Source of the DNA: Ruegeria atlantica
Lineage (GTDB): Bacteria > Pseudomonadota > Alphaproteobacteria > Rhodobacterales > Rhodobacteraceae
Assembly (NCBI GenBank): GCA_013032095.1
Contig: WQBJ01000018.1
Span: 1-64,000, forward strand
Direction of reading: 5' to 3'
DNA length: 64,000 bases
Shown: in pieces, positions 1 to 64,000 of the stretch
Position numbering within the stretch: the first letter of the stretch is position 1
Layout of the letters: each line of letters starts with the position of its first letter
Program-made: the position numbers and the translations under genes
The notes under the pieces: generated by a model
Told to the model about the DNA's origin: nothing
Database searches by the model: none
The model's input: the letters and a program-made list of their open reading frames with translations, nothing else

Positions 1-122
1 CGCTGATCGAAGCCCTGATCAACCAGGAACTCGGTGAGCCCTTCCGCCGCGACGCCATGAAAAAACCCGTCGCCGTCGCAGGCATCGACGCCGCAGACAT
101 GACACCTCAAACAGAGGCCTGA
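1..122 (+). CDS. xsc: Sulfoacetaldehyde acetyltransferase, C-terminal end (partial)
   Basis: Only the last 39 codons are inside the window, read from base 3 to the TGA at 120-122. The tail contains ELGEPFRRDAMKKP followed by a short acidic end, which I recognise as the C-terminus of Xsc, the thiamine-diphosphate enzyme that converts sulfoacetaldehyde and phosphate to acetyl phosphate and sulfite. The next gene, pta, starts five bases after the stop and uses the acetyl phosphate; soeABC further downstream would handle the sulfite. The assignment rests on a short tail plus context, so it is good but not certain. Confidence 0.8.
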   Translation, partial: LIEALINQELGEPFRRDAMKKPVAVAGIDAADMTPQTEA

Positions 123-127
123 TCGCT

Positions 128-1150
128 GTGAAGCCCCTACGTCAAATTCTTGGGGCTGCGACCAGTTCCAAAAAGATCATCGCCCTCGCCGAGGGCGATG
201 ATCCACGTGTTGTAGAAGGTGCGCTGAAAGCGCGTGCCGAGAACGCCGCCGATATCATCCTTGTGGGCGAGCACGCCAAAGTGACCGCTCTGCTGGCCGA
301 AAAAGGCGGAGCGGATGTTGACGGGATCGAGATCCACGATCCGGCCACATCCCCCCACACAGATCGGTTCGCCGCAGCTTATTACGAGTTGCGCAAGCAC
401 AAGGGCATGACGCCCGAAAAGGCGCAAGAACTGATCAAGAGCCGCCTAAACTATGCAGCGATGCTGGTCCATCTCGGACTGGCGGACGGAACAGTCGGTG
501 GCGCAGTTGAAACCACTTCCGATACCGTGCGCGCCGCTTTGCAGATCATCGGCAAAGCGACGAACGCTCATATGGTGTCCAGCTTCTTCCTGATGATCTA
601 CGACCGCGATCACCACGCGGTTCAGGGCGTGCACATCTTTGCCGATTGCGGATTGGTCGTCGACCCCGACGAACGGGAACTGGCCGAGATCGCTCAGGCC
701 TCGGCAACGTCCTACCATGCGCTGACCGGTGAGGTGCCGCGCGTTGCGATGCTGTCTTTCTCGACCAGCGGCAGCGCCAACCACCCCAAAGTTTCAAAGG
801 TGGTCGAGGCCACTCGCATCGCCAAAGCCGCCAGCCCGCATCTTCTCATCGACGGAGAGCTACAATTCGACGCCGCCTACGTGCCCGAGGTGGCCAGCAA
901 GAAGGCCAAGAACTCACCGCTTGAGGGACAGGCCAACGTGTTCGTCTTCCCCAATCTCGATGCCGGCAATCTGGGCTACAAGATCGCACAGCGCATTGGC
1001 GGGGCAGAGGCCATCGGACCGGTGCTGCAGGGCCTTGCAAAACCCGCAAACGATCTTTCGCGGGGCTGTTCAGCCGATGACGTACTGCACATGATCGCCG
1101 TCACGGCGGTACAGGCACAACACACCGCGGCAGCGCCCGAGACGTGTTGA
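128..1150 (+). CDS. pta: Phosphate acetyltransferase (short form)
   Basis: This 340-residue protein is a short-form phosphotransacetylase that interconverts acetyl phosphate and acetyl-CoA in the cytoplasm. The family signature is near the C-terminus, with VFPNLDAGNLGYK followed by GPVLQGLAKPANDLSRG. The GTG at 128 is the only sensible start, five bases after the upstream Xsc stop, so the two are probably translated from one message. In the xsc-pta arrangement known from roseobacters, Pta conserves the energy of the acetyl phosphate made from sulfoacetaldehyde. The N-terminal DRTGG domains of long Pta proteins are absent, as expected for this clade. Confidence 0.93.
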   Translation: MKPLRQILGAATSSKKIIALAEGDDPRVVEGALKARAENAADIILVGEHAKVTALLAEKGGADVDGIEIHDPATSPHTDRFAAAYYELRKHKGMTPEKAQELIKSRLNYAAMLVHLGLADGTVGGAVETTSDTVRAALQIIGKATNAHMVSSFFLMIYDRDHHAVQGVHIFADCGLVVDPDERELAEIAQASATSYHALTGEVPRVAMLSFSTSGSANHPKVSKVVEATRIAKAASPHLLIDGELQFDAAYVPEVASKKAKNSPLEGQANVFVFPNLDAGNLGYKIAQRIGGAEAIGPVLQGLAKPANDLSRGCSADDVLHMIAVTAVQAQHTAAAPETC

Positions 1151-1228
1151 CCCGGTCACCGCATACTTTCGTCGGATTTACCGCCGATGACGCGATGTCC
1201 GCCCCGCGAGGCGTTTTTAGAGTGCTGC

Positions 1229-1258
1229 TATCGGCCGGGGTTTCGAACCCGGCCGATA
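1229..1258 (+). terminator. Strong intercistronic hairpin between pta and soeA
   Basis: Bases 1229-1239 and 1248-1258 form a perfect 11-bp GC-rich stem with an eight-base loop. No T run follows directly, so it is not a textbook intrinsic terminator. It lies 79 bases after the pta stop and 119 bases before soeA. It may terminate or attenuate the xsc-pta transcript, or protect its 3' end. Confidence 0.55.
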
Positions 1259-1377
1259 CAATCCATACTCGGACTGTCTACACCCTGATCTCCACAGAAA
1301 CTCTTTTTATTGCAGGATTTATCCTAGCCGGACTAACATTTCTCACCTGACACGCTGCCCCGACAGAAGGACGCCAG

Positions 1378-4197
1378 ATGACCATCCAGCAACCGCAGAT
1401 CGACACCAGCCCAAAAGTTTCGGACGAGGTCCGGCGCACCACCTGTTACATGTGCGCCTGTCGCTGTGGCATCAACGTGCATATGAAGGATGGCAAGGTT
1501 GCCTATATCGAAGGCAACCGAGACCACCCGGTGAACAAGGGTGTTCTGTGCGCCAAGGGCAGCGCCGGTATCATGCAGGTCAACGCGCCGTCTCGCTTGC
1601 GAAAACCCCTAAGGCGGGTCGGCCCGCGAGGGTCGGGCGAGTTCCGCGAGATCGAGTGGGACGAAGCGATCAGCACCGCCGTCGGGTGGCTGAACGAACT
1701 GCACGAGACTGCTCCGCAAAAGCTGGCCTTTTTTACTGGCCGCGATCAGAGCCAAAGCTTCACTTCATTCTGGGCGCAGAACTTCGGCACCCCGAACTAT
1801 GCGGCCCATGGCGGGTTCTGCTCGGTCAACATGGCGGCGGGTGGCATCTACACAATGGGCGGCGCGTTTTGGGAGTTCGGCCAACCTGATTGGGAGCACA
1901 CCAAACTGTTCATGCTGTTTGGCGTCGCTGAGGACCACGACAGCAACCCGATCAAGATGGGCATCGGCAAGATCAAGAAACGCGGCGCGCGGGTGATCGG
2001 GGTGAACCCGATCCGATCCGGCTATAACGCCGTTGCCGATGATTGGGTTGGGATTACACCCGGCACCGATGGTCTATTCATCCTGTCCTTGATCCACGTG
2101 CTGATGAAGGCGGGCAAGATCGATCTGGACTATCTCAGCCGCTACACCAATGCGCCAGTTCTGGTGAATGCCGCCGAAGGTCCGGAAAAAGGTCTGTTCC
2201 TGCGCGATTCCGACGGCAAGCCACTGGTGATCGACCGGGTGACCGGCGAACCAACTGCTTTCGACAAACCGGGGGTTCGCCCAGATCTGTCGGCCACTTA
2301 CGAAAAAGACGGGATCACCCATCGGCCAGTTTTCCACTTGATGGCTGAAAAGTACATTTCCGACGATCACGCCCCGGAAGCCGTGGCCGAACGGTGCGGT
2401 ATATCCTCCAAGCGTATTCGCGCCATCGCCGCGGAAATTGCCCGTGTGGCCTTTGACGAGGCCATCGAGCTGGATCACGAATGGACCGATTTCCGAGGCG
2501 AGACGCATTCGAAGATGATCGGGCGCCCTGTTAGTTTTCACGCTATGCGCGGCATCTCGGCCCATGCCAACGGGTTCCAGACTTGCCGTTCGCTGCACGT
2601 GCTGCAAATCCTTCTGGGAACAGTCGAGGTGCCCGGTGGTTTCCGCTTTAAACCGCCCTACCCCAAACCCGTCGAAGCCCATCCAACGCCACATGGCGAC
2701 CGCCGTCCTGGACGTCCGCTGGAGGGCCCGCATCTGGGCTTCCCACGCGGCCCCGAAGACCTGCTGCTGGATGAGTGCGGAACTCCTCAACGCATCGATA
2801 AGGCGTTCACTTGGGAAAATCCGATGTCTTCCCATGGGCTGATGCATATGGTGATCTCGAACGCGGCCGTTGGCGATCCCTACAAAATCGACACGCTGTT
2901 CATGTATATGGCGAACATGTCGTGGAACTCGTCCATGAACACTAAGGGCGTTATGGAGATGCTGACCGCCCGCAACGAAGATGGCAAATACGTCATCCCC
3001 AAGATCATCTATTCCGATGCCTATTCCTCGGAAATGGTTGCCTATGCCGACCTTATCCTGCCCGACACCACCTATCTGGAACGGCACGACTGTATCTCGC
3101 TGCTCGACCGCCCGATTTGCGAGGCCGACGCCGCCGCTGACGCCATCCGCTGGCCTGTGGTTGAACCCGACCGCGACGTGCGCGGATTCCAGTCGGTGCT
3201 GATCGAACTGGCCAATCGTATGAACCTGCCGGGTTTCACCAACGAAGACGGTACGCCCAAGTGGAAGGACTACGCCGACTATATAGTCAACCACCAGCGC
3301 AAGCCGGGGATCGGCCCACTGGCCGGGTTCCGCGGAGAAAACGGCGAAAAGCAAGGCCGCGGAGAGGTCAATCCTGACCAACTGAACCGCTACATCGAGA
3401 ATGGCGGGTTCTACGTCGCGCATATTCCCGAAGGTGCAGATTACTACAAGCCTTGGAACACGGCTTATCAGGACTGGGCCGTGGACATGGGTATCTATGA
3501 CAGCCCTCAACCCTATCTTTTCCAGCTCTATTCGGAACCGATGCGCAAGTTCCAACTGGCGGCCGAAGGTCACGGAGACCGGCAACCGCCCGAACATCTG
3601 CGCCAGCGCATCAAGGACACGATGGACCCGCTGCCGATCTGGTATGAAACCGACCAACAGGGCAACGACGGGTTCACCGTCAATGCCCTGACCCAGCGCC
3701 CGATGGCGATGTATCACAGCTGGGGCACTCAGAATGCATGGCTTCGCCAGTTGCACGGGCGCAACCCGCTCTATGTTCCGACCAAATTAATGCGGGAACA
3801 TGGGCTGCAGGACGGTGATTGGGCCAAGGTCAGCTCTCCACACGGGGAAATCACCGTCCCGGTGATGGAGATGGCCGCGCTGAACGACAACACCGTCTGG
3901 ACATGGAACGCCATCGGCAAACGCAAAGGCGCATGGGCGCTACAGGAGGATGCACCGGAGGCCACCAAGGGCTTCCTGCTGAACCACCTGATTCACGAAC
4001 TGCTGCCGCCGAAAGGCGACGGGCAACGCTGGGCCAATTCTGACCCAATCACCGGGCAGGCCGCATGGTTCGACCTGAAAGTAAAAATCGAAAAAGCCGA
4101 AGCCCCAAGTGACGCCGAAAGCCAACCCGAGTTTGGCCCGATCACGTCACCCGTTGGCACTGGCCCGAAAGATCTGGCGTGGAAGGTAGGTAAATGA
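1378..4197 (+). CDS. soeA: Sulfite dehydrogenase SoeA, molybdopterin catalytic subunit
   Basis: This 939-residue protein belongs to the DMSO reductase family of molybdopterin oxidoreductases. Near the N-terminus C23, C26, C30 and C58 form the C-x2-C-x3-C-x27-C motif that binds a [4Fe-4S] cluster. A molybdopterin dinucleotide-binding domain occupies the last third. There is no twin-arginine signal, so the enzyme should face the cytoplasm, which matches the SoeABC sulfite dehydrogenase rather than periplasmic SorAB. The stop overlaps the soeB start in ATGA. The position after xsc-pta supports sulfite as substrate, although other members of the family use different substrates. Confidence 0.85.
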   Translation: MTIQQPQIDTSPKVSDEVRRTTCYMCACRCGINVHMKDGKVAYIEGNRDHPVNKGVLCAKGSAGIMQVNAPSRLRKPLRRVGPRGSGEFREIEWDEAISTAVGWLNELHETAPQKLAFFTGRDQSQSFTSFWAQNFGTPNYAAHGGFCSVNMAAGGIYTMGGAFWEFGQPDWEHTKLFMLFGVAEDHDSNPIKMGIGKIKKRGARVIGVNPIRSGYNAVADDWVGITPGTDGLFILSLIHVLMKAGKIDLDYLSRYTNAPVLVNAAEGPEKGLFLRDSDGKPLVIDRVTGEPTAFDKPGVRPDLSATYEKDGITHRPVFHLMAEKYISDDHAPEAVAERCGISSKRIRAIAAEIARVAFDEAIELDHEWTDFRGETHSKMIGRPVSFHAMRGISAHANGFQTCRSLHVLQILLGTVEVPGGFRFKPPYPKPVEAHPTPHGDRRPGRPLEGPHLGFPRGPEDLLLDECGTPQRIDKAFTWENPMSSHGLMHMVISNAAVGDPYKIDTLFMYMANMSWNSSMNTKGVMEMLTARNEDGKYVIPKIIYSDAYSSEMVAYADLILPDTTYLERHDCISLLDRPICEADAAADAIRWPVVEPDRDVRGFQSVLIELANRMNLPGFTNEDGTPKWKDYADYIVNHQRKPGIGPLAGFRGENGEKQGRGEVNPDQLNRYIENGGFYVAHIPEGADYYKPWNTAYQDWAVDMGIYDSPQPYLFQLYSEPMRKFQLAAEGHGDRQPPEHLRQRIKDTMDPLPIWYETDQQGNDGFTVNALTQRPMAMYHSWGTQNAWLRQLHGRNPLYVPTKLMREHGLQDGDWAKVSSPHGEITVPVMEMAALNDNTVWTWNAIGKRKGAWALQEDAPEATKGFLLNHLIHELLPPKGDGQRWANSDPITGQAAWFDLKVKIEKAEAPSDAESQPEFGPITSPVGTGPKDLAWKVGK

Positions 4198-4943
4198 CTC
4201 AACTCCCTCAATCCACAGAACGCAAGATGGGTCTGGTCATTGACCTGGATACCTGTGTTGGTTGCCATGCCTGCGTGATCTCCTGCAAAGGCTGGAACAC
4301 CGAAAACTACGGCGTGCCTCTGTCGGATCAGGACGCCTATGGCGCGAATCCGTCAGGCACCTTCCTTAACCGCGTGCATTCCTACGAAGTACAGCCGGCC
4401 GAAGGGCCTGCCCAACTGATCCACTTCCCCAAGTCCTGCCTGCATTGCGAAGACGCACCTTGCGTCACCGTATGCCCTACAGGGGCCAGCTATAAGCGGG
4501 TCGAGGACGGGATCGTTCTGGTTAATGAAAGCGACTGCATCGGCTGCGGCCTATGTGCATGGTCCTGCCCCTATGGCGCGCGTGAACTGGATGTGGCCGA
4601 AGGTGTGATGAAAAAATGCACCCTCTGCGTGGACCGTATCTATAACGAGAACCTGCCCGAGGTTGATCGCGTCCCCTCCTGCGTACGAACCTGCCCCGCT
4701 GGCGCACGTCATTTCGGTGATCTGGGCGACCCGGACAGCGATGTCAGCAAACTAGTCGCTGAGCGCGAGGGCATGGACCTGATGCCAGAAATGGGCACCA
4801 AACCCGTCAACAAGTACCTGCCGCCACGGCCCAAGGATCAGATCGAGGAGCAGATCGACATTCTGGCCCCGCTGCTGGCCCCGGTCGCCGAAGAGCCCAA
4901 AGGATTCCTGGGCTGGCTCGACAAAACTCTGGAGAAGCTCTGA
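4194..4943 (+). CDS. soeB: Sulfite dehydrogenase SoeB, iron-sulfur electron-transfer subunit
   Basis: This is a 249-residue DmsB/NrfC-like ferredoxin subunit. Four cysteine groups are visible, beginning with C21, C24, C27 and C31, then CLHCEDAPC, CIGCGLCAWSC and CTLC with CVRTC, enough for four [4Fe-4S] clusters. It should carry electrons from the SoeA molybdenum site to the membrane subunit SoeC. The start ATG overlaps the soeA stop and its own stop overlaps the soeC start, so the three subunits are translationally coupled. The C-terminal 50 residues are variable and end in a short amphipathic stretch. Confidence 0.87.
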   Translation: MTQLPQSTERKMGLVIDLDTCVGCHACVISCKGWNTENYGVPLSDQDAYGANPSGTFLNRVHSYEVQPAEGPAQLIHFPKSCLHCEDAPCVTVCPTGASYKRVEDGIVLVNESDCIGCGLCAWSCPYGARELDVAEGVMKKCTLCVDRIYNENLPEVDRVPSCVRTCPAGARHFGDLGDPDSDVSKLVAEREGMDLMPEMGTKPVNKYLPPRPKDQIEEQIDILAPLLAPVAEEPKGFLGWLDKTLEKL

Positions 4944-5830
4944 TGCATCCGGCCCCTTCTGTCATCATCTTCACTACCTGTTCCGGGCTGGGCTTCGGCT
5001 TGCTGTTTTTCCTCGGGCTAGGCCAACCCGCAGTTACCGGCTTCGTCGCGTTCGTCTTCTACGTCATCGCCTATGCACTGGCAGTGGGCGGGCTGCTGGC
5101 CTCAACCTTCCACCTGGGTCACCCTGAACGTGCGTGGAAAGCATTCAGCCAATGGAAATCCAGCTGGCTTAGCCGTGAAGGAATATGTGCCGTTGCTGCG
5201 CTGATCGTCATGGCGCTGTACGCGTTGGGTGCAGTGTTCCTGCACAGCCACTGGACAGTATTGGGGTGGATCGGTGCGCTCCTCAGCCTAGCCACGGTGT
5301 TTACCACCTCGATGATCTATACCCAGCTCAAGACCGTCCCGCGTTGGAACATGAATCTGACACCAGCAATGTTTCTGTCATTCAGTCTGGCAGGCGGAGC
5401 GCTATTGGCCGGAGCTGAGGCTCTAGCGCCCTGGCTGCTGGCCATCGCAGGAGCAGTGCAGCTAGCCTATTGGGCCCAGGGAGACGGCGCCTTCGCCCGG
5501 GCTGGAACGACTCTGGGCAGTGCCACTGGATTGGGAGATCGGGGCAACGTCCGCGCGTTCGAGCCGCCGCACACCGGAACCAACTATCTGCTGCGCGAAT
5601 TCGTCCACGTGGTCGGGCGCAAACATGCGCAGAAACTGCGGGTAATTTCCCTTGGGCTTGCTTTTGCACTGCCTTTGCTGCTGATCCTGATCCCGGTCTC
5701 GGGCCTTGTGGTCAAACATATCTTTGCGCTGCTGGCCGTGCTGTCGCATCTGACCGGCGTCGTGGTGTCTCGTTGGCTGTTCTTCGCGCAGGCAGAACAC
5801 GTAGTCGGGCTGTACTACGGAAAACGTTAA
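4943..5830 (+). CDS. soeC: Sulfite dehydrogenase SoeC, DmsC/NrfD-like membrane anchor
   Basis: The 295-residue protein is strongly hydrophobic with about eight membrane spans, as in the DmsC/NrfD family that anchors molybdoenzymes and passes electrons to quinone. The conserved STFHLGHPERAWKAF segment after the second span is typical of DmsC-type anchors. It starts on the last base of soeB (TGATG overlap) and is the last gene of the operon; a hairpin follows. With SoeAB it would form a membrane-bound complex facing the cytoplasm that delivers sulfite electrons to the respiratory chain. Confidence 0.85.
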   Translation: MHPAPSVIIFTTCSGLGFGLLFFLGLGQPAVTGFVAFVFYVIAYALAVGGLLASTFHLGHPERAWKAFSQWKSSWLSREGICAVAALIVMALYALGAVFLHSHWTVLGWIGALLSLATVFTTSMIYTQLKTVPRWNMNLTPAMFLSFSLAGGALLAGAEALAPWLLAIAGAVQLAYWAQGDGAFARAGTTLGSATGLGDRGNVRAFEPPHTGTNYLLREFVHVVGRKHAQKLRVISLGLAFALPLLLILIPVSGLVVKHIFALLAVLSHLTGVVVSRWLFFAQAEHVVGLYYGKR

Positions 5831-5843
5831 GTCACAGCACAAA

Positions 5844-5878
5844 AAAGGGCGGCACTCTGAAACCAGAGCCCGCCCTTT
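5844..5878. terminator. Bidirectional terminator between soeC and dapA
   Basis: Bases 5844-5851 pair with 5871-5878, and an inner stem pairs 5855-5859 with 5864-5868. On the minus strand the stem is followed by six T residues (A run at 5841-5846), so it should terminate dapA well. On the plus strand the T tract is weak but the stem lies just after soeC. Confidence 0.75.
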
Positions 5879-5895
5879 GCTTCTTCAAAACGGCC

Positions 5896-6768
5896 TTATA
5901 TCAGGCCAGCGTGCGCCATTGCGGCGTCGATGGTAGCCTTGGTGCTGTTTTCCAGTCGCGTCAGAGGTGAGCGCACCTCTTCGCTGCACAGACCCAGCTT
6001 GCTGAGCGCGTATTTTGCACCAACCAATCCCGGTTCGATGAAAATCGCTTCGTGCAGCGGCATCAGGCGGTCCTGATATTCCAGCGCCTTGGCGTAGTCA
6101 CCATCCAGTGTCGCCTGCTGGAACTCGGCGCAGAGTTTTGGCGCCACGTTTGCGGTGACCGAGATGCAGCCCACGCCGCCATGCGCGTTGAAGCCCAACG
6201 CAGTGGCGTCCTCACCCGACAGTTGGCAGAACTCCGGCCCGCAGGTGGCGCGCTGCTGACTGACACGGGCCAGATCGCCGGTCGCATCCTTAACGCCAAC
6301 GATGCGCGGCAGCTTGGCCAGCTCACCCATCGTCTCCGGCGTCATGTCGATGACCGAGCGACCGGGGATGTTGTAGATGATGATCGGAATATCCGCGCAA
6401 TCATGCAGCGCGCGGAAATGCGTGATCAGACCCTTCTGGGTGGGCTTGTTGTAGTAGGGCGTCACGACCAACGCCGCGTCCGCACCGATCCGTTCAGCGA
6501 ATCGCACGAAGCGGATCGCTTCGACCGTGTTATTCGAGCCCGCACCGGCAATGACCGGCACACGACCCGCCGAGGCTTTGACTACCTCTTCCACGACCGT
6601 TTCATGCTCTTCATGGCTGAGCGTAGGGCTTTCACCAGTGGTACCTACGGGCACCAGCCCGGTCGAGCCTTCCTGAATCTGCCATTCCACCAAGTGTTTG
6701 AGCGTCTTCAGGTCCAACTCGCCGTTTGTGAACGGGGTGACGAGGGCTGGCATTGAGCCTTTGAACAT
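5896..6768 (-). CDS. dapA: 4-hydroxy-tetrahydrodipicolinate synthase
   Basis: This 290-residue TIM-barrel lyase condenses pyruvate with aspartate semialdehyde, the first committed step to diaminopimelate and lysine. The GTTGES motif supplies the paired threonines of the active site, YNIPGRS contains the catalytic tyrosine, and VGVKDATGD carries the lysine that forms the Schiff base. The length matches the family. It is transcribed divergently from the transglycosylase gene across about 130 bases. DapC, a later enzyme of the same pathway, lies at 38237-39418. Confidence 0.95.
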
Positions 6769-6901
6769 GACACGCTCCTTGGTGTGCGGTTAGCAAATTT
6801 TGCACCACGGGCCATCACAATCGTCGCGATGTGAGTTGATCCCGGCGGCGCAAGGTTTATCCTGAGTGGCTGTATCCTTGGTTGGTTGGGAAATGCAAGG
6901 C

Positions 6902-8866
6902 ATGACACGCGTTCTGGCACTTTTGATAGCAATGATTCTGGGGTCAATCGGGCAGGCGCGAGCCGATGCAGTGGGAGATCTGCGTGCCGGAATGAATGAA
7001 ATGCGCAAGGGCGACTGGAATGGTGCCCTGCAGGTGGCGGGCCAACGGGGATCGGTCAGCCGCGATATCATCGTCTGGCACTGGTTGCGCGAGGGCTTTG
7101 GAAGCTCGGGTGACGTGCTGGTGTTTCTGGATCGTAGGCCGGATTGGCCCGGTCTGGCCTGGTTGCGGCGCAAGAGCGAGCCCGCTTTTACCGGGGCCGA
7201 TCCTGACCGAGTGCTGAAATTCTATGCCGACGTGCCGCCGCAAACCGCCGAAGGCGCGCTAAACTATGCTGTTGCGTTGAAGGCAAAGGGCCGTCAGGGC
7301 GACGCCGAAGCCGATATCGTGGCTGCATGGCGTACCATGCCGATGGGCAAGGGCCTTCAGAAGGACTACCTTGAGAATTTTGGCAAGTTGTTGAAACCCC
7401 ACCATGCTGCAAGGCTGGATCGGATGCTGTGGGACAACCATCTGGTCAGCGCGGGGCAGATGCTGTCACTGGTCAGTGCAGATCAGCGCAAGCTGGCCGA
7501 GGCGCGGATTGCCCTTCAAAAACGCCAACCCGGTGTGGATGGCAAAGTAGCAGCGGTGCCGAAATCCGTCGCCGACTCTCCGGGGCTGGCTTTTGATCGG
7601 TTCGTGTGGCGTGACAAGAAAGAGCTGGATGACAGCGCGATTGACCTGATGCTGGCGCGCTCAACCGGACCGGATGCGCTAGGTGAGCCTGACAAATGGG
7701 CCGAGGGCCGGCGCCGTCTGGCGCGGCTTGAGATGCGCAATGGCAGTTCAAACCGGGCGTATCAGATCGCGGCGAACCACCACATGACCCCGGAAATGGG
7801 TTATGCCTACGCGGATCTTGAGTGGCTGGCGGGCTTCCTCGCCCTGCGTAAGCTGAATGATCCAGAGACGGCCGTGCGACATTTCCAAAACTTCTCGGGC
7901 GCGGTGCAGTCGCCAATCTCGAAAGGGCGTGGCGGCTATTGGCTGGGCCGAGCATATGCCGCAAAGGGGGATGCTGACAAAGCTTATGAAGCTTATGCGA
8001 TGGGTGCGGATTATCAGACCTCGTTCTACGGTCTGCTGGCCGCCGAGCGGATTGGGCGACCTTTTGATACTGAGTTGGCCAACCCGCGTCGGGCGCCACA
8101 TTGGAAACAGGCTGACTTTGCGGATTCCAGCGTGCTGGAGGCTGGTCTTCTGTTGCTGCGCGCGGGTGAGGACACCCTGTCCGAACGCTTCCTGACCCAT
8201 CTGGTGGAAGAACTGGATCAAGTACAGGCCACGCAACTAGGCGATCTGGTGATCGAGTTGAAAGAACCGCATCTCGCGGTAATGATCGCCAAACGGGCGG
8301 CGAAAACCGGTATTGTTCTGCCTGCTGCCTATTATCCGGTGCATCCGGTTGCCGATATGGGCCTGCCCATGGCGAAAGAGATGACGCTGGCGATCGCCCG
8401 CCGCGAAAGCGAATTCGACCCCGTTGTCGTTAGCGGCGCAGGTGCACGCGGGTTGATGCAGGTGATGCCTGCTACGGCGCAACTGGTGGCCAAAGAGCTT
8501 GGCATTCTCAGCGGGCACAAGACGGTCAATCTGACCTCGGACTGGAAGTACAACGCCAAACTCGGCGCAAATTACCTCTCTGGTCTGGCGGCCGATTTCA
8601 ATGGCAATGTGGTGATGATGGCTGCGGGCTACAACGCCGGACCGCGTCGCCCGATCTCGTGGATGGATCGGTATGGTGACCCGCGCGCTGATGAGATTGA
8701 CGTGGTCGACTGGATCGAGACCATCCCCTTCAGCGAGACCCGCAACTACGTGATGCGCGTGGCTGAAAGCCTGCCGGTTTATCGCGCGCGGCTGGGTCAA
8801 CCTGCGCTGCCGATTCCGTTCTCGCAGGAGCTGGTCGGGTCAACTCTGGCGTCGTTCGCGCCATAG
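6902..8866 (+). CDS. slt: Soluble lytic murein transglycosylase (Slt-like)
   Basis: The protein of 654 residues begins with a Sec signal peptide ending near QARA, followed by a long alpha-helical superhelical region and a C-terminal SLT domain. The catalytic glutamate lies in ARRESEFDP, and the GLMQVMPATA and AAGYNAGP motifs are typical of family 1 lytic transglycosylases. It cleaves peptidoglycan glycan strands in the periplasm. I chose the ATG at 6902 because it gives a clean signal peptide and has AAGG just upstream; an in-frame GTG at 6866 would add 12 unlikely residues. The 3' end overlaps the convergent transporter gene by 27 bases. Confidence 0.9.
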   Translation: MTRVLALLIAMILGSIGQARADAVGDLRAGMNEMRKGDWNGALQVAGQRGSVSRDIIVWHWLREGFGSSGDVLVFLDRRPDWPGLAWLRRKSEPAFTGADPDRVLKFYADVPPQTAEGALNYAVALKAKGRQGDAEADIVAAWRTMPMGKGLQKDYLENFGKLLKPHHAARLDRMLWDNHLVSAGQMLSLVSADQRKLAEARIALQKRQPGVDGKVAAVPKSVADSPGLAFDRFVWRDKKELDDSAIDLMLARSTGPDALGEPDKWAEGRRRLARLEMRNGSSNRAYQIAANHHMTPEMGYAYADLEWLAGFLALRKLNDPETAVRHFQNFSGAVQSPISKGRGGYWLGRAYAAKGDADKAYEAYAMGADYQTSFYGLLAAERIGRPFDTELANPRRAPHWKQADFADSSVLEAGLLLLRAGEDTLSERFLTHLVEELDQVQATQLGDLVIELKEPHLAVMIAKRAAKTGIVLPAAYYPVHPVADMGLPMAKEMTLAIARRESEFDPVVVSGAGARGLMQVMPATAQLVAKELGILSGHKTVNLTSDWKYNAKLGANYLSGLAADFNGNVVMMAAGYNAGPRRPISWMDRYGDPRADEIDVVDWIETIPFSETRNYVMRVAESLPVYRARLGQPALPIPFSQELVGSTLASFAP

Positions 8867-9709
8867 GGTGAACAGGCCCGCACTAACGACCAGAGCTGCG
8901 CCCAGAACCACCTCTGGTCGCAGCGCCTCGCCAAAGACGGAAATGCCGAGAATGGACGTCCAAACCAGGTGAAAATAGGCAAAGGGCTGCACCGCGCTGG
9001 CCTCCGCCATTTCATAGCATTTGATCAGCAGCCAATGACCCAGAACGCCGCTGACGCAGAGCAGCGCCATCCACGCCCAATCCGCGCGCGCCATCGGCTC
9101 CCAGAACCACATACCTACCAGCGTCATGGCCACGGCCCCGGCGACACCGGTCCAGAAAAAACTGGTGGCCGAGCTGTCTTCGCGGGCGACATAGCGGGTC
9201 AGCAATCCATAGACCGCAAACATCAGCGCAGAAATCAGCGGCAAGATGGCCCAAGGGTTAAACACGCCGACGCCCGGTTGCAGGATGATCAGCACCCCGA
9301 TGCATCCGACGCCGATCGCTATCCAGCGCCGCCAGCCGACCTGCTCTCCCAGAACCGGCCCGCTGAGCGCGGCCACAAGAAGTGGATAACAGATGAACAC
9401 CGCCATACTGTCGATCAGACCCAGTACCGTGAAGGCATAAACGGCGACGCAGATTTCGGCAGCAAGCAAGACGCCGCGAAACACCTGCAAACCCCATTGG
9501 CTGGTCTGTGTTGCGGCTTTCAAACCTCCGGGCGCTCTCGCGGCCAGTGCAATCACAAAGGCCGCGAAGAACCAATAGCGGATCATCACGACCATGTAGG
9601 TGTTGTAGGTTCCAGCCAGATGGCGCGAAATACCGTCCTGAAGGGCAAACACGATCGTCGCCGCGATCATCAGCGCGATACCCGCGCGCGAGTTGTTCTG
9701 CTGCGTCAT
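8840..9709 (-). CDS. DMT-superfamily transporter (EamA family)
   Basis: This 289-residue membrane protein has about ten hydrophobic segments arranged as two EamA repeats, typical of drug/metabolite transporters. The substrate cannot be read from sequence. The start ATG overlaps the stop of the upstream mnmD gene (ATGA), so the two genes form a transcription unit on the minus strand. The 3' end overlaps slt by 27 bases in convergent orientation. Confidence 0.85.
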   Translation of the reverse strand: MTQQNNSRAGIALMIAATIVFALQDGISRHLAGTYNTYMVVMIRYWFFAAFVIALAARAPGGLKAATQTSQWGLQVFRGVLLAAEICVAVYAFTVLGLIDSMAVFICYPLLVAALSGPVLGEQVGWRRWIAIGVGCIGVLIILQPGVGVFNPWAILPLISALMFAVYGLLTRYVAREDSSATSFFWTGVAGAVAMTLVGMWFWEPMARADWAWMALLCVSGVLGHWLLIKCYEMAEASAVQPFAYFHLVWTSILGISVFGEALRPEVVLGAALVVSAGLFTLWRERRQS

Positions 9710-10371
9710 TCCCGGATCGCCCGTGTCATATGGCGCTTGCGACCGTATCCGGGGGTGCGGGTGACTGTGAAGCCGGCCTCTTCCAACCCGCGCCGAACAA
9801 ACCCGGCGGCGGTATAGGTCGCCGCGGTACCGCCCTTGGCGGTGTGATCGGCCACGTGCTGCATCAGGTCAGCGCCCCACAATTCCGGGTTCTTTGCCGG
9901 AGAGAACCCGTCCAGAAACCACGCATCCGCCTCCTCCGTCCATGCAGGCAGCGTCTGGCGCGCATCGCCTTCGATCACCTCAAGATGCAGAGTACCCAGA
10001 TCGCACCTGCCGCCCTGCCAATTTGCCAAAAAACGTTCGCTCCACGGGGCAACCTCGGGAAATGCGGCCAGCGCACGGGACATATCGTCGAGAGCCATCG
10101 GAAAAGCTTCGAAGCTGGTGAAGGTCAAAGGCATGGTCTGGCCGGATTTTTCCCACTCGGACCAGACAGTCAGCATGTTCAGGCCGGTGCCGAACCCCAG
10201 CTCGGCAATACGAAACCCTGGCGCGAACCGTCCGGGTAGGTCATTGCCGGCAAGGAACACGTGCCGCGTTTCTTCCAACCCGTTTTGCAGCGAGTAATAG
10301 GGATCGTCGAAACGCTCCGAGACCGGGATCTGATCCTCGGTCCATGTCAATTTGGCGCGCTGGTCTGCCAT
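9706..10371 (-). CDS. mnmD: tRNA 5-methylaminomethyl-2-thiouridine methyltransferase domain protein
   Basis: The 221-residue protein matches the methyltransferase half of E. coli MnmC, here encoded alone. Visible motifs are the N-terminal DDPYYS segment, the S-adenosylmethionine-binding RIAELGFGTGLN, and WFLDGFSPAKNPELW. The enzyme makes the final methylation of mnm5s2U at the wobble position of several tRNAs. The FAD-dependent half of MnmC is encoded divergently by the next gene, 49 bases away, so the bifunctional enzyme is split here. Confidence 0.88.
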   Translation of the reverse strand: MADQRAKLTWTEDQIPVSERFDDPYYSLQNGLEETRHVFLAGNDLPGRFAPGFRIAELGFGTGLNMLTVWSEWEKSGQTMPLTFTSFEAFPMALDDMSRALAAFPEVAPWSERFLANWQGGRCDLGTLHLEVIEGDARQTLPAWTEEADAWFLDGFSPAKNPELWGADLMQHVADHTAKGGTAATYTAAGFVRRGLEEAGFTVTRTPGYGRKRHMTRAIRE

Positions 10372-10420
10372 CGGGGAATCCTGTAGCTAAGCAGCGCGAC
10401 ACTGAACAAGGAAAAGAGGA

Positions 10421-11461
10421 ATGGCAATGGTCGATGTAACGGTGCGCGGAGCGGGCATCTTTGGCCTATCCATCGCCTGGACCTGCGCCCGGCGCGGCGC
10501 CAAGGTGCAGGTCGTCGACCCTTTCGGCCCCGGTGCGGGGTCTAGCGGCGGGCTGGTGGGTGCGCTGGCCCCACATGTCCCTGAAAACTGGAACGCCAAA
10601 AAGGCCTTTCAGTTCGACAGCCTAATTATGGCCGAGCCGTTCTGGAAACAGGTTGAGGCCACCGGCGGCGTCTCATCGGGATATGCGCGGCTGGGCCGAT
10701 TGCAACCCATCGCCGACACCCACACGCTGGAGCTTGCCCACACCCGTGCGACCACGGCGGCTAAGCTGTGGCAGGGCCGGGCTGAATGGCGCGTTGTCGA
10801 GACCAATGCGCTCGGCGCGTGGTGCCCACCCAGTCCGACCGGCTACGTGATCCACGACACGTTGAGCGCGCGGATGCATCCCCGCCGCGCCTGCTCCGCT
10901 CTGGTCTCGGCGCTGGCTGTTATGGGGGTCGAGGTGGTGGCGGACGCACCAGATAAGGGACGGGTTGTCCATGCCACGGGGCTTGCGGGCTTGCAGGAAT
11001 TGAGCGCGGCCTTCGGGAAAACTGTGGGCAATGGCGTCAAGGGTCAGGCAGCGTTGCTGAGGTTCGATGCGGGCGAGGTTCCACAGTTGTTTGCGGATGC
11101 GATTCATATCGTGCCTCATGCCGATGGAACACTGGCGATCGGTTCAACCTCAGAACGTAACTATGACGACCCGACCAGCACTGATGCCGCCTTGGATGAC
11201 GTACTGGACCGCGCCACGCGGGCGGTGCCCCTGTTGCACGGTGCCGAGGTGATCGAACGCTGGGCTGGCGTCCGTCCCCGCAGCAAAAGCCGTGCGCCGA
11301 TGCTGGGCGCGCACCCGCTGCACAAAGGGCAGTTCATAGCGAACGGAGGCTTCAAGATCGGCTTTGGCATGGCCCCGAATATAGCAAAGGTCATGGCCGA
11401 TCTGATACTGGACGGTCGGGACGCGATACCGGATGATTTCAGGCCGGAGGCTTCTTTGTGA
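10421..11461 (+). CDS. mnmC: FAD-dependent oxidoreductase, MnmC C-terminal-domain-like
   Basis: This 346-residue DAO-family flavoprotein starts with a dinucleotide-binding fold (VRGAGIFGLSIAW) and contains GSSGGLVGALAPHVPENWN, which resembles the FAD domain of MnmC that converts cmnm5U to nm5U in tRNA. Its position back to back with mnmD supports this role. A general amino-acid oxidase function cannot be excluded. Starts at 10421 or 10427 are both possible, with AGAGG just upstream. The stop overlaps the GTG of the acetyltransferase gene. Confidence 0.75.
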   Translation: MAMVDVTVRGAGIFGLSIAWTCARRGAKVQVVDPFGPGAGSSGGLVGALAPHVPENWNAKKAFQFDSLIMAEPFWKQVEATGGVSSGYARLGRLQPIADTHTLELAHTRATTAAKLWQGRAEWRVVETNALGAWCPPSPTGYVIHDTLSARMHPRRACSALVSALAVMGVEVVADAPDKGRVVHATGLAGLQELSAAFGKTVGNGVKGQAALLRFDAGEVPQLFADAIHIVPHADGTLAIGSTSERNYDDPTSTDAALDDVLDRATRAVPLLHGAEVIERWAGVRPRSKSRAPMLGAHPLHKGQFIANGGFKIGFGMAPNIAKVMADLILDGRDAIPDDFRPEASL

Positions 11462-11937
11462 GCAGACGTGACTGGTCCCCCACACGCCTGACCGCCGACA
11501 GCCCGGCCTTGCCCGAGGTTTTGCGACTTATCCGGGAAAGTTTTGCCTATATGGAAGGGCGCATTGATCCGCCCTCGTCAATGCATCGCCTGACCGATGA
11601 AAGTCTGCGGCAACAGACCCAAGATGAAGAAGTCTGGATAATCGGTAACCCACCCATTGCGGTTATGTTTCTGACAGCCAAACCGGGCCGCCTGTATTTG
11701 AGCAAACTTGCAGTAGACCAATCCCTGCGCGGTCAGGGTTTGGCGCGGTCTCTGGTGGACTGGGCCGAAATACGTGCGCGGGCGACCGGACATACAGTTC
11801 TGGAACTGCAGACCCGGATCGAACTTGTGGAAAATCACACCGCATTCGCGCGTTTGGGATTTGTGAAAACCGGTGAAACAGCCCATCCCGGCTTTGACCG
11901 TACGACCTCAATCACAATGCAGAAACGGCTAGGTTGA
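11458..11937 (+). CDS. GNAT-family N-acetyltransferase
   Basis: The 159-residue protein has the GNAT fold. The acetyl-CoA-binding motif A is visible as LAVDQSLRGQGLARSLVDWA, and the C-terminal strand is LGFVKTGETAHPGFDRT. It starts at a GTG that overlaps the stop of the flavoprotein gene, so it is probably co-expressed with it. The acetyl acceptor is unknown. The 3' end overlaps the convergent dehydratase gene by nine bases. Confidence 0.85.
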   Translation: MSRRDWSPTRLTADSPALPEVLRLIRESFAYMEGRIDPPSSMHRLTDESLRQQTQDEEVWIIGNPPIAVMFLTAKPGRLYLSKLAVDQSLRGQGLARSLVDWAEIRARATGHTVLELQTRIELVENHTAFARLGFVKTGETAHPGFDRTTSITMQKRLG

Positions 11938-12720
11938 GGCCTCTGCCACCATACATTGCCGCCCGTCGGGGCCGCGCACCCAGAGAGTCTGACCAGCCCT
12001 GCACAGGGTCGCTGTTTCAAAGTGCATCAACGGCGCAGTCGCGCGGAAGGCAAATTGCACCAACGGCCCCATCAGGTCTTCGGCAAACAGCATCAGAAGT
12101 TGGGCCAACAGCGGGCCATGGACGACCAGCCCGGCATAGCCTTCGACGTCGCGGGCGTAATCCAGATCGTAGTGGACACGGTGGCCGTTGAACGTCAGGG
12201 CTGAATAACGGAACAAAAGGGTGGAATCGAAAGTTACGTCTCGGCTTTTCGTTTCATCGGTTCGGGCCGTTGGCGGTGTGGATTTGACCTCATCGCCGGA
12301 CGGATCTTGGCGGTAGACCAAATCCTGCCACTCGGTCAGGCACAGGGCCTCGCTCTGCCAGATCTCGTGGCGCAGCGCGACAAAGCCCAGCGGTCCAGTA
12401 CGACCGGTTTTCGAAGTTGCATTCTCGCAAGTTGATCGACGCTCGGCCGGCTGCCCTGCGATCAAAGGAGTGTTGAACTGCAGACGCCCTCCCGCCCACA
12501 TGCGGCGGGGCAGCCCCATGTCGGGGATCAATCCACCACCCACCTTCGGATGGCTATCCCGGCCCAATTGCGATGGCGGGCGGGGTGACCAGAAATAAAG
12601 TTGATGAAAAAACGGCGGTAGCGGCGTGCCAGCTACAACGGATGCCTCGTGCCCCAGCGCCACCTGAAACGCGGCGGCGCGGGCTGGGTCGATCCTGTCG
12701 GTCTGTATTTCCTCTGCCAT
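11929..12720 (-). CDS. MaoC/FAS1-like acyl-thioester dehydratase
   Basis: The 263-residue protein resembles mesaconyl-C4-CoA hydratase and HTD2-type hydroxyacyl-thioester dehydratases: an N-terminal FAS1-like dehydratase half with PPFFHQLYF and GLPRRMWAGG, and a C-terminal hot-dog half with DYARDVEGYAGLVVHGPL, which contains the usual catalytic His/Asp region. It probably hydrates or dehydrates a small CoA thioester. It is a monocistronic minus-strand gene, convergent with the GNAT gene. The exact substrate is not predictable. Confidence 0.75.
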   Translation of the reverse strand: MAEEIQTDRIDPARAAAFQVALGHEASVVAGTPLPPFFHQLYFWSPRPPSQLGRDSHPKVGGGLIPDMGLPRRMWAGGRLQFNTPLIAGQPAERRSTCENATSKTGRTGPLGFVALRHEIWQSEALCLTEWQDLVYRQDPSGDEVKSTPPTARTDETKSRDVTFDSTLLFRYSALTFNGHRVHYDLDYARDVEGYAGLVVHGPLLAQLLMLFAEDLMGPLVQFAFRATAPLMHFETATLCRAGQTLWVRGPDGRQCMVAEAST

Positions 12721-12758
12721 AGTGGCAGATTAGGCAGGCGTTTTTCGGGGAACAAGCA

Positions 12759-13301
12759 CTAGAAGCCCGCCTCGGCCCGCAGCTTTTCCATCAAGGTCCG
12801 CAAACTGTTTTCATAACGGTCGCTGGTCAGCTTGCCCTGCTCATCGAACTCATTAGAGCTATTCGCCAAGTGAATCTCTGGCCCCTGCAGTATACGCGGT
12901 TGGAACGGCACCATATAGCTGCGCAGTACCATCTGGGCTCGCTCACCGCCCGCACGCCCTGCCGCCGCCGACATCACGGCCACCGGTTTGTCGGCCCAAG
13001 GGCGACCTTCGGTGCGGCTGACCCAGTCCAGCGCGTTTTTCAGAACACCGGATGGACCCTTGTTATATTCCGGGGTGGAAATGATTACCGCATGAGCCTG
13101 CGCGATCTGGTCTGCCAGGGTTTGCACGGCCTCGGGGATGCCTTCGCCGTCCTCCAAATCGCCATCATAGAGCGGCAGGTTCAGATCGGCCTCGATATGA
13201 GTCCCCGGATCAAACAGCCGCGCCGCCTCGCGCAGCAGTTTGCGGTTGGTGGCACTTTGGCGCAATGAACCAGACAGGCTCAGTAGGATCGGTTCGGACA
13301 T
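12759..13301 (-). CDS. NAD(P)H-dependent FMN reductase
   Basis: This 180-residue flavodoxin-like protein carries the FMN phosphate-binding loop GSLRQSATNRKL near the N-terminus and the STPEYNKGPSGVLKNALDW segment typical of ChrR/SsuE-type NADPH-dependent FMN reductases. It is cytoplasmic and probably reduces FMN, quinones or other acceptors. It is separated from the dehydratase gene by 38 bases on the same strand and may share its transcript. Confidence 0.87.
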   Translation of the reverse strand: MSEPILLSLSGSLRQSATNRKLLREAARLFDPGTHIEADLNLPLYDGDLEDGEGIPEAVQTLADQIAQAHAVIISTPEYNKGPSGVLKNALDWVSRTEGRPWADKPVAVMSAAAGRAGGERAQMVLRSYMVPFQPRILQGPEIHLANSSNEFDEQGKLTSDRYENSLRTLMEKLRAEAGF

Positions 13302-13384
13302 AGGGAAACTCCGTTATGGTGTTTCCCAATAGCTAGCCCAAGCGGCGGGTGTTCCAAAGCCCATGTGACGCGCAGTCAATGTGC

Positions 13385-13411
13385 AAAAAGGGGCACCAGA
13401 AGGCACCCCTT
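13385..13411 (-). terminator. Intrinsic terminator of the OmpA-family lipoprotein gene
   Basis: On the minus strand bases 13409-13402 pair with 13397-13390 around a four-base loop, allowing two G-U pairs, and the stem is followed by five T residues (A run at 13385-13389). It lies just after the lipoprotein gene stop. Confidence 0.75.
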
Positions 13412-13416
13412 ACTTA

Positions 13417-14088
13417 TTATGTGGTTCCGTTGGGGATGATCTCGATATCGACCCGACGGTTCCGGGCCTTGCCCTCGGGCGTCAGGTTAGACGCGGCGGG
13501 GCGGTTTTCCCCCAGCCCGATTGTCGAAATGCGGGCACCACTTACGCCGTTGGCCTGCAGGATATCGGTCACGGACCGGGCGCGGCGCTCGGACAGGGCT
13601 TGGTTGTAAGACGCTTCACCGTCGCTGTCGGTATGACCGATAACCTGAACGTTCGAGTTCGGGTATCTCGTCAGGTTCTGTCCAACCCGCACCAGATCAG
13701 CGCGCAGCGCCGGGCGCACGGTCGCACTGTCGGTGTCAAAAGAGATATCGTTCGGCACGGTGACAATCAGACGGTCGCCTGCGTTGGTGATAGTGATACC
13801 GTCATTGGCCAGTTGCTGACGCAGTTCGGCCGCCTGCCTGTCCAACTGGTTGCCGATCAGACCACCCCCGGCGGCACCGACTGCAGCCCCGGCCAGGGCC
13901 CCTAGACCCGGGTTCGAGCTATTGGCAATCGCACCGACACCGGCCCCGACCAGACCGCCCAGAAACGCACCTTGTCTGGTGTTCTGATTAGGATCGGAGG
14001 GCAGGTTCAGCGTGCCGGGGTCCGTACAGGCACCCAAAACCAGGGCCGAGCACAGCCCGGCAGATAAAACAAATTTGGAAATCGTCAT
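13417..14088 (-). CDS. OmpA-family outer-membrane lipoprotein (YiaD-like)
   Basis: The 223-residue protein begins with a lipoprotein signal peptide whose lipobox is LVLGAC, giving C21 as the lipidated residue. A glycine-rich, membrane-like stretch (about residues 42-78) follows, and the C-terminal half is an OmpA/MotB peptidoglycan-binding domain with VQVIGHTDSDG and LSERRARSV. This layout matches YiaD-type proteins that sit in the outer membrane and hold peptidoglycan. It is monocistronic with its own terminator. Confidence 0.9.
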   Translation of the reverse strand: MTISKFVLSAGLCSALVLGACTDPGTLNLPSDPNQNTRQGAFLGGLVGAGVGAIANSSNPGLGALAGAAVGAAGGGLIGNQLDRQAAELRQQLANDGITITNAGDRLIVTVPNDISFDTDSATVRPALRADLVRVGQNLTRYPNSNVQVIGHTDSDGEASYNQALSERRARSVTDILQANGVSGARISTIGLGENRPAASNLTPEGKARNRRVDIEIIPNGTT

Positions 14089-14115
14089 GATGTCACCTTC
14101 TGCTCCTGCGCCCGT

Positions 14116-14362
14116 TCATCGGGCGTGTTTTCTTTGGTGCAGTATATCACGGTGCCCACAGGCAGGCTCAAGCAACAATCCGGTGAAATCGGCGAATACT
14201 CGCCACTTACGACAGGTGGGCCGGTACAGAGTGCTGATGCCAGCATGGACCAACGTCGACAGGCCGGTCCACAGCGCCTCGACCTCATGGGCATCGAAGT
14301 TCAGCCATCACAGGCGCGTCAGCCGGGCGCAGGATCACGGCCTGCGAAACCTGATAATGCAC
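14116..14362 (-). pseudogene. Possible small frameshifted gene (unrecognised product)
   Basis: On the minus strand a GTG at 14362 opens a reading frame that begins HYQVSQAVILRPADAPV. If one base (14308) is skipped, the frame continues as WLNFDAHEVEALWTGLSTL and on to a TGA at 14116-14118, giving about 81 residues of protein-like sequence. Without the skip both frames are closed. I do not recognise the product. It lies between rluA and the OmpA lipoprotein gene on the same strand. It may be a decayed small gene, a sequencing error or chance. Confidence 0.25.
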
Positions 14363-14382
14363 AGCACCAGCGCGGCTTAAGA

Positions 14383-15030
14383 TCAGAAATCCGCCTTGGC
14401 GCGGAATTTCATCGAAACCCCACCTTCGGGGCTTTTCAGGCGCAACTCTTCGGAATGCAGCATCAGTCGCGAAAATGCTCGCGCCGGGCCTTCGGCATAG
14501 AATGGGTCGCCCAAAATTGGATGGCCAAGCGCTTGCATATGTACCCGCAACTGATGCGACCGGCCCGTCTTGGGAAACAGACGAAGGCGAGTCGTTTCAC
14601 CCTCAAACTTCACCACACGCCAATCGGTGACGGCAGCTTTGCCCGTCTCATGACACACCATCTGACGCGGACGGTTGGGCCAATCCACGATCAGCGGTAA
14701 ATCCACTGTTCCGGTCTTTTCTGCAACCCGCCCCCAAACACGCGCCACATAGGTCTTTCGGGTCTGGCGGTTCTCAAACTGCATGCTCAGATGCCGCTGC
14801 GCATGGGGTGTCTGGGCAAAGACCATGACACCGGATGTATCCCGATCCAATCGATGCACCAACAGCGCCTGTGGAAAAGCCGCCTGCACGCGGGTCAGCA
14901 GGCAATCAGCCAAATGCTCCCCCCGCCCCGGCACCGACAATAGCCCCGAAGGCTTGTTCACCACAATCAGCTGCGCATCCTCGTGCAACACGTCCAGAGG
15001 GGTTTTCGGGGGATCATAGGTCTCGCTCAT
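14383..15030 (-). CDS. rluA: RluA-family pseudouridine synthase
   Basis: The 215-residue protein is a compact pseudouridine synthase without an S4 domain. The catalytic aspartate is in HRLDRDTSG, and GRSHQLRVHMQALGHPILGD is the conserved RluA-family motif II/III. This matches enzymes that modify 23S rRNA U746 and tRNA U32, though the exact target is inferred from size and family only. The open frame runs further upstream, but I chose the ATG at 15030 because the conserved region starts just after it. Confidence 0.88.
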   Translation of the reverse strand: MSETYDPPKTPLDVLHEDAQLIVVNKPSGLLSVPGRGEHLADCLLTRVQAAFPQALLVHRLDRDTSGVMVFAQTPHAQRHLSMQFENRQTRKTYVARVWGRVAEKTGTVDLPLIVDWPNRPRQMVCHETGKAAVTDWRVVKFEGETTRLRLFPKTGRSHQLRVHMQALGHPILGDPFYAEGPARAFSRLMLHSEELRLKSPEGGVSMKFRAKADF

Positions 15031-15127
15031 GCGCGCTTGCCTATCGCAGCGAGCGACCTCCCGCAACGTCGGGCTTGCCTGAACGGAACGGTTCAGCAAC
15101 TCTGCCCTCAAAGCGGAAGGAGGACCG

Positions 15128-15538
15128 ATGCACCCCACGATCGAACGCATGCAAGAGGTGGTCGCCAAAGGCGATGAAAGCCTGATCCATGAATTGTTGG
15201 CCGAGGATGTGCGGTTCTCTCCGCCGACCTATTACAGCACCTGGACCGGGCGCGCACCGGTGGCGGCAGTTCTGGGCCATGTAGGGCAGGTATTCTCGGA
15301 CTTCCGCTATCGTCGTGTCATGGGTGAAGGCAAGGACTGGGCACTGGAGTTTCAATGCAAGGTCGGTGATCTGGATGCTGTGGGTGTCGACCTGATCACC
15401 CTGAACGACGATGGGTTGATACAGGATTTCGAGGTTGTCATGCGCCCGCATAAAACCATCGGTGCATTGCGCGAAGCGATGATGGCCCGGATCATGACCG
15501 ACGCACGGTTCCTCGAATTCAAGAATGCGCTGAGCTGA
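15128..15538 (+). CDS. NTF2-like (SnoaL-type) small protein
   Basis: The 136-residue protein has the cone-shaped NTF2/SnoaL pattern: an N-terminal helix (HPTIERMQEVVAKGDESL), then strands with YYSTWTGRAPV and a long sheet ending in DFEVVMRPHKTI. Related proteins act as isomerases, cyclases or ligand binders, and this one has no assignable function. A strong GGAGG lies before the ATG. It is followed two bases later by the SGNH hydrolase gene and probably forms an operon with it. Confidence 0.75.
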   Translation: MHPTIERMQEVVAKGDESLIHELLAEDVRFSPPTYYSTWTGRAPVAAVLGHVGQVFSDFRYRRVMGEGKDWALEFQCKVGDLDAVGVDLITLNDDGLIQDFEVVMRPHKTIGALREAMMARIMTDARFLEFKNALS

Positions 15539-15540
15539 CA

Positions 15541-16245
15541 ATGCCTGTCGCCCCAGATCAGATTTTGCGTGTCCCCCTGTTGCCGGTTCTGGCAGCTCAA
15601 GGCCTGTCAGTACGTCGCAATGCTCAATTGCTGCCAGAGCCCACTGGTCCGCGCGAAGGACGCGACGGGCGGGGTCCTCGGTTGCGCTTGCTGATTGCCG
15701 GCGACAGTTCCGCTGCCGGGGTGGGCGCAGGAACGCAGGCGCAGGCCCTATCTGGGTATTTGGTGGATCGGCTGGCCAAGCACTACGCAGTTGAGTGGCG
15801 GCTGGAGGCGACAACCGGGCACACAACGCGGGACACGATCGACCGGTTGCGCGGCCTGAGCGGCCAGTTTGACATGGCCCTTACCGCGCTCGGTGTGAAT
15901 GACGTAACCCGAGGTGTGACACGCAGGCGCTTTGTGGAACAGCAGACTGAACTTCTGGGGGTTTTGACAGGCTCTTTGGGAGTCCGGCGACTAGTGGTTA
16001 CCGGAGTGCCACAGATGAACCGGTTTCCGGCCTTACCACAACCGTTGGCCTGGGTCCTCGGACAGCAAGCCGCGCGTTTGGATCAGGGGTTGCAGCAGGT
16101 CGCGGCCAGTTTTTCGCAAGCGCACCACTTGGACTTGAACCTGCCCGATGACCCGGCTCTGGCTGCGCCGGACGGGTATCATCCGAGCCCGAAAGCCTAT
16201 GCCATCTGGGCTGGTGAAGCCGCGCGCCTTCTGCGTCAGGCCTGA
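15541..16245 (+). CDS. SGNH/GDSL-family hydrolase
   Basis: The 234-residue protein has the SGNH blocks in order: IAGDSSAAGVGAG with the nucleophile serine, a glycine in block II, ALGVNDVTRG with the block III asparagine, and DGYHPSPKAY with the catalytic Asp and His. It should be an esterase, lipase or acyl hydrolase. No signal peptide is visible, so a cytoplasmic location is likely. It is downstream of the NTF2-like gene and overlaps the convergent rarD gene by ten bases. Confidence 0.87.
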   Translation: MPVAPDQILRVPLLPVLAAQGLSVRRNAQLLPEPTGPREGRDGRGPRLRLLIAGDSSAAGVGAGTQAQALSGYLVDRLAKHYAVEWRLEATTGHTTRDTIDRLRGLSGQFDMALTALGVNDVTRGVTRRRFVEQQTELLGVLTGSLGVRRLVVTGVPQMNRFPALPQPLAWVLGQQAARLDQGLQQVAASFSQAHHLDLNLPDDPALAAPDGYHPSPKAYAIWAGEAARLLRQA

Positions 16246-17141
16246 GCCCGCATCTGCCGGATCATCGGAATCGAGTAGACCACCAATGCCGTCCAGATCA
16301 GCGGGAATGCAATCATACGTCCGCGGTCGATCTGTTCACCGAACACAGTTAGGGCAGTGATGAAGATCATTGTCGGTGCGATATATTGCAAGATGCCCAT
16401 GGTCGACAACCGCACCAGCTTTGCGCCGTTGGCATAGACCAAGAGTGGGACGGCCGTCACCACTCCGGCACCAGCCAGAAGCATCGTGTCGGTCGCGCCC
16501 ACACCGAAATGACCAGTGCCTTGAACACCCAGCCAGGTGACAAAGGCCAGAGCCGGAATCAGCAGGATCAGAACCTCAAGCAGAAAACCCTGATTGGGAC
16601 CGATGGGCAGCGACCGCTTGAAAAAAGCATAAAACCCCCATGTCACCATCAATCCCAGCGCTGCCCAAGGTAGGCTGCCAGCTTCGACGATCAAGACCAG
16701 CACGCCCAGCGCCGCAATCGCAACTGCCGCCAGTTGGGTTTTCGTCAACGGTTCGCGCAGCAAAACCGCACCCAACGCGATGCTAAACAGTGGGTTGATA
16801 TAATACCCCAGCGCCGCGTCGAGCGCATTTCCGCTGGCAATCGCCCAGACATAGATCGCCCAGTTCACCGAAATCAGCGCCGCTGTGACACAGGCCATCG
16901 CCAACATCTTCGGGTTCACCAGCGCCGCCTTCAGATCCCGTGTGCGCCCCAACGCAACCAACAACAACCCAGCCACCGGCACCGACCAGATGACGCGATG
17001 CGCTACAATCTCGACCGGCCCTACATGCGCCATGGCTTTCATGTACAACGGCAAAAAGCCCCAAAGGACATAGGCCGTAACGGCCAGCGCCAGCCCCTTG
17101 GGCGTATCTGCGTTATTCGTTGGTACGGGGGTGTCTGCCAC
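16236..17141 (-). CDS. rarD: EamA-family transporter, RarD type
   Basis: This 301-residue protein has ten predicted membrane spans. The pattern GLALAVTAYVLWGFLPLYMK followed by EIVAHRVIWS is characteristic of RarD, a subfamily of the DMT superfamily named for chloramphenicol sensitivity. The natural substrate is unknown. It is monocistronic and convergent with the SGNH gene. Confidence 0.88.
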   Translation of the reverse strand: MADTPVPTNNADTPKGLALAVTAYVLWGFLPLYMKAMAHVGPVEIVAHRVIWSVPVAGLLLVALGRTRDLKAALVNPKMLAMACVTAALISVNWAIYVWAIASGNALDAALGYYINPLFSIALGAVLLREPLTKTQLAAVAIAALGVLVLIVEAGSLPWAALGLMVTWGFYAFFKRSLPIGPNQGFLLEVLILLIPALAFVTWLGVQGTGHFGVGATDTMLLAGAGVVTAVPLLVYANGAKLVRLSTMGILQYIAPTMIFITALTVFGEQIDRGRMIAFPLIWTALVVYSIPMIRQMRAQA

Positions 17142-17347
17142 GGCGAGTCTCCGACTGATACCGTGCTTCTCTACGGCAATTCAGACGGGTTTGGGAACCG
17201 CGAAAACTGTGAAGCGGGTCATCAGCAATTCTGATATGTCTTGCCGATGGCTATCCGGCCAATATGCGTGGTATTTAAAACCAGACGAACAGGAGGTCCT
17301 TTATTCATCTGGCGTCAAATACTTCGCGGGAGTCGTCCGGAATGGAC

Positions 17348-17369
17348 GGCAGGGGCGGAGCCCCCTGCC
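17348..17369 (-). terminator. GC-rich hairpin after the FAD-GcvT gene
   Basis: Bases 17348-17355 pair perfectly with 17362-17369 around a six-base loop, twelve bases beyond the minus-strand stop at 17381. No T tract follows, so it may be a Rho-independent terminator of the weak GC-rich type or part of an intergenic repeat. The adjacent GTCAAATACTTCGCGGGAG resembles a motif I remember between genes in Rhodobacteraceae genomes, which I could not check here. Confidence 0.45.
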
Positions 17370-17380
17370 TTTGATCCGGG

Positions 17381-19834
17381 TCAGACTTTAACCCGCTCGG
17401 ATTTCGGATCGTACATTGGCTTCAGCGAAGCCTCTGCTTTGACCTTCACGCCGCAGACGTCAATCTCGTAGGTCGAGGCCAACACGTCAGCTGCCTTCTC
17501 GCCTTCACTTGGCACATAACCCAGACCGATGGCACCACCCAGCGTATGGCCATAGTTGCCCGAGGTCAGATAGCCCACATATTCGCCATCGCGGATAATC
17601 GGCTCGTTGTGGAACAGCAGCGGCTCGGCATCGGTCAGTTTGAATTGCACCAATCGGCTATTGGGACCGCTTTCCTTACGCGCAATCACTGCCTCACGTC
17701 CGATGAAGTCGCAGCCCTTGTCGACCTTTACGGCAAAGCCGAGGCCCGCATCGACCACGTGATCTTCACAGGTGATATCATGACCGAAGTGGCGGAAGCC
17801 TTTTTCAATCCGGGCACTGTCCATCATGTGCATGCCACACAGCTTCAGGCCCATGTCCTGACCGGCTTCGTGCAGGGTCTCAAAGACATGACCGGCCATG
17901 TCGGATGAGACATAGACCTCCCACCCAAGTTCACCCACATAGGTCACGCGGTGGACGCGAGCGAGGCCCATGCCGATCTCGACCTCTTGCGCCGTACCGA
18001 ACGGGTTGGTCGCGTTCGAAAAATCGGCCGGAGAAACCTTTTCCAGCAGCGCGCGCGCGTTGGGGCCCATGACGGCCAGAACGCCTTCACCCGCAGTCAC
18101 ATCGGTGATCACCACGTCGAAGTTACCTGCATGGCGCATCATCCAGGTCTGGTCGGCTAGACGTGTGGCTGCTGGGGTAACTACCAGATAGGCGGTTTCG
18201 GTCAGGCGGGTGACAGTCACGTCGGCCTCGATCCCACCAGCGCGGTTCAGGAACTGTGTATAGACAATCTTGCCATTGGGCACCGAGTAATCACCGCCGC
18301 CGATATAGTTCATGAACTTCTCGGCATCCGGCCCTTCGACGCGGATTTTCCCGAACGAGGACATGTCGTACATGCCAACATTTTCGCGTACGGCGCGGTG
18401 CTCAGCCGCCGAGTTCTCGAACCAGTTCTGGCGCTTCCAGCTGTACTGGTATTCGCGCTCCTGCCCTTCGTTTGCGAACCAGTTGGCGCGTTCCCAACCG
18501 GCCAGTTCGCCCATCACAGCGCCGTGCTCTAGCAGGTGGTGGTGGAATGGCGTCCGACGTACGCCGCGCGCAGTGGCCTTCTGGCGATAAGGGAAGTGGT
18601 CGGCGTACAGCAGGCCCAGCGTTTCCTTGGAGCGCTCGAACAGGTACTGCTTGTTGCCCTGGAACGGTTGCATCCGGCTGATGTCCACGTCACCCAGATC
18701 GAACGGCTTCTCGCCGCTGTCCATCCACTCGGCCAGCGCCATGCCTGCGCCGCCGGCAGACTGGATACCGATCGAGTTGAAGCCTGCCGCAACCCAGACA
18801 TTGTCCATCTCGGGCGCAAGGCCCAAGTGGTAAGCATCGTCCGGCGTAAAGGATTCGGGGCCGTTGAAGAAGGTGTGAATTCCAGCCTCGGCCAGTAGCG
18901 GCACACGCTCGACCGCTTTTTCGAGGATCGGTTCGAAATGGTCGAAATCTTCCTGCAACTGGTCGAACTCGAAGGATTCAGGGATACCGTCCATCGCCCA
19001 GGGCTTTGATTCCGGTTCAAACGCGCCCAGCAGGATTTTGCCCGCATCTTCCTTGTAATAGGCGTATTCATCTGGAACCCGCAGAACCGGCAATTGGGTC
19101 ATGCCCTCGATATTCTCGGTAACGATGTAGAAGTGCTCGCAAGCGTGCAGAGGTACGTTGACGCCCGCCATGCGACCAACTTCGTGGCCCCACATACCGG
19201 CGCAGTTCACCACCATGTCGCATTCGATATGGCCCGAGGTACTGCCGTCATCGGCAACCCAATCCACACCGGTAACTTTGCGGCCCCGCTTGACGATATC
19301 GGTAACCTTTACCCGCTCCTTGACGATGCCACCGCGCTGACGCGCACCCTTGGCCAGCGCAAGGGCAATGTTCGCCGGATCGCCCTGCCCGTCCAGCGGT
19401 AGGTAAACGGCGCCTTTGACTCCTTCGAGATTGATATGCGGGTACAGCTCCTGCACACGCTCGTTCGAGATCTCTTCGACTTCAACGCCGAATGCACGCG
19501 CCATGGCGGCCTGACGATAGATCTCTTCCTTGCGCTCTTCGGTCAAAGCAACGGTGATCGAGCCGCAGCGCTTGAACCCGGTGGCCACACCGGTTTCCTC
19601 CTCGAGCGAGCCGTAAAGCTCCTGACTGTATTTCGCCAGCTTGGTCATGTTCTTGGTGGCGCGCAACTGCGCGATCAGGCCCGCTGCGTGCCATGTAGTT
19701 CCGCTGGTCAGCTGTTTGCGCTCCAGCAGCACAACGTCGTTCCAGCCCTTCTTGGTCAAATGATAGGCAACCGAGCATCCGATGACGCCACCGCCGATGA
19801 TGACCACTCGGGCCTTGCTGGGAAGATCAACCAT
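17381..19834 (-). CDS. FAD-dependent oxidoreductase with GcvT domain (dimethylglycine/sarcosine dehydrogenase-like), copy 1
   Basis: The 817-residue protein joins an N-terminal DAO-type FAD domain (VVIIGGGVIGCSVAYHL) to a C-terminal GcvT/folate-binding domain (about residues 430-810). This is the layout of dimethylglycine and sarcosine dehydrogenases, which oxidise an N-methyl group and hand the one-carbon unit to tetrahydrofolate. The histidine in TTWHAAG near residue 50 matches the family position for covalent FAD attachment. It is the last gene of a minus-strand run with a betaine-homocysteine-methyltransferase-like gene. A paralogue lies at 23364-25811. The substrate is inferred. Confidence 0.82.
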   Translation of the reverse strand: MVDLPSKARVVIIGGGVIGCSVAYHLTKKGWNDVVLLERKQLTSGTTWHAAGLIAQLRATKNMTKLAKYSQELYGSLEEETGVATGFKRCGSITVALTEERKEEIYRQAAMARAFGVEVEEISNERVQELYPHINLEGVKGAVYLPLDGQGDPANIALALAKGARQRGGIVKERVKVTDIVKRGRKVTGVDWVADDGSTSGHIECDMVVNCAGMWGHEVGRMAGVNVPLHACEHFYIVTENIEGMTQLPVLRVPDEYAYYKEDAGKILLGAFEPESKPWAMDGIPESFEFDQLQEDFDHFEPILEKAVERVPLLAEAGIHTFFNGPESFTPDDAYHLGLAPEMDNVWVAAGFNSIGIQSAGGAGMALAEWMDSGEKPFDLGDVDISRMQPFQGNKQYLFERSKETLGLLYADHFPYRQKATARGVRRTPFHHHLLEHGAVMGELAGWERANWFANEGQEREYQYSWKRQNWFENSAAEHRAVRENVGMYDMSSFGKIRVEGPDAEKFMNYIGGGDYSVPNGKIVYTQFLNRAGGIEADVTVTRLTETAYLVVTPAATRLADQTWMMRHAGNFDVVITDVTAGEGVLAVMGPNARALLEKVSPADFSNATNPFGTAQEVEIGMGLARVHRVTYVGELGWEVYVSSDMAGHVFETLHEAGQDMGLKLCGMHMMDSARIEKGFRHFGHDITCEDHVVDAGLGFAVKVDKGCDFIGREAVIARKESGPNSRLVQFKLTDAEPLLFHNEPIIRDGEYVGYLTSGNYGHTLGGAIGLGYVPSEGEKAADVLASTYEIDVCGVKVKAEASLKPMYDPKSERVKV

Positions 19835-19912
19835 CCTGAAATCTCCGCTATGTCAGGTTTGCGCCAATTTGCCACGAAAGATCGACAGTAAATGCACCAA
19901 AACCGTCACAGT

Positions 19913-19931
19913 ATCGGTGATTTTCACCGAT
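19913..19931. repeat. Eight-bp perfect inverted repeat at the end of the regulator gene
   Basis: Bases 19913-19920 and 19924-19931 form a perfect palindrome with a three-base spacer. It overlaps the stop codon of the GlxA-type regulator gene and lies about 80 bases upstream of the first FAD-GcvT gene start. It could be an operator or a hairpin between the two genes. Confidence 0.4.
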
Positions 19932-20892
19932 GTGACGCCGCCCGCTTTTCACGCCGCACGACAAAAGGTGTGACGCCGAAGAAGCTTTTGTAAACCGAGG
20001 AAAATCCGTTCGGAAACCCGCAGGCGAGACCGATTTCCCGGACGCTCATAGTGGTGTTGAGCAGCAGATTATTGGCCTTGGCGAGCCGCATTTCGCGATA
20101 GAACCCGTTCGGCGTTGTGCCAAAGAAGGTTTTGAACTTCCGCTCCAGTGACCGGTTCGACATATGCAGCGATTCGACGATCTGGTTGATAGGCAACGGG
20201 TCTTCGATATTGGCCTGCATCAACTTGATGCACTGGTCCAGCTTGGCATCCCCGGTTGAGGTTAGTTTCGCCCCGGAAAACGGTTGCATCGAGGAGAAAT
20301 CGCGGATGTTTTCGTGCAGCATGATATCTGCCACGGTCATTTTGGCCGGGCCGGAGATATGGCGACCGATCACCGCAAGCGCCACATCCGTTGTCGCCTC
20401 CATTCCGGCGCACGTGACCACTGCACCCTGTTCGGTGGCAATGGAGAGTTTGGCCTCGAACCGCGCCCCACGTTCGCGGAGGAACGAAGCGTTTTCCCAA
20501 TGGGTTGCCATGTCGTCGGTGCCGTGTTCGTCGATATAGCGACTGGCGGCTTCCGCCAGCAGAAAAACCTTTGCTCCTCGGAAGGTATAGTCCGACACCA
20601 CACGCCCCAGCGACAGGTTGGGATGATCCGGATCGGAATTGCCTATCACAAAAAGATAGTCCGCCTTGGGTTGCGTCGGGACAGGTTCTGTCTGAACCAC
20701 CGCCTCGCTGCTGCTGGCGATCGGCCCACCTTTCAGCGAGCGATAGGTATAGGTGAACGGTGGGTTCGGACACACCCGGTTGGCCAGCCGTAGCACTTCG
20801 ACCAATGAGGCCAGTTCCAACAACACATAACCGGGGGCTACGAGAATATCGAAATGCTGCTGCACTAAGGGTTTGTCAGAAGGTTTCGGCAT
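19924..20892 (-). CDS. GlxA-family transcriptional regulator (DJ-1/PfpI domain plus AraC HTH), GbdR-like
   Basis: This 322-residue protein has an N-terminal class-I glutamine-amidotransferase-like domain (starting FDILVAPGYVLLELASLVEV) and a C-terminal AraC helix-turn-helix pair, with MSNRSLERKFKTFFG and REIGLACGFPNGFSSVYKSFF. The architecture matches GbdR and CdhR, which activate glycine betaine and carnitine catabolism in pseudomonads. Its place between a betaine-homocysteine-methyltransferase-like gene and an FAD-GcvT oxidoreductase suggests it senses a methylated amine. This is inference from family and context. Confidence 0.85.
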   Translation of the reverse strand: MPKPSDKPLVQQHFDILVAPGYVLLELASLVEVLRLANRVCPNPPFTYTYRSLKGGPIASSSEAVVQTEPVPTQPKADYLFVIGNSDPDHPNLSLGRVVSDYTFRGAKVFLLAEAASRYIDEHGTDDMATHWENASFLRERGARFEAKLSIATEQGAVVTCAGMEATTDVALAVIGRHISGPAKMTVADIMLHENIRDFSSMQPFSGAKLTSTGDAKLDQCIKLMQANIEDPLPINQIVESLHMSNRSLERKFKTFFGTTPNGFYREMRLAKANNLLLNTTMSVREIGLACGFPNGFSSVYKSFFGVTPFVVRREKRAASHR

Positions 20893-20901
20893 CCCTGACC
20901 C

Positions 20902-21792
20902 TCAAACTATCCGGTGACCGGCGGCCCGCAAGCGGTTGGCCAGTATTTCGATGTGATCCGGGCCGACCTCGCAGCAGCCCCCCACAATTGTCGCCCCTTG
21001 CGCCACCCAATCCATAGCATGATCGGCATAAGCATCCGGACCCAGATCTTGCCGCTGTTCCAGAGCATCGACAGTGGGCGCATCTTCAAGGAACTTTTGC
21101 GAGATTCCGACGAACCCGTTGGCATAGGCGCCGAACGGGCGACCCAGTTTTGCGATACTCTCCAACGCCGCTGGAATAGCTTCGGGGCGAGAACAGTTGA
21201 TCAACACCGCCTCTGGCTCGAAACGGTCCACTACCGGCGCTATTTCTGAAAGGGCCTCGCCTGAACGCAAACGCGTGCCATCATCATCCATCACAGTCAA
21301 CGCAAGCCAAACGGGCTTGCCAGCTTGCGCTGTTCCTTGCAGGGCACCTTCAGCCTCTTGCACGGACGACACAGTTTCGATCAGGAAAAGGTCAACGCGA
21401 TCCGCCATCAAGCGAACGAGTTCAGCAAATTTGACGGTCGCCTCGCTCACATCCGGTTTCAGGTCCGGTCGGTAGGACGCCAGAAGCGGGCCAAGTGCAC
21501 CTGCTATGCGCCCACCGGACGCGCACGCACGCTCAGCCTGCGACAACGCCGTGTCGACCAGATCGGGAAGTTGCTCTTGCAGGCCCACGCGCTCCAGCCG
21601 AGAGCGGTGGACGGCATAAGTGTTGGTGGTGGCAACTGTCGCCCCTCGGCGGAAATATTCAGCATGAACATCTCCGACCAGTTCCGGACAATCGATCATC
21701 ACCCGCGTCGACCAAAGCGGCGTCGCCCTGTCGCCGCTGCGCTTAACCAGTTCCTGCCCGATTGAACCATCCAGAAGAGTGATATCCGCCAT
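20902..21792 (-). CDS. Homocysteine S-methyltransferase family protein (BHMT-like)
   Basis: The 296-residue protein is a Pfam S-methyltrans barrel. The zinc ligands are C200 in NCSRPE and the pair C273-C274 in GGCCEVGP. The N-terminal LLDGSIGQELVKRSG matches the family. Homologues transfer a methyl group from betaine, S-methylmethionine or a related donor to homocysteine. Next to a GbdR-like regulator and two dimethylglycine-dehydrogenase-like genes, betaine is the most likely donor, which would yield dimethylglycine for the next enzyme. The start follows the dehydrogenase stop by 12 bases. Confidence 0.82.
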   Translation of the reverse strand: MADITLLDGSIGQELVKRSGDRATPLWSTRVMIDCPELVGDVHAEYFRRGATVATTNTYAVHRSRLERVGLQEQLPDLVDTALSQAERACASGGRIAGALGPLLASYRPDLKPDVSEATVKFAELVRLMADRVDLFLIETVSSVQEAEGALQGTAQAGKPVWLALTVMDDDGTRLRSGEALSEIAPVVDRFEPEAVLINCSRPEAIPAALESIAKLGRPFGAYANGFVGISQKFLEDAPTVDALEQRQDLGPDAYADHAMDWVAQGATIVGGCCEVGPDHIEILANRLRAAGHRIV

Positions 21793-21804
21793 TTTTCAGC
21801 CTTT

Positions 21805-22857
21805 TCAGGGAATCAGAACAAGTTTGCCCGGAAACGCCTTGGATTGAAAATCCGCCTGCGCCGCTGCGATGTCCTTTAGCGGGTAAGTTTTTGAGATCAA
21901 GGGCTTGATCCGCCCCGCATTGATCATCTCGACCAGCCGCCCGAATACCTCGATTGCCTGATGGGTGCAGCCGTGGATGGTGATGTCGCGCAGGTAGATG
22001 TCGCGGAGATCGGCCCGCACAATCGGTCCCGCGATAGCTCCTGAAACCGCATATTGCCCGCCCGGCTTCAGGGCCAGGATCAGGCCGGGCCACGCCGTGC
22101 CACCTACAACATCGACCACGACATCGAACATGTCCGCAGGCAAAGCCGCATCGCGATCGAACGTGTCAACTGCGCCCTGGCTTTTGACCGCCTCGGCCTT
22201 GGCCGGGCTGGTCACACCCCAGACCGTCGCCCCCCGCAGCGCCGCCAGTTGCACAGCGGCCAGACCAACGCCGCCTGATGCTCCCGTAACCAGCACTTTT
22301 TGCCCCGAGGTCACACCGGCCCGGGTCAACAGGTTCTCAGCGGTCCCAAACGCGCAGGGGATGGCGGCGATTTCGACATCCGACAGGGGTGAGGCGGTCA
22401 CGTCATACAAATCCGCAGCCTCGACCAGACAATATTGCGCAAAGGCGCCGTCGATTTCTGATCCCAACGCGATGAAGCCTGTCGGATGGCCCGGACGTGG
22501 ACGCGGCAGGTTGATCGGGCAGGTCACACGCTGACCCGGGTGGAACGTGGTCCCCTGTCCCACAGCTTCGACAACACCGCAAAGATCACCGCCCTGAATG
22601 CGCGGGAACTGTAGCGCGCCGCCCCAGCCTCCGGCGTCGACATCCTGATCCACGGAATCGGTCGCAGCGGTCACCTCAGTGGAGTACCAGCCGACCCGTG
22701 TGTTGATATCAGTGTTGTTGACCCCTGCAGCCATCACCCGGACCAAAACCTGCCCTGGCCCCGGCGCAGGCACCGGAATATCCTCGCACCACTCCAGCGC
22801 TTCTGGCCCACCGTGATGAGTCAGGTAAACACCGGACATGGTTTTGGGGGGTGTCAT
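21805..22857 (-). CDS. Zinc-type alcohol dehydrogenase / quinone oxidoreductase family protein
   Basis: This medium-chain dehydrogenase of 350 residues has a GroES-like N-terminal domain (MAAGVNNTDINTR, GGDLCGVVEAVG) and a Rossmann domain with VLVTGASGGVGLAAVQLAA. Catalytic zinc cysteines are not obvious, so a quinone-oxidoreductase or enoyl-reductase activity is possible. It lies inside the N-demethylation run, but its role there is unclear. The GTG at 22860 and the ATG at 22857 are both possible starts, and AAGGGC precedes them. Confidence 0.8.
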   Translation of the reverse strand: MTPPKTMSGVYLTHHGGPEALEWCEDIPVPAPGPGQVLVRVMAAGVNNTDINTRVGWYSTEVTAATDSVDQDVDAGGWGGALQFPRIQGGDLCGVVEAVGQGTTFHPGQRVTCPINLPRPRPGHPTGFIALGSEIDGAFAQYCLVEAADLYDVTASPLSDVEIAAIPCAFGTAENLLTRAGVTSGQKVLVTGASGGVGLAAVQLAALRGATVWGVTSPAKAEAVKSQGAVDTFDRDAALPADMFDVVVDVVGGTAWPGLILALKPGGQYAVSGAIAGPIVRADLRDIYLRDITIHGCTHQAIEVFGRLVEMINAGRIKPLISKTYPLKDIAAAQADFQSKAFPGKLVLIP

Positions 22858-22869
22858 CACGTGCTGCCC

Positions 22870-23346
22870 TTACGTCTGATCGTCCGGATGCGGCGGAACC
22901 GGGCCCATCGGGATAATGTCGTACCGGGCGTTCAACTCAGCCATTTTTGCCTCATCGGCGAAATCCGCTTCGGTCATTGTCGCAAGCTCTGCAAGGAAGC
23001 CGTCAAACCCCGCAGGCTGAAAGATCATCAGCATCCGCGCCGGGGTCGCCCCCACAACGCGGCTTGCATGCGGAACGCCCGGCGGCATATGGATGGTGGT
23101 GCCTGCCGTACAGCGATGCCAGTCACCATCAACGTAGAAATCCACCTCGCCTTCCAAAAAATAGAATGTTTCAGCATGGCTGTCATGGCGATGAAGGCCA
23201 AGCGCGAAGCTGGCCTTCAGATTATCTTCCATGAGCGTGTAAGCGCCATCTGTATCCTGACTGGATACCTTGACGAAGGTATGGTCATTTTCCCAGTCAT
23301 AGTTGGGGCCCTCACCGGGCCCCAATTTGGAGTATCGCTTGCTCAT
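22870..23346 (-). CDS. Cupin-domain protein
   Basis: The 158-residue protein contains one cupin barrel. The first metal-binding motif is LHRHDSHAETFYFLEGE and the second includes MPPGVPHASRV, so the histidines and glutamate for one metal ion are present. Small cupins of this kind can be dioxygenases, isomerases or lyases. It lies nine bases upstream of the dehydrogenase gene and 17 bases after the second FAD-GcvT gene, so it is in the same transcription unit. No substrate is assignable. Confidence 0.8.
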   Translation of the reverse strand: MSKRYSKLGPGEGPNYDWENDHTFVKVSSQDTDGAYTLMEDNLKASFALGLHRHDSHAETFYFLEGEVDFYVDGDWHRCTAGTTIHMPPGVPHASRVVGATPARMLMIFQPAGFDGFLAELATMTEADFADEAKMAELNARYDIIPMGPVPPHPDDQT

Positions 23347-23363
23347 GGCCCCTCCGTCGGGTG

Positions 23364-25811
23364 TTACGCGCGCAGCCGCTCGTTCTGAGGATCCCAGAGC
23401 GGCTGATCCTCTTGTACCAAGGCACGGTGTTTCTGGCCGTAGATTTCCACCTCAAGCTCGGTGCCCGGGTTGGCAAGCTCGGCTTTGATCATGCCCAGCG
23501 CGATGGATTTGCCCACGCGATAGCCCCAGGCGCCAGAGGTGGTTTCACCCACGATCTGATCGCCTTGCCAGATGCAGGACATGTATGGCGCGTCGCAATC
23601 GCCCGCATCCACGGTCAGCGTGACAAAGGATTTCTTCACACCTTGCTGCTTTTCGTTCTGGATCGCGGCCTTGCCGGGGAAGTTCTGCGGTTTGTCCAAC
23701 TTTACGAACCGTTCCAGCCCGCCTTCCAGCAGCGAGTAGTCGGTGCTCAGATCACCCTTCCACGCACGGTAGCCTTTTTCGATGCGCAGAGAGTTCAGGG
23801 CGTACATCCCAAACGGTTTGGCCCCGGCGTCGATGATCGCCTCATAGATCGCGGGCATGTCCTCGTTCAGCGCGTGGACCTCCCAGCCCAATTCACCGGC
23901 AAAGGAGACGCGGATCAGGAAGGCGTCCTGGCCAGCCACCTTGGCATGCTGATGGGTTAGCCACCCAGAGGACAGGTCCGCATCGGACAAGCCAGACAGA
24001 AGCGTGCGCGAATTCGGTCCAGTGACAATCAGCGTGTCGCGGGTCGTGGTTACATCCTCGACCGAGACGCTGGCGGGCATGGCATTCATCAGAAGGTCAC
24101 GATCATGCCATTGCGCCGTGGCGGCGGTAATCAGAACGAACTCATCTTCACCCAAACGGATACAGGACATCTCGGTCAGGATACGGCCCCGGTCGTCGGC
24201 AATGTAGATCAGGTTGATCCGACCGACCTTTGGCAGACCACCGGATGCGAGACCGCGCAGCGCCTCAGCGGCGCCCTCTCCATTGACTTTGAAGCGCGAG
24301 AAGCCTGGCAAATCCAGCACTCCACAGTCGTCCCGCACGGCCTCGCATTCCTCTTTGATCCGCTGCTCCCATGGGCCCGAACGACCCCAAGTGTGGGTTG
24401 CGTCAAGCGATGTGTCATCGCCCGGCTTGGCGAACCAGTTGGCACGTTCCCAGCCGTTATAGACACCCATGACACCACCCAGTTCCTTCACCTTGGCGTG
24501 GTTCGGTGACAGTTTCTTGTCCCGCGCGGCAGGCCATTCGTGGTGGGGGAAGTGCATGGCGTATTCATTGCCATAGACTTCCATACCCTTCTGGTTGCAG
24601 TAATCCTGATCGGTGTAATCGGTGTAACGGCGCGGATCGACGGCCCACATATCCCATTCGGTGTGACCATCGACGATCCATTCGGCCAGCACCTTGCCTG
24701 CACCACCGCCCTGCGCGATGCCGAAGGTAAAGCTGTGCGCCTCAAACGCGTTTTTGACACCTGGCATCGGACCGATCAGCGGCAGACCATCCGGCGCATA
24801 GGGGATCGGGCCATTTATCACCCGACCAACGCCCGAGGTTGCCATCAGCGGAACCCGCTCCATCGCGTCGGTGACGATGTCCTCGATGCGGTCCAGATCG
24901 TCGTTCCACAGTTGGAACGAGAAGTCTTCGGGCATCGGATCATCTTCGGTCATCCAGTGGCCCTTACAGTTGGGCTCGTACGGGCCGAGGTTGAAGCCGT
25001 TCTTCTCCTGCCGCAGGTAGTACGAGATATCCACGTCGCGCAACAGCGGCAGCTTGCCGCCATGCTCTTTCGACCAAGCCTCGATCTCAGGCACTTCGTC
25101 GGTCAGCAAGTATTGGTGGCTCATGACCATGGCTGGCACAGTGCGGCCGCCATAAGGTTTGAACATTTCGCCGACGCGTTGCGCATAGTACCCGGCAGCG
25201 TTCACCACGTACTCACAGGCAATGTCGCCTTTTTCGGTGTGCACAGTCCATGTTCCGTCATCGTGCTGCGTCACGTCAGTGGCCGGGCAGAACCGGATGA
25301 TCTTCTGACCCAGATCACGAGCGCCTTTGGCCAGAGCCTGTGTCAGCTGCGCCGGGTCAATGTCGCCATCGGTCGGGTCGTAGAGAACACCTTCAAGATC
25401 GTGGGTCTCGAGGAACGGATAGTGCTCTTTCGCCTGCTCCGGGGTCCACATCTCCATCGGGATGCCCTGATAGAGGCCCATGGACATCGCGTGCTCGAAT
25501 TCCTGCATCCGCTCTTTGCTGTGCGCCAGACGAATCGAACCCGAGACGTGATAGTTCATCGGGTAGTCGACCTCTTCGGCCAGCCGCGAATACAGCTCGG
25601 TCGAATAGCGCTGCATGTTCATGATTGCCCACGAATTCGAAAAGGTCGGCACGTTGCCCGCCGCATGCCATGTCGACCCGGCGGTCAGTTCGTTCTTTTC
25701 CAGCAGAACGCAGTCGGTCCAGCCTTTCTTGGCCAGATGGTAGAGCGAGGAGGTCCCCACCACACCGCCACCGATGATAACCACTCGGGCTTTTGTCGGA
25801 AAATCACTCAT
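23364..25811 (-). CDS. FAD-dependent oxidoreductase with GcvT domain (dimethylglycine/sarcosine dehydrogenase-like), copy 2
   Basis: This 815-residue protein has the same layout as the gene at 17381-19834: an FAD domain starting VVIIGGGVVGTSSLYHL and a C-terminal GcvT/folate domain. By eye 37 of the first 52 residues are identical between the two copies, while later regions differ more. One copy may act on dimethylglycine and the other on sarcosine or another N-methyl substrate. The TWHAAG histidine for flavin attachment is present. A small GFA gene lies immediately upstream. Confidence 0.82.
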   Translation of the reverse strand: MSDFPTKARVVIIGGGVVGTSSLYHLAKKGWTDCVLLEKNELTAGSTWHAAGNVPTFSNSWAIMNMQRYSTELYSRLAEEVDYPMNYHVSGSIRLAHSKERMQEFEHAMSMGLYQGIPMEMWTPEQAKEHYPFLETHDLEGVLYDPTDGDIDPAQLTQALAKGARDLGQKIIRFCPATDVTQHDDGTWTVHTEKGDIACEYVVNAAGYYAQRVGEMFKPYGGRTVPAMVMSHQYLLTDEVPEIEAWSKEHGGKLPLLRDVDISYYLRQEKNGFNLGPYEPNCKGHWMTEDDPMPEDFSFQLWNDDLDRIEDIVTDAMERVPLMATSGVGRVINGPIPYAPDGLPLIGPMPGVKNAFEAHSFTFGIAQGGGAGKVLAEWIVDGHTEWDMWAVDPRRYTDYTDQDYCNQKGMEVYGNEYAMHFPHHEWPAARDKKLSPNHAKVKELGGVMGVYNGWERANWFAKPGDDTSLDATHTWGRSGPWEQRIKEECEAVRDDCGVLDLPGFSRFKVNGEGAAEALRGLASGGLPKVGRINLIYIADDRGRILTEMSCIRLGEDEFVLITAATAQWHDRDLLMNAMPASVSVEDVTTTRDTLIVTGPNSRTLLSGLSDADLSSGWLTHQHAKVAGQDAFLIRVSFAGELGWEVHALNEDMPAIYEAIIDAGAKPFGMYALNSLRIEKGYRAWKGDLSTDYSLLEGGLERFVKLDKPQNFPGKAAIQNEKQQGVKKSFVTLTVDAGDCDAPYMSCIWQGDQIVGETTSGAWGYRVGKSIALGMIKAELANPGTELEVEIYGQKHRALVQEDQPLWDPQNERLRA

Positions 25812-25826
25812 GTTGTTTGATCCCTA

Positions 25827-26207
25827 TTACTGTGCCTCTTGAGGCAGATCGTCTGTGATGTCGTAGTAATCGCCCTTGTCGGCCACAAAGATGTGCCGGG
25901 CGAGGTGCAGTCCTGTGGGTTCGCTGAGCGCCCCCATGGAAATCGAAATCGTGTCCTCGTCATTGTGTTGCCAGAACAGAAACGAGCCGCAGGCGCTGCA
26001 AAATCCGCGCCGCGCGATGTCCGAGGCCCGAAACCAGCGCAACGGATCGCTGGCAGAGAAACTCAGGTTGTCCTGATGGGTCGAGGTTGAGGCCCAGACA
26101 TGGCCCGACTGCTTGCGGCACTGGCCGCAATGACAAGCCGAGGGCGGCGACAGTTCTCCGTCAATGGTGAACGCAACCGCGCCGCACAGGCAGGAACCAG
26201 TATGCAT
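25827..26207 (-). CDS. GFA-family protein (glutathione-dependent formaldehyde-activating enzyme-like)
   Basis: The 126-residue protein has the GFA zinc pattern: GSCLCGAVAF, SACHCGQCRKQSG and GFCSACGS supply the seven conserved cysteines. The fold is known from Gfa, reported to speed S-hydroxymethylglutathione formation, although many family members have other roles. An ATG at 26207 with AGGGGG upstream is the likely start; the frame opens further upstream but that part lies in the LysE gene. Next to enzymes that release one-carbon units as formaldehyde, a detoxification role is plausible. Confidence 0.82.
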   Translation of the reverse strand: MHTGSCLCGAVAFTIDGELSPPSACHCGQCRKQSGHVWASTSTHQDNLSFSASDPLRWFRASDIARRGFCSACGSFLFWQHNDEDTISISMGALSEPTGLHLARHIFVADKGDYYDITDDLPQEAQ

Positions 26208-26211
26208 GTGA

Positions 26212-26835
26212 TTACCCCCTTGCTGCGGGCGTGGAGCTGGCCCCCAGCAACACGCCATAGATGATGAAACAGGTCGCCATCACGCGGCGAACCCACATGT
26301 TGAACACCGCCCCCAAAGCCGCCTTACCCATCAGTGCACCCAACAGGGTGAACCCGGTGTAGCTGAGCGTGGTGATGACCAGCGCGGTAGGCATGATCAC
26401 CCCCATCTGCTGCCAGACCGGCACGTCGGGCTGCACGAATTGCGAAAAGGCCGCGAGGTATCCGGCGACGCTTTTGGGATTGATCGTCGCCACCGCCAGC
26501 GCATGCAGGTAAACATGCCGCGCAGGGCGTTCAGAGGCGGGCGCAGGTTTAGTCGCGTTTATCCAACCGCGGATACCGACCCAGATCAGGAACCCTGCGC
26601 CGATCAGCTTGGCAATGAAAAACCCGGTCGGGGATGCGGCAATCAGGGCAGTGATGCCCAGTGCCGACAGGATCAGAAACGCGCTCGCCTGTGTCAGGAT
26701 CGCCAACACCCCTAGCATCGCCTTGGGAAACGGCAGGCTCATTCCGTTCGAGATACAATTGACCGCATTCGGGCCCGGGGTGGTTACAAACACCACCCAG
26801 AACAACGCGAATATGGTCCAGGCCTCAAAGCTCAT
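26212..26835 (-). CDS. LysE-family amino-acid exporter
   Basis: The 207-residue protein has six hydrophobic segments, the N-terminal TPGPNAVNCISNGM motif of the LysE/RhtB family, and the central INPKSVAGYLAAFSQFV segment. It should export an amino acid or a related solute. The start overlaps the stop of the upstream XRE-cupin regulator (TGATG-type overlap), so the exporter is probably controlled by it. The substrate is unknown; a glycine-related compound would fit the locus. Confidence 0.88.
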   Translation of the reverse strand: MSFEAWTIFALFWVVFVTTPGPNAVNCISNGMSLPFPKAMLGVLAILTQASAFLILSALGITALIAASPTGFFIAKLIGAGFLIWVGIRGWINATKPAPASERPARHVYLHALAVATINPKSVAGYLAAFSQFVQPDVPVWQQMGVIMPTALVITTLSYTGFTLLGALMGKAALGAVFNMWVRRVMATCFIIYGVLLGASSTPAARG

Positions 26836-27404
26836 CAGTACACCGGTGGGGCGATAACCCAGATGGCCACGGCGGGCTCATCATAAGGGTTGGTCCATTG
26901 ATAGGGTTCGTGCTTGATACGAAAACTGTCACCCGGCCCGACGGTGAACTGGCGCGGCCCGATGGTCAGATCCAACCGGCCCGAGATCATGTAGCCGACT
27001 TCCTGCGTTGGTCGGTTAGCCGGCTTCTGCATTTTTGAATGCGGCTCGAAGGTGGAGTGCACCATCTCAAAATCATCGGTCAAGTCAGGCGAGAGCAATT
27101 CTTCGATCAGGCCCTCTTCACCCGAACCCATCGGTCGACGCGTTCCAGCACGCACGACATAGCCCTGCTCCTCTACCGGAACCGAGGAATGCGCAAACAG
27201 CATCGACATCGGCACGCCCAGGCATTCGGCGATCTGACGAAGGTCCGAGATCGACGGGTCAGACAGGTCACGTTCTACCTGACTGAACCATCCGACCGAT
27301 CGGTTCAGCCGAGTCGCGATCTCGGTCAGTGTCAGCCCACGCGCCTTGCGAAGAGCGCGGATATCCGCACCGAGTGTCGCGCTGTGGGGGGCTTGAGTGT
27401 TCAC
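26835..27404 (-). CDS. XRE-family transcriptional regulator with C-terminal cupin domain
   Basis: This 189-residue protein has an N-terminal helix-turn-helix (LTLTEIATRLNRSVGWFSQVERDLSDPSI region) and a C-terminal cupin sensor domain (VGYMISGRLDLTIG, GDSFRIKHEPY). PuuR-like regulators of this type control amino-acid and polyamine genes. The frame is open to 27473, but only a TTG is available there, so I chose the GTG at 27404, which has GGAG upstream and gives the usual family length. Near-identical repeats in the upstream region (27423-27471) may be its operator. It overlaps the LysE gene. Confidence 0.83.
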   Translation of the reverse strand: MNTQAPHSATLGADIRALRKARGLTLTEIATRLNRSVGWFSQVERDLSDPSISDLRQIAECLGVPMSMLFAHSSVPVEEQGYVVRAGTRRPMGSGEEGLIEELLSPDLTDDFEMVHSTFEPHSKMQKPANRPTQEVGYMISGRLDLTIGPRQFTVGPGDSFRIKHEPYQWTNPYDEPAVAIWVIAPPVY

Positions 27405-27422
27405 GAGTCGCTCCGAATCTAA

Positions 27423-27471
27423 TGAAATTTTCCTCTCCTTTTTCACGATGACGCAGATTCGTGAAATTTCC
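27423..27471. promoter_or_regulatory. Direct repeats upstream of the XRE-cupin regulator
   Basis: TGAAATTTTCC (27423-27433) and TGAAATTTCC (27462-27471) are near-identical and about 39 bases apart, in an AT-rich stretch between the regulator and the divergent DUF1294 gene. The spacing is close to four helical turns. They are candidate binding sites for the regulator itself. Confidence 0.4.
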
Positions 27472-27520
27472 AAGCATTATTTCATTTGTAACGGAGCGCC
27501 TCTCAGATTAGGAATGAGGT

Positions 27521-27775
27521 ATGTGGATTGCGGTACTGTATCTTTGGACCATCAACGCCCTGACTTTACTTGCTTTTGGCTGGGATAAGTTGCGCGCACG
27601 GCGTGGGAAGAGGCGTTTTCCGGAACAAAAATTACTTTGGCTGGCCGTGCTTGGGCGTTGGATTTTCCGGCACAAGACACGCAAGCGTCGGTTTTCCGTT
27701 TGGCTGTTCGGTATATTCGGGGCTCAGGCATGCGTGATTTACATGATAGTGGGTGAACCCTTTTCGACCCTATAA
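27521..27775 (+). CDS. DUF1294-family small membrane protein
   Basis: The 84-residue protein has two hydrophobic segments around a basic core with FGWDKLRARRGKRRFPEQKLL and FRHKTRKRRFSVWLFG, the pattern of the DUF1294 family. The function is unknown. It is divergent from the XRE-cupin regulator and stands alone. Confidence 0.78.
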   Translation: MWIAVLYLWTINALTLLAFGWDKLRARRGKRRFPEQKLLWLAVLGRWIFRHKTRKRRFSVWLFGIFGAQACVIYMIVGEPFSTL

Positions 27776-27891
27776 TGACCCCATTTTATTCATCCGAAAC
27801 AATACACTAACCAACTCGCTTTCCGTCTGATACAATCGCGCGATCTCTGAACTCAGGGATTTCTTTTAGATATGCAAAAGGTTGGACAAAA

Positions 27892-28281
27892 ATGGAAAAT
27901 GGGATCGGTTTCTTCGACATAGTCTGGTCAATCTTCTGGCTGTTCCTAATGGTCGCCTGGTTTTGGGTGATGATTTCTGTTGTCGCTGATGTCTTCCGGT
28001 CAAAGGACCTGAGCGGCGGCGGCAAAGCGCTGTGGATCGCTTTTGTGATCTTGATCCCGTGGCTCGGCGTGCTGTGCTATCTCATCATTCGCGGGGACAA
28101 AATGCACCAGCACAGCGTCGAGACCATGAACCAGATTGAAGAGGCTCAGAAGGATTATATCCGATCGGTCGCGAGTGTGTCAGCCGCTGATGAACTTGAA
28201 CGGCTAGCGGCACTTAAGGATAAAGGGCACCTGACGGATGAGGAATTTGCCGCTCAGAAAGCCAAAGTGCTCGGGGCCTGA
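27892..28281 (+). CDS. Small membrane protein with PLDc_N-like spans and SHOCT domain
   Basis: The 129-residue protein has two N-terminal membrane spans, with the WIAFVILIPWLGVLCYLIIRG pattern of PLDc_N-type anchors, then a linker and a C-terminal SHOCT motif (ELERLAALKDKGHLTDEEF). SHOCT segments are thought to mediate oligomerisation. No enzyme domain is present. It is followed by a clear terminator hairpin and stands alone. Confidence 0.82.
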   Translation: MENGIGFFDIVWSIFWLFLMVAWFWVMISVVADVFRSKDLSGGGKALWIAFVILIPWLGVLCYLIIRGDKMHQHSVETMNQIEEAQKDYIRSVASVSAADELERLAALKDKGHLTDEEFAAQKAKVLGA

Positions 28282-28308
28282 ATGGTTTCCGTATTGATTC
28301 CCAAAAAG

Positions 28309-28332
28309 TCAGCCGGGATACGTCCCGGCTGA
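28309..28332. terminator. Bidirectional terminator between the SHOCT gene and the GAF gene
   Basis: Bases 28309-28318 pair perfectly with 28323-28332 around a TACG tetraloop. The flanks are T-rich on the plus strand and five A residues (28303-28307) precede it, giving a T run on the minus strand. It should end both converging genes. Confidence 0.8.
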
Positions 28333-28334
28333 TT

Positions 28335-28787
28335 TCATTTCGTGAAGACGTCAGCCAGAATTGCACCGATAGATGACGCGTCTTTGTCAGTGAAAGCATC
28401 CTGCTGATCGCTGTCTAAATCAAACACGGCGATCACTTCGCCCGACACATCCCGCACCGGCAGCACCAGCTCTGATCGCGTGGAAGACGCGCAGGCGATG
28501 TGACCGGGAAAGGCATCCACGTCCGGGACCAGTTGCACCTCTCCGGTGCGTGCCGCAGCTCCGCAGACGCCGCGATTGAAGGGGATAACCAGACAGCCGT
28601 GCCCACCCTGATAGGGGCCGATTTTCAAAACGCCCGGTTCTGTCACGCGGTAAAACCCCGTCCAGTCGAACCGATCGTCGGCATGATGCACCTCACAGGC
28701 GATGGTCGCCATTAAGGCAACCTGATCGGTTTCACCTTCGGTCAGGGCTGCGATGGTTTTGGCGAGCGTATCGTAGTCAACTGTCAT
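28335..28787 (-). CDS. msrC: Free methionine-(R)-sulfoxide reductase (GAF domain, fRMsr)
   Basis: The 150-residue protein is a single GAF domain. Three cysteines, C65, C75 and C99, are spaced 10 and 24 residues apart, the same spacing as the three conserved cysteines of E. coli fRMsr as I recall them, within GVCGAAA and PGHIACASSTRSE. The enzyme reduces free methionine-(R)-sulfoxide in the cytoplasm using thioredoxin. It is monocistronic with a shared terminator. The cysteine spacing separates it from sensory GAF proteins. Confidence 0.88.
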   Translation of the reverse strand: MTVDYDTLAKTIAALTEGETDQVALMATIACEVHHADDRFDWTGFYRVTEPGVLKIGPYQGGHGCLVIPFNRGVCGAAARTGEVQLVPDVDAFPGHIACASSTRSELVLPVRDVSGEVIAVFDLDSDQQDAFTDKDASSIGAILADVFTK

Positions 28788-28841
28788 GGTCGTGCACTTT
28801 GGTGGAGGTTGTCTCCGGAGTATTCAGAAAAAGGTGAAGCG

Positions 28842-30014
28842 TCAAACGCGTTCGATAGCGATAGCTGTTCCTTCTCCACCACCAATGCAGATGGCCGCAA
28901 TGCCGCGTTTCAGGTTCCGCTTTTCAAGTGCGTTGAGCAACGTGACCATGATCCGCGCGCCCGAAGCGCCGATGGGGTGACCCAAGGCGCAAGCGCCGCC
29001 ATTCACGTTCACCACATCGCGTGACAATCCCATCTCATGCATGAAGGCCATGGGGACAACGGCGAAGGCCTCGTTTATCTCCCATAGGTCGACGTCATCT
29101 TTAGACCAGCCAATGTTGGAAAGCAGCTTTTGTGCCGCCGGAACCGGTGCCGTGGTAAACAGGCCCGGCGCTTGGGCATGGCTGGCATGTCCAACGATCC
29201 GGGCGCGCACGGTCAAGCCCTGCGCCTCGGCCGCCTCTTCGGACGCGAGAACCATTGCAGCGGCACCATCAGAGATGGACGAGGAATTGGCCGCCGTCAC
29301 TGTACCATCCTTACGGAAGGCGGGTTTCAGCGTCGGGATTTTGTCCGGCCTCGCGGATTGTGGCTGTTCATCTTGGGCAAAGGTGACTTCACCCCTGCGG
29401 TTGCGGGTTATAACCGGCGTGATCTCACCCTCAAACGCGCCGCTTTCCTGCGCGGACAGGGCGTTGGATAGTGATTGAAGCGCGTATTCGTCCTGTGCCT
29501 CGCGCGTGAACTGAAAAGCTTCGGCGCAATCTTCGGCAAAGGTGCCCATCAAGCGGCCTTTGTCATAGGCGTCTTCCAGCCCATCAAGGAACATGTGATC
29601 GACCACCTGACCATGCCCGATCCGTGCGCCACCACGCATTTTGGGCAAAAGATACGGGGCATTGGTCATGCTCTCCATTCCACCCGCAATCATCGTGTCG
29701 GCATGGCCGAGGGCGATCTGGTCGAAAGCCATCATCGCGGCCTTCATCCCCGATCCGCACATCTTGTTCAGCGTCGTCGCGGGCACCTCTTCACCCAACC
29801 CCGCCGCAAACCCGGCCTGCCGCGCCGGGGCTTGGCCCTGACCCGCCGGCAGGACGCAGCCCATCAGAACCTCATCTACGGTTTCTGCTCCCGCCCCCTG
29901 CAGCGCGGCGCGAATGGCCGACCCACCCAGTTCGGTTGCGGCAATGCCGTCGAACATACCCTGAAATCCCCCCATGGGCGTCCGGGCCGCCCCCGCGATT
30001 ACAACCTGTTTCAT
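28842..30014 (-). CDS. Acetyl-CoA acetyltransferase (thiolase)
   Basis: This 390-residue thiolase has the nucleophilic C86 in NKMCGSGMK, NEAFAVVP in the middle, the active-site histidine in GGACALGHPIGASG and the second cysteine in CIGGGEG. Its length and motifs fit a biosynthetic acetoacetyl-CoA thiolase or a degradative 3-ketoacyl-CoA thiolase. No phaB or fatty-acid oxidation gene is adjacent, so the pathway cannot be fixed. The start lies 101 bases from the divergent STAS gene. Confidence 0.92.
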   Translation of the reverse strand: MKQVVIAGAARTPMGGFQGMFDGIAATELGGSAIRAALQGAGAETVDEVLMGCVLPAGQGQAPARQAGFAAGLGEEVPATTLNKMCGSGMKAAMMAFDQIALGHADTMIAGGMESMTNAPYLLPKMRGGARIGHGQVVDHMFLDGLEDAYDKGRLMGTFAEDCAEAFQFTREAQDEYALQSLSNALSAQESGAFEGEITPVITRNRRGEVTFAQDEQPQSARPDKIPTLKPAFRKDGTVTAANSSSISDGAAAMVLASEEAAEAQGLTVRARIVGHASHAQAPGLFTTAPVPAAQKLLSNIGWSKDDVDLWEINEAFAVVPMAFMHEMGLSRDVVNVNGGACALGHPIGASGARIMVTLLNALEKRNLKRGIAAICIGGGEGTAIAIERV

Positions 30015-30115
30015 CGCGATACTCCTCCTCTTTTCCTTTCGATGGATACCGAATGGTAAGAATTGCCGTCTAGCGTATTTCTACCAGTGAATTTCAGATT
30101 AAAGGACCGTCGCGC

Positions 30116-30454
30116 ATGGCCCTGACCAGCATTACGACCGACGCAACCCAGATCATCAAGGTACATTCCGACCGAATTGATGCCGCCATGGCCATTCAAT
30201 TCAAGGAAGACATGCGCAGCGAAGCCGAAGGCGGCACTGCGCGGGTGGTGCTGGACTTGACCAGCGTAGAATTCATCGACTCGAGCGGGCTGGGCGCCAT
30301 CGTCGCCTCGATGAAGCAGCTTGGCAACGACCGCAGGCTGGATTTGGCCGGTTTGCATCCTTTTGTCGAAAAGGTGTTCCGTCTGACCCGTATGGACACG
30401 GTGTTCAAACTGTATCCGACTCTGGATGATGCCCTCGCGGCAACTGCAGATTGA
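30116..30454 (+). CDS. STAS-domain anti-sigma factor antagonist
   Basis: The 112-residue protein is a single STAS domain. The loop D55-S56-S57-G-L-G carries the serine that is phosphorylated in SpoIIAA/RsbV-type proteins. Its partner kinase is almost certainly the next gene, 32 bases downstream. Together they form a partner-switch module. No PP2C phosphatase or sigma factor is encoded in the window, so the output is unknown. Confidence 0.88.
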   Translation: MALTSITTDATQIIKVHSDRIDAAMAIQFKEDMRSEAEGGTARVVLDLTSVEFIDSSGLGAIVASMKQLGNDRRLDLAGLHPFVEKVFRLTRMDTVFKLYPTLDDALAATAD

Positions 30455-30486
30455 CCTTTCTGATCATCTGAATAGGCGCAACGCCC

Positions 30487-30948
30487 ATGAATAATGGCAA
30501 GTGTTTGGATCTGAGCTTCGCAGCTACCGAGTCAGAAGCCAGTTCTGGGATTGCGCAACTTAGCCTGGGGCTGGCAGAGCAAGGGCTTCCGGCACACAAG
30601 GCAGCGGATGTTAAAATCGCGCTGGCCGAGGCGATTAACAACGTCGTTGAACACGCCTATGCCGATTTCACGTCAGCCCAAGTTCAGGTGCGGTGCCGCC
30701 TGCATAACAACTGGCTTGAGATACTGATTTCAGACACGGGCAACCCGCTGCCCGGATTTCGTGTGCCAGATGGTATTCCGGCAGCGCTGGGATCGACCCG
30801 TGATGAGTTACCCGAAGGAGGATTTGGCTGGTTTCTCATCCATGAATTGACCAGCGACATCCACTATGAGCGCGAAAACGGATGCAACAGGCTGTCGCTG
30901 CGCTTTGACTTCCCTGACCCGCCTGACGGCAAGAAAACGTCACAATAA
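30487..30948 (+). CDS. Anti-sigma regulatory factor, RsbW-like serine kinase
   Basis: This 153-residue protein is a small GHKL ATPase. The N box is near residues 48-58 (EAINNVVEHAY), the G1 box is ISDTGNPLPGF, and a G2-like EGGFGWFLI follows. In the RsbW/SpoIIAB family such proteins phosphorylate the STAS partner and hold a sigma factor or another target. It is co-transcribed with the STAS gene. A small minus-strand frame overlaps its last nine bases. Confidence 0.87.
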   Translation: MNNGKCLDLSFAATESEASSGIAQLSLGLAEQGLPAHKAADVKIALAEAINNVVEHAYADFTSAQVQVRCRLHNNWLEILISDTGNPLPGFRVPDGIPAALGSTRDELPEGGFGWFLIHELTSDIHYERENGCNRLSLRFDFPDPPDGKKTSQ

Positions 30949-31152
30949 GGTCCAGATCGAACCATTGTCGCGCCGCAAATGAAGGGCAATGTGATTCCCG
31001 TAGCTCAGATAGCTTCCCTCGGCGCCGCATGTCACAGCCCCCACCCAGTGAACGGCGTCGAGGAACTTCCCATTGATTTGACTGGACAACACCGGGCCGC
31101 GCGATACCTTCGGCGCGTTCAAATGGGGAAAAACACCATGCGGGATTTTCAT
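30940..31152 (-). CDS. Possible small hypothetical protein
   Basis: A 70-codon frame on the minus strand fills the gap between the RsbW-like gene and the gamma-glutamyltransferase gene and overlaps both slightly. The C-terminal half reads like protein (DAVHWVGAVTCGAEG, then SYGNHIALHLRRDNGSIW) and most codons end in G or C, like real genes in this window. No good ribosome-binding site precedes the ATG, and I do not recognise the family. It could be a real small gene or a remnant. Confidence 0.28.
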   Translation of the reverse strand: MKIPHGVFPHLNAPKVSRGPVLSSQINGKFLDAVHWVGAVTCGAEGSYLSYGNHIALHLRRDNGSIWTLL

Positions 31153-32715
31153 ACGCCAGGCCGATCCGAAGTTCTATCGACAGAAGGAATGTGCGCCACG
31201 TCGCACCCTTTGGCTGCAAAAGTGGCGATGGACATTCTTGCGCAAGGCGGCAACGCAATGGATGCAGCCATAGCCGGCGCGGTCCTGCTGGGTATATGCG
31301 AACCTCAAATGACAGGGCTGGGCGGTGACTGTTTTGTCTTGTTCAACCGGGCAGGTGAGGATGATATCCGCGCCCTTAACGGATCAGGCCGCGCCCCTGC
31401 AGCAGCGGATGCCGAAACGATGCGGGCACAAGGCCTGACGTCTGTGCCTCTGAACACGGCGGACGCAGTGACCATCCCCGGAGCAGTCGACGCGTTTTGC
31501 CATTTGGCGGAAGCCGAAGGCAAACTTGGGTTGGACACCATTCTGAAGCCCGCCATTCACTATGCCGAAGCTGGTGTGCCAGTTGCCCCAAGAGTTGCGT
31601 TTGACTGGGAAACCGGAGCGTCGACCCTCCAAGGCGCGGCGCGGTCACACTACCTGATCAACGACAAAGCGCCCGAGGTTGGACAAGTGTTTCGGTGTCC
31701 GGGTCAGGCAGAGGTGTTGCGCCAAGTCGCCCGATACGGACGGGACGCCTTTTATTCTGGCGACATAGCTGAAGATATGATCTCCGCACTTAGCCAAATG
31801 GGCGGTGCCCACACGGCCGAGGACTTTCTGGCCACTAGATGCACAGAAACGCTGCCCATCAGCGGCGAATACAATGGGCTGGAATTGGTCGAGCATCCAC
31901 CGAACGGCCAAGGCGCTACCGCCATCTTGCTGTTGAACATCCTCAAGAATTTCGACCTTGCCAAAATGGACCCGTTTGGCGTCGAGCGCCTACACATTGA
32001 GGCCGAGGCCTCCAAACTCGCTTATGACGCCCGCAACCGGTTCATCGCCGATCCGGATCACACCACACATGCGGATCGATTTCTGGATCAGGATGTGGCC
32101 GACAAACTGGCCGCTTTGATCGACCCGAACCGCGCGATGCCTGCAGCAGCTCCGCTGACCGAAGCCGTTCACAAAGATACTGTCTATATCACCGTGGTTG
32201 ATCGGGACCGCATGGCTGTTTCGCTGATCTACTCGATCTTTCACAGCTTTGGATCCGGGATCGCATCCGAGAAGTATGGCATTCTGCTTCAAAACCGCGG
32301 CGCTGGTTTTACACTGCAGGCTGGCCATCCAAATGAACTCGGCGGTGGCAAACGTCCCATGCACACGATCATTCCTGGCGTTCTAAAACAAAACGGCCGC
32401 GTGCTGATGCCATTTGGTGTGATGGGAGGCGCATATCAACCCACTGGTCACGCCCGTTTCGTATCAAATCAAGTCGACCACGGGCTAGGATTGCAGGCCA
32501 ACATCGATGCACCACGCGCCTTTGCCGACAAGGGTGTTTTGAAACTGGAACGCGGATTTTCGCCCACCACAATGCAACAATTGAAGGAACTTGGGCACAA
32601 TGTTGAAGTCCCGGAAACGCCACTAGGCGGCGCCCAAGCTATCCGAATCTCTGACGGCGGCGTTCTGATCGGCGCAAGCGACCCACGAAAAGATGGCTGC
32701 GCACTGGGATATTAA
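31138..32715 (+). CDS. ggt: Gamma-glutamyltransferase family protein
   Basis: This Ntn-hydrolase of 525 residues matches gamma-glutamyltransferases. NAMDAAIAGAVLLGICEPQMTG is near the N-terminus, and T348 in DTVYITVVD is at the position of the autocatalytic cleavage and nucleophile. The acceptor-side GGGKRPMHTI and a G-G pair near GVMGGAY are also present. No signal peptide is visible from the ATG at 31138, which has GGGGA upstream, so it may be cytoplasmic, unlike E. coli Ggt. The frame opens to 30979, but that part is unlike the family. It may act on gamma-glutamyl metabolites. Confidence 0.85.
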   Translation: MRDFHTPGRSEVLSTEGMCATSHPLAAKVAMDILAQGGNAMDAAIAGAVLLGICEPQMTGLGGDCFVLFNRAGEDDIRALNGSGRAPAAADAETMRAQGLTSVPLNTADAVTIPGAVDAFCHLAEAEGKLGLDTILKPAIHYAEAGVPVAPRVAFDWETGASTLQGAARSHYLINDKAPEVGQVFRCPGQAEVLRQVARYGRDAFYSGDIAEDMISALSQMGGAHTAEDFLATRCTETLPISGEYNGLELVEHPPNGQGATAILLLNILKNFDLAKMDPFGVERLHIEAEASKLAYDARNRFIADPDHTTHADRFLDQDVADKLAALIDPNRAMPAAAPLTEAVHKDTVYITVVDRDRMAVSLIYSIFHSFGSGIASEKYGILLQNRGAGFTLQAGHPNELGGGKRPMHTIIPGVLKQNGRVLMPFGVMGGAYQPTGHARFVSNQVDHGLGLQANIDAPRAFADKGVLKLERGFSPTTMQQLKELGHNVEVPETPLGGAQAIRISDGGVLIGASDPRKDGCALGY

Positions 32716-32739
32716 AGACCGGGGCCTTGTTTCGCGCGT

Positions 32740-33066
32740 TCAGTTCAGATGAAAGTGAAGCGGGTACGCACCGTTCTCAAACGGACCGAACATATCTGGG
32801 ATATCGGGGTGCTCAACCGGCTCTCCCGATTGGTCCTCAACCAGATTTTGTTCAGAAACATAAGCAACATAGAAGGATTGATCATTCTCAGCCAGCAGGT
32901 GATAAAACGGCTGATCCTTAATTGGGCGGCTGTCCTCGGGGATAGCCTGATACCATTCCTCAGTGTTCGAAAATTCGGGGTCCACGTCAAAAATCACCCC
33001 TCGAAAGGGATGTTTTTTGTGCCGAACCACTTGGCCCAGGCCGTACTTGGCATGTGTCTTTAGCAT
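32740..33066 (-). CDS. hspQ: HspQ heat-shock protein (YccV-like)
   Basis: The 108-residue protein matches HspQ closely: KYGLGQVVRHKKHPFRGVIF at the N-terminus and DQPFYHLLAENDQ with YVAYVSEQNLV in the middle. HspQ binds hemimethylated DNA in early work and later was shown to act as a Lon specificity factor in enterobacteria. The ATG at 33066 gives the standard family length; the frame opens to 33120 but the extra residues are not conserved. It converges with the gamma-glutamyltransferase gene. Confidence 0.92.
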   Translation of the reverse strand: MLKTHAKYGLGQVVRHKKHPFRGVIFDVDPEFSNTEEWYQAIPEDSRPIKDQPFYHLLAENDQSFYVAYVSEQNLVEDQSGEPVEHPDIPDMFGPFENGAYPLHFHLN

Positions 33067-33146
33067 TGTTTCAGCCCCCAAAGCATTTACTACCTCTTTC
33101 CGGGCCAAAATGCCAATCATTGATCTGTAAATAAGGGAAACAGTCT

Positions 33147-34028
33147 GTGAACCTCTTGCTGACAGTGTTCGAAATTGTGGCTCCGGTCTTCATTTTGGCG
33201 GGGATCGGCTTTGCTTGGGTTAAGCTTGGATTCGAGTACCGGCTAGAGTTCGTAACCCGCCTTGGCGTGACCCTCGCAGTGCCCAGTCTGATCTTTGTGG
33301 CCCTGATGCAAACCGAGATTCCGCCGGGAGAGTTGACCCGGTTTACACTGGCGGCAATAGCCGGGCATCTCGGGCTTGCCGTCGTCTTTGAGGTATTTGT
33401 GCGCCTGCGGGGCTTGGATCGCAGAACCTATCTGTCACCATTGATTTTCGGGAATACGGGCAATCTGGGATTGCCTTTGTGTATCTTTGCTTTCGGCCAG
33501 GCCGGTTTGGGTTATGCGGTCATCTTTCTGGCTGTCACTGCGCTGCTGTCTTTTACCTACGGCATCTATCTGGTTGCGGGGAAAGGCGGGTTTGGCAAAG
33601 CAGCCCGAGAACCCATGGTCTGGGCCACGCTTTTGGGCGCGCTGTTCTTGTGGCGTGGCTGGCAGACGCCGCTCTTTTTGACCAATACGTTGGAGCTTTT
33701 GGGCCAGATGGCCGTGCCGATGATGCTGATCACAGTCGGTGTTGCAATCGCTCGCCTGACAACACAGAAGATTGGCCAAGCCATCTGGTTGTCCCTGATC
33801 AAGCTCGTTGTGTGCTTTGTCCTTGGGTGGGGTCTGGCTGTTTTGTTCGGCCTGGACTCTATCGGGTTTGGCGTCATGGTCTTGCAGATGTGCACTCCGG
33901 TCGCCGTGACATCTTACTTGCTAGCAGAACGTTTCAAGGCAGACTCAGACGCGGTGGCAGGAATGGTCATGATCTCAACGATCCTGTCCGTTGGCGCATT
34001 GCCTCTAATTCTAGCTATTGTTCTGTAA
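33147..34028 (+). CDS. AEC-family (auxin efflux carrier-like) transporter
   Basis: This 293-residue membrane protein has about ten spans in two inverted halves. The segment FVTRLGVTLAVPSLIFVALMQ and the break motif FGNTGNLGLPL are typical of the AEC family, which exports organic acids or auxin-like compounds in bacteria. It begins at a GTG. The substrate is unknown, and neighbours give no clue. Confidence 0.88.
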   Translation: MNLLLTVFEIVAPVFILAGIGFAWVKLGFEYRLEFVTRLGVTLAVPSLIFVALMQTEIPPGELTRFTLAAIAGHLGLAVVFEVFVRLRGLDRRTYLSPLIFGNTGNLGLPLCIFAFGQAGLGYAVIFLAVTALLSFTYGIYLVAGKGGFGKAAREPMVWATLLGALFLWRGWQTPLFLTNTLELLGQMAVPMMLITVGVAIARLTTQKIGQAIWLSLIKLVVCFVLGWGLAVLFGLDSIGFGVMVLQMCTPVAVTSYLLAERFKADSDAVAGMVMISTILSVGALPLILAIVL

Positions 34029-34088
34029 CGATTGTGATTTCCTAAATGCTCAATCTGCGCTAGAATAAAGAAAAAAGGCACGAGGCAC

Positions 34089-34670
34089 ATGAGCAGAATT
34101 CTTATCGTACTCTTCGGGGTGCTGCTTCTGGCATCCTGTGGGGGTGGCTCCAAACAGCCGCCCAGCAAGCTGAATGACGCGTGCAGCATTGCGCGCGAAC
34201 GGCCCGAATATATGAAGGCCTTCAAAAGCACCGAGCGTAAATGGGGCGTCCCCGTCCACGTCCAGATGGCGACGATCTATCAGGAAAGCCGCTATAAGCA
34301 TGACGCGCGCACACCGCATCAATATGTTCTGGGTGTGATCCCGATGGGGCGCCAAAGCAGCGCCTATGGCTTCAGTCAGGCGTTGGACGGCACTTGGGAA
34401 GAATACCAGAAAGAAACTGGAAAACGCCGCGCCAAGCGGGATCGTATTCGCGATGCGTCAGATTTCATCGGCTGGTACATGAACAAAAGCTACCAGCGGA
34501 ACGGCATTCATCCCAGCGACACGCGCAACCAGTACCTTGCCTATCACGAAGGACACACCGGGTATGCGCGCGGCAGCCACTACAGCAAGACATGGCTGCT
34601 GAACGTTGCCAACGACGTGGACGCACGTGCCAAGCTGTATCAGGCGCAACTGTCCGGTTGCCGCTACTGA
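34089..34670 (+). CDS. Lipoprotein with lytic-transglycosylase-like SLT domain
   Basis: The 193-residue protein has a lipoprotein signal peptide with lipobox LLASC and C17 as the lipidated residue. The mature part resembles an SLT domain, with the likely catalytic glutamate in IYQESRYKHDA and AYGFSQALDGTWEEY after it, then YLAYHEGHTGYARGS near the end. It probably trims peptidoglycan from the inner face of the outer membrane. It is followed by a hairpin and converges with lolA. Confidence 0.82.
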   Translation: MSRILIVLFGVLLLASCGGGSKQPPSKLNDACSIARERPEYMKAFKSTERKWGVPVHVQMATIYQESRYKHDARTPHQYVLGVIPMGRQSSAYGFSQALDGTWEEYQKETGKRRAKRDRIRDASDFIGWYMNKSYQRNGIHPSDTRNQYLAYHEGHTGYARGSHYSKTWLLNVANDVDARAKLYQAQLSGCRY

Positions 34671-34676
34671 CGGGTT

Positions 34677-34703
34677 AGCGGGTCAGCGGTTGCCTGACCC
34701 GCT
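34677..34703 (+). terminator. Hairpin between the SLT lipoprotein gene and lolA
   Basis: Bases 34677-34686 pair perfectly with 34694-34703 around a seven-base loop. It begins seven bases after the lipoprotein stop and overlaps the 3' end of lolA. The following T tract is short. Confidence 0.65.
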
Positions 34704-35279
34704 TCTGTTCGATTTCGTAAACAGGTCCCGGCTCAGGTTTTTACCTTTGTCCAGCTGCCCCAGCAGCACGGTGGTCTGGGTCCCTGCATTGTCGTGAATG
34801 ACCCATTTGCGCAGCTCGATCGGGTTGTCGGTGAACATCAGCTCGATCCGACCTGATTCAGGATTCTTGGGGTCCTGAGCAGTGACAACCGTCGCGGTGC
34901 CGTCGAAATCGTGACCCACGACCATATTCGCCTGCCCTAGATTCACATTGCGCGCCAGCACCAGAGACAGCGGCGTCCGGTTCAGCGGGTATTGCTCGGG
35001 CGGCTGGTTCGACTTGGGGTCAAAGATCTGCACGGTGCCCGTGTTGGCCAGAACAACGGCGCTGCTGGGCGGATCATACTCGAACCGCATCTTGCCGGGC
35101 CGTTGCAACCACAGCTTGCCGGTGCTCAGCGAGCCGTCATCATTGACCTGAGTGAATGTCGTCTGAACGGTTTTCAAACCGTTCAGATAGTTGGAAATCT
35201 GCGACAGCGGCAGTTTATCGGCCGCCCAAGCAGCCGGAGCGGCCAGGGTCAGGGCAAGGGCAAAAGCAATCTGTTTCAT
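34683..35279 (-). CDS. lolA: Outer-membrane lipoprotein carrier protein LolA
   Basis: This 198-residue periplasmic protein starts with a Sec signal peptide ending AAWA. The mature part contains FTQVNDDGSLSTGKLWLQRPGKMRFEYDPP, a segment that is diagnostic of LolA (read here in two short parts, FTQVNDDGS and GKMRFEYDPP). LolA shuttles lipoproteins from LolCDE to the outer membrane. It lies 39 bases downstream of ftsK on the same strand, a common alphaproteobacterial order. Confidence 0.92.
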   Translation of the reverse strand: MKQIAFALALTLAAPAAWAADKLPLSQISNYLNGLKTVQTTFTQVNDDGSLSTGKLWLQRPGKMRFEYDPPSSAVVLANTGTVQIFDPKSNQPPEQYPLNRTPLSLVLARNVNLGQANMVVGHDFDGTATVVTAQDPKNPESGRIELMFTDNPIELRKWVIHDNAGTQTTVLLGQLDKGKNLSRDLFTKSNRSGSGNR

Positions 35280-35318
35280 GCGTCACAGATAGGCGCTCTG
35301 CCCTTGTTATTAAATATC

Positions 35319-38222
35319 CTACTGTTCCGGGACGAGGATTTCCCGCTTACCGACGTGATTTGCCGCCGAAACAACGCCTTCGTCCTCCATTTGCTCAACC
35401 AACCGCGCCGCCTTGTTGTAGCCGATGGCAAGTTTCCGCTGGATATACGAGGTCGAGCATTTGCGATCCTTGATCACAATCGCCACCGCCTGATCGTAGA
35501 GCGCATCTTCACCATTGGTGTTACCACCGGTGTTCAGACCCAGAACCGCGTCGATATTGTCGGCCTTTTCTTCGGCCGGGCCATCGACCACACCGCTCAT
35601 GTAATCCGGCGGGCCGAACTGTTTCAGGTGGTTGACGATTTCTTCGACCTCTTCATCCGACACAAAGGGTCCGTGGCAACGGGTGATCTTGGCCCCGCCA
35701 GCCATATAGAGCATGTCGCCCTGCCCCAGCAGTTGCTCGGCGCCCATCTCGCCAAGAATCGTGCGGCTGTCGACTTTCGAGGTCACCTGGAACGAAATCC
35801 GCGTCGGGAAGTTCGCTTTGATCGTACCGGTGATCACGTCGACCGAGGGGCGCTGGGTGGCCATGATCAAGTGAATACCCGAGGCCCGCGCCATCTGTGC
35901 CAGACGCTGGATACAGGCCTCGATCTCTTTACCCGCGACCATCATCAAGTCGGCCATCTCGTCGACGATGACGACAATATAGGGCATCGCTTCGGGTGCG
36001 AATTCCTCGGTCTCGAATACGGGTTCGCCGGTTTCATCATCAAATCCGGTCTGGACCGTGCGGCTGAACATCTCGCCCTTTGAGAGCGCATCCTTAACGC
36101 GGCCGTTGTAGCCGGCGATATTACGGACGCCCATCTTGGACATCTTGCGATAGCGATCCTCCATCTCGCCCACGACCCATTTCAGGGCCACGACTGCCTT
36201 TTTCGGGTCGGTCACAACGGGGGACAGCAGATGTGGAATGCCGTCATAAACTGACAGTTCCAGCATTTTGGGGTCGATCATGATCAGGCGGCATTCATCC
36301 GGCGTCAGCTTGTACAGCAGCGACAGGATCATCGTGTTGATCGCCACCGACTTACCGGACCCCGTGGTCCCCGCGATCAGCAGGTGAGGCATCTTTGCCA
36401 GGTTCGCCACAACGGATTCGCCACCAATATCCTTACCCAGCGCCAGCGGCAGCGCGTGGTTGCCGTCACCAAAATCACGGCTGGCAAGAATTTCACGCAA
36501 TACCACCATCTCGCGGTTTTCATTCGGCAGTTCGATCCCGATCACTGAACGTCCCGGCAGGGTCGAAACCCGCGCCGAAAGCGCCGACATCGAACGGGCA
36601 ATATCATCCGCCAGACCGATCACACGGCTGGCTTTCAGGCCCGGAGCTGGCTCCAGTTCGTACATGGTCACAACAGGGCCAGGGCGCACGCTGACGATCT
36701 CACCCTTTACACCATAGTCATCCAGCACGTTTTCCAGCATCCGCGCGTTTTCTTCCAACGCCTCATCGCTGAGGTGATGGCGCTGAATGCTGGCCGGGTT
36801 TGACAAAAGACCCAAAGGAGGCAGTTCGAAATCGGAATGCCGTTCCTCGAATGACAGTGTCGGCTGCGCCTCGGCCTGAGCCCGGCGCGAGGGAGCAGGC
36901 GTGCGGCGCACGGGCTGAGCCACCACCGGTTTGCGCGGCTCGGCTACCGGGATTTTCATCGCTGGGCGTTGCTGCGGAACAGGTTCCGGCTCGGGCGCAT
37001 CCTCGAACACGGCCTCGTCTTCAAAATCCGGCTCGGGCGCAAAGTCCTGATGCAGCGGTTCCTGCTGCCATTCCGGCGCGGGGTCCGCCGTCAGCATTGG
37101 CTCCGGCGGCAAACCTGCCGAAGTCATTGGCGGTTCGGGCGGCAATTCCTCGGCACCTCTGGGGTTCAGGATCAACGGATCAGGCCCGCGGCCTCGCCCC
37201 TTGGTCAGTGGCAGGTTCGGATCATGCTCGGGGGCCACCTCACCAGTGGCGACCTTGCGGTTGCGCACGGCGGCGGAGATTTTAGAGCGGATACGGTCCT
37301 CGCCTGGCATCTCGTCAAATCCTGTAACAGGCTCGCGGTCGATCAATTCCGGTTCGGGCATAGGCTCGGGTCGGCGGATCAGGCTGGGCATCCGCGCCAA
37401 CAGACCCGGCTTGGCAGGCTCCGGTTCTTCAAAATCCGGCTCTTCGAACACCGGATCGGAATAAGCAAGATCATCTTCGAATACGGCGCTGGCCGCTTCA
37501 GCCCGCACGGCCCTACGCTCATCCCACCGCGCGCGACGGTCACGAGCAGCCTGTGCGGTCGCCGAGGCACCACGGCCCAGCATGTTCATCAGCATGTCGT
37601 AGGACATGACCAGGCCCAACAGGAAGGCTCGGAACCCCTTGCGCACGTCCTCTTTGGTGAAGCCCAGAACAAATACACCCAGCACCAACATTCCAGCGGC
37701 CATCGCCAGCGACATCAGCTTGACCATGAAATGCGAGGAAATCGGCAGCAGCGTCAGCAACGCCCCCATAACGGTGTCACCGAACAACCCACCCAAACCG
37801 AAGCTGTGAGTCGTGCGCCAAGCCTCACCCGGCACCAACGTCGCGGCGTAGACCGACACAACAGCGATCCAAATGGGAGCAAAGATCAAGCGAGCAATGG
37901 CGCGGTCTTCACCGAAATGCCCGGCAAAGCGCACACCCCAGCCGATCAGCACCAACGCGATGCTCCAGCTGCCCCAACCGACGATCATGAACAGGGGCGC
38001 GGCGATCGAGGCACCAATCCGCCCCATCCAGTTCTGCACCGGCGCGTCGGTCGAAACCATCCAATTCGGATCATCCGGCGTGTAGGACCAGATCATCGCA
38101 GCAGCGGCCAGCCCCAGCAGGATCAGGGCGATCCCGATCAGTTCTTTGCTGCGCCGCTCAATCGCGGCCTGAGTCGTGCTGTCCAGCAATGGATCGCGGT
38201 TTCGCGCGTTATATGATGCCAT
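35319..38222 (-). CDS. ftsK: DNA translocase FtsK
   Basis: The 967-residue protein has four N-terminal membrane spans (about residues 25-190), a long acidic and proline-rich linker (about 230-440), and a C-terminal motor. The Walker A motif GTTGSGKS is near residue 612, and DEMADLMM is part of the motor. The last 60 residues form the gamma winged helix that reads KOPS ([20 protein letters not shown]). It couples chromosome dimer resolution to division. I chose the ATG at 38222 with GAGGG upstream; a GTG at 38240 overlapping dapC is an alternative. Confidence 0.95.
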
Positions 38223-38236
38223 TTTGCCCTCGTACC

Positions 38237-39418
38237 TCACGAATAGATGCAGTCACGAAGCTTGATCAGCCCTTGCTGCAACTCTTTTTTTGGAGCCACC
38301 AGAGCGGCCCGGATAAATTGCTCGCCCGGGTTTTGCCCCGGATCGCCTTGAGAAAGATATGCGCCTGGCAGGACCCGAACCCCGGTTTCCTGCCACAGCT
38401 TCAATGCGGTTTCTTCGCCGTTTTCGACCGGCAGCCACAGGAAAAACCCGGCCTCGGGCGGCATGTAGCCCTGAACGCCGGAGAACACCTTATCAGCAAT
38501 CGCGTATTTCTCCTGATAGAGCGCGCGATTCTCTGTGACATGTTCTTCGTCCGCCCAAACGCGGGCCGCGGCAGCCTGCAGCGGCAAGGGCAGAGGCGCA
38601 CCGGCGTAGCTGCGCAATAGTTTGACTTGCTTGATCGTCTCAGGCCCGCCCGCAATCAGGCCTGAACGCAGACCGGCCAAATTCGACCGCTTTGACAGTG
38701 AGTTGAACAAAGTGATCCGTTCGGGATCAGCACCCAGTTCCTGCGCTACAGTCAAAACGCCAGTTGGTGCTTCACCGCGGTAAATCTCAGAATAACACTC
38801 GTCCGCGAAGATACGGAAATCGTACTTCTCGGCTAGTTTGATCAACTCGGCCCAATAATCACGAGAGGCGACAGCCCCCTGCGGGTTAGCTGGTGAACAG
38901 ATATAGGCCACCGCGGTACGGTTCAGCACATCATCGGGCAACCCTGCATAGTTCGGCAGATGACCGGTAGCAGCGGTCGCGGGCACAAAGACCGGCTCGG
39001 CCCCGACCGAGATCGAGGCGACCATATAGACCTGATAGAACGGGTTTGGGCACAAAACGACCGGTTTCTGGCCGTTCTTCTGCTCTGGGCACAATGCCAT
39101 GGCGGCATTGTACAGACCTTCGCGCGTACCGTTCAGGGCCATTACGTTGGCGTCGGGGTCCATCGCCACACCGTAGCGACGGCTGATCCAATCTGTGATC
39201 GCACTGCGCAACTCAGGCGAGCCTTCGTTGGGCGGATAGCCCTGAAAACCTGCGGCGTTTTCCATGATGACGTCTGTCACCCATGCGGGGAAGTCGTGCA
39301 TCGGCGCACCGATGGTCATGTGAACTACATCTCCGCCCGGTTGGTGATGATCCAACAGGGTGCGCAGACGTGGGAATGCATATTCCGGTAGGTTCGAAAA
39401 CCGCTCGGGGAAATTCAT
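38237..39418 (-). CDS. dapC: Succinyldiaminopimelate aminotransferase-like class I aminotransferase
   Basis: This 393-residue fold-type I PLP enzyme has the Schiff-base K243 in [23 protein letters not shown] in the middle, and [10 protein letters not shown] with the PLP-ring-binding residues. The sequence resembles DapC, which makes N-succinyl-diaminopimelate in lysine and peptidoglycan synthesis; other class I aminotransferases remain possible. It lies directly upstream of ftsK with nearly touching ends, an arrangement common in related genomes. Confidence 0.87.
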
Positions 39419-39527
39419 AACTACTGCCTCAATATCGGGATCATTTACGCCCCGTTTTTTTGGCAGATTACAGGTCGCACCTCGCTTCGTCCAGACAAAG
39501 AGGTGCCGAATCAGGGGATTGTGGCAT

Positions 39528-40856
39528 TCAGGCCAATGCTGCCTCGGTCGCTGATCCCAGACGCAAAAGCACCTCTTCCGAGCCCGGAAAACCCATCATC
39601 ATCAGCCCGCAACCAGGGGTTCCCGTGGGCAGAGTCAGCGCGGCCAACCCCATCAGATTGCCGATCCGTGTGTTGCGCAGGGCCAGCAGGTTTTCGGTGA
39701 CATAGTAGTCGTGATCACTCATCAACCGCTCCAGATTCGGCGGCAAAATGGGGGCCGTAGGGGCCAGAACTGCGTCAAACCCCGAGGTGGCCGCATCCCA
39801 TGCGGCACGGCAAGCCTTCAGCTTGGACCATGCGGCAATGTAGTCGGGGCCAGAGTTGTTCTTTCCTGAACGGAACCGTTCCAGAATTTCGGGGTACATG
39901 GCATCCGGGTTGGCCTCGATGACGTCCCGCCAAAGACCATAGGCTTCGGTGGTGTAAAGCATACCCGACAGGCCCATCGCCTCGTTCAGTTCCGGCACTT
40001 CCAGTGGTACGATTTCGGCTCCAGCGTCCCGCAGGCGATCCAACGCATCGTCGAAGGCCTTACGTGGTGCATCGCGCAAATCGTCCTTGGCTACGTTCTG
40101 CAGATCAGCAAAGCGGCGCCCTTTCAGGCTGGCTCCGCGCAGATCAGCAGGGCTGCCGCCTTCCATCAGCGCCAGCAAATGGGCCGCATCTTCCACCGAA
40201 CGTGCCAGTGGGCCGGCGGTATCAAATCGCAAACACAAAGGCACAACCCCTTCCAGACTGACCCGGTCGGCGGTGGTCTTCAGCCCGACCAGATTGTTCC
40301 ATGCCGCCGGGATTCGCACCGACCCGCCCGTGTCCGAGCCGATCCCCCCGGCTGCCAATCCCCAAGCCACCGACGCCCCGGCGCCCGAGGATGAGCCACC
40401 GGGCACGGCCTCCTCATCGTCGACGCAGGGCGGCGTTCCGGTGATCGGGTTGAGGCCAAGGCCTGAAAAGGCAAGCTCGCTCATATGGGTCTTGCCCAAG
40501 CACACGGCACCCAGCGCGGTGGCGTTGCGCACAACGACCGCGTCCGCACCCGGCACCCGGTCTTTCAATAGCGCCGATCCAGCCTCGGTCGCGGTTCCTG
40601 CTGTGTCAAACAAGTCCTTCCAGCTGATCGGCACGCCATCCAGCAGCGACCGGCGTAGACCCAACTTGGCGCGCGCTTGCGCGGCTTGGGCCTCGGCTCT
40701 TGCACGGTCATGTGTGACGCGGGCATAGATGCGGTCACAATGGGGATGGGCGTCGATGGCGGTCAGATAGGTCTCGGTCAGCTCAACCGGGTCGATCCGC
40801 CCCATGCCGATGCCTCGCCCCAGATCACATGCCGTCATGGTCAGCCAATCCTGCAT
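39528..40856 (-). CDS. Amidase-signature family hydrolase
   Basis: The 442-residue protein belongs to the amidase signature family. The catalytic triad is visible: K80 in PISWKDLFDTAG, the cis-serine in PGGSSSGAGASV (residues 155-157), and the nucleophile S179 in DTGGSVRIPA. It hydrolyses an amide of unknown identity; GatA is excluded by lack of gatC/B context and by divergence. The frame is open to 41663, but I chose the ATG at 40856 with AGGGGG upstream, since the rest lies antisense to ubiH. Confidence 0.88.
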   Translation of the reverse strand: MQDWLTMTACDLGRGIGMGRIDPVELTETYLTAIDAHPHCDRIYARVTHDRARAEAQAAQARAKLGLRRSLLDGVPISWKDLFDTAGTATEAGSALLKDRVPGADAVVVRNATALGAVCLGKTHMSELAFSGLGLNPITGTPPCVDDEEAVPGGSSSGAGASVAWGLAAGGIGSDTGGSVRIPAAWNNLVGLKTTADRVSLEGVVPLCLRFDTAGPLARSVEDAAHLLALMEGGSPADLRGASLKGRRFADLQNVAKDDLRDAPRKAFDDALDRLRDAGAEIVPLEVPELNEAMGLSGMLYTTEAYGLWRDVIEANPDAMYPEILERFRSGKNNSGPDYIAAWSKLKACRAAWDAATSGFDAVLAPTAPILPPNLERLMSDHDYYVTENLLALRNTRIGNLMGLAALTLPTGTPGCGLMMMGFPGSEEVLLRLGSATEAALA

Positions 40857-40946
40857 CCCTGCCCCCTTCGAAAAACTGTGTTGTTCCGGACGGTAGCGAC
40901 AGGACCGCACATGGACAATCCCGTATCGGCACGCATATTGCGGGGC

Positions 40947-42173
40947 ATGGAACACAAGTCCGATATCCTGATCGTAGGCGGCGGCCTGAATGGCCCGGCT
41001 TTGGCATTGGCGCTGGCGCAGACGGGGCATTCTGTCACCGTAATCGACGCGCTGGCCGAGACGGTGCGCAAGAATGCCGCCTTTGACGGGCGTGCCTATG
41101 CGCTGGCGCTGGCCTCGCAGCGCTTGCTGGACGCGATTGGGGTGTGGGAGAAGGTTGCGGACAACGCCCAACCGATGCTGGAAATCAAGGTGACCGATGG
41201 GCATGCGGGTGCGGGACCATCCCCGTTTTTCATGCATTTCGACCATGCCGAGATCGAAGAAGGTCCGATGGGCTACATGGTTGAGGACCGCCACCTGCGC
41301 CGCGCCTTTCTTGACGCTATGGCTGAAGAAAAAGCCATTACCCAAATCAACGGTAAAACCGTTGTCGCACAGGAGGCCGACACGACCAGTGCAACCCTGA
41401 CACTGGATGATGGCAGCACCATCACAGGTGGTCTGCTGGTCGGTTGCGACGGACGCCGCAGCGGCACCGCCGCACGGGCTGGTATAAAGCGCAGCGGATG
41501 GGATTACGGACAAACTGCTCTGGTCTGCGCTATCGAGCACGAACTGCCGCATCACGGGGTGGCGCATCAGTTCTTCATGCCACCCGGCCCGCTGGCCATC
41601 CTGCCGCTCACCGGCAATCGCAGTTCGATTGTCTGGAGCGAACGGACCGAGACAGCCCGGCACATCAACGCCCTTTCAGAGGCTGACTATCTGCAGGTCC
41701 TGCGTCCCCGATTCGGAGACTTTCTGGGCGATATCCGCCTGCAGGGCGACCGGTTCACCTATCCGCTGAACCTGACTATCGCCAATTCCTTCATCGGCGA
41801 GCGCATGGCGCTGGTCGGAGACGCCGCCCACGGCATGCATCCCATCGCCGGGCAAGGACTGAACGCTGGTCTACGTGACGTCGGCGCACTGGCAGAAGTG
41901 CTGACACTGGCCGGACGGCGCGGCGAAGATATTGGCTCGATTCTGGTGCTTGAGCGCTATCAGGAATGGCGTCGCTTCGACACTGCCGCGCTAGCAATGG
42001 CAACGGATGTGTTCAACAAACTGTTTTCCAACGACAATCCTCTACTACGAATCGGTCGCGATATCGGGATGGGGGTCGTCGGCTCTCTCCCCGGCCTGCG
42101 TCGAGGTTTCGTGCGTGAGGCCGCCGGGTTGACCGGAGACCTACCAAAACTGCTGCAAGGCCGACCGATTTAG
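40947..42173 (+). CDS. UbiH/UbiF/VisC-type FAD-dependent hydroxylase
   Basis: This 408-residue flavoprotein monooxygenase has the Rossmann motif [18 protein letters not shown], the mid-region [13 protein letters not shown], and the FAD-ribityl motif [21 protein letters not shown], a signature of ubiquinone ring hydroxylases. It probably hydroxylates the quinone ring, though the ring position is not clear. The ATG at 40947 has GCGGGG close by; the frame extends upstream, but the family N-terminus begins here. It overlaps the convergent Trm112-like gene by four bases. Confidence 0.9.
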
Positions 42174-42355
42174 TCGAGCACCCGCGCCTCATCGACCAGC
42201 ATCACCGGAATACCATTGCGGATCGGGAAAGCCAGACCGGCCGACTTCGAAACCAATTCCTGCTTTTCGGCGTCATAGTGCAGCGTAGTATGCGTCTGCG
42301 GACAGATCAGCGCCTCAAGCATGTGGCGGTCGAAGGAATGTTCGGTTTCGGTCAT
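42170..42355 (-). CDS. Trm112-like small protein (UPF0434)
   Basis: This 61-residue protein has the [16 protein letters not shown] and [17 protein letters not shown] pattern of UPF0434/YcaR proteins, related to Trm112, a zinc-binding activator of methyltransferases. Only one of the zinc-type cysteines is present, so metal binding may be lost. Its start overlaps the stop of the Lon-N gene (ATGA), suggesting coupled translation. Confidence 0.85.
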
Positions 42356-42993
42356 TGGAGTTTTTCCTCGTTTGATCCGCCACGCATGGCGAATTCTATC
42401 AATGTCACCAACGTCTCGCGTCGGGTGCGCAGGCTGGGGGCCTCAAGCAGCGCCTGTTTCTCTTCAGGATCGAAATCCAGCAGCATCGACAATGAGTTCA
42501 CCAGCAACTCGTCATCCGCGTCTTTCAGTGTATCCCAATCGGTCGAAAGCTGGCGCGACGAAAAGAACCGCTCGAGCAGTCCAAGGAACGTGTTGCGGTC
42601 GAATGCATCGTCCACTTCGGCCTTGCCGAGATCACGATCAAACCCGTCCCACGACACGGCGCAGCGGCGGTAAGGAGTAAATGCGTCCAGTTCCGACCGA
42701 ACACGGAACCGCGAGATACCCGTCAGCGTGATCAGATAGCGGCCATCCTCGGTTTCCGAAAACTGCGTTACCCGCCCCGCGCAACCGATCTGGTGCAACT
42801 TACTGTCGTTGCTCTGGCAGGGGTTGGGCTGCACCATGCCAATCAAGCGTTCTTGCGTCTTCAGCGCGTCATCCAGCATTTGAAGATAACGCGGCTCGAA
42901 AATATGCAGCGGCAGGCGCGAGCGGGGCAGCAACAGCGCCCCGGGCAATGGAAAAACGGATACCGTTTCCGGCAGATCAGCGGGATGCATCAT
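42352..42993 (-). CDS. Stand-alone Lon N-terminal (substrate-binding) domain protein
   Basis: The 213-residue protein is a single Lon N-terminal domain: [30 protein letters not shown] at the N-terminus (read here in parts, [15 protein letters not shown] and [11 protein letters not shown]), followed by [20 protein letters not shown]. It lacks ATPase and protease domains, so it cannot degrade proteins alone. Its neighbours, CnoX and a Trm112-like protein, suggest a role in protein quality control. It overlaps the downstream gene in ATGA. Confidence 0.88.
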
Positions 42994-43020
42994 GTATCCG
43001 AGTGTAGCTCTGATCGGAAA

Positions 43021-43938
43021 TTAGGCAAATATCATCGAGCTAAGCTTGCGCCGCCCGTTCAGAACAATCGGATCATTGGGCTTGAGCGCATCGAAGATGG
43101 TGAACAGCTGAGTTTTGGCGGCACCGTCATTCCATTCACGGTCACGACGGAAAAGTTCCAGCAGTTGCGCCACGGCCTCTTCGACATCGCCATTGGCGTG
43201 CAGGGCCTGCGCCAGATCGAACCGGGCCTGATGGTTGCCGGGCTCAGCCTCAACCAATGCGGTCAGCTCGGCCACCGGGCCTGCATCTGCGGCCTGTTTT
43301 GCCAGCTCCAGTTGCGCATGGGCCGCCTCGACTTCCGCCGAAGTAGAAATCTCTGCCGGAGCACCGTTCAGGATCGCCTCGGCCTGCTCCAGATCACCAG
43401 CCGCGATATGGGCACGCACCAGACCACCATAGGCGGCGGCGTGGTTCGGGTCTTCTCCCAAAATGGCAGCAAAAGTCTGCGCCGCATCTGTGGCGGCTCC
43501 TTCGGTCAGCATTTCTTCGGCGGCCTGAACCGCATCATCCAATTGGCCACCGGGGCTTTCGCCACCCGCAGCCTCGATCACACGATCAACAAAGGCCTTG
43601 ATCTCAGACCCCGGCAAAGCGCCCTGAAACCCGTCGACCGGTTGGCCTTTGAAAAAGGCATAAACGGTCGGGATCGACTGAATACGCATCTGCGAGGCAA
43701 TCATCTGCGCCTCGTCTACGTTGATCTTGACCATCTTCACTGCGCCCTTGGCAGCGGTCACAGCCTCTTCCAGTGCGGGGCCCAGCGTTTTGCACGGACC
43801 ACACCAGGGTGCCCAGAAATCCACAATGATCGGGGTTTCCTGAGAAGCTTCGACCACATCGGCCATAAACGTGGCCTCAGATCCGTCCTTGATCAGATCG
43901 GTGGCCTCGGGGCTGGCTGCGGCGTTCAGAAGGTCCAT
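43021..43938 (-). CDS. cnoX: Thioredoxin-TPR chaperedoxin CnoX (YbbN)
   Basis: This 305-residue protein joins an N-terminal thioredoxin domain with the active site WCGPCK (C46 and C49) to TPR repeats. This layout is CnoX/YbbN, which protects substrates from oxidation and hands them to GroEL. E. coli CnoX lacks the CGPC motif, while alphaproteobacterial versions such as Caulobacter keep it and can act as reductases. It is the upstream member of a short minus-strand group with the Lon-N and Trm112-like genes, 27 bases from the former. Confidence 0.9.
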   Translation of the reverse strand: MDLLNAAASPEATDLIKDGSEATFMADVVEASQETPIIVDFWAPWCGPCKTLGPALEEAVTAAKGAVKMVKINVDEAQMIASQMRIQSIPTVYAFFKGQPVDGFQGALPGSEIKAFVDRVIEAAGGESPGGQLDDAVQAAEEMLTEGAATDAAQTFAAILGEDPNHAAAYGGLVRAHIAAGDLEQAEAILNGAPAEISTSAEVEAAHAQLELAKQAADAGPVAELTALVEAEPGNHQARFDLAQALHANGDVEEAVAQLLELFRRDREWNDGAAKTQLFTIFDALKPNDPIVLNGRRKLSSMIFA

Positions 43939-44014
43939 GGCATTTATTCTCCGGTTCGAACTTGCGCTCTATATGCAACCGCTTGGCTCAGAAACCAAGG
44001 GCAGAGTTACGTCT

Positions 44015-44803
44015 TCACAGGTCGAAACTGGCAAAAACGGGGGCGTGGTCGCTGGGTTTTTCCCACCCGCGCGCGTCGCGCAGGACGCGGCTGGAATGGC
44101 CCGCGTTCGAGATATCTGGCGTAGCCCAGACATGATCCAGACGCCGCCCTTTATCTGCCGCATCCCAATCACGCGCACGATAGGACCACCAGCTATAAAT
44201 CTGCCCCTCGGGGATATCCTTGCGAGTGATGTCGACCCAACCACCTGCATCCTGAGTTTCCGCCAGCGTTTCAACCTCGATCGGCGTGTGCGAGACCACC
44301 TTGAGCAGTTGCTTATGGGACCACACGTCATCCTCACGCGGCGCAATGTTCAAATCACCCACTAGAATGGATTTCTTGGGCTTTTCCGAGCGGAACCAAT
44401 CGCGCATCTCGGTGAGATAGTCCAGTTTCTGGCCGAATTTCTCGTTCACCTCACGATCCGGCACATCACCACCCGCGGGGACATAGAAGTTGTGGATCGT
44501 CACGCCGTTCTCCAGCCGCCCAGCGATATGGCGGGCGTGGCCGAGACTGGCGAAATCCTTGTCGCCCACCTCTTCCATCGGCAGGCGCGACAGGATGGCG
44601 ACACCGTTATAGCCCTTTTGCCCACGGGCAATCATGTGGGTGTAGCCCAGTTCGGCAAACCCTTCGGTCGGAATCTTTTCAACCGGGGACTTACACTCCT
44701 GCAAACACAGAACATCCGGCGCCTCTTCCCGCAGCAGTTTCAGCACGATAGGCTCGCGCAGGCGGACTGAGTTGATGTTCCAGGTGGCAATGGTGAAGGG
44801 CAT
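44015..44803 (-). CDS. xthA: Exodeoxyribonuclease III
   Basis: The 262-residue protein is an ExoIII-type AP endonuclease. The N-terminal FTIATWNINSVRLR contains the metal-binding Asn, LCLQECKSPVEKIP carries the catalytic Glu, and the C-terminal RLDHVWATPD and PSDHAPVFASF contain the catalytic His. It repairs abasic sites. I chose the ATG at 44803, since AGAGGA lies about ten bases upstream; a GTG at 44824 is a weaker alternative. It is 76 bases upstream of cnoX on the same strand. Confidence 0.93.
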   Translation of the reverse strand: MPFTIATWNINSVRLREPIVLKLLREEAPDVLCLQECKSPVEKIPTEGFAELGYTHMIARGQKGYNGVAILSRLPMEEVGDKDFASLGHARHIAGRLENGVTIHNFYVPAGGDVPDREVNEKFGQKLDYLTEMRDWFRSEKPKKSILVGDLNIAPREDDVWSHKQLLKVVSHTPIEVETLAETQDAGGWVDITRKDIPEGQIYSWWSYRARDWDAADKGRRLDHVWATPDISNAGHSSRVLRDARGWEKPSDHAPVFASFDL

Positions 44804-44982
44804 GGGGCGGATTTCCTCTGTCACGGTTGGCGCAGGTTAGCGTGGTAGGGGATGGGGTACCATCGGAAAAACCTTGCTGCGCCACATATCGGGTTGAATA
44901 GACCGAGCGCGTTATCGACCAAGGAATCCTTTACAAGAAACATATATCCAATACTCTGAATTTGTGAATTTTCGATAGTAAA

Positions 44983-44990
44983 GGGGGGGG
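44983..44990 (+). promoter_or_regulatory. Eight-G tract forming the ribosome-binding site of the exported ureohydrolase
   Basis: An uninterrupted run of eight G residues is the only Shine-Dalgarno-like sequence before the GTG at 44997, with a six-base spacer. Homopolymer length changes here would alter spacing and hence translation. Confidence 0.6.
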
Positions 44991-44996
44991 CCACCA

Positions 44997-46262
44997 GTGA
45001 AGCCATTAACATCGAAGTTAGTTTTTTCTGCGTGGATTTGCTTGTGCTCTCCACCTGCCTTTGCGCAGTATTTCGGACACGAATACGAAGGCACTCAAGC
45101 TCCGATCCGGGAGGGCGAACAACCCGTGATCCCGCTTGATACGGAAGATCCGACCTACAACGCGTGGCGCACCCCGTTGCCAAGCTTTGACGGCGCCGAG
45201 CGGGCGGATGGACCGATCGATCTGCAACGGTTCTATGGTCAGGGCTTCATGCAGATACCAACGTTTCTGCACCAACCGATTGCTTTAACGCCGGCAGACC
45301 TTGCCGCAGGTGAGGTCGATGTTGCCATCATGGGCGCCTTTACGGATATGGGCGGCGGAATGCGCGGTGCGTCTCATGGTCCAAACGCGGTCAGGGCATC
45401 GTCGATGTATTTGGGGTATGGTGCGCGGCAACCGCACATGCACGTGATGGTAGACCCGCTTCAGGACATGACCGTTGTCGATTATGGCAATGCCCCTAAC
45501 GATATGCTGAGCACCGAACGCACCATCCACGCGGTTCGGTCCTTTGTTCGGCAGGCCGCCGAGGTCCAGCATGAAGATGGCACCCGTGTCATTCCGTTTA
45601 TCGTCGGCGGCGACCATTCTCTGATGTATGCGGATGTTGCTGCTCTTGTCGATGTGTACGGCAAGGGGAATGTGGGCGTGGTCCATTTCGACGCGCATTA
45701 TGATGCTGGCAAATACGGGCTTGGCCACCTGATCAACCACGGTATGCCCGTTTATCGCCTGATCGAGGAAGGGCTGGTTCCTGGCAAGAACTTCATTCAG
45801 GTTGCATTGCGCGGCTATTATCCGGACGAACGCGCGTTTGAATGGATGCGTGAGAACGGATTTCGGTATCACACAATGGCCGAGATCGAAGATCGCGGTT
45901 GGGACGCCGTGATGGAAGATGCCATTGCCGAGGCGAAGGATGGCCCGGAATACATTTTCGTATCATTCGACATCGACACACTGGACCCTGCTTTTGTGCC
46001 CGGCACAGGAACGCCGGAACCCGGAGGACTGATGCCGCGTGAGGCATTTCACATCCTGCGGCGTCTTTGTGCCGAAACCAACCTGGTTGGATTCGAACTC
46101 GTTGAGCTGTCACCGCACATGGACCCAACATATGTTTCAGCATTGAACGCCAATCGATTGCTGAGAGAGTGCCTGACCGGTGTAGCCATGAACAAGCTGG
46201 GTATCACCGAGCCAGACTACCGGAGCCCTTTGACTGTTACCCATGGGCAGAACGACAATTAA
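44997..46262 (+). CDS. Exported ureohydrolase (arginase/agmatinase family)
   Basis: This 421-residue protein has a Sec signal peptide (basic MKPLTSK, hydrophobic core, cleavage after AFA near residue 23) followed by an arginase-fold domain. The manganese ligands are all present: H207 in GGDHS, D232, H234 and D236 in HFDAHYD, and D325 and D327 in FDIDTLDP. The ureohydrolase core is preceded by an N-terminal extension of about 80 residues after the signal. Known arginases and agmatinases are mostly cytoplasmic, so an exported one is unusual. The substrate could be agmatine, a guanidino acid or guanidine; none is proven. It overlaps the DUF3299 gene by 20 bases. Confidence 0.85.
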   Translation: MKPLTSKLVFSAWICLCSPPAFAQYFGHEYEGTQAPIREGEQPVIPLDTEDPTYNAWRTPLPSFDGAERADGPIDLQRFYGQGFMQIPTFLHQPIALTPADLAAGEVDVAIMGAFTDMGGGMRGASHGPNAVRASSMYLGYGARQPHMHVMVDPLQDMTVVDYGNAPNDMLSTERTIHAVRSFVRQAAEVQHEDGTRVIPFIVGGDHSLMYADVAALVDVYGKGNVGVVHFDAHYDAGKYGLGHLINHGMPVYRLIEEGLVPGKNFIQVALRGYYPDERAFEWMRENGFRYHTMAEIEDRGWDAVMEDAIAEAKDGPEYIFVSFDIDTLDPAFVPGTGTPEPGGLMPREAFHILRRLCAETNLVGFELVELSPHMDPTYVSALNANRLLRECLTGVAMNKLGITEPDYRSPLTVTHGQNDN

Positions 46263-46785
46263 GCTTCGGATTGTATCGGCTGTATCGGTTGCATTACTCG
46301 GCTCGGGTTCCTTGGCTGAACCTCTCCGCGTGTCATGGGGTGACCTTCGGAAAGAGCGACCTCAGGAATGCTCTGAACTGCTCGCGAATTATCTCTCGAA
46401 CGCGAATTGCACAGGTACAAATGTGTCGGACCGTATGCTCTCAATGCAACTTGCTGAGTGTACGCCGGGCAACGCAAAGCTGGATGGCAATGTGATCCGC
46501 ATTGCAGGCTATGCCCACCCGGTAGAGTTTGAGTTTAGGAACGTGAAGCGCTTCCTTCTTGTTCCACCGATGCGTAAGGAGTGCCGCCATCCCCTTCCAC
46601 CTCTACCAGATCAGGTTATCGTGGTGGAATATCCTGAAGGCCTTGATATTGATGCTGATCCGGTTTGGATCACAGGCCGTCTGCAAATTCGGCCAAGTGG
46701 AAACGATATTGCGCCTTCAGCCTATCGGATCAATGCCACAAAAGTTGCAACCGCAACCATTCCAGATATTTCAGCCCCAGAGTAA
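46243..46785 (+). CDS. Secreted DUF3299-family protein
   Basis: The 180-residue protein starts with a signal peptide (IVSAVSVALLGSGSLAE) and matches the DUF3299 pattern: IRIAGYAHPVEFEF, then VKRFLLVPPMRKECRHPLPP and QVIVVEYPEG with PVWITGRL. The family has no known function; the Cys-His pair at CRHP suggests metal binding. The start lies within the last 20 bases of the ureohydrolase gene, so the two are translationally coupled and probably act in the same compartment. Confidence 0.78.
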   Translation: MGRTTIKLRIVSAVSVALLGSGSLAEPLRVSWGDLRKERPQECSELLANYLSNANCTGTNVSDRMLSMQLAECTPGNAKLDGNVIRIAGYAHPVEFEFRNVKRFLLVPPMRKECRHPLPPLPDQVIVVEYPEGLDIDADPVWITGRLQIRPSGNDIAPSAYRINATKVATATIPDISAPE

Positions 46786-46830
46786 TCCACTTGGCCTGGC
46801 CGGATTTGGATCAGCAGGTCAAGGCACCGT

Positions 46831-46859
46831 GCAAAAAAAGGCCGGGCCAAAGGCCCGGC
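46831..46859. terminator. Bidirectional terminator between the DUF3299 gene and cenR
   Basis: Bases 46841-46848 pair perfectly with 46852-46859 around an AAA loop. Seven A residues at 46833-46839 give a T run on the minus strand, which terminates the response-regulator transcript. On the plus strand it lies 55 bases after the DUF3299 stop. Confidence 0.78.
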
Positions 46860-46963
46860 AGTCCAACAGGGAGGTGCATGTCATAACCCGGACATGCGCG
46901 GGTTGGGAGTAATCTAATTACACATCCAGAGTATCACTTTGATCCACGTCAATCCACAACGAG

Positions 46964-47650
46964 TTAAGAGACCAGACGATATCCGCCCGATTCTGTGACC
47001 AAAAGGCGCGCATTCGACGGGTCGGGCTCGATCTTCTGGCGCAGACGATAGATGTGGGTCTCCAGCGTGTGGGTGGTGACGCCAGCGTTATAGCCCCAGA
47101 CCTCGTGCAGCAGAACATCGCGGGCAACTACACCATCGGTCGAACGGTACAGGAACTTGAGAATGTTGGTTTCTTTCTCGGTCAGCCGGATTTTGCGATC
47201 CTCTTCGGTGATCAGCATCTTCATTGCGGGTTTGAAGGTGTACGGCCCCAGGACAAAGACAGCATCCTCGGATTGTTCGTGCTGACGCAGCTGCGCGCGA
47301 ATGCGGGCCAGAAGAACCGGAAACTTGAAAGGTTTGGAGACATAGTCGTTGGCCCCAGCGTCCAGACCCAAGATTGTATCTGCATCGCTGTCATGGCCGG
47401 TCAGCATGAGAATCGGGCTTTTGACGCCTTGTTTGCGCATCAGGCGGCACAGTTCTCGCCCATCGGTATCCGGCAGGCCGACGTCCAGAATGACCAGATC
47501 ATAGATCGCTTCGCGCGCGCGCTCCATCGCTGACTGACCGTCATGAGCTTCGAACACGTCGAAATCCTCGGTCATCACAAGTTGTTCGCTGAGCGCCTCG
47601 CGCAGGTCTTCGTCGTCATCCACCAGCAGGATTTTCTTGAGCTGAGCCAT
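46964..47650 (-). CDS. cenR: OmpR-family response regulator, CenR-like
   Basis: This 228-residue protein has a receiver domain with acidic pocket VDDDEDLREAL, phospho-acceptor D56 in LVILDVGLPD, and KPF in the fourth loop, then a winged-helix effector domain with HTLETHIYRLRQKIEPD. It resembles CenR, an essential envelope regulator in Rhodobacter and Caulobacter. The partner CenK histidine kinase is not adjacent. The ATG at 47650 has AGGAGG upstream, so it is preferred over the longer open frame from 47698. Confidence 0.85.
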   Translation of the reverse strand: MAQLKKILLVDDDEDLREALSEQLVMTEDFDVFEAHDGQSAMERAREAIYDLVILDVGLPDTDGRELCRLMRKQGVKSPILMLTGHDSDADTILGLDAGANDYVSKPFKFPVLLARIRAQLRQHEQSEDAVFVLGPYTFKPAMKMLITEEDRKIRLTEKETNILKFLYRSTDGVVARDVLLHEVWGYNAGVTTHTLETHIYRLRQKIEPDPSNARLLVTESGGYRLVS

Positions 47651-47746
47651 GTCCGGTCCTCCTAAGCCTTTTCCACCACTTGCGGGCGGAAGATGCAATC
47701 AACAAGGTTTACTGCAGTCGTTTCACGCCCTCGTGTCTGAGGCGGA

Positions 47747-47765
47747 GGAAATGTTTCACATTTCC
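47747..47765. repeat. Inverted repeat upstream of ribA
   Basis: GGAAATG at 47747-47753 and CATTTCC at 47759-47765 form a perfect seven-bp palindrome with a five-base spacer, 48 bases before the ribA start. It could be an operator or a weak hairpin. Confidence 0.4.
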
Positions 47766-47812
47766 GTCTGATCAGGCTAGGAGAAGGGCCAAATCGTTAC
47801 AGGTTAGAACAG

Positions 47813-48907
47813 ATGAGTCTCGTCCCGGATGTATCAGAATTGCTTGCTCGGGCCCGTGCGGATTTGCGCATGGGGGTACCGGTAGCCCTGACCGATGACA
47901 GCGGTTTCAGCGTCCTGGCCGTCGCGACAGAAACGCTGAGCGCGCAACGTCTTGCAGATTTGCGTGGGCTAGGCGGCGAGCCCGTTGTGGCCATCACCGG
48001 ACGTCGGGCTGAAACGTTGAAGGCGCGTGCCTATGATGGCGATTTGGCGCGGGTAATTATCCCTGCAGATGTGGATATCGCGTGGGTTCAGGCGGTGGCA
48101 GATCCCTCGGACGACCTGAACGCGCCGATGAAAGGCCCCCTGATGACTGAACGCCAGGGCAACGCCAACCTGCACCGTATTGCCATTGCCCTGACCAAGT
48201 CAGCACGCCTGCTGCCTGCAGCGGTTGTTGTGCCCATTGAGGACGGTCGCGATTTTGCAGTGACACATGGCCTGACATGCATCGATCACACCCGCGCGGC
48301 CCCGCATCTGGCTGATCGCAGTGAACTGCACGAAGTTGTTGCGGCCCGTTTGCCAATGGAAGTGTCCGAAGCCGGACGACTCCATGTGTTCCGACCCGAG
48401 GACGGTGGCGAAGAGCATTACGCCGTCGAAATCGGTCGCCCCGATCGGGACAAGCCAGTCTTGGCGCGCCTGCACTCGGCCTGTTTCACAGGTGACCTAA
48501 TGGGTAGTCTGAAATGCGACTGCGGCCCCCAATTGCGCGGCGCGCTGGCGCAGATGGGCTCAGAAGGGGCCGGAATTCTGCTGTACCTGAATCAGGAGGG
48601 GCGCGGAATCGGTCTGGCCAACAAGATGCGGGCCTATTTTCTGCAGGATCAGGGCTTTGACACGGTCGAGGCCAATCACCGACTGGGGTTCGAGGATGAC
48701 GAGCGCGATTTCCGGCTTGGCTCGGACATTCTGAAATCTCTGGGTTTCAGCTCGGTACGGTTGCTCACTAACAACCCTGCGAAAATCGCGATGATGGAGA
48801 ATACCGGTATCGCCGTCACTGAGCGCGTCCCTCTGAAAGTTGGCGAAACTGCTCATAACCAGGGGTATCTGGCAACCAAGGCGGCCAAATCAGGGCATCT
48901 GCTGTGA
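47813..48907 (+). CDS. ribA: GTP cyclohydrolase II
   Basis: The 364-residue protein has an N-terminal RibB-like region (about residues 1-190) with degenerate sequence, and a C-terminal GTP cyclohydrolase II domain. Zinc ligands are C224, C235 and C237 in HSACFTGDLMGSLKCDCG, and YLNQEGRGIGLANKMRAY is the GTP-binding motif. It opens the riboflavin pathway. The 3,4-dihydroxybutanone phosphate synthase activity is probably lost in the N-terminal half. The stop overlaps the start of the transpeptidase gene. Confidence 0.9.
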   Translation: MSLVPDVSELLARARADLRMGVPVALTDDSGFSVLAVATETLSAQRLADLRGLGGEPVVAITGRRAETLKARAYDGDLARVIIPADVDIAWVQAVADPSDDLNAPMKGPLMTERQGNANLHRIAIALTKSARLLPAAVVVPIEDGRDFAVTHGLTCIDHTRAAPHLADRSELHEVVAARLPMEVSEAGRLHVFRPEDGGEEHYAVEIGRPDRDKPVLARLHSACFTGDLMGSLKCDCGPQLRGALAQMGSEGAGILLYLNQEGRGIGLANKMRAYFLQDQGFDTVEANHRLGFEDDERDFRLGSDILKSLGFSSVRLLTNNPAKIAMMENTGIAVTERVPLKVGETAHNQGYLATKAAKSGHLL

Positions 48908-49404
48908 CGCCTGATGATCTGGTACTGACCCCGCGCGGAGTGCGGTTCGCTGGGCGGGTCTTTCCCTGTTCGATCGGCAAAGGCGGGCTGAGCAACACCA
49001 AGCGCGAAGGGGATGGGGCCACACCGACAGGCAAACATCACATCGTCGGGATGCTGTATCGGCCGGACAGAATTACAAAACCTGCCGAATGGGCGATTCC
49101 CATCGGCCCTCGCGATCTATGGTCAGATGATGGCGGGGACAGCCGCTATAACACCCTCGTCAGCGCGCCTTACAGTTTCAGCCATGAAAAACTGCGTCGC
49201 GCCGATCCTTTATATGATCTGGTGCTGATCACCGACTGGAACTGGCCCGATGCGGTGCCAGGTCACGGGTCGGCAATTTTCATCCACCAATGGCGGCGGC
49301 CCGGCCATCCGACCGAGGGTTGCATTGCCTTCCGCCGCGATCACCTGCGATGGATCGCGGAAAAGGTCTCCTTGGGCACGCGTCTTATTATTCCTCAGGC
49401 TTAA
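48904..49404 (+). CDS. L,D-transpeptidase (YkuD) family protein
   Basis: The 166-residue protein is a YkuD-domain protein. The catalytic motif is HQWRRPGHPTEGCIAF with the nucleophile C140. It has no signal peptide, unlike most L,D-transpeptidases, so its location and role are unclear; it may act in the cytoplasm or be secreted by another route. The GTG start overlaps the ribA stop. It converges with yggS and overlaps it by 17 bases. Confidence 0.85.
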   Translation: MTPDDLVLTPRGVRFAGRVFPCSIGKGGLSNTKREGDGATPTGKHHIVGMLYRPDRITKPAEWAIPIGPRDLWSDDGGDSRYNTLVSAPYSFSHEKLRRADPLYDLVLITDWNWPDAVPGHGSAIFIHQWRRPGHPTEGCIAFRRDHLRWIAEKVSLGTRLIIPQA

Positions 49405-50047
49405 CGCGCGCACCAAATATGGCGGAACCCACGCGCACATGGGTGGCCCCCAAGGCGATGGCTTGCTCAAAGTCCCCACTCATCCCCATAGAAAGACCAA
49501 CCAGTCCGTTGCGCTCTGCAATCTTCGCCAGCAGAGCGAAATGCAGTGAGGGCTCTTCTTCAACCGGCGGGATGCACATCAGGCCCTGAACCGGCAGGTC
49601 CAGGTCCCGACACTCTGCAATGAAGGCATCGGCCTCTGCGGGCAGGATACCGGCCTTCTGGTCTTCCTCACCGGTATTGACCTGAATGAACAGGACCGGA
49701 CATGTGCCCATTTCCTGCGCCAGCCGCGCCAGTGTCTTAGCCAGTTTGGGCCGGTCGACCGAATGGATTGTGCTGAACAACTCGATCGCCTGTCTGGCCT
49801 TGTTGGTTTGCAGCGGGCCAATCAAGTGAAGATCGATATCTGAGAACTGCTCCATAAAGTTTGGCCATTTTCCGACAGCTTCCTGAACCCGGTTTTCACC
49901 GAAACACCGATGGCCCTGCTCCAGAACGGCCTGAACGCGTTCATTCGGCTGCACCTTGGAAACGGCGATCAGTTTAACTGACCCGGCAGGTTGCCCAGCA
50001 GCGGTTTCAGCTTTGGTGATGCGGGCAGTGATATCTTGCAGCGACAT
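49388..50047 (-). CDS. yggS: YggS/PROSC-family PLP-homeostasis protein
   Basis: This 219-residue protein is a single-domain alanine-racemase-like barrel that binds PLP. K31 in LIAVSKVQPNE is the PLP lysine, HRCFGENRVQEA follows, and LSMGMSGDFEQAIALGATHV is the phosphate-binding C-terminal motif. Members control PLP and amino-acid homeostasis. The ATG at 50047 has GAGGAA upstream. Confidence 0.92.
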   Translation of the reverse strand: MSLQDITARITKAETAAGQPAGSVKLIAVSKVQPNERVQAVLEQGHRCFGENRVQEAVGKWPNFMEQFSDIDLHLIGPLQTNKARQAIELFSTIHSVDRPKLAKTLARLAQEMGTCPVLFIQVNTGEEDQKAGILPAEADAFIAECRDLDLPVQGLMCIPPVEEEPSLHFALLAKIAERNGLVGLSMGMSGDFEQAIALGATHVRVGSAIFGARVKPEE

Positions 50048-50101
50048 AGGGTTCCTCAATCTGCTTTGACCGCAGAGAAACACCAAGTAGGCACAAAAGA
50101 A

Positions 50102-50127
50102 AAGGGCAGGTCCGAAGACCTGCCCTT
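50102..50127 (-). terminator. Intrinsic terminator of the porin gene
   Basis: Bases 50102-50112 pair perfectly with 50117-50127 around a CGAA tetraloop, 24 bases past the porin stop on the minus strand. A T-rich tract follows on that strand (complement of 50090-50101). Confidence 0.85.
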
Positions 50128-50150
50128 AAACCTTGCGGTTTCAGATCAAC

Positions 50151-51230
50151 TTAGAAGTTGAACTGAGCACCGAAGTCAGCTTGGATGCGGCTGTCGCAAA
50201 CGCTGCAGTCGTTCTGGCCGATACCACCGCGCAGCGATGCACCGCCGCCCAGGTCGTAGATGGCACCGATTGCGATCTGCTGGGTGTCAGCGTCGGCCGA
50301 ACCGTCACCGTAGGCGAACAGCAGGGTGGTTGCGGCGCCCACGTTGTAGGAAGCCGACAGACCCCATGCGGTGCCGTCAGTTGCATCAACTTCGGTGTTA
50401 TCGTCTGCAACAAACAGCGTACCGCCGAAGTCACCCCATTCGCCGCCCAGGGTCAGAACGGTCAGGCTCGGCTTGTCGCCGTCCGCGTCAGTTTGACCAT
50501 AGGCCAGAGCCGCAGTGATGTTGTTGAAGGTGTAAGTCGCGCTTACGTCCCAACGGTCTGCACTGTCGGTTTCAGCAGTGAAGATCGGAACATCGGCGCC
50601 ATTGGCAGTAATCGTACGCGTTACTGGGTCCTGCTGGTCATACGATGCGCCGAAGGCAAAATCGCCAACTGCGTACTGGAAGAACACAGCGTTCGCGCCC
50701 GGGTTGCTGCCCGAAACATAGCTCAGGAAGCTGTAGTCAACGCCCGAGTACTGACCTGCGAACAGTTCCAGACCAACTTCGTTACCGTAGTAGTTGGCGA
50801 GGTTGTCGAACGAACCGGCGACGTTGCCGGCGTCAACACGCAGACCACCGTAGATGACCGAGAAGCGCGCGCCGTTCAGCTGGGCGTTGTTGGCTTCGCC
50901 GGTTGCCGAGTTTTCGTCGGCTTGCAGACGAACACGGCCTTCAAAGCGAACGCCGCCATCGGTTTCAGTGAAACCGTCGATGTTCAGACGGAAGCGCGAT
51001 ACCAGGATGGTGTCGGTGCCTTCGACGGCTGCAGTAACTGTTGGATCAGTAACAACGGCACCACCAGCGGTGGTGAATGTACCTTCGATCACTGTGGTGG
51101 TGGAGAAGCTACGATCTTCCAGATAACCAACACCAAAACGGCCGTAACCGCTGAAGTTAACGCCGGACTCGGCCGCTGCAACACCTGCGGTTGCGATCAG
51201 AGCGGTCGATGCGAAGAGAACTTTTTTCAT
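50151..51230 (-). CDS. Rhodobacter-type outer-membrane porin
   Basis: This 359-residue protein has a signal peptide (MKKVLFASTALIATAGVAAA), an N-terminal strand VNFSGYGRFGVGY, many alternating strands and a C-terminal FGAQFNF that ends in phenylalanine, the outer-membrane sorting signal. It is probably a major general porin; the strong terminator and the very regular codon use fit high expression. A tandem repeat sits in its upstream region (51266-51289). Confidence 0.92.
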   Translation of the reverse strand: MKKVLFASTALIATAGVAAAESGVNFSGYGRFGVGYLEDRSFSTTTVIEGTFTTAGGAVVTDPTVTAAVEGTDTILVSRFRLNIDGFTETDGGVRFEGRVRLQADENSATGEANNAQLNGARFSVIYGGLRVDAGNVAGSFDNLANYYGNEVGLELFAGQYSGVDYSFLSYVSGSNPGANAVFFQYAVGDFAFGASYDQQDPVTRTITANGADVPIFTAETDSADRWDVSATYTFNNITAALAYGQTDADGDKPSLTVLTLGGEWGDFGGTLFVADDNTEVDATDGTAWGLSASYNVGAATTLLFAYGDGSADADTQQIAIGAIYDLGGGASLRGGIGQNDCSVCDSRIQADFGAQFNF

Positions 51231-51265
51231 CTTGTTTCCCTCGGTTTCAAAGTTTTTCTACTCGA

Positions 51266-51289
51266 CACATGCCTCAGCACATGTCTCAG
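51266..51289. repeat. Tandem 12-bp repeat upstream of the porin gene
   Basis: CACATGCCTCAG (51266-51277) and CACATGTCTCAG (51278-51289) are adjacent and differ in one base. They lie 36-59 bases before the porin ATG. The spacing of about one helical turn suits a dimeric regulator or a 5' UTR element. No confident sigma-70 promoter could be picked out in this 281-base gap. Confidence 0.55.
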
Positions 51290-51511
51290 CACGGGAACCG
51301 TTTCGCTCTTTTTGCCCCCGACACGCAAGCTTGGCATAAATGATTTGACCGCATTGACCGGAAATTGGTGCAAGGATGCCACAGTCTGTTTTCATGGCCT
51401 AAGCGGCCCCATGCCCACCCTTATGTGACAATAATAGGGTTGTTGCTGAACAGGTCCTTGTCTAGGAGTATCCCTGACAACGTAGACCAAAGTGAACAGG
51501 ACCAGTCGATA

Positions 51512-51997
51512 ATGCGCCTGCAGACGATTTTCGGTTTGATCATAATGACTGCTGCCGTGTCGGCCTGCGGACAGAATCGGGGTGCCGATCCGAACCCGAA
51601 TGTTCTCGCTACCGGCGGTGATTCCGACGAACAAGAATTCAACGATCCGGAACGCTCGACCATCTGGGATCTGTTCAGCGGTGCCAACTCAGAACAGGTC
51701 ACAAGTGTGAATCGCTATCTGTGGGCTGCGTCCTTGGATGTTCTGAATTTCTTACCGGTCCAGGAAGTTGACCCATTTACTGGTGTAATCGTAACGGGAT
51801 ACGGCACACCTCCGGGTGGAGGGCGACAGTATCGTGCCACAGTTCACATCAGTGATCCGGCTCTGGCAGCGCGGTCTTTGTCGGTTGCACTGCAGACAAG
51901 CGGTGGTGCTCCGGTCAGCGCAGCCACCACTCGCGCGATCGAAGATGCAATCCTGTCTCGCGCCCGTCAGTTGCGCATTGCGGACAACAAGCTCTAG
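51512..51997 (+). CDS. DUF3576-family lipoprotein
   Basis: The 161-residue protein starts with a lipoprotein signal peptide with lipobox AAVSAC (C19). The mature part has RSTIWDLFSGANS, VNRYLWAASLDVLNFLP and DPFTGVIVTGYGTPPGG, the conserved DUF3576 pattern. The function is unknown. It is next to leuS and the LPS-assembly lipoprotein lptE, which may reflect a role in outer-membrane biogenesis. The open frame extends upstream to 51365 but the lipobox fixes the start. Confidence 0.82.
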   Translation: MRLQTIFGLIIMTAAVSACGQNRGADPNPNVLATGGDSDEQEFNDPERSTIWDLFSGANSEQVTSVNRYLWAASLDVLNFLPVQEVDPFTGVIVTGYGTPPGGGRQYRATVHISDPALAARSLSVALQTSGGAPVSAATTRAIEDAILSRARQLRIADNKL

Positions 51998-52024
51998 CAA
52001 CTCGCCGAAAATCACAATATTACC

Positions 52025-52050
52025 ACGCCGGGTTCACGCCCGGCGTTTTT
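52025..52050 (+). terminator. Terminator between the DUF3576 gene and leuS
   Basis: Bases 52025-52032 pair with 52039-52046 around a six-base loop, followed directly by a T run (52046-52050). The leuS start is 20 bases further, so leuS must use read-through or a promoter close to the hairpin. Confidence 0.8.
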
Positions 52051-52069
52051 ATTCACGAAGGACCGCACG

Positions 52070-54622
52070 ATGTCTCGCTACTCGGCCAACGAAATCGAAG
52101 CAAAATGGCAAGAGGCCTGGGACAAGGCCGGAATCTTCACCGCCAAACGTACGGCGGACAAGCCGAAATACTACGTGCTTGAGATGTTCCCCTACCCGTC
52201 GGGGCGAATCCATATGGGGCACGTGCGCAACTATACGATGGGTGACGTGATCGCGCGTCATAAACTGGCGACCGGGCATAACGTTCTTCACCCGATGGGC
52301 TGGGATGCGTTCGGGATGCCTGCCGAGAACGCCGCGATGGCCATTGGCGGCCACCCCAAGGACTGGACCTATGGCAACATCGCCGACATGCGCGGGCAGA
52401 TGAAACCACTGGGTCTGTCGATTGACTGGTCCCGCGAATTCGCCACCTGTGACCCAGAATATTACGGTCAGCAGCAGGCATTGTTCCTTGATATGCTTGA
52501 TGCAGGGCTGGTTTACCGCAAGAACGCTGTGGTGAACTGGGACCCGGTCGATATGACCGTTCTGGCCAACGAGCAGGTGGAAAACGGGCGCGGCTGGCGC
52601 TCGGGTGCGCTGGTGGAGCGGCGGGAACTGACGCAGTGGTTCTTCAAGATCTCGGATTATTCCGAGGAACTGCTGGACGCGCTGGATACGCTGGAGAACT
52701 GGCCTGCCAAGGTGCGCCTGATGCAGGAAAACTGGATCGGCAAGTCTCGTGGCCTGCAATTCGGCTTTGAACGCACCGATGGCGGAGAGCCGATCACCGT
52801 CTATACGACTCGCCCCGACACGCTGTTGGGTGCCTCTTTCGTTGGTATCTCGCCGGATCACCCGATTGCCAAGGCTTTGGAGACCGAAAACCCCGAAGTC
52901 GCTGAATTCGTGGCCGAATGCCGCAAGGGCGGCACCACCGAAGAGGCCATCGAGACCGCCGAGAAGCTGGGCTATGACACCGGTATCCGGGTCAAGCACC
53001 CGCTGGACCCGAACTGGGAGCTGCCGGTCTGGATCGCCAACTTCATCCTGATGGACTATGGCACCGGCGCGATCTTCGCTTGCCCGGCGCATGACCAGCG
53101 AGACCTCGACTTCTGCCGCAAATACGGCCTGCCCGTGGTCGATACCTTCTTTGCGCTGGAAGATGACACACCGGTCGACAAGATAGCATTCGTCCCGCCG
53201 AAAACCGAAAAAGTCCGCTGGGTGAACCATTTCGCGGGCCTAACAGAGGCCACCGGCGACGAGGCCATCAACGCCACCGTCGATTTCGCCGAAAAGGCGG
53301 GTTGGGGTGAAGGAGTTACCAAATTCCGCCTGCGTGACTGGGGCCTCAGCCGCCAACGCTATTGGGGCTGCCCGATTCCCGTTGTTCACTGCGAAAAATG
53401 CGGCACGGTGCCCGAGAAGAAAGAGAATCTGCCGATCGAACTGCCCTATGACGATGGCAACGGCAAACCCATCGACTTCTCGATCCCCGGTAATCCGCTG
53501 GACCGCCACCCCAATTGGCGAGACACTCCTTGCCCGTCCTGCGGCGCGCCGGCCAAGCGCGAAACCGATACGATGGACACGTTCGTCGATTCGTCCTGGT
53601 ACTACGCCCGATTCACCGCCCCGCGCGCCGAAACGCCCACCAATCTGGCCGAGGCCGAATACTGGATGAATGTCGACCAGTATATCGGCGGCATTGAGCA
53701 TGCGATTCTGCACCTGCTCTATTCCCGTTTTTTCGCGCGGGCGATGCAGATCACCGGCCACCTGCCGAAAAAGGCCATCGAACCCTTCGATGCGCTGTTC
53801 ACCCAAGGCATGGTGACGCACGAAATCTACCAGACCTGCGATGCCAAAGGCCGCCCGGTCTATCACCTGCCCGAGGATGTGACCGACGGCAAACTGGCAG
53901 ATGGTACCGAGGTCGAGATCATCCCCTCGGCCAAGATGTCGAAATCCAAGAAGAACGTGGTCGATCCGGTTAGCATCATCTCAGCCTTTGGGGCAGATAC
54001 AGCGCGCTGGTTCGTACTGTCCGATTCACCGCCCGAGCGGGACGTGGAATGGACCGCATCTGGGGCCGAGGCCGCGTTCAAGCACCTCAGCCGTGTGCAT
54101 CGCATTGCTTCCGAGATCGCGGAATCGGACATCCCGGCCAATGCCGAGGACGAAACGCTGCTGCGCGAGATGCACAAGGCCATCCACGACGTCACCGGTG
54201 GTGTGGAGTCTTTTGGCTTTAACGCCTCGATCGCCAAGCTTTATGCCTTCACCAACACACTGGCCAAGTCCAAGGCTGGCACCGCAGCCAAACGCGAGGC
54301 CGCCAAAACTCTGGCGCAGCTGATGTCGCCCATGACCCCACATTTGTCCGAGGAACTCTGGCAACTCTTGGGCAGTGAAGGATTGGTTGCAACGGCACCA
54401 TGGCCCATCGCGGACGAAGCAATGTTGGTCGATGACACGATTACCCTGCCGATCCAGATCAACGGCAAGCGCCGCGCGGAAATCAGCGTGGCCAAGGATT
54501 TGGCCAAGGACGAGGTTGAAAAAATTGCGCTCAGCACCGAAGCTGTGCAAAAGGCGCTGGATGGCAATGCGCCGAAGAAGGTGATTGTTGTTCCGGGCCG
54601 AATCGTAAATGTCGTTGTTTGA
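52070..54622 (+). CDS. leuS: Leucyl-tRNA synthetase
   Basis: This 850-residue class I synthetase has the HIGH signature as HMGH (residues 48-51) after FPYPSGR and the KMSKS loop near residue 623 ([13 protein letters not shown]). The editing CP1 domain contains [13 protein letters not shown] near residue 245. The length matches bacterial LeuRS. Its last 14 bases overlap the start of lptE, so expression of the two is linked. Confidence 0.97.
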
Positions 54623-55100
54623 TCGCAGAACCCTGTTGATGATGCCGCTGGCGCTCGCCGCCTGCGGCTTTGAACCTGTTTACGCACCCGGAGGGTCGGG
54701 CGCGGCACTGAACGGCCAGGTCCAGGTATCAGCCCCAAACACAACCGATAGCTACCAGTTGGTCCAGAACCTTGAGCAACGGTTGGGCCGCAGCGCAAGC
54801 TCGGGTAGCGCCTACGATTTGGATGTGAGCGTTGCCACCGTGACACGGGCTGCCGCGATCACGACGACAAACGAAACCAATCGCTATTCCATTGATGGTG
54901 AAGCGACCTACACACTCAGATCAAATGAAACCGGGCAGGTGATTGCCTCAGGCTCTGTTGAGGACTTTGTCGGATATTCCGCGGCTGGTTCGACAGTTTC
55001 GACGCTGGCAGACGAGCGGGACGCCAAGAAACGGTTGATGGTGATTCTGTCGGATCAGATCGTGAACCAGCTGTATGCAGCGCCGGGTCTTGGCACATGA
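54609..55100 (+). CDS. lptE: LPS-assembly lipoprotein LptE
   Basis: The 163-residue protein has a lipoprotein signal peptide with lipobox LALAAC and C19 followed by GFEPVYAPG, the usual start of alphaproteobacterial LptE. LptE plugs the LptD barrel and helps place lipopolysaccharide in the outer leaflet. It overlaps leuS by 14 bases and holA by four (ATGA), a conserved order. Confidence 0.88.
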
Positions 55101-56125
55101 AGCTCAGCCCGCGCGAGGCTGAAGGGTATTTCGCCCGTCCTGACGCCGACAAGGCCGGGCTGCTGATCTACGGCGCGGATGCGATGCGCGTGGCGCTGAA
55201 ACGCCAGCAGGTTCTGGCCGCGCTTCTGGGTGCCAGTGCCGAAGAGGAAATGCGGCTGACCCGGATGCCCGGAGCAGATCTGCGCAGCGATCCCGCTCTC
55301 TTGCTGGATGCGGTCAAAGCGGTAGGGTTCTTCCCCGGTCCGCGCGCCGTTTTTGTCGAAGACACCACTGACGTCGCCGCCCCTGCTATCATTGCAGCGT
55401 TCGAGGATTGGGCCCCTGGCGATGCCCAAATCATCGTCACTGCCGGGCAGTTGAAACCTAGTTCGAAAATCCGGAAAACCTTCGAGGCTCACCCAGCAGC
55501 TTACGCAGTTGGCATCTATGACGATCCGCCTTCACGCGGTGAAATCGAGCGGATCCTTTCTGAGGCCGGAGTGCAAAACATCCCCCGCGATTCGATGTCG
55601 GCTATCACTGAGTTGGCCACTGGAATCAGCCCCGGGGATTTCGCGCAAACAATTGAAAAGCTGTCTCTTTACAAACGCGGAGACAGCTCCGAGTTGACTA
55701 TAGAAGACATCGAAGCCTGTGCCCCTCGCTCGACCGAGGCCGCTCTGGATGACGTTCTGAACGTGGTCGCCGAGGGCCGCGCTGGCGAGATCGGTCCGCT
55801 GATCCGTCGATTGCAATCACAAGGCACCAACGCGGTCAGCCTGTGCATCGGCGCGACACGGCATTTTAGAACACTCTACGCTTGCGCGTCCGATCCCGGT
55901 GGTGCAGCACAGGGGATCGGCAAGCTGCGACCTCCAGTCTACGGCAAACGTCGCGACCGGATTTTGCGGCAGGCGCAGGGATGGGGCGCACCGAAGTTAC
56001 AAACGGCATTGACCGTTCTCACCGACACCGACTTGTCACTTCGGTCGGCGGGACAGACCGCCCCGGCTATGGCTTTGGTCGAACGCGCGATGATCCGTTT
56101 GGCTATGCTGGCGCGGTCTCGTTAA
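55097..56125 (+). CDS. holA: DNA polymerase III delta subunit
   Basis: This 342-residue protein is HolA, the clamp-loader subunit that opens the beta clamp. The N-terminal AGLLIYGADAMRVALKRQQV and mid-region ELATGISPGDFAQTIEKLSLY match the family, with a C-terminal collar domain after about residue 220. The ATG overlaps the lptE stop. It converges with the flavoprotein gene, with four shared bases. Confidence 0.92.
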   Translation: MKLSPREAEGYFARPDADKAGLLIYGADAMRVALKRQQVLAALLGASAEEEMRLTRMPGADLRSDPALLLDAVKAVGFFPGPRAVFVEDTTDVAAPAIIAAFEDWAPGDAQIIVTAGQLKPSSKIRKTFEAHPAAYAVGIYDDPPSRGEIERILSEAGVQNIPRDSMSAITELATGISPGDFAQTIEKLSLYKRGDSSELTIEDIEACAPRSTEAALDDVLNVVAEGRAGEIGPLIRRLQSQGTNAVSLCIGATRHFRTLYACASDPGGAAQGIGKLRPPVYGKRRDRILRQAQGWGAPKLQTALTVLTDTDLSLRSAGQTAPAMALVERAMIRLAMLARSR

Positions 56126-57303
56126 CTCGCTTTCAGCCAGTTCACCGCCGAGCGTCCAGCCCACCGCCCCGTCGCCAAGCAGGCCGTCAGAAGGTAGCCC
56201 CCTGTCGGAGCCTCCCAATCCAGCATCTCTCCGGCGCAAAACACGCCGGGCAGCTCGGTCAGCATCAACCCGTCATTCATTGCAGCACGCTTAACACCGC
56301 CTGCCGTCGAAATGGCTTCGTCCATCGGGCGCAAACCAGCGTGCAGGATCGGCAGGTTTTTAAGGGCGCTCGACCATTGTGCTTGTGGCAGCGCGTTGCT
56401 TTTGACCATCTCATGAAACAGCGCCACTTTCTGCGGTGACATGCGCAGCGACTTTTTCAGCCATTGTGACAGGGTGGTCTTGGATTTCTTCGCCTCCAAC
56501 CGAGATTGCAGCGTCGCTGTGTCCAAATCAGGAGCCAGATCAACGTATAGTGATGCGCCTTCTCGCAAAGCCGGTGTCAGGGAATACAGCCCCCCGCCTT
56601 CCAGCCCGTTCGCCGAGATCGTGGCCTCACCGCGGCTTTGCAACTCTCCGGCTGTCCAGCGCACTGATTTTAATGCCGCGCCAAAATGGGGCTGCATGTG
56701 AGGGCTCCAACTGACAGACAGCGCCGAGTTGGATGGTGCAAAGGGTGCAATCTCGGCACCCTTGTCCCGCAGGATTTGCGCCCATTGGCCGTCTGATCCC
56801 AGCCTGGCCCAACTGGCCCCGCCCAGCGCAAGCACTGTGGCATCCGGGTTGAGGCTCTGCCTGCCATCCGGCGTGTCAAACAGCAGCGTATGACCTTCCC
56901 ACCCTATCCAGCGCCAACGGGTTTCGATCTGAACACCCACACCCTCCTGCCGACCCAACCAGGCCCGCAACAGCGGCGAGGCTTTCATTGCGGTGGGAAA
57001 CACTCGTCCGGTCGAACCGGTAAACATCTCCTGCCCCAACCCCTGCGCCCAGTTTTGCACCTTTGCTGCATCAAATTCGGCGATTATCGGGCGCAGCCAG
57101 TCCGACGCCGCGCCATATGCGAGCATCAATGTCTCGAACGGTTCGTCCTTGGTCAGATTCAGGCCTGATTTCCCAGCCATCAGGAATTTGCGCGCGACCG
57201 AGGGCTTGGCCTCGGCCACCAGCACGCTATGACCCGCGACAGCCAACTCCTCTGCCGCCATCAAGCCCGCGGGACCAGCCCCGATTACCACTGCCTGCGC
57301 CAT
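56122..57303 (-). CDS. HI0933/YhiN-like flavoprotein (TIGR03862 type)
   Basis: The 393-residue protein has an FAD-binding N-terminus (VVIGAGPAGLMAAEELA), FLMAGKSGLNLTKDEPFE and a C-terminal segment GVFCAGEMLDWEAPTGGYLL that closes the FAD site. It belongs to the HI0933/YhiN-like flavoproteins, whose reaction is not established. It is divergent from the HNH gene, 48 bases apart, and convergent with holA. Confidence 0.87.
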   Translation of the reverse strand: MAQAVVIGAGPAGLMAAEELAVAGHSVLVAEAKPSVARKFLMAGKSGLNLTKDEPFETLMLAYGAASDWLRPIIAEFDAAKVQNWAQGLGQEMFTGSTGRVFPTAMKASPLLRAWLGRQEGVGVQIETRWRWIGWEGHTLLFDTPDGRQSLNPDATVLALGGASWARLGSDGQWAQILRDKGAEIAPFAPSNSALSVSWSPHMQPHFGAALKSVRWTAGELQSRGEATISANGLEGGGLYSLTPALREGASLYVDLAPDLDTATLQSRLEAKKSKTTLSQWLKKSLRMSPQKVALFHEMVKSNALPQAQWSSALKNLPILHAGLRPMDEAISTAGGVKRAAMNDGLMLTELPGVFCAGEMLDWEAPTGGYLLTACLATGRWAGRSAVNWLKAS

Positions 57304-57351
57304 CTTCGTCCTCTTGCCTTCTTCGCCATCCGGCGCAAATTGGTGAATGCC

Positions 57352-57648
57352 ATGTCAAACAGTGACCCGATCTGCCCGCTTTGTGATCGCCCCATACCGG
57401 ATGGGGGCGGCAGCCTGCACCATCTGATCCCAAAACTCAAAGGGGGCAAGGGCGGACCGACGGTTTTGCTACATGTGATTTGCCACAAGGAAATCCACGC
57501 CACCCTGACTGAGGGTGAGTTGGCGCGTGAGTTCAACACGGTCGAAGCTCTGCGCGCCCACCCCCGTCTGGAGAAATTTCTGCACTGGGTTCGCAAACGC
57601 CCACCCGGATTCCGATCAAAAGTACCGGGAAAACGACGCGGGCGCTGA
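57352..57648 (+). CDS. Small HNH-endonuclease-like protein
   Basis: The 98-residue protein has an HNH pattern: a zinc-type pair CPLCDRPI near the N-terminus, SLHHLIPKLKGGKGG, and HVICHKEIHATL, which supply the His and Cys residues. The central Asn is replaced, so nuclease activity is uncertain. The ATG at 57352 fits the family N-terminus; the open frame begins earlier. It ends next to the VOC gene stop. Confidence 0.78.
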   Translation: MSNSDPICPLCDRPIPDGGGSLHHLIPKLKGGKGGPTVLLHVICHKEIHATLTEGELAREFNTVEALRAHPRLEKFLHWVRKRPPGFRSKVPGKRRGR

Positions 57649-58386
57649 TCAACCTGGTCGCACAGGATCACCGAAAGCATCGCGGAGAGAACCCGTCAGG
57701 CCCTGAACTTCCAACCCCCGGTAATCTGGTGCGGGTGCAAACTGCGCCCCGGCAAGATGCTGGAATTCCAGCGTGGTATAGGGGCGTTTCCACAGCCATT
57801 CACGGTTTTCAACTGACCAGAGGTCCGCATTCGGCGGGACCTCATCGGTGAACGCATAGAAATGCAGATCGAATCCGTACTGGGCCACATCCTGAACTGA
57901 AAGCAGCCGCATGCCCTGTGCGCGGCAGAACGCGTCTTCGGCGGCAATATCCCCTGTGCGCAGGGTAATCTGGCCGATGCAGGCATTGGCAAAAGGGTCG
58001 GAGGGATCAGCGGCATTCTCGGGGCGGTTGCCTTCGAAATCATATTGCAGCAGTTCGATCACAAATCCTTCGGGATCTTTCAGATGACACATATAGCCGA
58101 TGTCGAGAAATTGTTTCGGGTTCGAAACCTGAACCCCTTTCTGACGCAGATGCGCGGCCGCGAGATCGACATCCGGCACGGTGATCCCGATTTTCCAGTA
58201 TCGTTGCCCACCGTCGTGTGTGTATCCGCCTCCGCCCGGCATCAGCAGCAGGTCCGCATCCTGACCAGCATACCCGGCGCGCTGGTTCGGCCCCTGCGCG
58301 CGCATCTTCATGCCCAGAACCTCCATGTAGAACCCGGCCATGCGATCCGGATCGGCAACACGCAGCAGCACAGCGGACAATCTCAT
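57649..58386 (-). CDS. VOC-family (glyoxalase/dioxygenase-like) protein
   Basis: The 245-residue protein has two VOC modules: RLSAVLLRVADPDRMAGFYM at the N-terminus, and a second from about residue 120 (GQITLRTGDIAAEDAFCRA). Metal-binding His and Glu positions look partly present. The start overlaps the stop of the enoyl-CoA hydratase gene (ATGA), so it is in the same operon as that gene and the SDR. The substrate is unknown. Confidence 0.82.
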   Translation of the reverse strand: MRLSAVLLRVADPDRMAGFYMEVLGMKMRAQGPNQRAGYAGQDADLLLMPGGGGYTHDGGQRYWKIGITVPDVDLAAAHLRQKGVQVSNPKQFLDIGYMCHLKDPEGFVIELLQYDFEGNRPENAADPSDPFANACIGQITLRTGDIAAEDAFCRAQGMRLLSVQDVAQYGFDLHFYAFTDEVPPNADLWSVENREWLWKRPYTTLEFQHLAGAQFAPAPDYRGLEVQGLTGSLRDAFGDPVRPG

Positions 58387-58991
58387 CGGCACATCCTTGC
58401 AATTCCGGCGGCGACTTGCGGGTCGGCGGACAGGCTGTCTGCCACCAGATCATGGGCCACAGACATCAGTTGGTCAGGCTCGACTACACGGTCGATCAGC
58501 CCGAATTCATAGGCCTCGTTCGCGGTAACCTTCTGCCCGGCCATCAAAATCAGCTTGGTGCGTGCTGATCCGATCAGAGCGGCCATGCGCACAGGGTCTG
58601 AAGGCTGCGGCAGAAAGCCCAGCTTCATCACCGGGTAAAAGATCTTGGCGTGCGGCACCGCGATGCGCAGATCGCAGGCCAGCACCATGCCATTTGCTCC
58701 ACCAGCCAGCGTCCCGTTCAATGCCGCAATCGTCAGGCACGGCAAGGCGGCGATGGCACCCGACAACCTCTCCCACAGGTCCGAGGTTGCAAGCCCTGCA
58801 CGCGCCTCGTCCAGATCGGCCCCGGCGCTGAACACTTTGCCCACGCCGGTCAGGATCAGAGCGCGGGCTTCGGTCGCGGCCTCGGCAATATCGACCAGTT
58901 CCGCCAGCATCGCTTCGGTCAGCGCGTTGGCCTTTTGCGGGTTATTGAGCGTAACCGTCCACAACCCATCCGCTTTGGTCAGTTCAATCAC
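58383..58991 (-). CDS. Enoyl-CoA hydratase/isomerase family protein
   Basis: This 202-residue crotonase-fold protein has NPQKANALTEAMLAELV, the oxyanion-hole segment LNGTLAGGANGMVLACDLRI and FYPVMKLGFLPQPSD. It is shorter than the usual 255-260 residues, lacking much of the C-terminal helical part, so trimer packing may differ. It is coupled to the SDR gene upstream and the VOC gene downstream by four-base overlaps. Confidence 0.84.
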   Translation of the reverse strand: MIELTKADGLWTVTLNNPQKANALTEAMLAELVDIAEAATEARALILTGVGKVFSAGADLDEARAGLATSDLWERLSGAIAALPCLTIAALNGTLAGGANGMVLACDLRIAVPHAKIFYPVMKLGFLPQPSDPVRMAALIGSARTKLILMAGQKVTANEAYEFGLIDRVVEPDQLMSVAHDLVADSLSADPQVAAGIARMCR

Positions 58992-59731
58992 GTCAGGCCA
59001 ACCCTTTTGCGAATGTCCTCGCGCCGAAGCGAGATTTCAGAACCCAGAAATTCATCTGCATCCTTCGAGCACATCCACAACAGCGCCCGTGCAGGCCAGT
59101 CGGCGGGGATGTGATCGCTCCAATCCAGCTGGCTGACGGCATTTATGCCGCTAGCCTTGATGACGCGTTGCATATCCGTGGCCACAGTTCCCGGTGACAG
59201 GCCCATGGCGCGGATGCCGTGTATGGACTCCTCTAGATGCAGGCATTCGGTCAGCATCTTGGCGCCTGCCTTGGATGCACAATAATGACTCCATGCCTCA
59301 ATCGCGTTCGTGGCCGCGCCCGAGGAGATCGTGATCACCGTGCCTCCACCTGCGGCGCGCATAACGGGCAGAGCGGCCCGCATCCCGTAGAAGACACCCT
59401 TGAGATTGATGTCAATTGCGCTGCTCCAAGCCGCGACATCAGCGTTGGAAAGATGAAAGATTGGATCAATTACCCCTGCATTGCCAATCAGCACGTCCAA
59501 TCCACCGAACCGATCAACGCAATCGGCTACGGCCTGTTCGACCTGCGCGAAATCGCTGACATCGCACTGCAGCGCGATAGCATTGTCGCCCAGCGCATCC
59601 GCCAGCGCCCCGATTTGATCGCGATTGCGCGCCACCAGGGCGACATTCGCCCCCGCTGCGGCAAATACGCGCCCCGCCTCGGCCCCGATGCCGCGGCTGG
59701 CCCCTGTTATCAGTACGGTTTTCCCCTGCAT
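58988..59731 (-). CDS. Short-chain dehydrogenase/reductase
   Basis: The 247-residue protein is a classical SDR with the cofactor motif TGASRGIGAEAG at the N-terminus, NAG in LIGNAGVID, and catalytic Ser-Tyr-Lys in ISSGAA and YCASKAG. It is the first gene of an SDR/enoyl-CoA hydratase/VOC operon. The ATG at 59731 follows AGGG; the open frame starts earlier, but the family N-terminus begins here. The substrate is unknown. Confidence 0.88.
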   Translation of the reverse strand: MQGKTVLITGASRGIGAEAGRVFAAAGANVALVARNRDQIGALADALGDNAIALQCDVSDFAQVEQAVADCVDRFGGLDVLIGNAGVIDPIFHLSNADVAAWSSAIDINLKGVFYGMRAALPVMRAAGGGTVITISSGAATNAIEAWSHYCASKAGAKMLTECLHLEESIHGIRAMGLSPGTVATDMQRVIKASGINAVSQLDWSDHIPADWPARALLWMCSKDADEFLGSEISLRREDIRKRVGLT

Positions 59732-59870
59732 TTGAACCCTGTACCTCCGTTGTTTTGAGATTGTGTGAATCTGTACCGCGCCAATGGGGAAAGCGTCCAG
59801 CCCTTGCCCCTTGACGCCCGCCGCCGCAAACACGACGATGCCGGCAAAATTGATCAAGAAGGGTTCTCAG

Positions 59871-61394
59871 ATGTCCGTTTTCCTTCGCCGTAGCAGCGGC
59901 GCAGTTCTGGCCTATGCCATTGTCACACAAGGCGCGCTCGCCGATGTTACCGCACAACAGGTCTGGGACGACTGGCAGACTTATCTGACCCAGATGGGCT
60001 ATACGGTAACGGCCGAACAATCCACGTCGGGCGATGTGACCACAATCACCGATATGACTGTCGTCGCAACCGTGCCGGACACGGATGGGTCGTTCAAGAT
60101 GACCATGCCGCAGATGACCCTGACGGAAAACGCCGACGGCACGGTCAGCATCGACTTGCCCGAAAGTTTCCCCATGACCGTATCCGGCGAGGAAGAGGGC
60201 GAGGTGTTCTCGGTCGATATAGAGTACTACCACACCGGATTGGAAATGGTTGTTTCGGGCGACCCCGACGACATGACGTATGACTATTCCGCCCCCACGC
60301 TTGGCCTGAAGCTGGGCGGGCTGCAGGTCGATGACGAGACCGTGCCCGATGACATTGTGGCCATGGATCTAAAGATGACCGATCTGACCGGCAGTTCGCA
60401 GATGAAAACTGGCGAGACCCGTGCACTAGATCAGAAAATGACCGCCGCCGGGCTAACCTATGATCTGGCGTTCAACGATCCCGAAGGATCAGATGACGGC
60501 AAGATAAACGGAACCCTGAACCAACTGAACTTCGAAGGCACCAGCGTGATCCCCGAGGATTTTGACGGTTCCGATCCACAGACCTTCTTCAAGGGCGGTT
60601 TCTCGTTCTCGGGCCTCTTCACCTATGCCTCAGGCCAAACCTCGATCGCGGGCACCAGCGAAGGTCAGGCATTCTCAATGGGCAGCGAGTCCGAAGGAGG
60701 ACGGTTCGGCGTCAGCATCGACGAACAGCGTCTGGCCTATGATGTCGAGCAAAACAGCGCCAAAATGGCGGTGACCACGGCCGACCTGCCCTTCCCGATT
60801 GAGATAGCGATGGCCAATGCCGGGCTGAAATTCGAATTTCCTGTGCACCAGTCCGAAGAAGTTCAGCCTTTTGGCTTCGCAATCAATCTGACGGATTTCA
60901 CCATGTCGGACGTTCTTTGGAGCATCTTCGACCCCGCTGGCACCCTTCCGCGTGATCCTGCAACGATCGCGCTGGATACCACCGGCACCGCCAAGGTCCT
61001 GACGAACATCTTCGACCCAGCCTCAGTTGAAGCTCTGGAAACATCGGGCGAAGCGCCAGGAGAGCTGCATTCGCTTAAGATCAATGAGCTTCTGGTGTCG
61101 CTCGTGGGCGCCAAACTCACCGGTGACGGAGATTTCACCTTCGACAATTCAAATGCCTCCGAGCTCGACGGCCTGCCAACACCATCGGGTGTAGCGAACC
61201 TTCAACTGGTCGGGGCCAATGCCCTAATCGACAAGCTGATCAGCATGGGGCTGGTGCAGGAAAACCAAGCCGTAGGCGCGCGCATGATGATGGGCATGAT
61301 GGCGGTTCCCGGCGAAGAGCCCGACACGCTGAATTCGAAAATTGAGTTCACCGAAGACGGACAGATTCTGGCCAACGGTCAGCGCATCAAGTGA
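59871..61394 (+). CDS. DUF2125-family exported protein
   Basis: This 507-residue protein has a signal peptide (VFLRRSSGAVLAYAIVTQGALA) and a long, acidic beta-rich domain with repeated DxxTIxxMT-like strands. It matches the DUF2125 family, which I recognise from Rhodobacteraceae annotations but which has no assigned function. It resembles lipid-transfer or periplasmic binding proteins only loosely. The ATG at 59871 gives a proper signal peptide. It is followed by a strong hairpin. Confidence 0.78.
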   Translation: MSVFLRRSSGAVLAYAIVTQGALADVTAQQVWDDWQTYLTQMGYTVTAEQSTSGDVTTITDMTVVATVPDTDGSFKMTMPQMTLTENADGTVSIDLPESFPMTVSGEEEGEVFSVDIEYYHTGLEMVVSGDPDDMTYDYSAPTLGLKLGGLQVDDETVPDDIVAMDLKMTDLTGSSQMKTGETRALDQKMTAAGLTYDLAFNDPEGSDDGKINGTLNQLNFEGTSVIPEDFDGSDPQTFFKGGFSFSGLFTYASGQTSIAGTSEGQAFSMGSESEGGRFGVSIDEQRLAYDVEQNSAKMAVTTADLPFPIEIAMANAGLKFEFPVHQSEEVQPFGFAINLTDFTMSDVLWSIFDPAGTLPRDPATIALDTTGTAKVLTNIFDPASVEALETSGEAPGELHSLKINELLVSLVGAKLTGDGDFTFDNSNASELDGLPTPSGVANLQLVGANALIDKLISMGLVQENQAVGARMMMGMMAVPGEEPDTLNSKIEFTEDGQILANGQRIK

Positions 61395-61401
61395 TAGTGA
61401 C

Positions 61402-61435
61402 CGGGCGAAGCTTTTCTGAACCGAAGCTTCGCCCG
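61402..61435 (+). terminator. Terminator of the DUF2125 gene
   Basis: Bases 61402-61413 pair perfectly with 61424-61435 around a ten-base loop. A T-rich stretch follows (61438-61446). It lies eight bases after the DUF2125 stop. Confidence 0.75.
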
Positions 61436-61938
61436 ACGTCTTTATTTGGATTACATCTCTAGCTCTTGGTTCAAGGCCCGGGCTATGCACTGTCCAACCT
61501 TTCGGTCATCAAAATACGCAGGCGTTGGAGGATCTTGTGACCAGGGACTCTTTCCATCCCAATAGTATAAAGAACGTTGTGCCCAAGGCCGCTAGCTCAG
61601 CCTCACATGTGCGCAACCAGTCGACTTTTTGGTACTGGATCGTGAACAGCGCGTTTCGTGCAAAACAACTGAGCCTTCGGATCGCTTGTTGACGGAGCTT
61701 GACCCTTTGCCCTCGCCGACGACATGAGGCGCGACGTTTCGACCTGTATTGATCGCAGACCTGCAAATCGCTAGCGCACCTCAACTCGTGGAAGTTTAAA
61801 CGGAAATGTAAATCCTTTGCAGATCCGATCCAGATTTGGCCAATCTGTAACAGGATCCAACGTGGGATCTATCCACCCTCAGGCCTTGCGGGTCGGACGG
61901 TCCAAGGCTAGGTCCAATGTAATACAACCGGAGGCCGC
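61436..61938. other. 500-base gap before pmbA with no clear gene
   Basis: No recognised gene, RNA or mobile element is visible here. The composition is less GC-rich than the flanking genes. A short plus-strand frame (61537-61692) with a good ribosome-binding site is the only candidate; a minus-strand frame at 61509-61784 is rich in Arg and Cys and looks like noise. The pmbA promoter should lie in the right-hand part. Confidence 0.5.
61537..61692 (+). CDS. Possible 51-residue peptide of unknown function
   Basis: A GTG at 61537 preceded by GGAGG with a five-base spacer opens a frame of 51 residues containing KNVVPKAASSASHV and FWYWIVNSAFRAK, ending at TGA 61690-61692. I do not recognise it. 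The ribosome-binding site is as good as any in the window, but codon use is not strongly coding. It may be a real small peptide, a fragment of an older gene or chance. Confidence 0.22.
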   Translation: MTRDSFHPNSIKNVVPKAASSASHVRNQSTFWYWIVNSAFRAKQLSLRIAC

Positions 61939-63285
61939 ATGACCCGTACACCTGAAGATATCAGCCAGTCCCTGCTGGACGTAGCCCGCAAGGCCGGGGC
62001 CGACGCGGCGGATGCCATTGTGATCGACGGGTCTTCAGTATCGGTCGAAGTGCGGGGTGGGGCGCTGGAACATGCCGAGCGGTCCGAGGGTACCGATCTC
62101 GGTCTGCGGGTGTTTCTGGGAAAGCGTCAAGCCATCGTCTCAAGCTCGGACAGCCGCCCCGAAACGCTGACAGCCATGGCCGAACGAGCTGTGGCCATGG
62201 CCCGCGAGGCGCCCGAAGACCCGTTCACCGGACTGGCTGACGCGGATCAGCTGGCCAAGGACTGGGATCTGCCTGCGCTGGAACTGTTCGACCCTGCCCC
62301 GGAACCCGCCGCCGAGGATTTGCTGCGCGATGCTTTGGCCGCCGAGGCCGCAGCGCTTGCCGTTCAAGGGGTTTCGCAAGTGTCCGATGCGGCGGCGGCT
62401 TATGGTACACACCGCGTACATCTGGCTGCGACCAACGGCTTTTCCGGAGGGTACGCCCGCAGCAGCCGCTCAACCTCTTGCGTAGCTATTTCGGGCAAAG
62501 GCACGGGGATGGAGCGCGACTATGATGGCGACAGTCGTACCTTCCAAAGCGATCTACGCAGCCCCGAAGAGATCGGCCGCACTGCAGGTGAACGCGCCGT
62601 CGCGCTGGTTGGAGCACAAAAGCCCGCGACTGGAACATTTCCGGTTCTGTTTGACGAACGCATCTCATCCTCTCTCATCGGGCATCTGCTCGCGGCCAGC
62701 AACGGCGCGGCCATCGCGCGTGGCGCGTCCTGGCTTAAGGACTGTCTGGGCGAACAGGTGTTGCCGGAACATCTGTCACTGATCGAAGACCCACACCGTC
62801 CGCGCATCTCGGGCTCGCGCCCATTCGATGCCGAGGGGCTGGCAACGCAACGGCGCGCCATTGTCGAAAATGGCGTTCTGACGGGCTGGACGCTGGACTT
62901 GTCCAGCGCGCGCAAACTGGACATGACCTCGACCGGCAATGCCGCTCGCGGGGTGTCCGGCCCACCCTCGCCCAGCAACTGGAACCTCAGCCTGACGCCG
63001 GGCGAACACAGCAGCGAAGACTTGCTGCGCGATATGGGCACCGGACTGCTGGTGACGTCGATGATCGGATCGACCATCAATCCGAACACGGGCGACTATT
63101 CGCGCGGTGCCTCGGGCTTCTGGGTCGAGAACGGGGAGATCACCCACCCGATTAACGAATGTACCATCGCGGGCAACTTGAGCGATATGCTGAAACGGAT
63201 CATCCCGGCGAATGACGCGCGTCCATATCTTTCGCGGGTGGTCCCGTCGGTGCTGATCGAAGGAATGACACTTGCCGGCAGCTGA
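61939..63285 (+). CDS. pmbA: PmbA/TldE-type modulator of DNA gyrase peptidase
   Basis: The 448-residue protein is PmbA, the TldE subunit of the TldD/E protease. It has the N-terminal RKAGADAADAIVIDGSSVSV and C-terminal ASGFWVENGEITHPINECT. It lacks the HExxxH zinc motif found in TldD, as expected for the non-catalytic TldE partner; tldD is not in the window. It overlaps the following phosphatase gene by 14 bases. Confidence 0.93.
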   Translation: MTRTPEDISQSLLDVARKAGADAADAIVIDGSSVSVEVRGGALEHAERSEGTDLGLRVFLGKRQAIVSSSDSRPETLTAMAERAVAMAREAPEDPFTGLADADQLAKDWDLPALELFDPAPEPAAEDLLRDALAAEAAALAVQGVSQVSDAAAAYGTHRVHLAATNGFSGGYARSSRSTSCVAISGKGTGMERDYDGDSRTFQSDLRSPEEIGRTAGERAVALVGAQKPATGTFPVLFDERISSSLIGHLLAASNGAAIARGASWLKDCLGEQVLPEHLSLIEDPHRPRISGSRPFDAEGLATQRRAIVENGVLTGWTLDLSSARKLDMTSTGNAARGVSGPPSPSNWNLSLTPGEHSSEDLLRDMGTGLLVTSMIGSTINPNTGDYSRGASGFWVENGEITHPINECTIAGNLSDMLKRIIPANDARPYLSRVVPSVLIEGMTLAGS

Positions 63286-64000
63286 CCTGCACCTTCTGAT
63301 CGAAGCCGCGCGCGAGGCTGGAAAGATCGCCACCCGTTACTCGGGGGACACGGCTCAGCGCTGGGATAAACCAGATGGCGCAGGACCGGTGACTGAAGCC
63401 GACCTGGCGGTCAACGAAATGCTGGAACAACGCCTGCCAGCCGCCCGCCCGGGCTATGGCTGGCTGAGCGAAGAGACCGAGGATTCCGATTACCGCCTGG
63501 AAAAGGAGCGCGTTTTCATCATCGACCCGATCGACGGCACGCGCAGCTTTGCCGAAGGCTCACGCACCTGGGCGCATTCTCTGGCCATCGCTGAACGGGG
63601 CGAAATCACGGCGGCAGTGATTTACCTGCCGCGGCGCGATCTGCTTTATGCCGCTGCCAAAGGACAAGGCGCAACGCTGAACGGTGCCAAAATCCGGGTA
63701 TCCGGGGTTTCGGATCTGGGTTCGTCCGAGATTTTGGCCGCGAAACCCAACCTGGATCCGCGCCATTGGCAGCAAGGCCAAGTGCCCGAGTTCAAGCGGG
63801 TCTACCGTCCTTCTCTGGCCTATCGCATGGCCCTCGTCGGGCAAGGACGCTTTGACGGAATGCTGACGCTGCGCCCCAGCTGGGAGTGGGATATTGCGGC
63901 CGGCGACCTGATCATTCGAGAGGCAGGCGGCATTTGTTCGAACCGATTGGGCAATCCCTTGCGCTTCAACAACACGTATCCACGCCTGGACGGCGTAGTT
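63272..64000 (+). CDS. Inositol-monophosphatase-family protein (partial, cut by window end)
   Basis: The visible 243 codons encode an IMPase-fold phosphatase. Metal-binding motifs are present in order: WLSEETED, IIDPIDGTRSF and SWEWDIAAGDLIIREAGG. It may be a 3'(2'),5'-bisphosphate nucleotidase (CysQ) or inositol monophosphatase; the sequence alone does not decide. The only sensible start is the TTG at 63272, with AGGA seven bases upstream, inside the pmbA end. The 3' end lies beyond the window. Confidence 0.85.
   Translation, partial: MPAADLHLLIEAAREAGKIATRYSGDTAQRWDKPDGAGPVTEADLAVNEMLEQRLPAARPGYGWLSEETEDSDYRLEKERVFIIDPIDGTRSFAEGSRTWAHSLAIAERGEITAAVIYLPRRDLLYAAAKGQGATLNGAKIRVSGVSDLGSSEILAAKPNLDPRHWQQGQVPEFKRVYRPSLAYRMALVGQGRFDGMLTLRPSWEWDIAAGDLIIREAGGICSNRLGNPLRFNNTYPRLDGVV

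Follow-up and report, generated by a model that had tools for sequence, protein, structure and literature searches.

A predicted exported branch of the ureohydrolase superfamily and its DUF3299 partner gene in Ruegeria atlantica

Members of the ureohydrolase superfamily are normally cytoplasmic. A gene of Ruegeria atlantica that encodes an arginase-fold protein with a signal-like N-terminus raises the questions of whether such an enzyme is exported, what it would hydrolyze, and how it would acquire its metal ions outside the cytoplasm. The gene is located in a 64,000-nucleotide stretch of contig WQBJ01000018.1 (assembly GCA_013032095.1), which is referred to here as the window (Table 1).

Table 1 Positions of the features of the enzyme gene, its partner gene, and the insertion that carries them, in window coordinates
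Feature	Position	Strand	Details and basis
Predicted exported arginase-fold (ureohydrolase) CDS	44997..46262	+	421 aa, GTG start, TAA end
Predicted signal peptide, residues 1–23	44997..45065	+	rule-based; cut placed after AFA
Mature N-terminal extension, residues 24–84	45066..45248	+	precedes ureohydrolase homology region
Ureohydrolase homology region, residues 85–396	45249..46184	+	domain match, profile and fold comparison
Metal ligand H207	45615..45617	+	alignment
Metal ligands D232, H234, D236 (motif DAHYD)	45690..45704	+	alignment
H248	45738..45740	+	alignment
Metal ligands D325, D327	45969..45977	+	alignment
E370	46104..46106	+	alignment
DUF3299 CDS (PF11736), signal-sequence-like N-terminus	46243..46785	+	180 aa; domain and profile match
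Two-gene insertion, ~1.96 kb	44872..46833	.	exact empty site in L165 (same genus)

The purine-rich stretch AAAGGGGGGGG is located a short distance upstream of the start codon of the gene. Residues 108–393 of the protein match the family PF00491 (Arginase) with a score of 239.1 bits (E 8.4e-71; cut-off 22). Among 36 aligned proteins of the family, the window protein included, no variation is seen at the six metal ligands or at H248 and E370. H248 and E370 occupy the positions of the catalytic His141 and Glu277 of arginase. The AlphaFold model of the enzyme has a mean pLDDT of 86.1, with low confidence in two stretches of the active-site loops. All the 50 matches listed in each fold comparison of the model are ureohydrolases, and those with solved structures have Z-scores of 31 to 39. 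Metformin hydrolase and guanidinases are tied as the closest folds among the matches listed (Z 39.3 to 39.0), with metformin hydrolase 8ryi at the top (Z 39.3, rmsd 2.5, 325 aligned residues). The PF00491 domain, the six Asp and His ligands of a binuclear metal center, and the modelled fold identify the protein as a member of the ureohydrolase superfamily. Five NCBIfam models match the protein, each with a score under its cut-off, and these include the agmatinase models TIGR01230 (144.5 versus 174.3 bits) and NF002564 (175.4 versus 302), the arginase model TIGR01229 (112.2 versus 227.6 bits), and the formimidoylglutamase model TIGR01227 (135.8 versus 229.15 bits).

The comparison of the enzyme gene with L054, a homolog from another Ruegeria, gives a dN of 0.013, a dS of 0.65, and a ratio of 0.02 over 346 codons; this is the sole pair with a dS below 1, and the frame of L054 is broken upstream of the compared part. 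In other pairs, dS is 1.7 or more, or saturated, and the ratios that could be computed range from 0.04 to 0.10. Purifying selection and the complete active site together support the prediction that the enzyme is catalytically competent. L054 (positions 4965–6266) is the closest relative, with 95% identity, and the break near its start reflects either recent decay or an assembly fault.

The N-terminus of the enzyme, MKPLTSKLVFSAWICLCSPPAFA followed by Q, has a net charge of +2 and a hydrophobic core (mean KD 2.42 across 10 residues). It contains an AFA cut site and is devoid of a twin arginine. Signals were called with a simple custom rule, which looks for a charged start and a hydrophobic core, and not with SignalP. 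According to this rule, the main reading frames of 73 of the best 80 of 243 relatives have a signal-like N-terminus, a count that excludes the second reading frames in L088, L090, and L132 and in which the broken-frame L114 is represented by its first piece. The rule misses seven loci: L076 and L117, which are truncated at the contig end; the broken-frame L054, whose signal is found in an upstream frame; and the actinobacterial members L115, L118, L121, and L126. The rule fired in one of the 27 control loci from a search of 198 genomes of the bacterial family (L017, an upstream frame extension) and in one of eight own-genome paralogs outside the C196 pair described below (L001, a TTG beside the domain), in both cases because of the choice of start. 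The own-genome paralog L011 is not flagged, though its N-terminus resembles a weak signal. Only eight of 77 signal rows have a twin arginine close to the start; therefore, Sec is the likely route. The signal is judged to be real mainly because it is kept in 73 of 80 divergent relatives, and the export of the window enzyme is thus well supported by sequence evidence. The preliminary description had claimed an arginase-fold reading frame with all six metal ligands and a Sec signal peptide, and both claims hold, together with its overall reading as far as export and a complete active site are concerned; the hydrolysis of a guanidino compound, which it had also put forward, keeps the standing of a proposal. 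The four signal-less actinobacterial proteins may be usable as a natural cytosolic reference within the exported branch. In a subgroup of the Woeseia and Kordiimonas type (L094–L112, L132), a further segment of approximately 60 residues separates the signal from the enzyme.

Among the 198 genomes of the bacterial family, close relatives of the enzyme (61–77% identity) are encoded only by G073, which has two copies, G057, and the R. atlantica genome itself, in which PF00491 has 11 matches. The 243 relatives were obtained by scanning 84,980 species, with one genome each, using an alignment of four orthologs, and the best 80 of them belong to Pseudomonadota (66), Actinomycetota (4), Myxococcota (3), Thermodesulfobacteriota (3), and Acidobacteriota (2), with two unplaced. 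With respect to a viral origin, the 26 pattern matches in viral contigs include no relatives.

A maximum-likelihood tree of 48 rows is divided by a branch with support of 100/99 into an exported side of 36 rows, which comprises the exported family, the actinobacterial relatives, and two C196 paralogs, and another side of 12 rows, which comprises GdmH, the Nitrospira guanidinase, GbuA, GpuA, PAH (proclavaminate amidinohydrolase), and homologues; a program warning about the joining of long branches applies to this tree. In an earlier quick tree, the deepest split has a support of only 57, the exported side includes L009, and the C196 pair joins the family at 63; that tree contained six very long own-genome rows (L001_no, L003_no_b, L004, L006, L007, L009), which are absent from the 48-row tree. 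The input of 116 rows was reduced to 49, and five reference segments were added. Broken or truncated sequences (L054, L076, L114, L117), L030, the second reading frames of L089, L090, and L132, repeat gene copies, and rows at least 80% identical to a kept one are absent from both trees. The exported ureohydrolases appear to form a distinct branch of the superfamily, which is separated with support of 100/99 in one tree and weakly in the other with the very long rows. Among the titles listed in searches of the open-access literature for ureohydrolases, agmatinases, and arginases that are exported, secreted, or located in the periplasm, none refers to a bacterial exported ureohydrolase. A paper on Streptomyces vesicles names agmatinase six times and may bear on exported ureohydrolases (PMC4476819).

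The R. atlantica genome encodes two further ureohydrolases of the exported type at locus L042 (G000 contig C196, 5392–6684 on the minus strand and 8907–10181 on the plus strand). Two AraC-type regulators are located between them. One of the two ureohydrolase genes is followed by a PPIC-type isomerase and a HupE/UreJ gene, and the other has a cation diffusion facilitator as a neighbor.

The window enzyme is probably a Sec-exported binuclear-metal amidinohydrolase that is metallated after export and acts on a small guanidino or amidino compound. Its chain would pass the inner membrane unfolded and be cut after A23, and its folding and the uptake of two metal ions would occur in the periplasm. 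An external small guanidino or amidino compound would be hydrolyzed there, most likely with the release of urea and an amine, and these products would then be taken up. The hydrolysis of an external guanidino compound would provide urea for uptake; since the genome encodes a urease, urea could be used once it has entered the cell. No urea transporter or urease gene was recognized beside the enzyme gene on reading the list of window reading frames.

It is also conceivable, with a minor share of the probability, that the enzyme is exported and cleaves an amidine, a formimino compound, or another C–N bond without releasing urea. The superfamily contains formimidoylglutamase, and metformin hydrolase yields guanylurea and dimethylamine (PMC11399263). 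The loop of GbuA that includes Arg72 caps the active site of the neighboring subunit (PMC9772407); the aligned stretch in the window enzyme, from its substrate-loop region, is longer than those of GdmH, GbuA, and GpuA, and contains a PHMxxMVDP-like motif that is common in the exported branch. Gene neighborhoods provide an additional argument. They were compared between 84 regions of the exported family, namely the loci of the best 80 relatives, L042, L049, L050, and the window, some of the stretches being cut short, and 26 control regions around other ureohydrolases. The controls are not independent samples because they come from one bacterial family and the own genome and share synteny. Amidohydrolase-like genes are present in nine of the 84 regions versus none of the 26 controls, and in L055 and L057 such a gene is located upstream of the enzyme gene on the same strand. 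Against a reaction without urea, E370 is invariant, and its arginase counterpart binds guanidinium. Furthermore, most characterized members of the superfamily release urea (PMC9772407).

The top structural match, metformin hydrolase (MfmAB, MefH; 8snf, 8ryi), is a heteromer with a degenerate subunit and is accompanied by HypA/HypB genes (PMC11399263), whereas the window enzyme has a complete site and is predicted to be exported. A degenerate second subunit was sought among the C196 paralogs and the tandem partner in L088, and all of them keep the six ligands; further tandem partners, in L089, L090, and L132, are partial. The metformin hydrolase genes are followed by a HupE homologue (PMC11399263). 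A HupE-type gene is thus shared by the metformin operon and seven of the 84 exported-family regions, but is not located beside the window gene.

A Sec substrate that acquires its fold outside the cytoplasm should be out of reach for cytosolic chaperones of the HypA/HypB type. The nickel chaperones of this type that activate GdmH and metformin hydrolase (PMC11399263) could not act on the enzyme if it is exported, which gives a reason to look at the neighboring DUF3299 gene, although it is no proof of a role. The DUF3299 gene is the next gene downstream and overlaps the end of the enzyme gene by 20 nucleotides. Its product matches PF11736 with 70 bits (cut-off 22). Among solved structures, only 4hsp (PA4066) matches it in sequence (profile E 5.4e-29), and in a Foldseek comparison with 4hsp the model of the partner (pLDDT 73) gives an E of 1e-10 and TM-scores of 0.56 and 0.66. 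C114 and H116, which form a C-x-H motif, Q124, and other residues are invariant in 15 aligned DUF3299 members.

The partner belongs to the same DUF3299 family as ZrgE and PA4066 of the zinc-starvation operons ZrgABCDE and PA4063–PA4066. In Vibrio parahaemolyticus, the zrg operon, which is under Zur regulation, codes for the DUF3299 protein ZrgE (PMC9817125), and PA4063–PA4066 of Pseudomonas are zinc-regulated (PMC11481552, PMC8561739). In the Zrg operon, DUF3299 stands beside ZrgA, an ABC ATPase, and a permease; by contrast, no ZrgA-, ZrgB-, or ZrgC-like genes are present at positions 40001–51300 of the window. Within the 84 regions, a ZrgA-like gene is found in none, and a ZrgB-like permease in two (L072, L090). 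PMC11481552 and PMC8561739 describe PA4066 as a periplasmic protein without evident Zn binding. This weakens the metal-chaperone role of DUF3299, and the notion of a plain zinc-binding chaperone was toned down on the basis of PMC11481552.

DUF3299 occurs in 22 of the 84 family regions, including the window, versus none of the 26 controls, and it was not found in the available stretches of the other 62. Seventeen of these 22 regions belong to one alphaproteobacterial group (roseobacter/Roseibium). DUF3299 also directly follows the enzyme gene, with the same orientation, in L068 (Filomicrobium), L088 (Desulfobacterales), and L091 (Arenicellales), and it lies a few kilobases from the enzyme gene in L050 and L093, which represent one paralog in two genomes. 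By sequence, the enzyme gene is co-inherited with its DUF3299 partner.

DUF3299 is uncommon in the class, where only 22 of 142 genomes encode it. From its 24 matches outside the own genome, eight weak ones (E above 1e-10) were excluded, and the 16 strong ones were examined together with the three other own-genome copies. These 19 loci contain a ZrgB-like permease in 12 cases, a ZrgA-like gene in 10, an amidohydrolase-like gene in four, and a FUR-type regulator in three, where the names of the neighbors rest on Pfam for one example each. An amidohydrolase with a signal-like start is located upstream of DUF3299 in the same direction in L178 and L170. DUF3299 may serve several exported hydrolases. 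Two of the other own-genome copies (L170, L169) have no ureohydrolase as a neighbor and are accompanied by genes for amidohydrolases with a signal and for outer-membrane-like proteins.

HupE/UreJ, which occurs in none of the 26 controls, is accompanied by a PPIC-type isomerase in six of its seven exported-family regions (L042, L080, L089, L090, L094, L111), of which L089 and L090 are near-duplicates; HupE/UreJ is present alone in L072, and the isomerase alone in L087. A cation diffusion facilitator is encoded in four of the 84 regions versus none of the controls. The counts of DUF3299, HupE/UreJ, the cation diffusion facilitator, and other neighbors point to metal supply, with the reservation that the controls are not independent. 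ABC ATPase neighbors are useless as a marker, because the query matches 20 of the 26 controls. Sodium:solute symporters, found in eight of the 84 regions, resemble shared synteny of Woeseia-type genomes. An outer-membrane-like protein (approximately 280 residues if complete) recurs in six of the 84 regions (L050, L093, L077, L082, L084, L088) and in none of the controls; its copy in L077 has no Pfam match and its copy in L093 has no NCBIfam match.

In a weaker step of the proposed mechanism, the DUF3299 partner would help the enzyme to get or keep the right metal in the periplasm. In its broadest form, this proposal states that the exported branch would gain its periplasmic metal center through a zinc-regulon, OB-fold-like DUF3299 protein acting as a general accessory of exported metal-dependent hydrolases, both ureohydrolases and amidohydrolases, which at present seems rather unlikely.

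The two genes are carried by an insertion located between an exonuclease-III-like gene and a response-regulator gene. The corresponding place was inspected in two of the genomes of the genus in which the left flank matches. In L165 (G205), it is a clean empty site, where the match to the left flank stops at window position 44871 and that to the right flank resumes at 46834, with three bases between them. L166 (G199), from the same genus, has an unrelated stretch with a reading frame at this place, which therefore takes varied cargo. L054 shares the occupied place with the window. DNA comparison of 13 genomes of the genus, including the own genome, detected a long match to the gene pair only in G209, where it is positioned elsewhere, whereas the left flank matches in all 12 other genomes. 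The GC content of the two genes is 0.548 versus 0.588 for the window, and the DUF3299 gene has a dN/dS of 0.10 at a dS of 1.78. The insertion at a place of changing content would suit a passenger pair without a functional link, a reading that concerns the partner only and is compatible with an exported enzyme. Such a chance pairing is improbable, given the overlap of the two genes in the window and the directly downstream position of DUF3299 in L068, L088, and L091.

The guanidine hydrolase GdmH is cytoplasmic. It is activated by nickel chaperones, whereas the window enzyme has a predicted signal peptide and is positioned on a separate branch. The best sequence match in the PDB is nevertheless the Synechocystis guanidine hydrolase 7esr (E 1.9e-45). 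GdmH (7esr, 7oi1) and the Nitrospira inopinata guanidinase (9fek) share with the window enzyme the fold, the six ligands, and an N-terminal extension, and their extensions are of similar size, as the profile matches start at residue 63 of 392 in 7esr and 71 of 384 in 9fek. The preliminary description had listed the long extension as a difference from plain agmatinases; this is correct for the short ones, but not a distinction from guanidine hydrolases. It had also named guanidine hydrolases for comparison, and the outcome separates the window enzyme from them: 7esr, 9fek, and the homologue L015 have the residues HFDRH, GTGW, and GGWQ in common, where the window enzyme has HFDAH, GTGT, and RGYY, with the signature (DRH, GTGW, GGWQ) derived from those three sequences only. 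GdmH lies across the 100/99 branch of the 48-row tree, and the window enzyme is apart from 7esr and 9fek in the quick tree too, where the deepest split was weak. Membership in the GdmH type was rejected on the grounds of the signature residues and the tree, and an exported guanidine hydrolase that converts free guanidine to urea and ammonia is very improbable. GbuA (3nio) and GpuA (3nip) share with the window enzyme the fold, the ligands, and the DAH and GTGTPE motifs. By contrast, they have short N-termini, with matches from residue 17 of 319 and 326, respectively, and shorter substrate loops, and the window enzyme does not group with them in the 48-row tree. The preliminary description mentions neither the DUF3299 gene that overlaps the enzyme gene nor the wide distribution of exported relatives.

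An ordinary cytoplasmic agmatinase or guanidinobutyrase, with 23 residues that merely resemble a signal or with a start further downstream, would agree with the usual location of the superfamily and with the four signal-less actinobacterial relatives, but is scarcely credible in view of the signal-like N-termini in 73 of 80 loci despite sequence divergence, the signal-like start of the DUF3299 partner, and the agmatinase, arginase, and formimidoylglutamase models that all score under their cut-offs.

If the enzyme is exported as predicted, guanidino nitrogen would be broken down outside the cytoplasm, and compounds could be used without an uptake system of their own. Exported enzymes pose a metallation problem, because the known nickel ureohydrolases rely on cytosolic chaperones. 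The recurrent partner gene offers a testable handle on this metallation and on the DUF3299 family, for which a structure has been solved. If the proposed involvement of the partner is true, it would represent a post-export maturation route for ureohydrolases and the first role for DUF3299.
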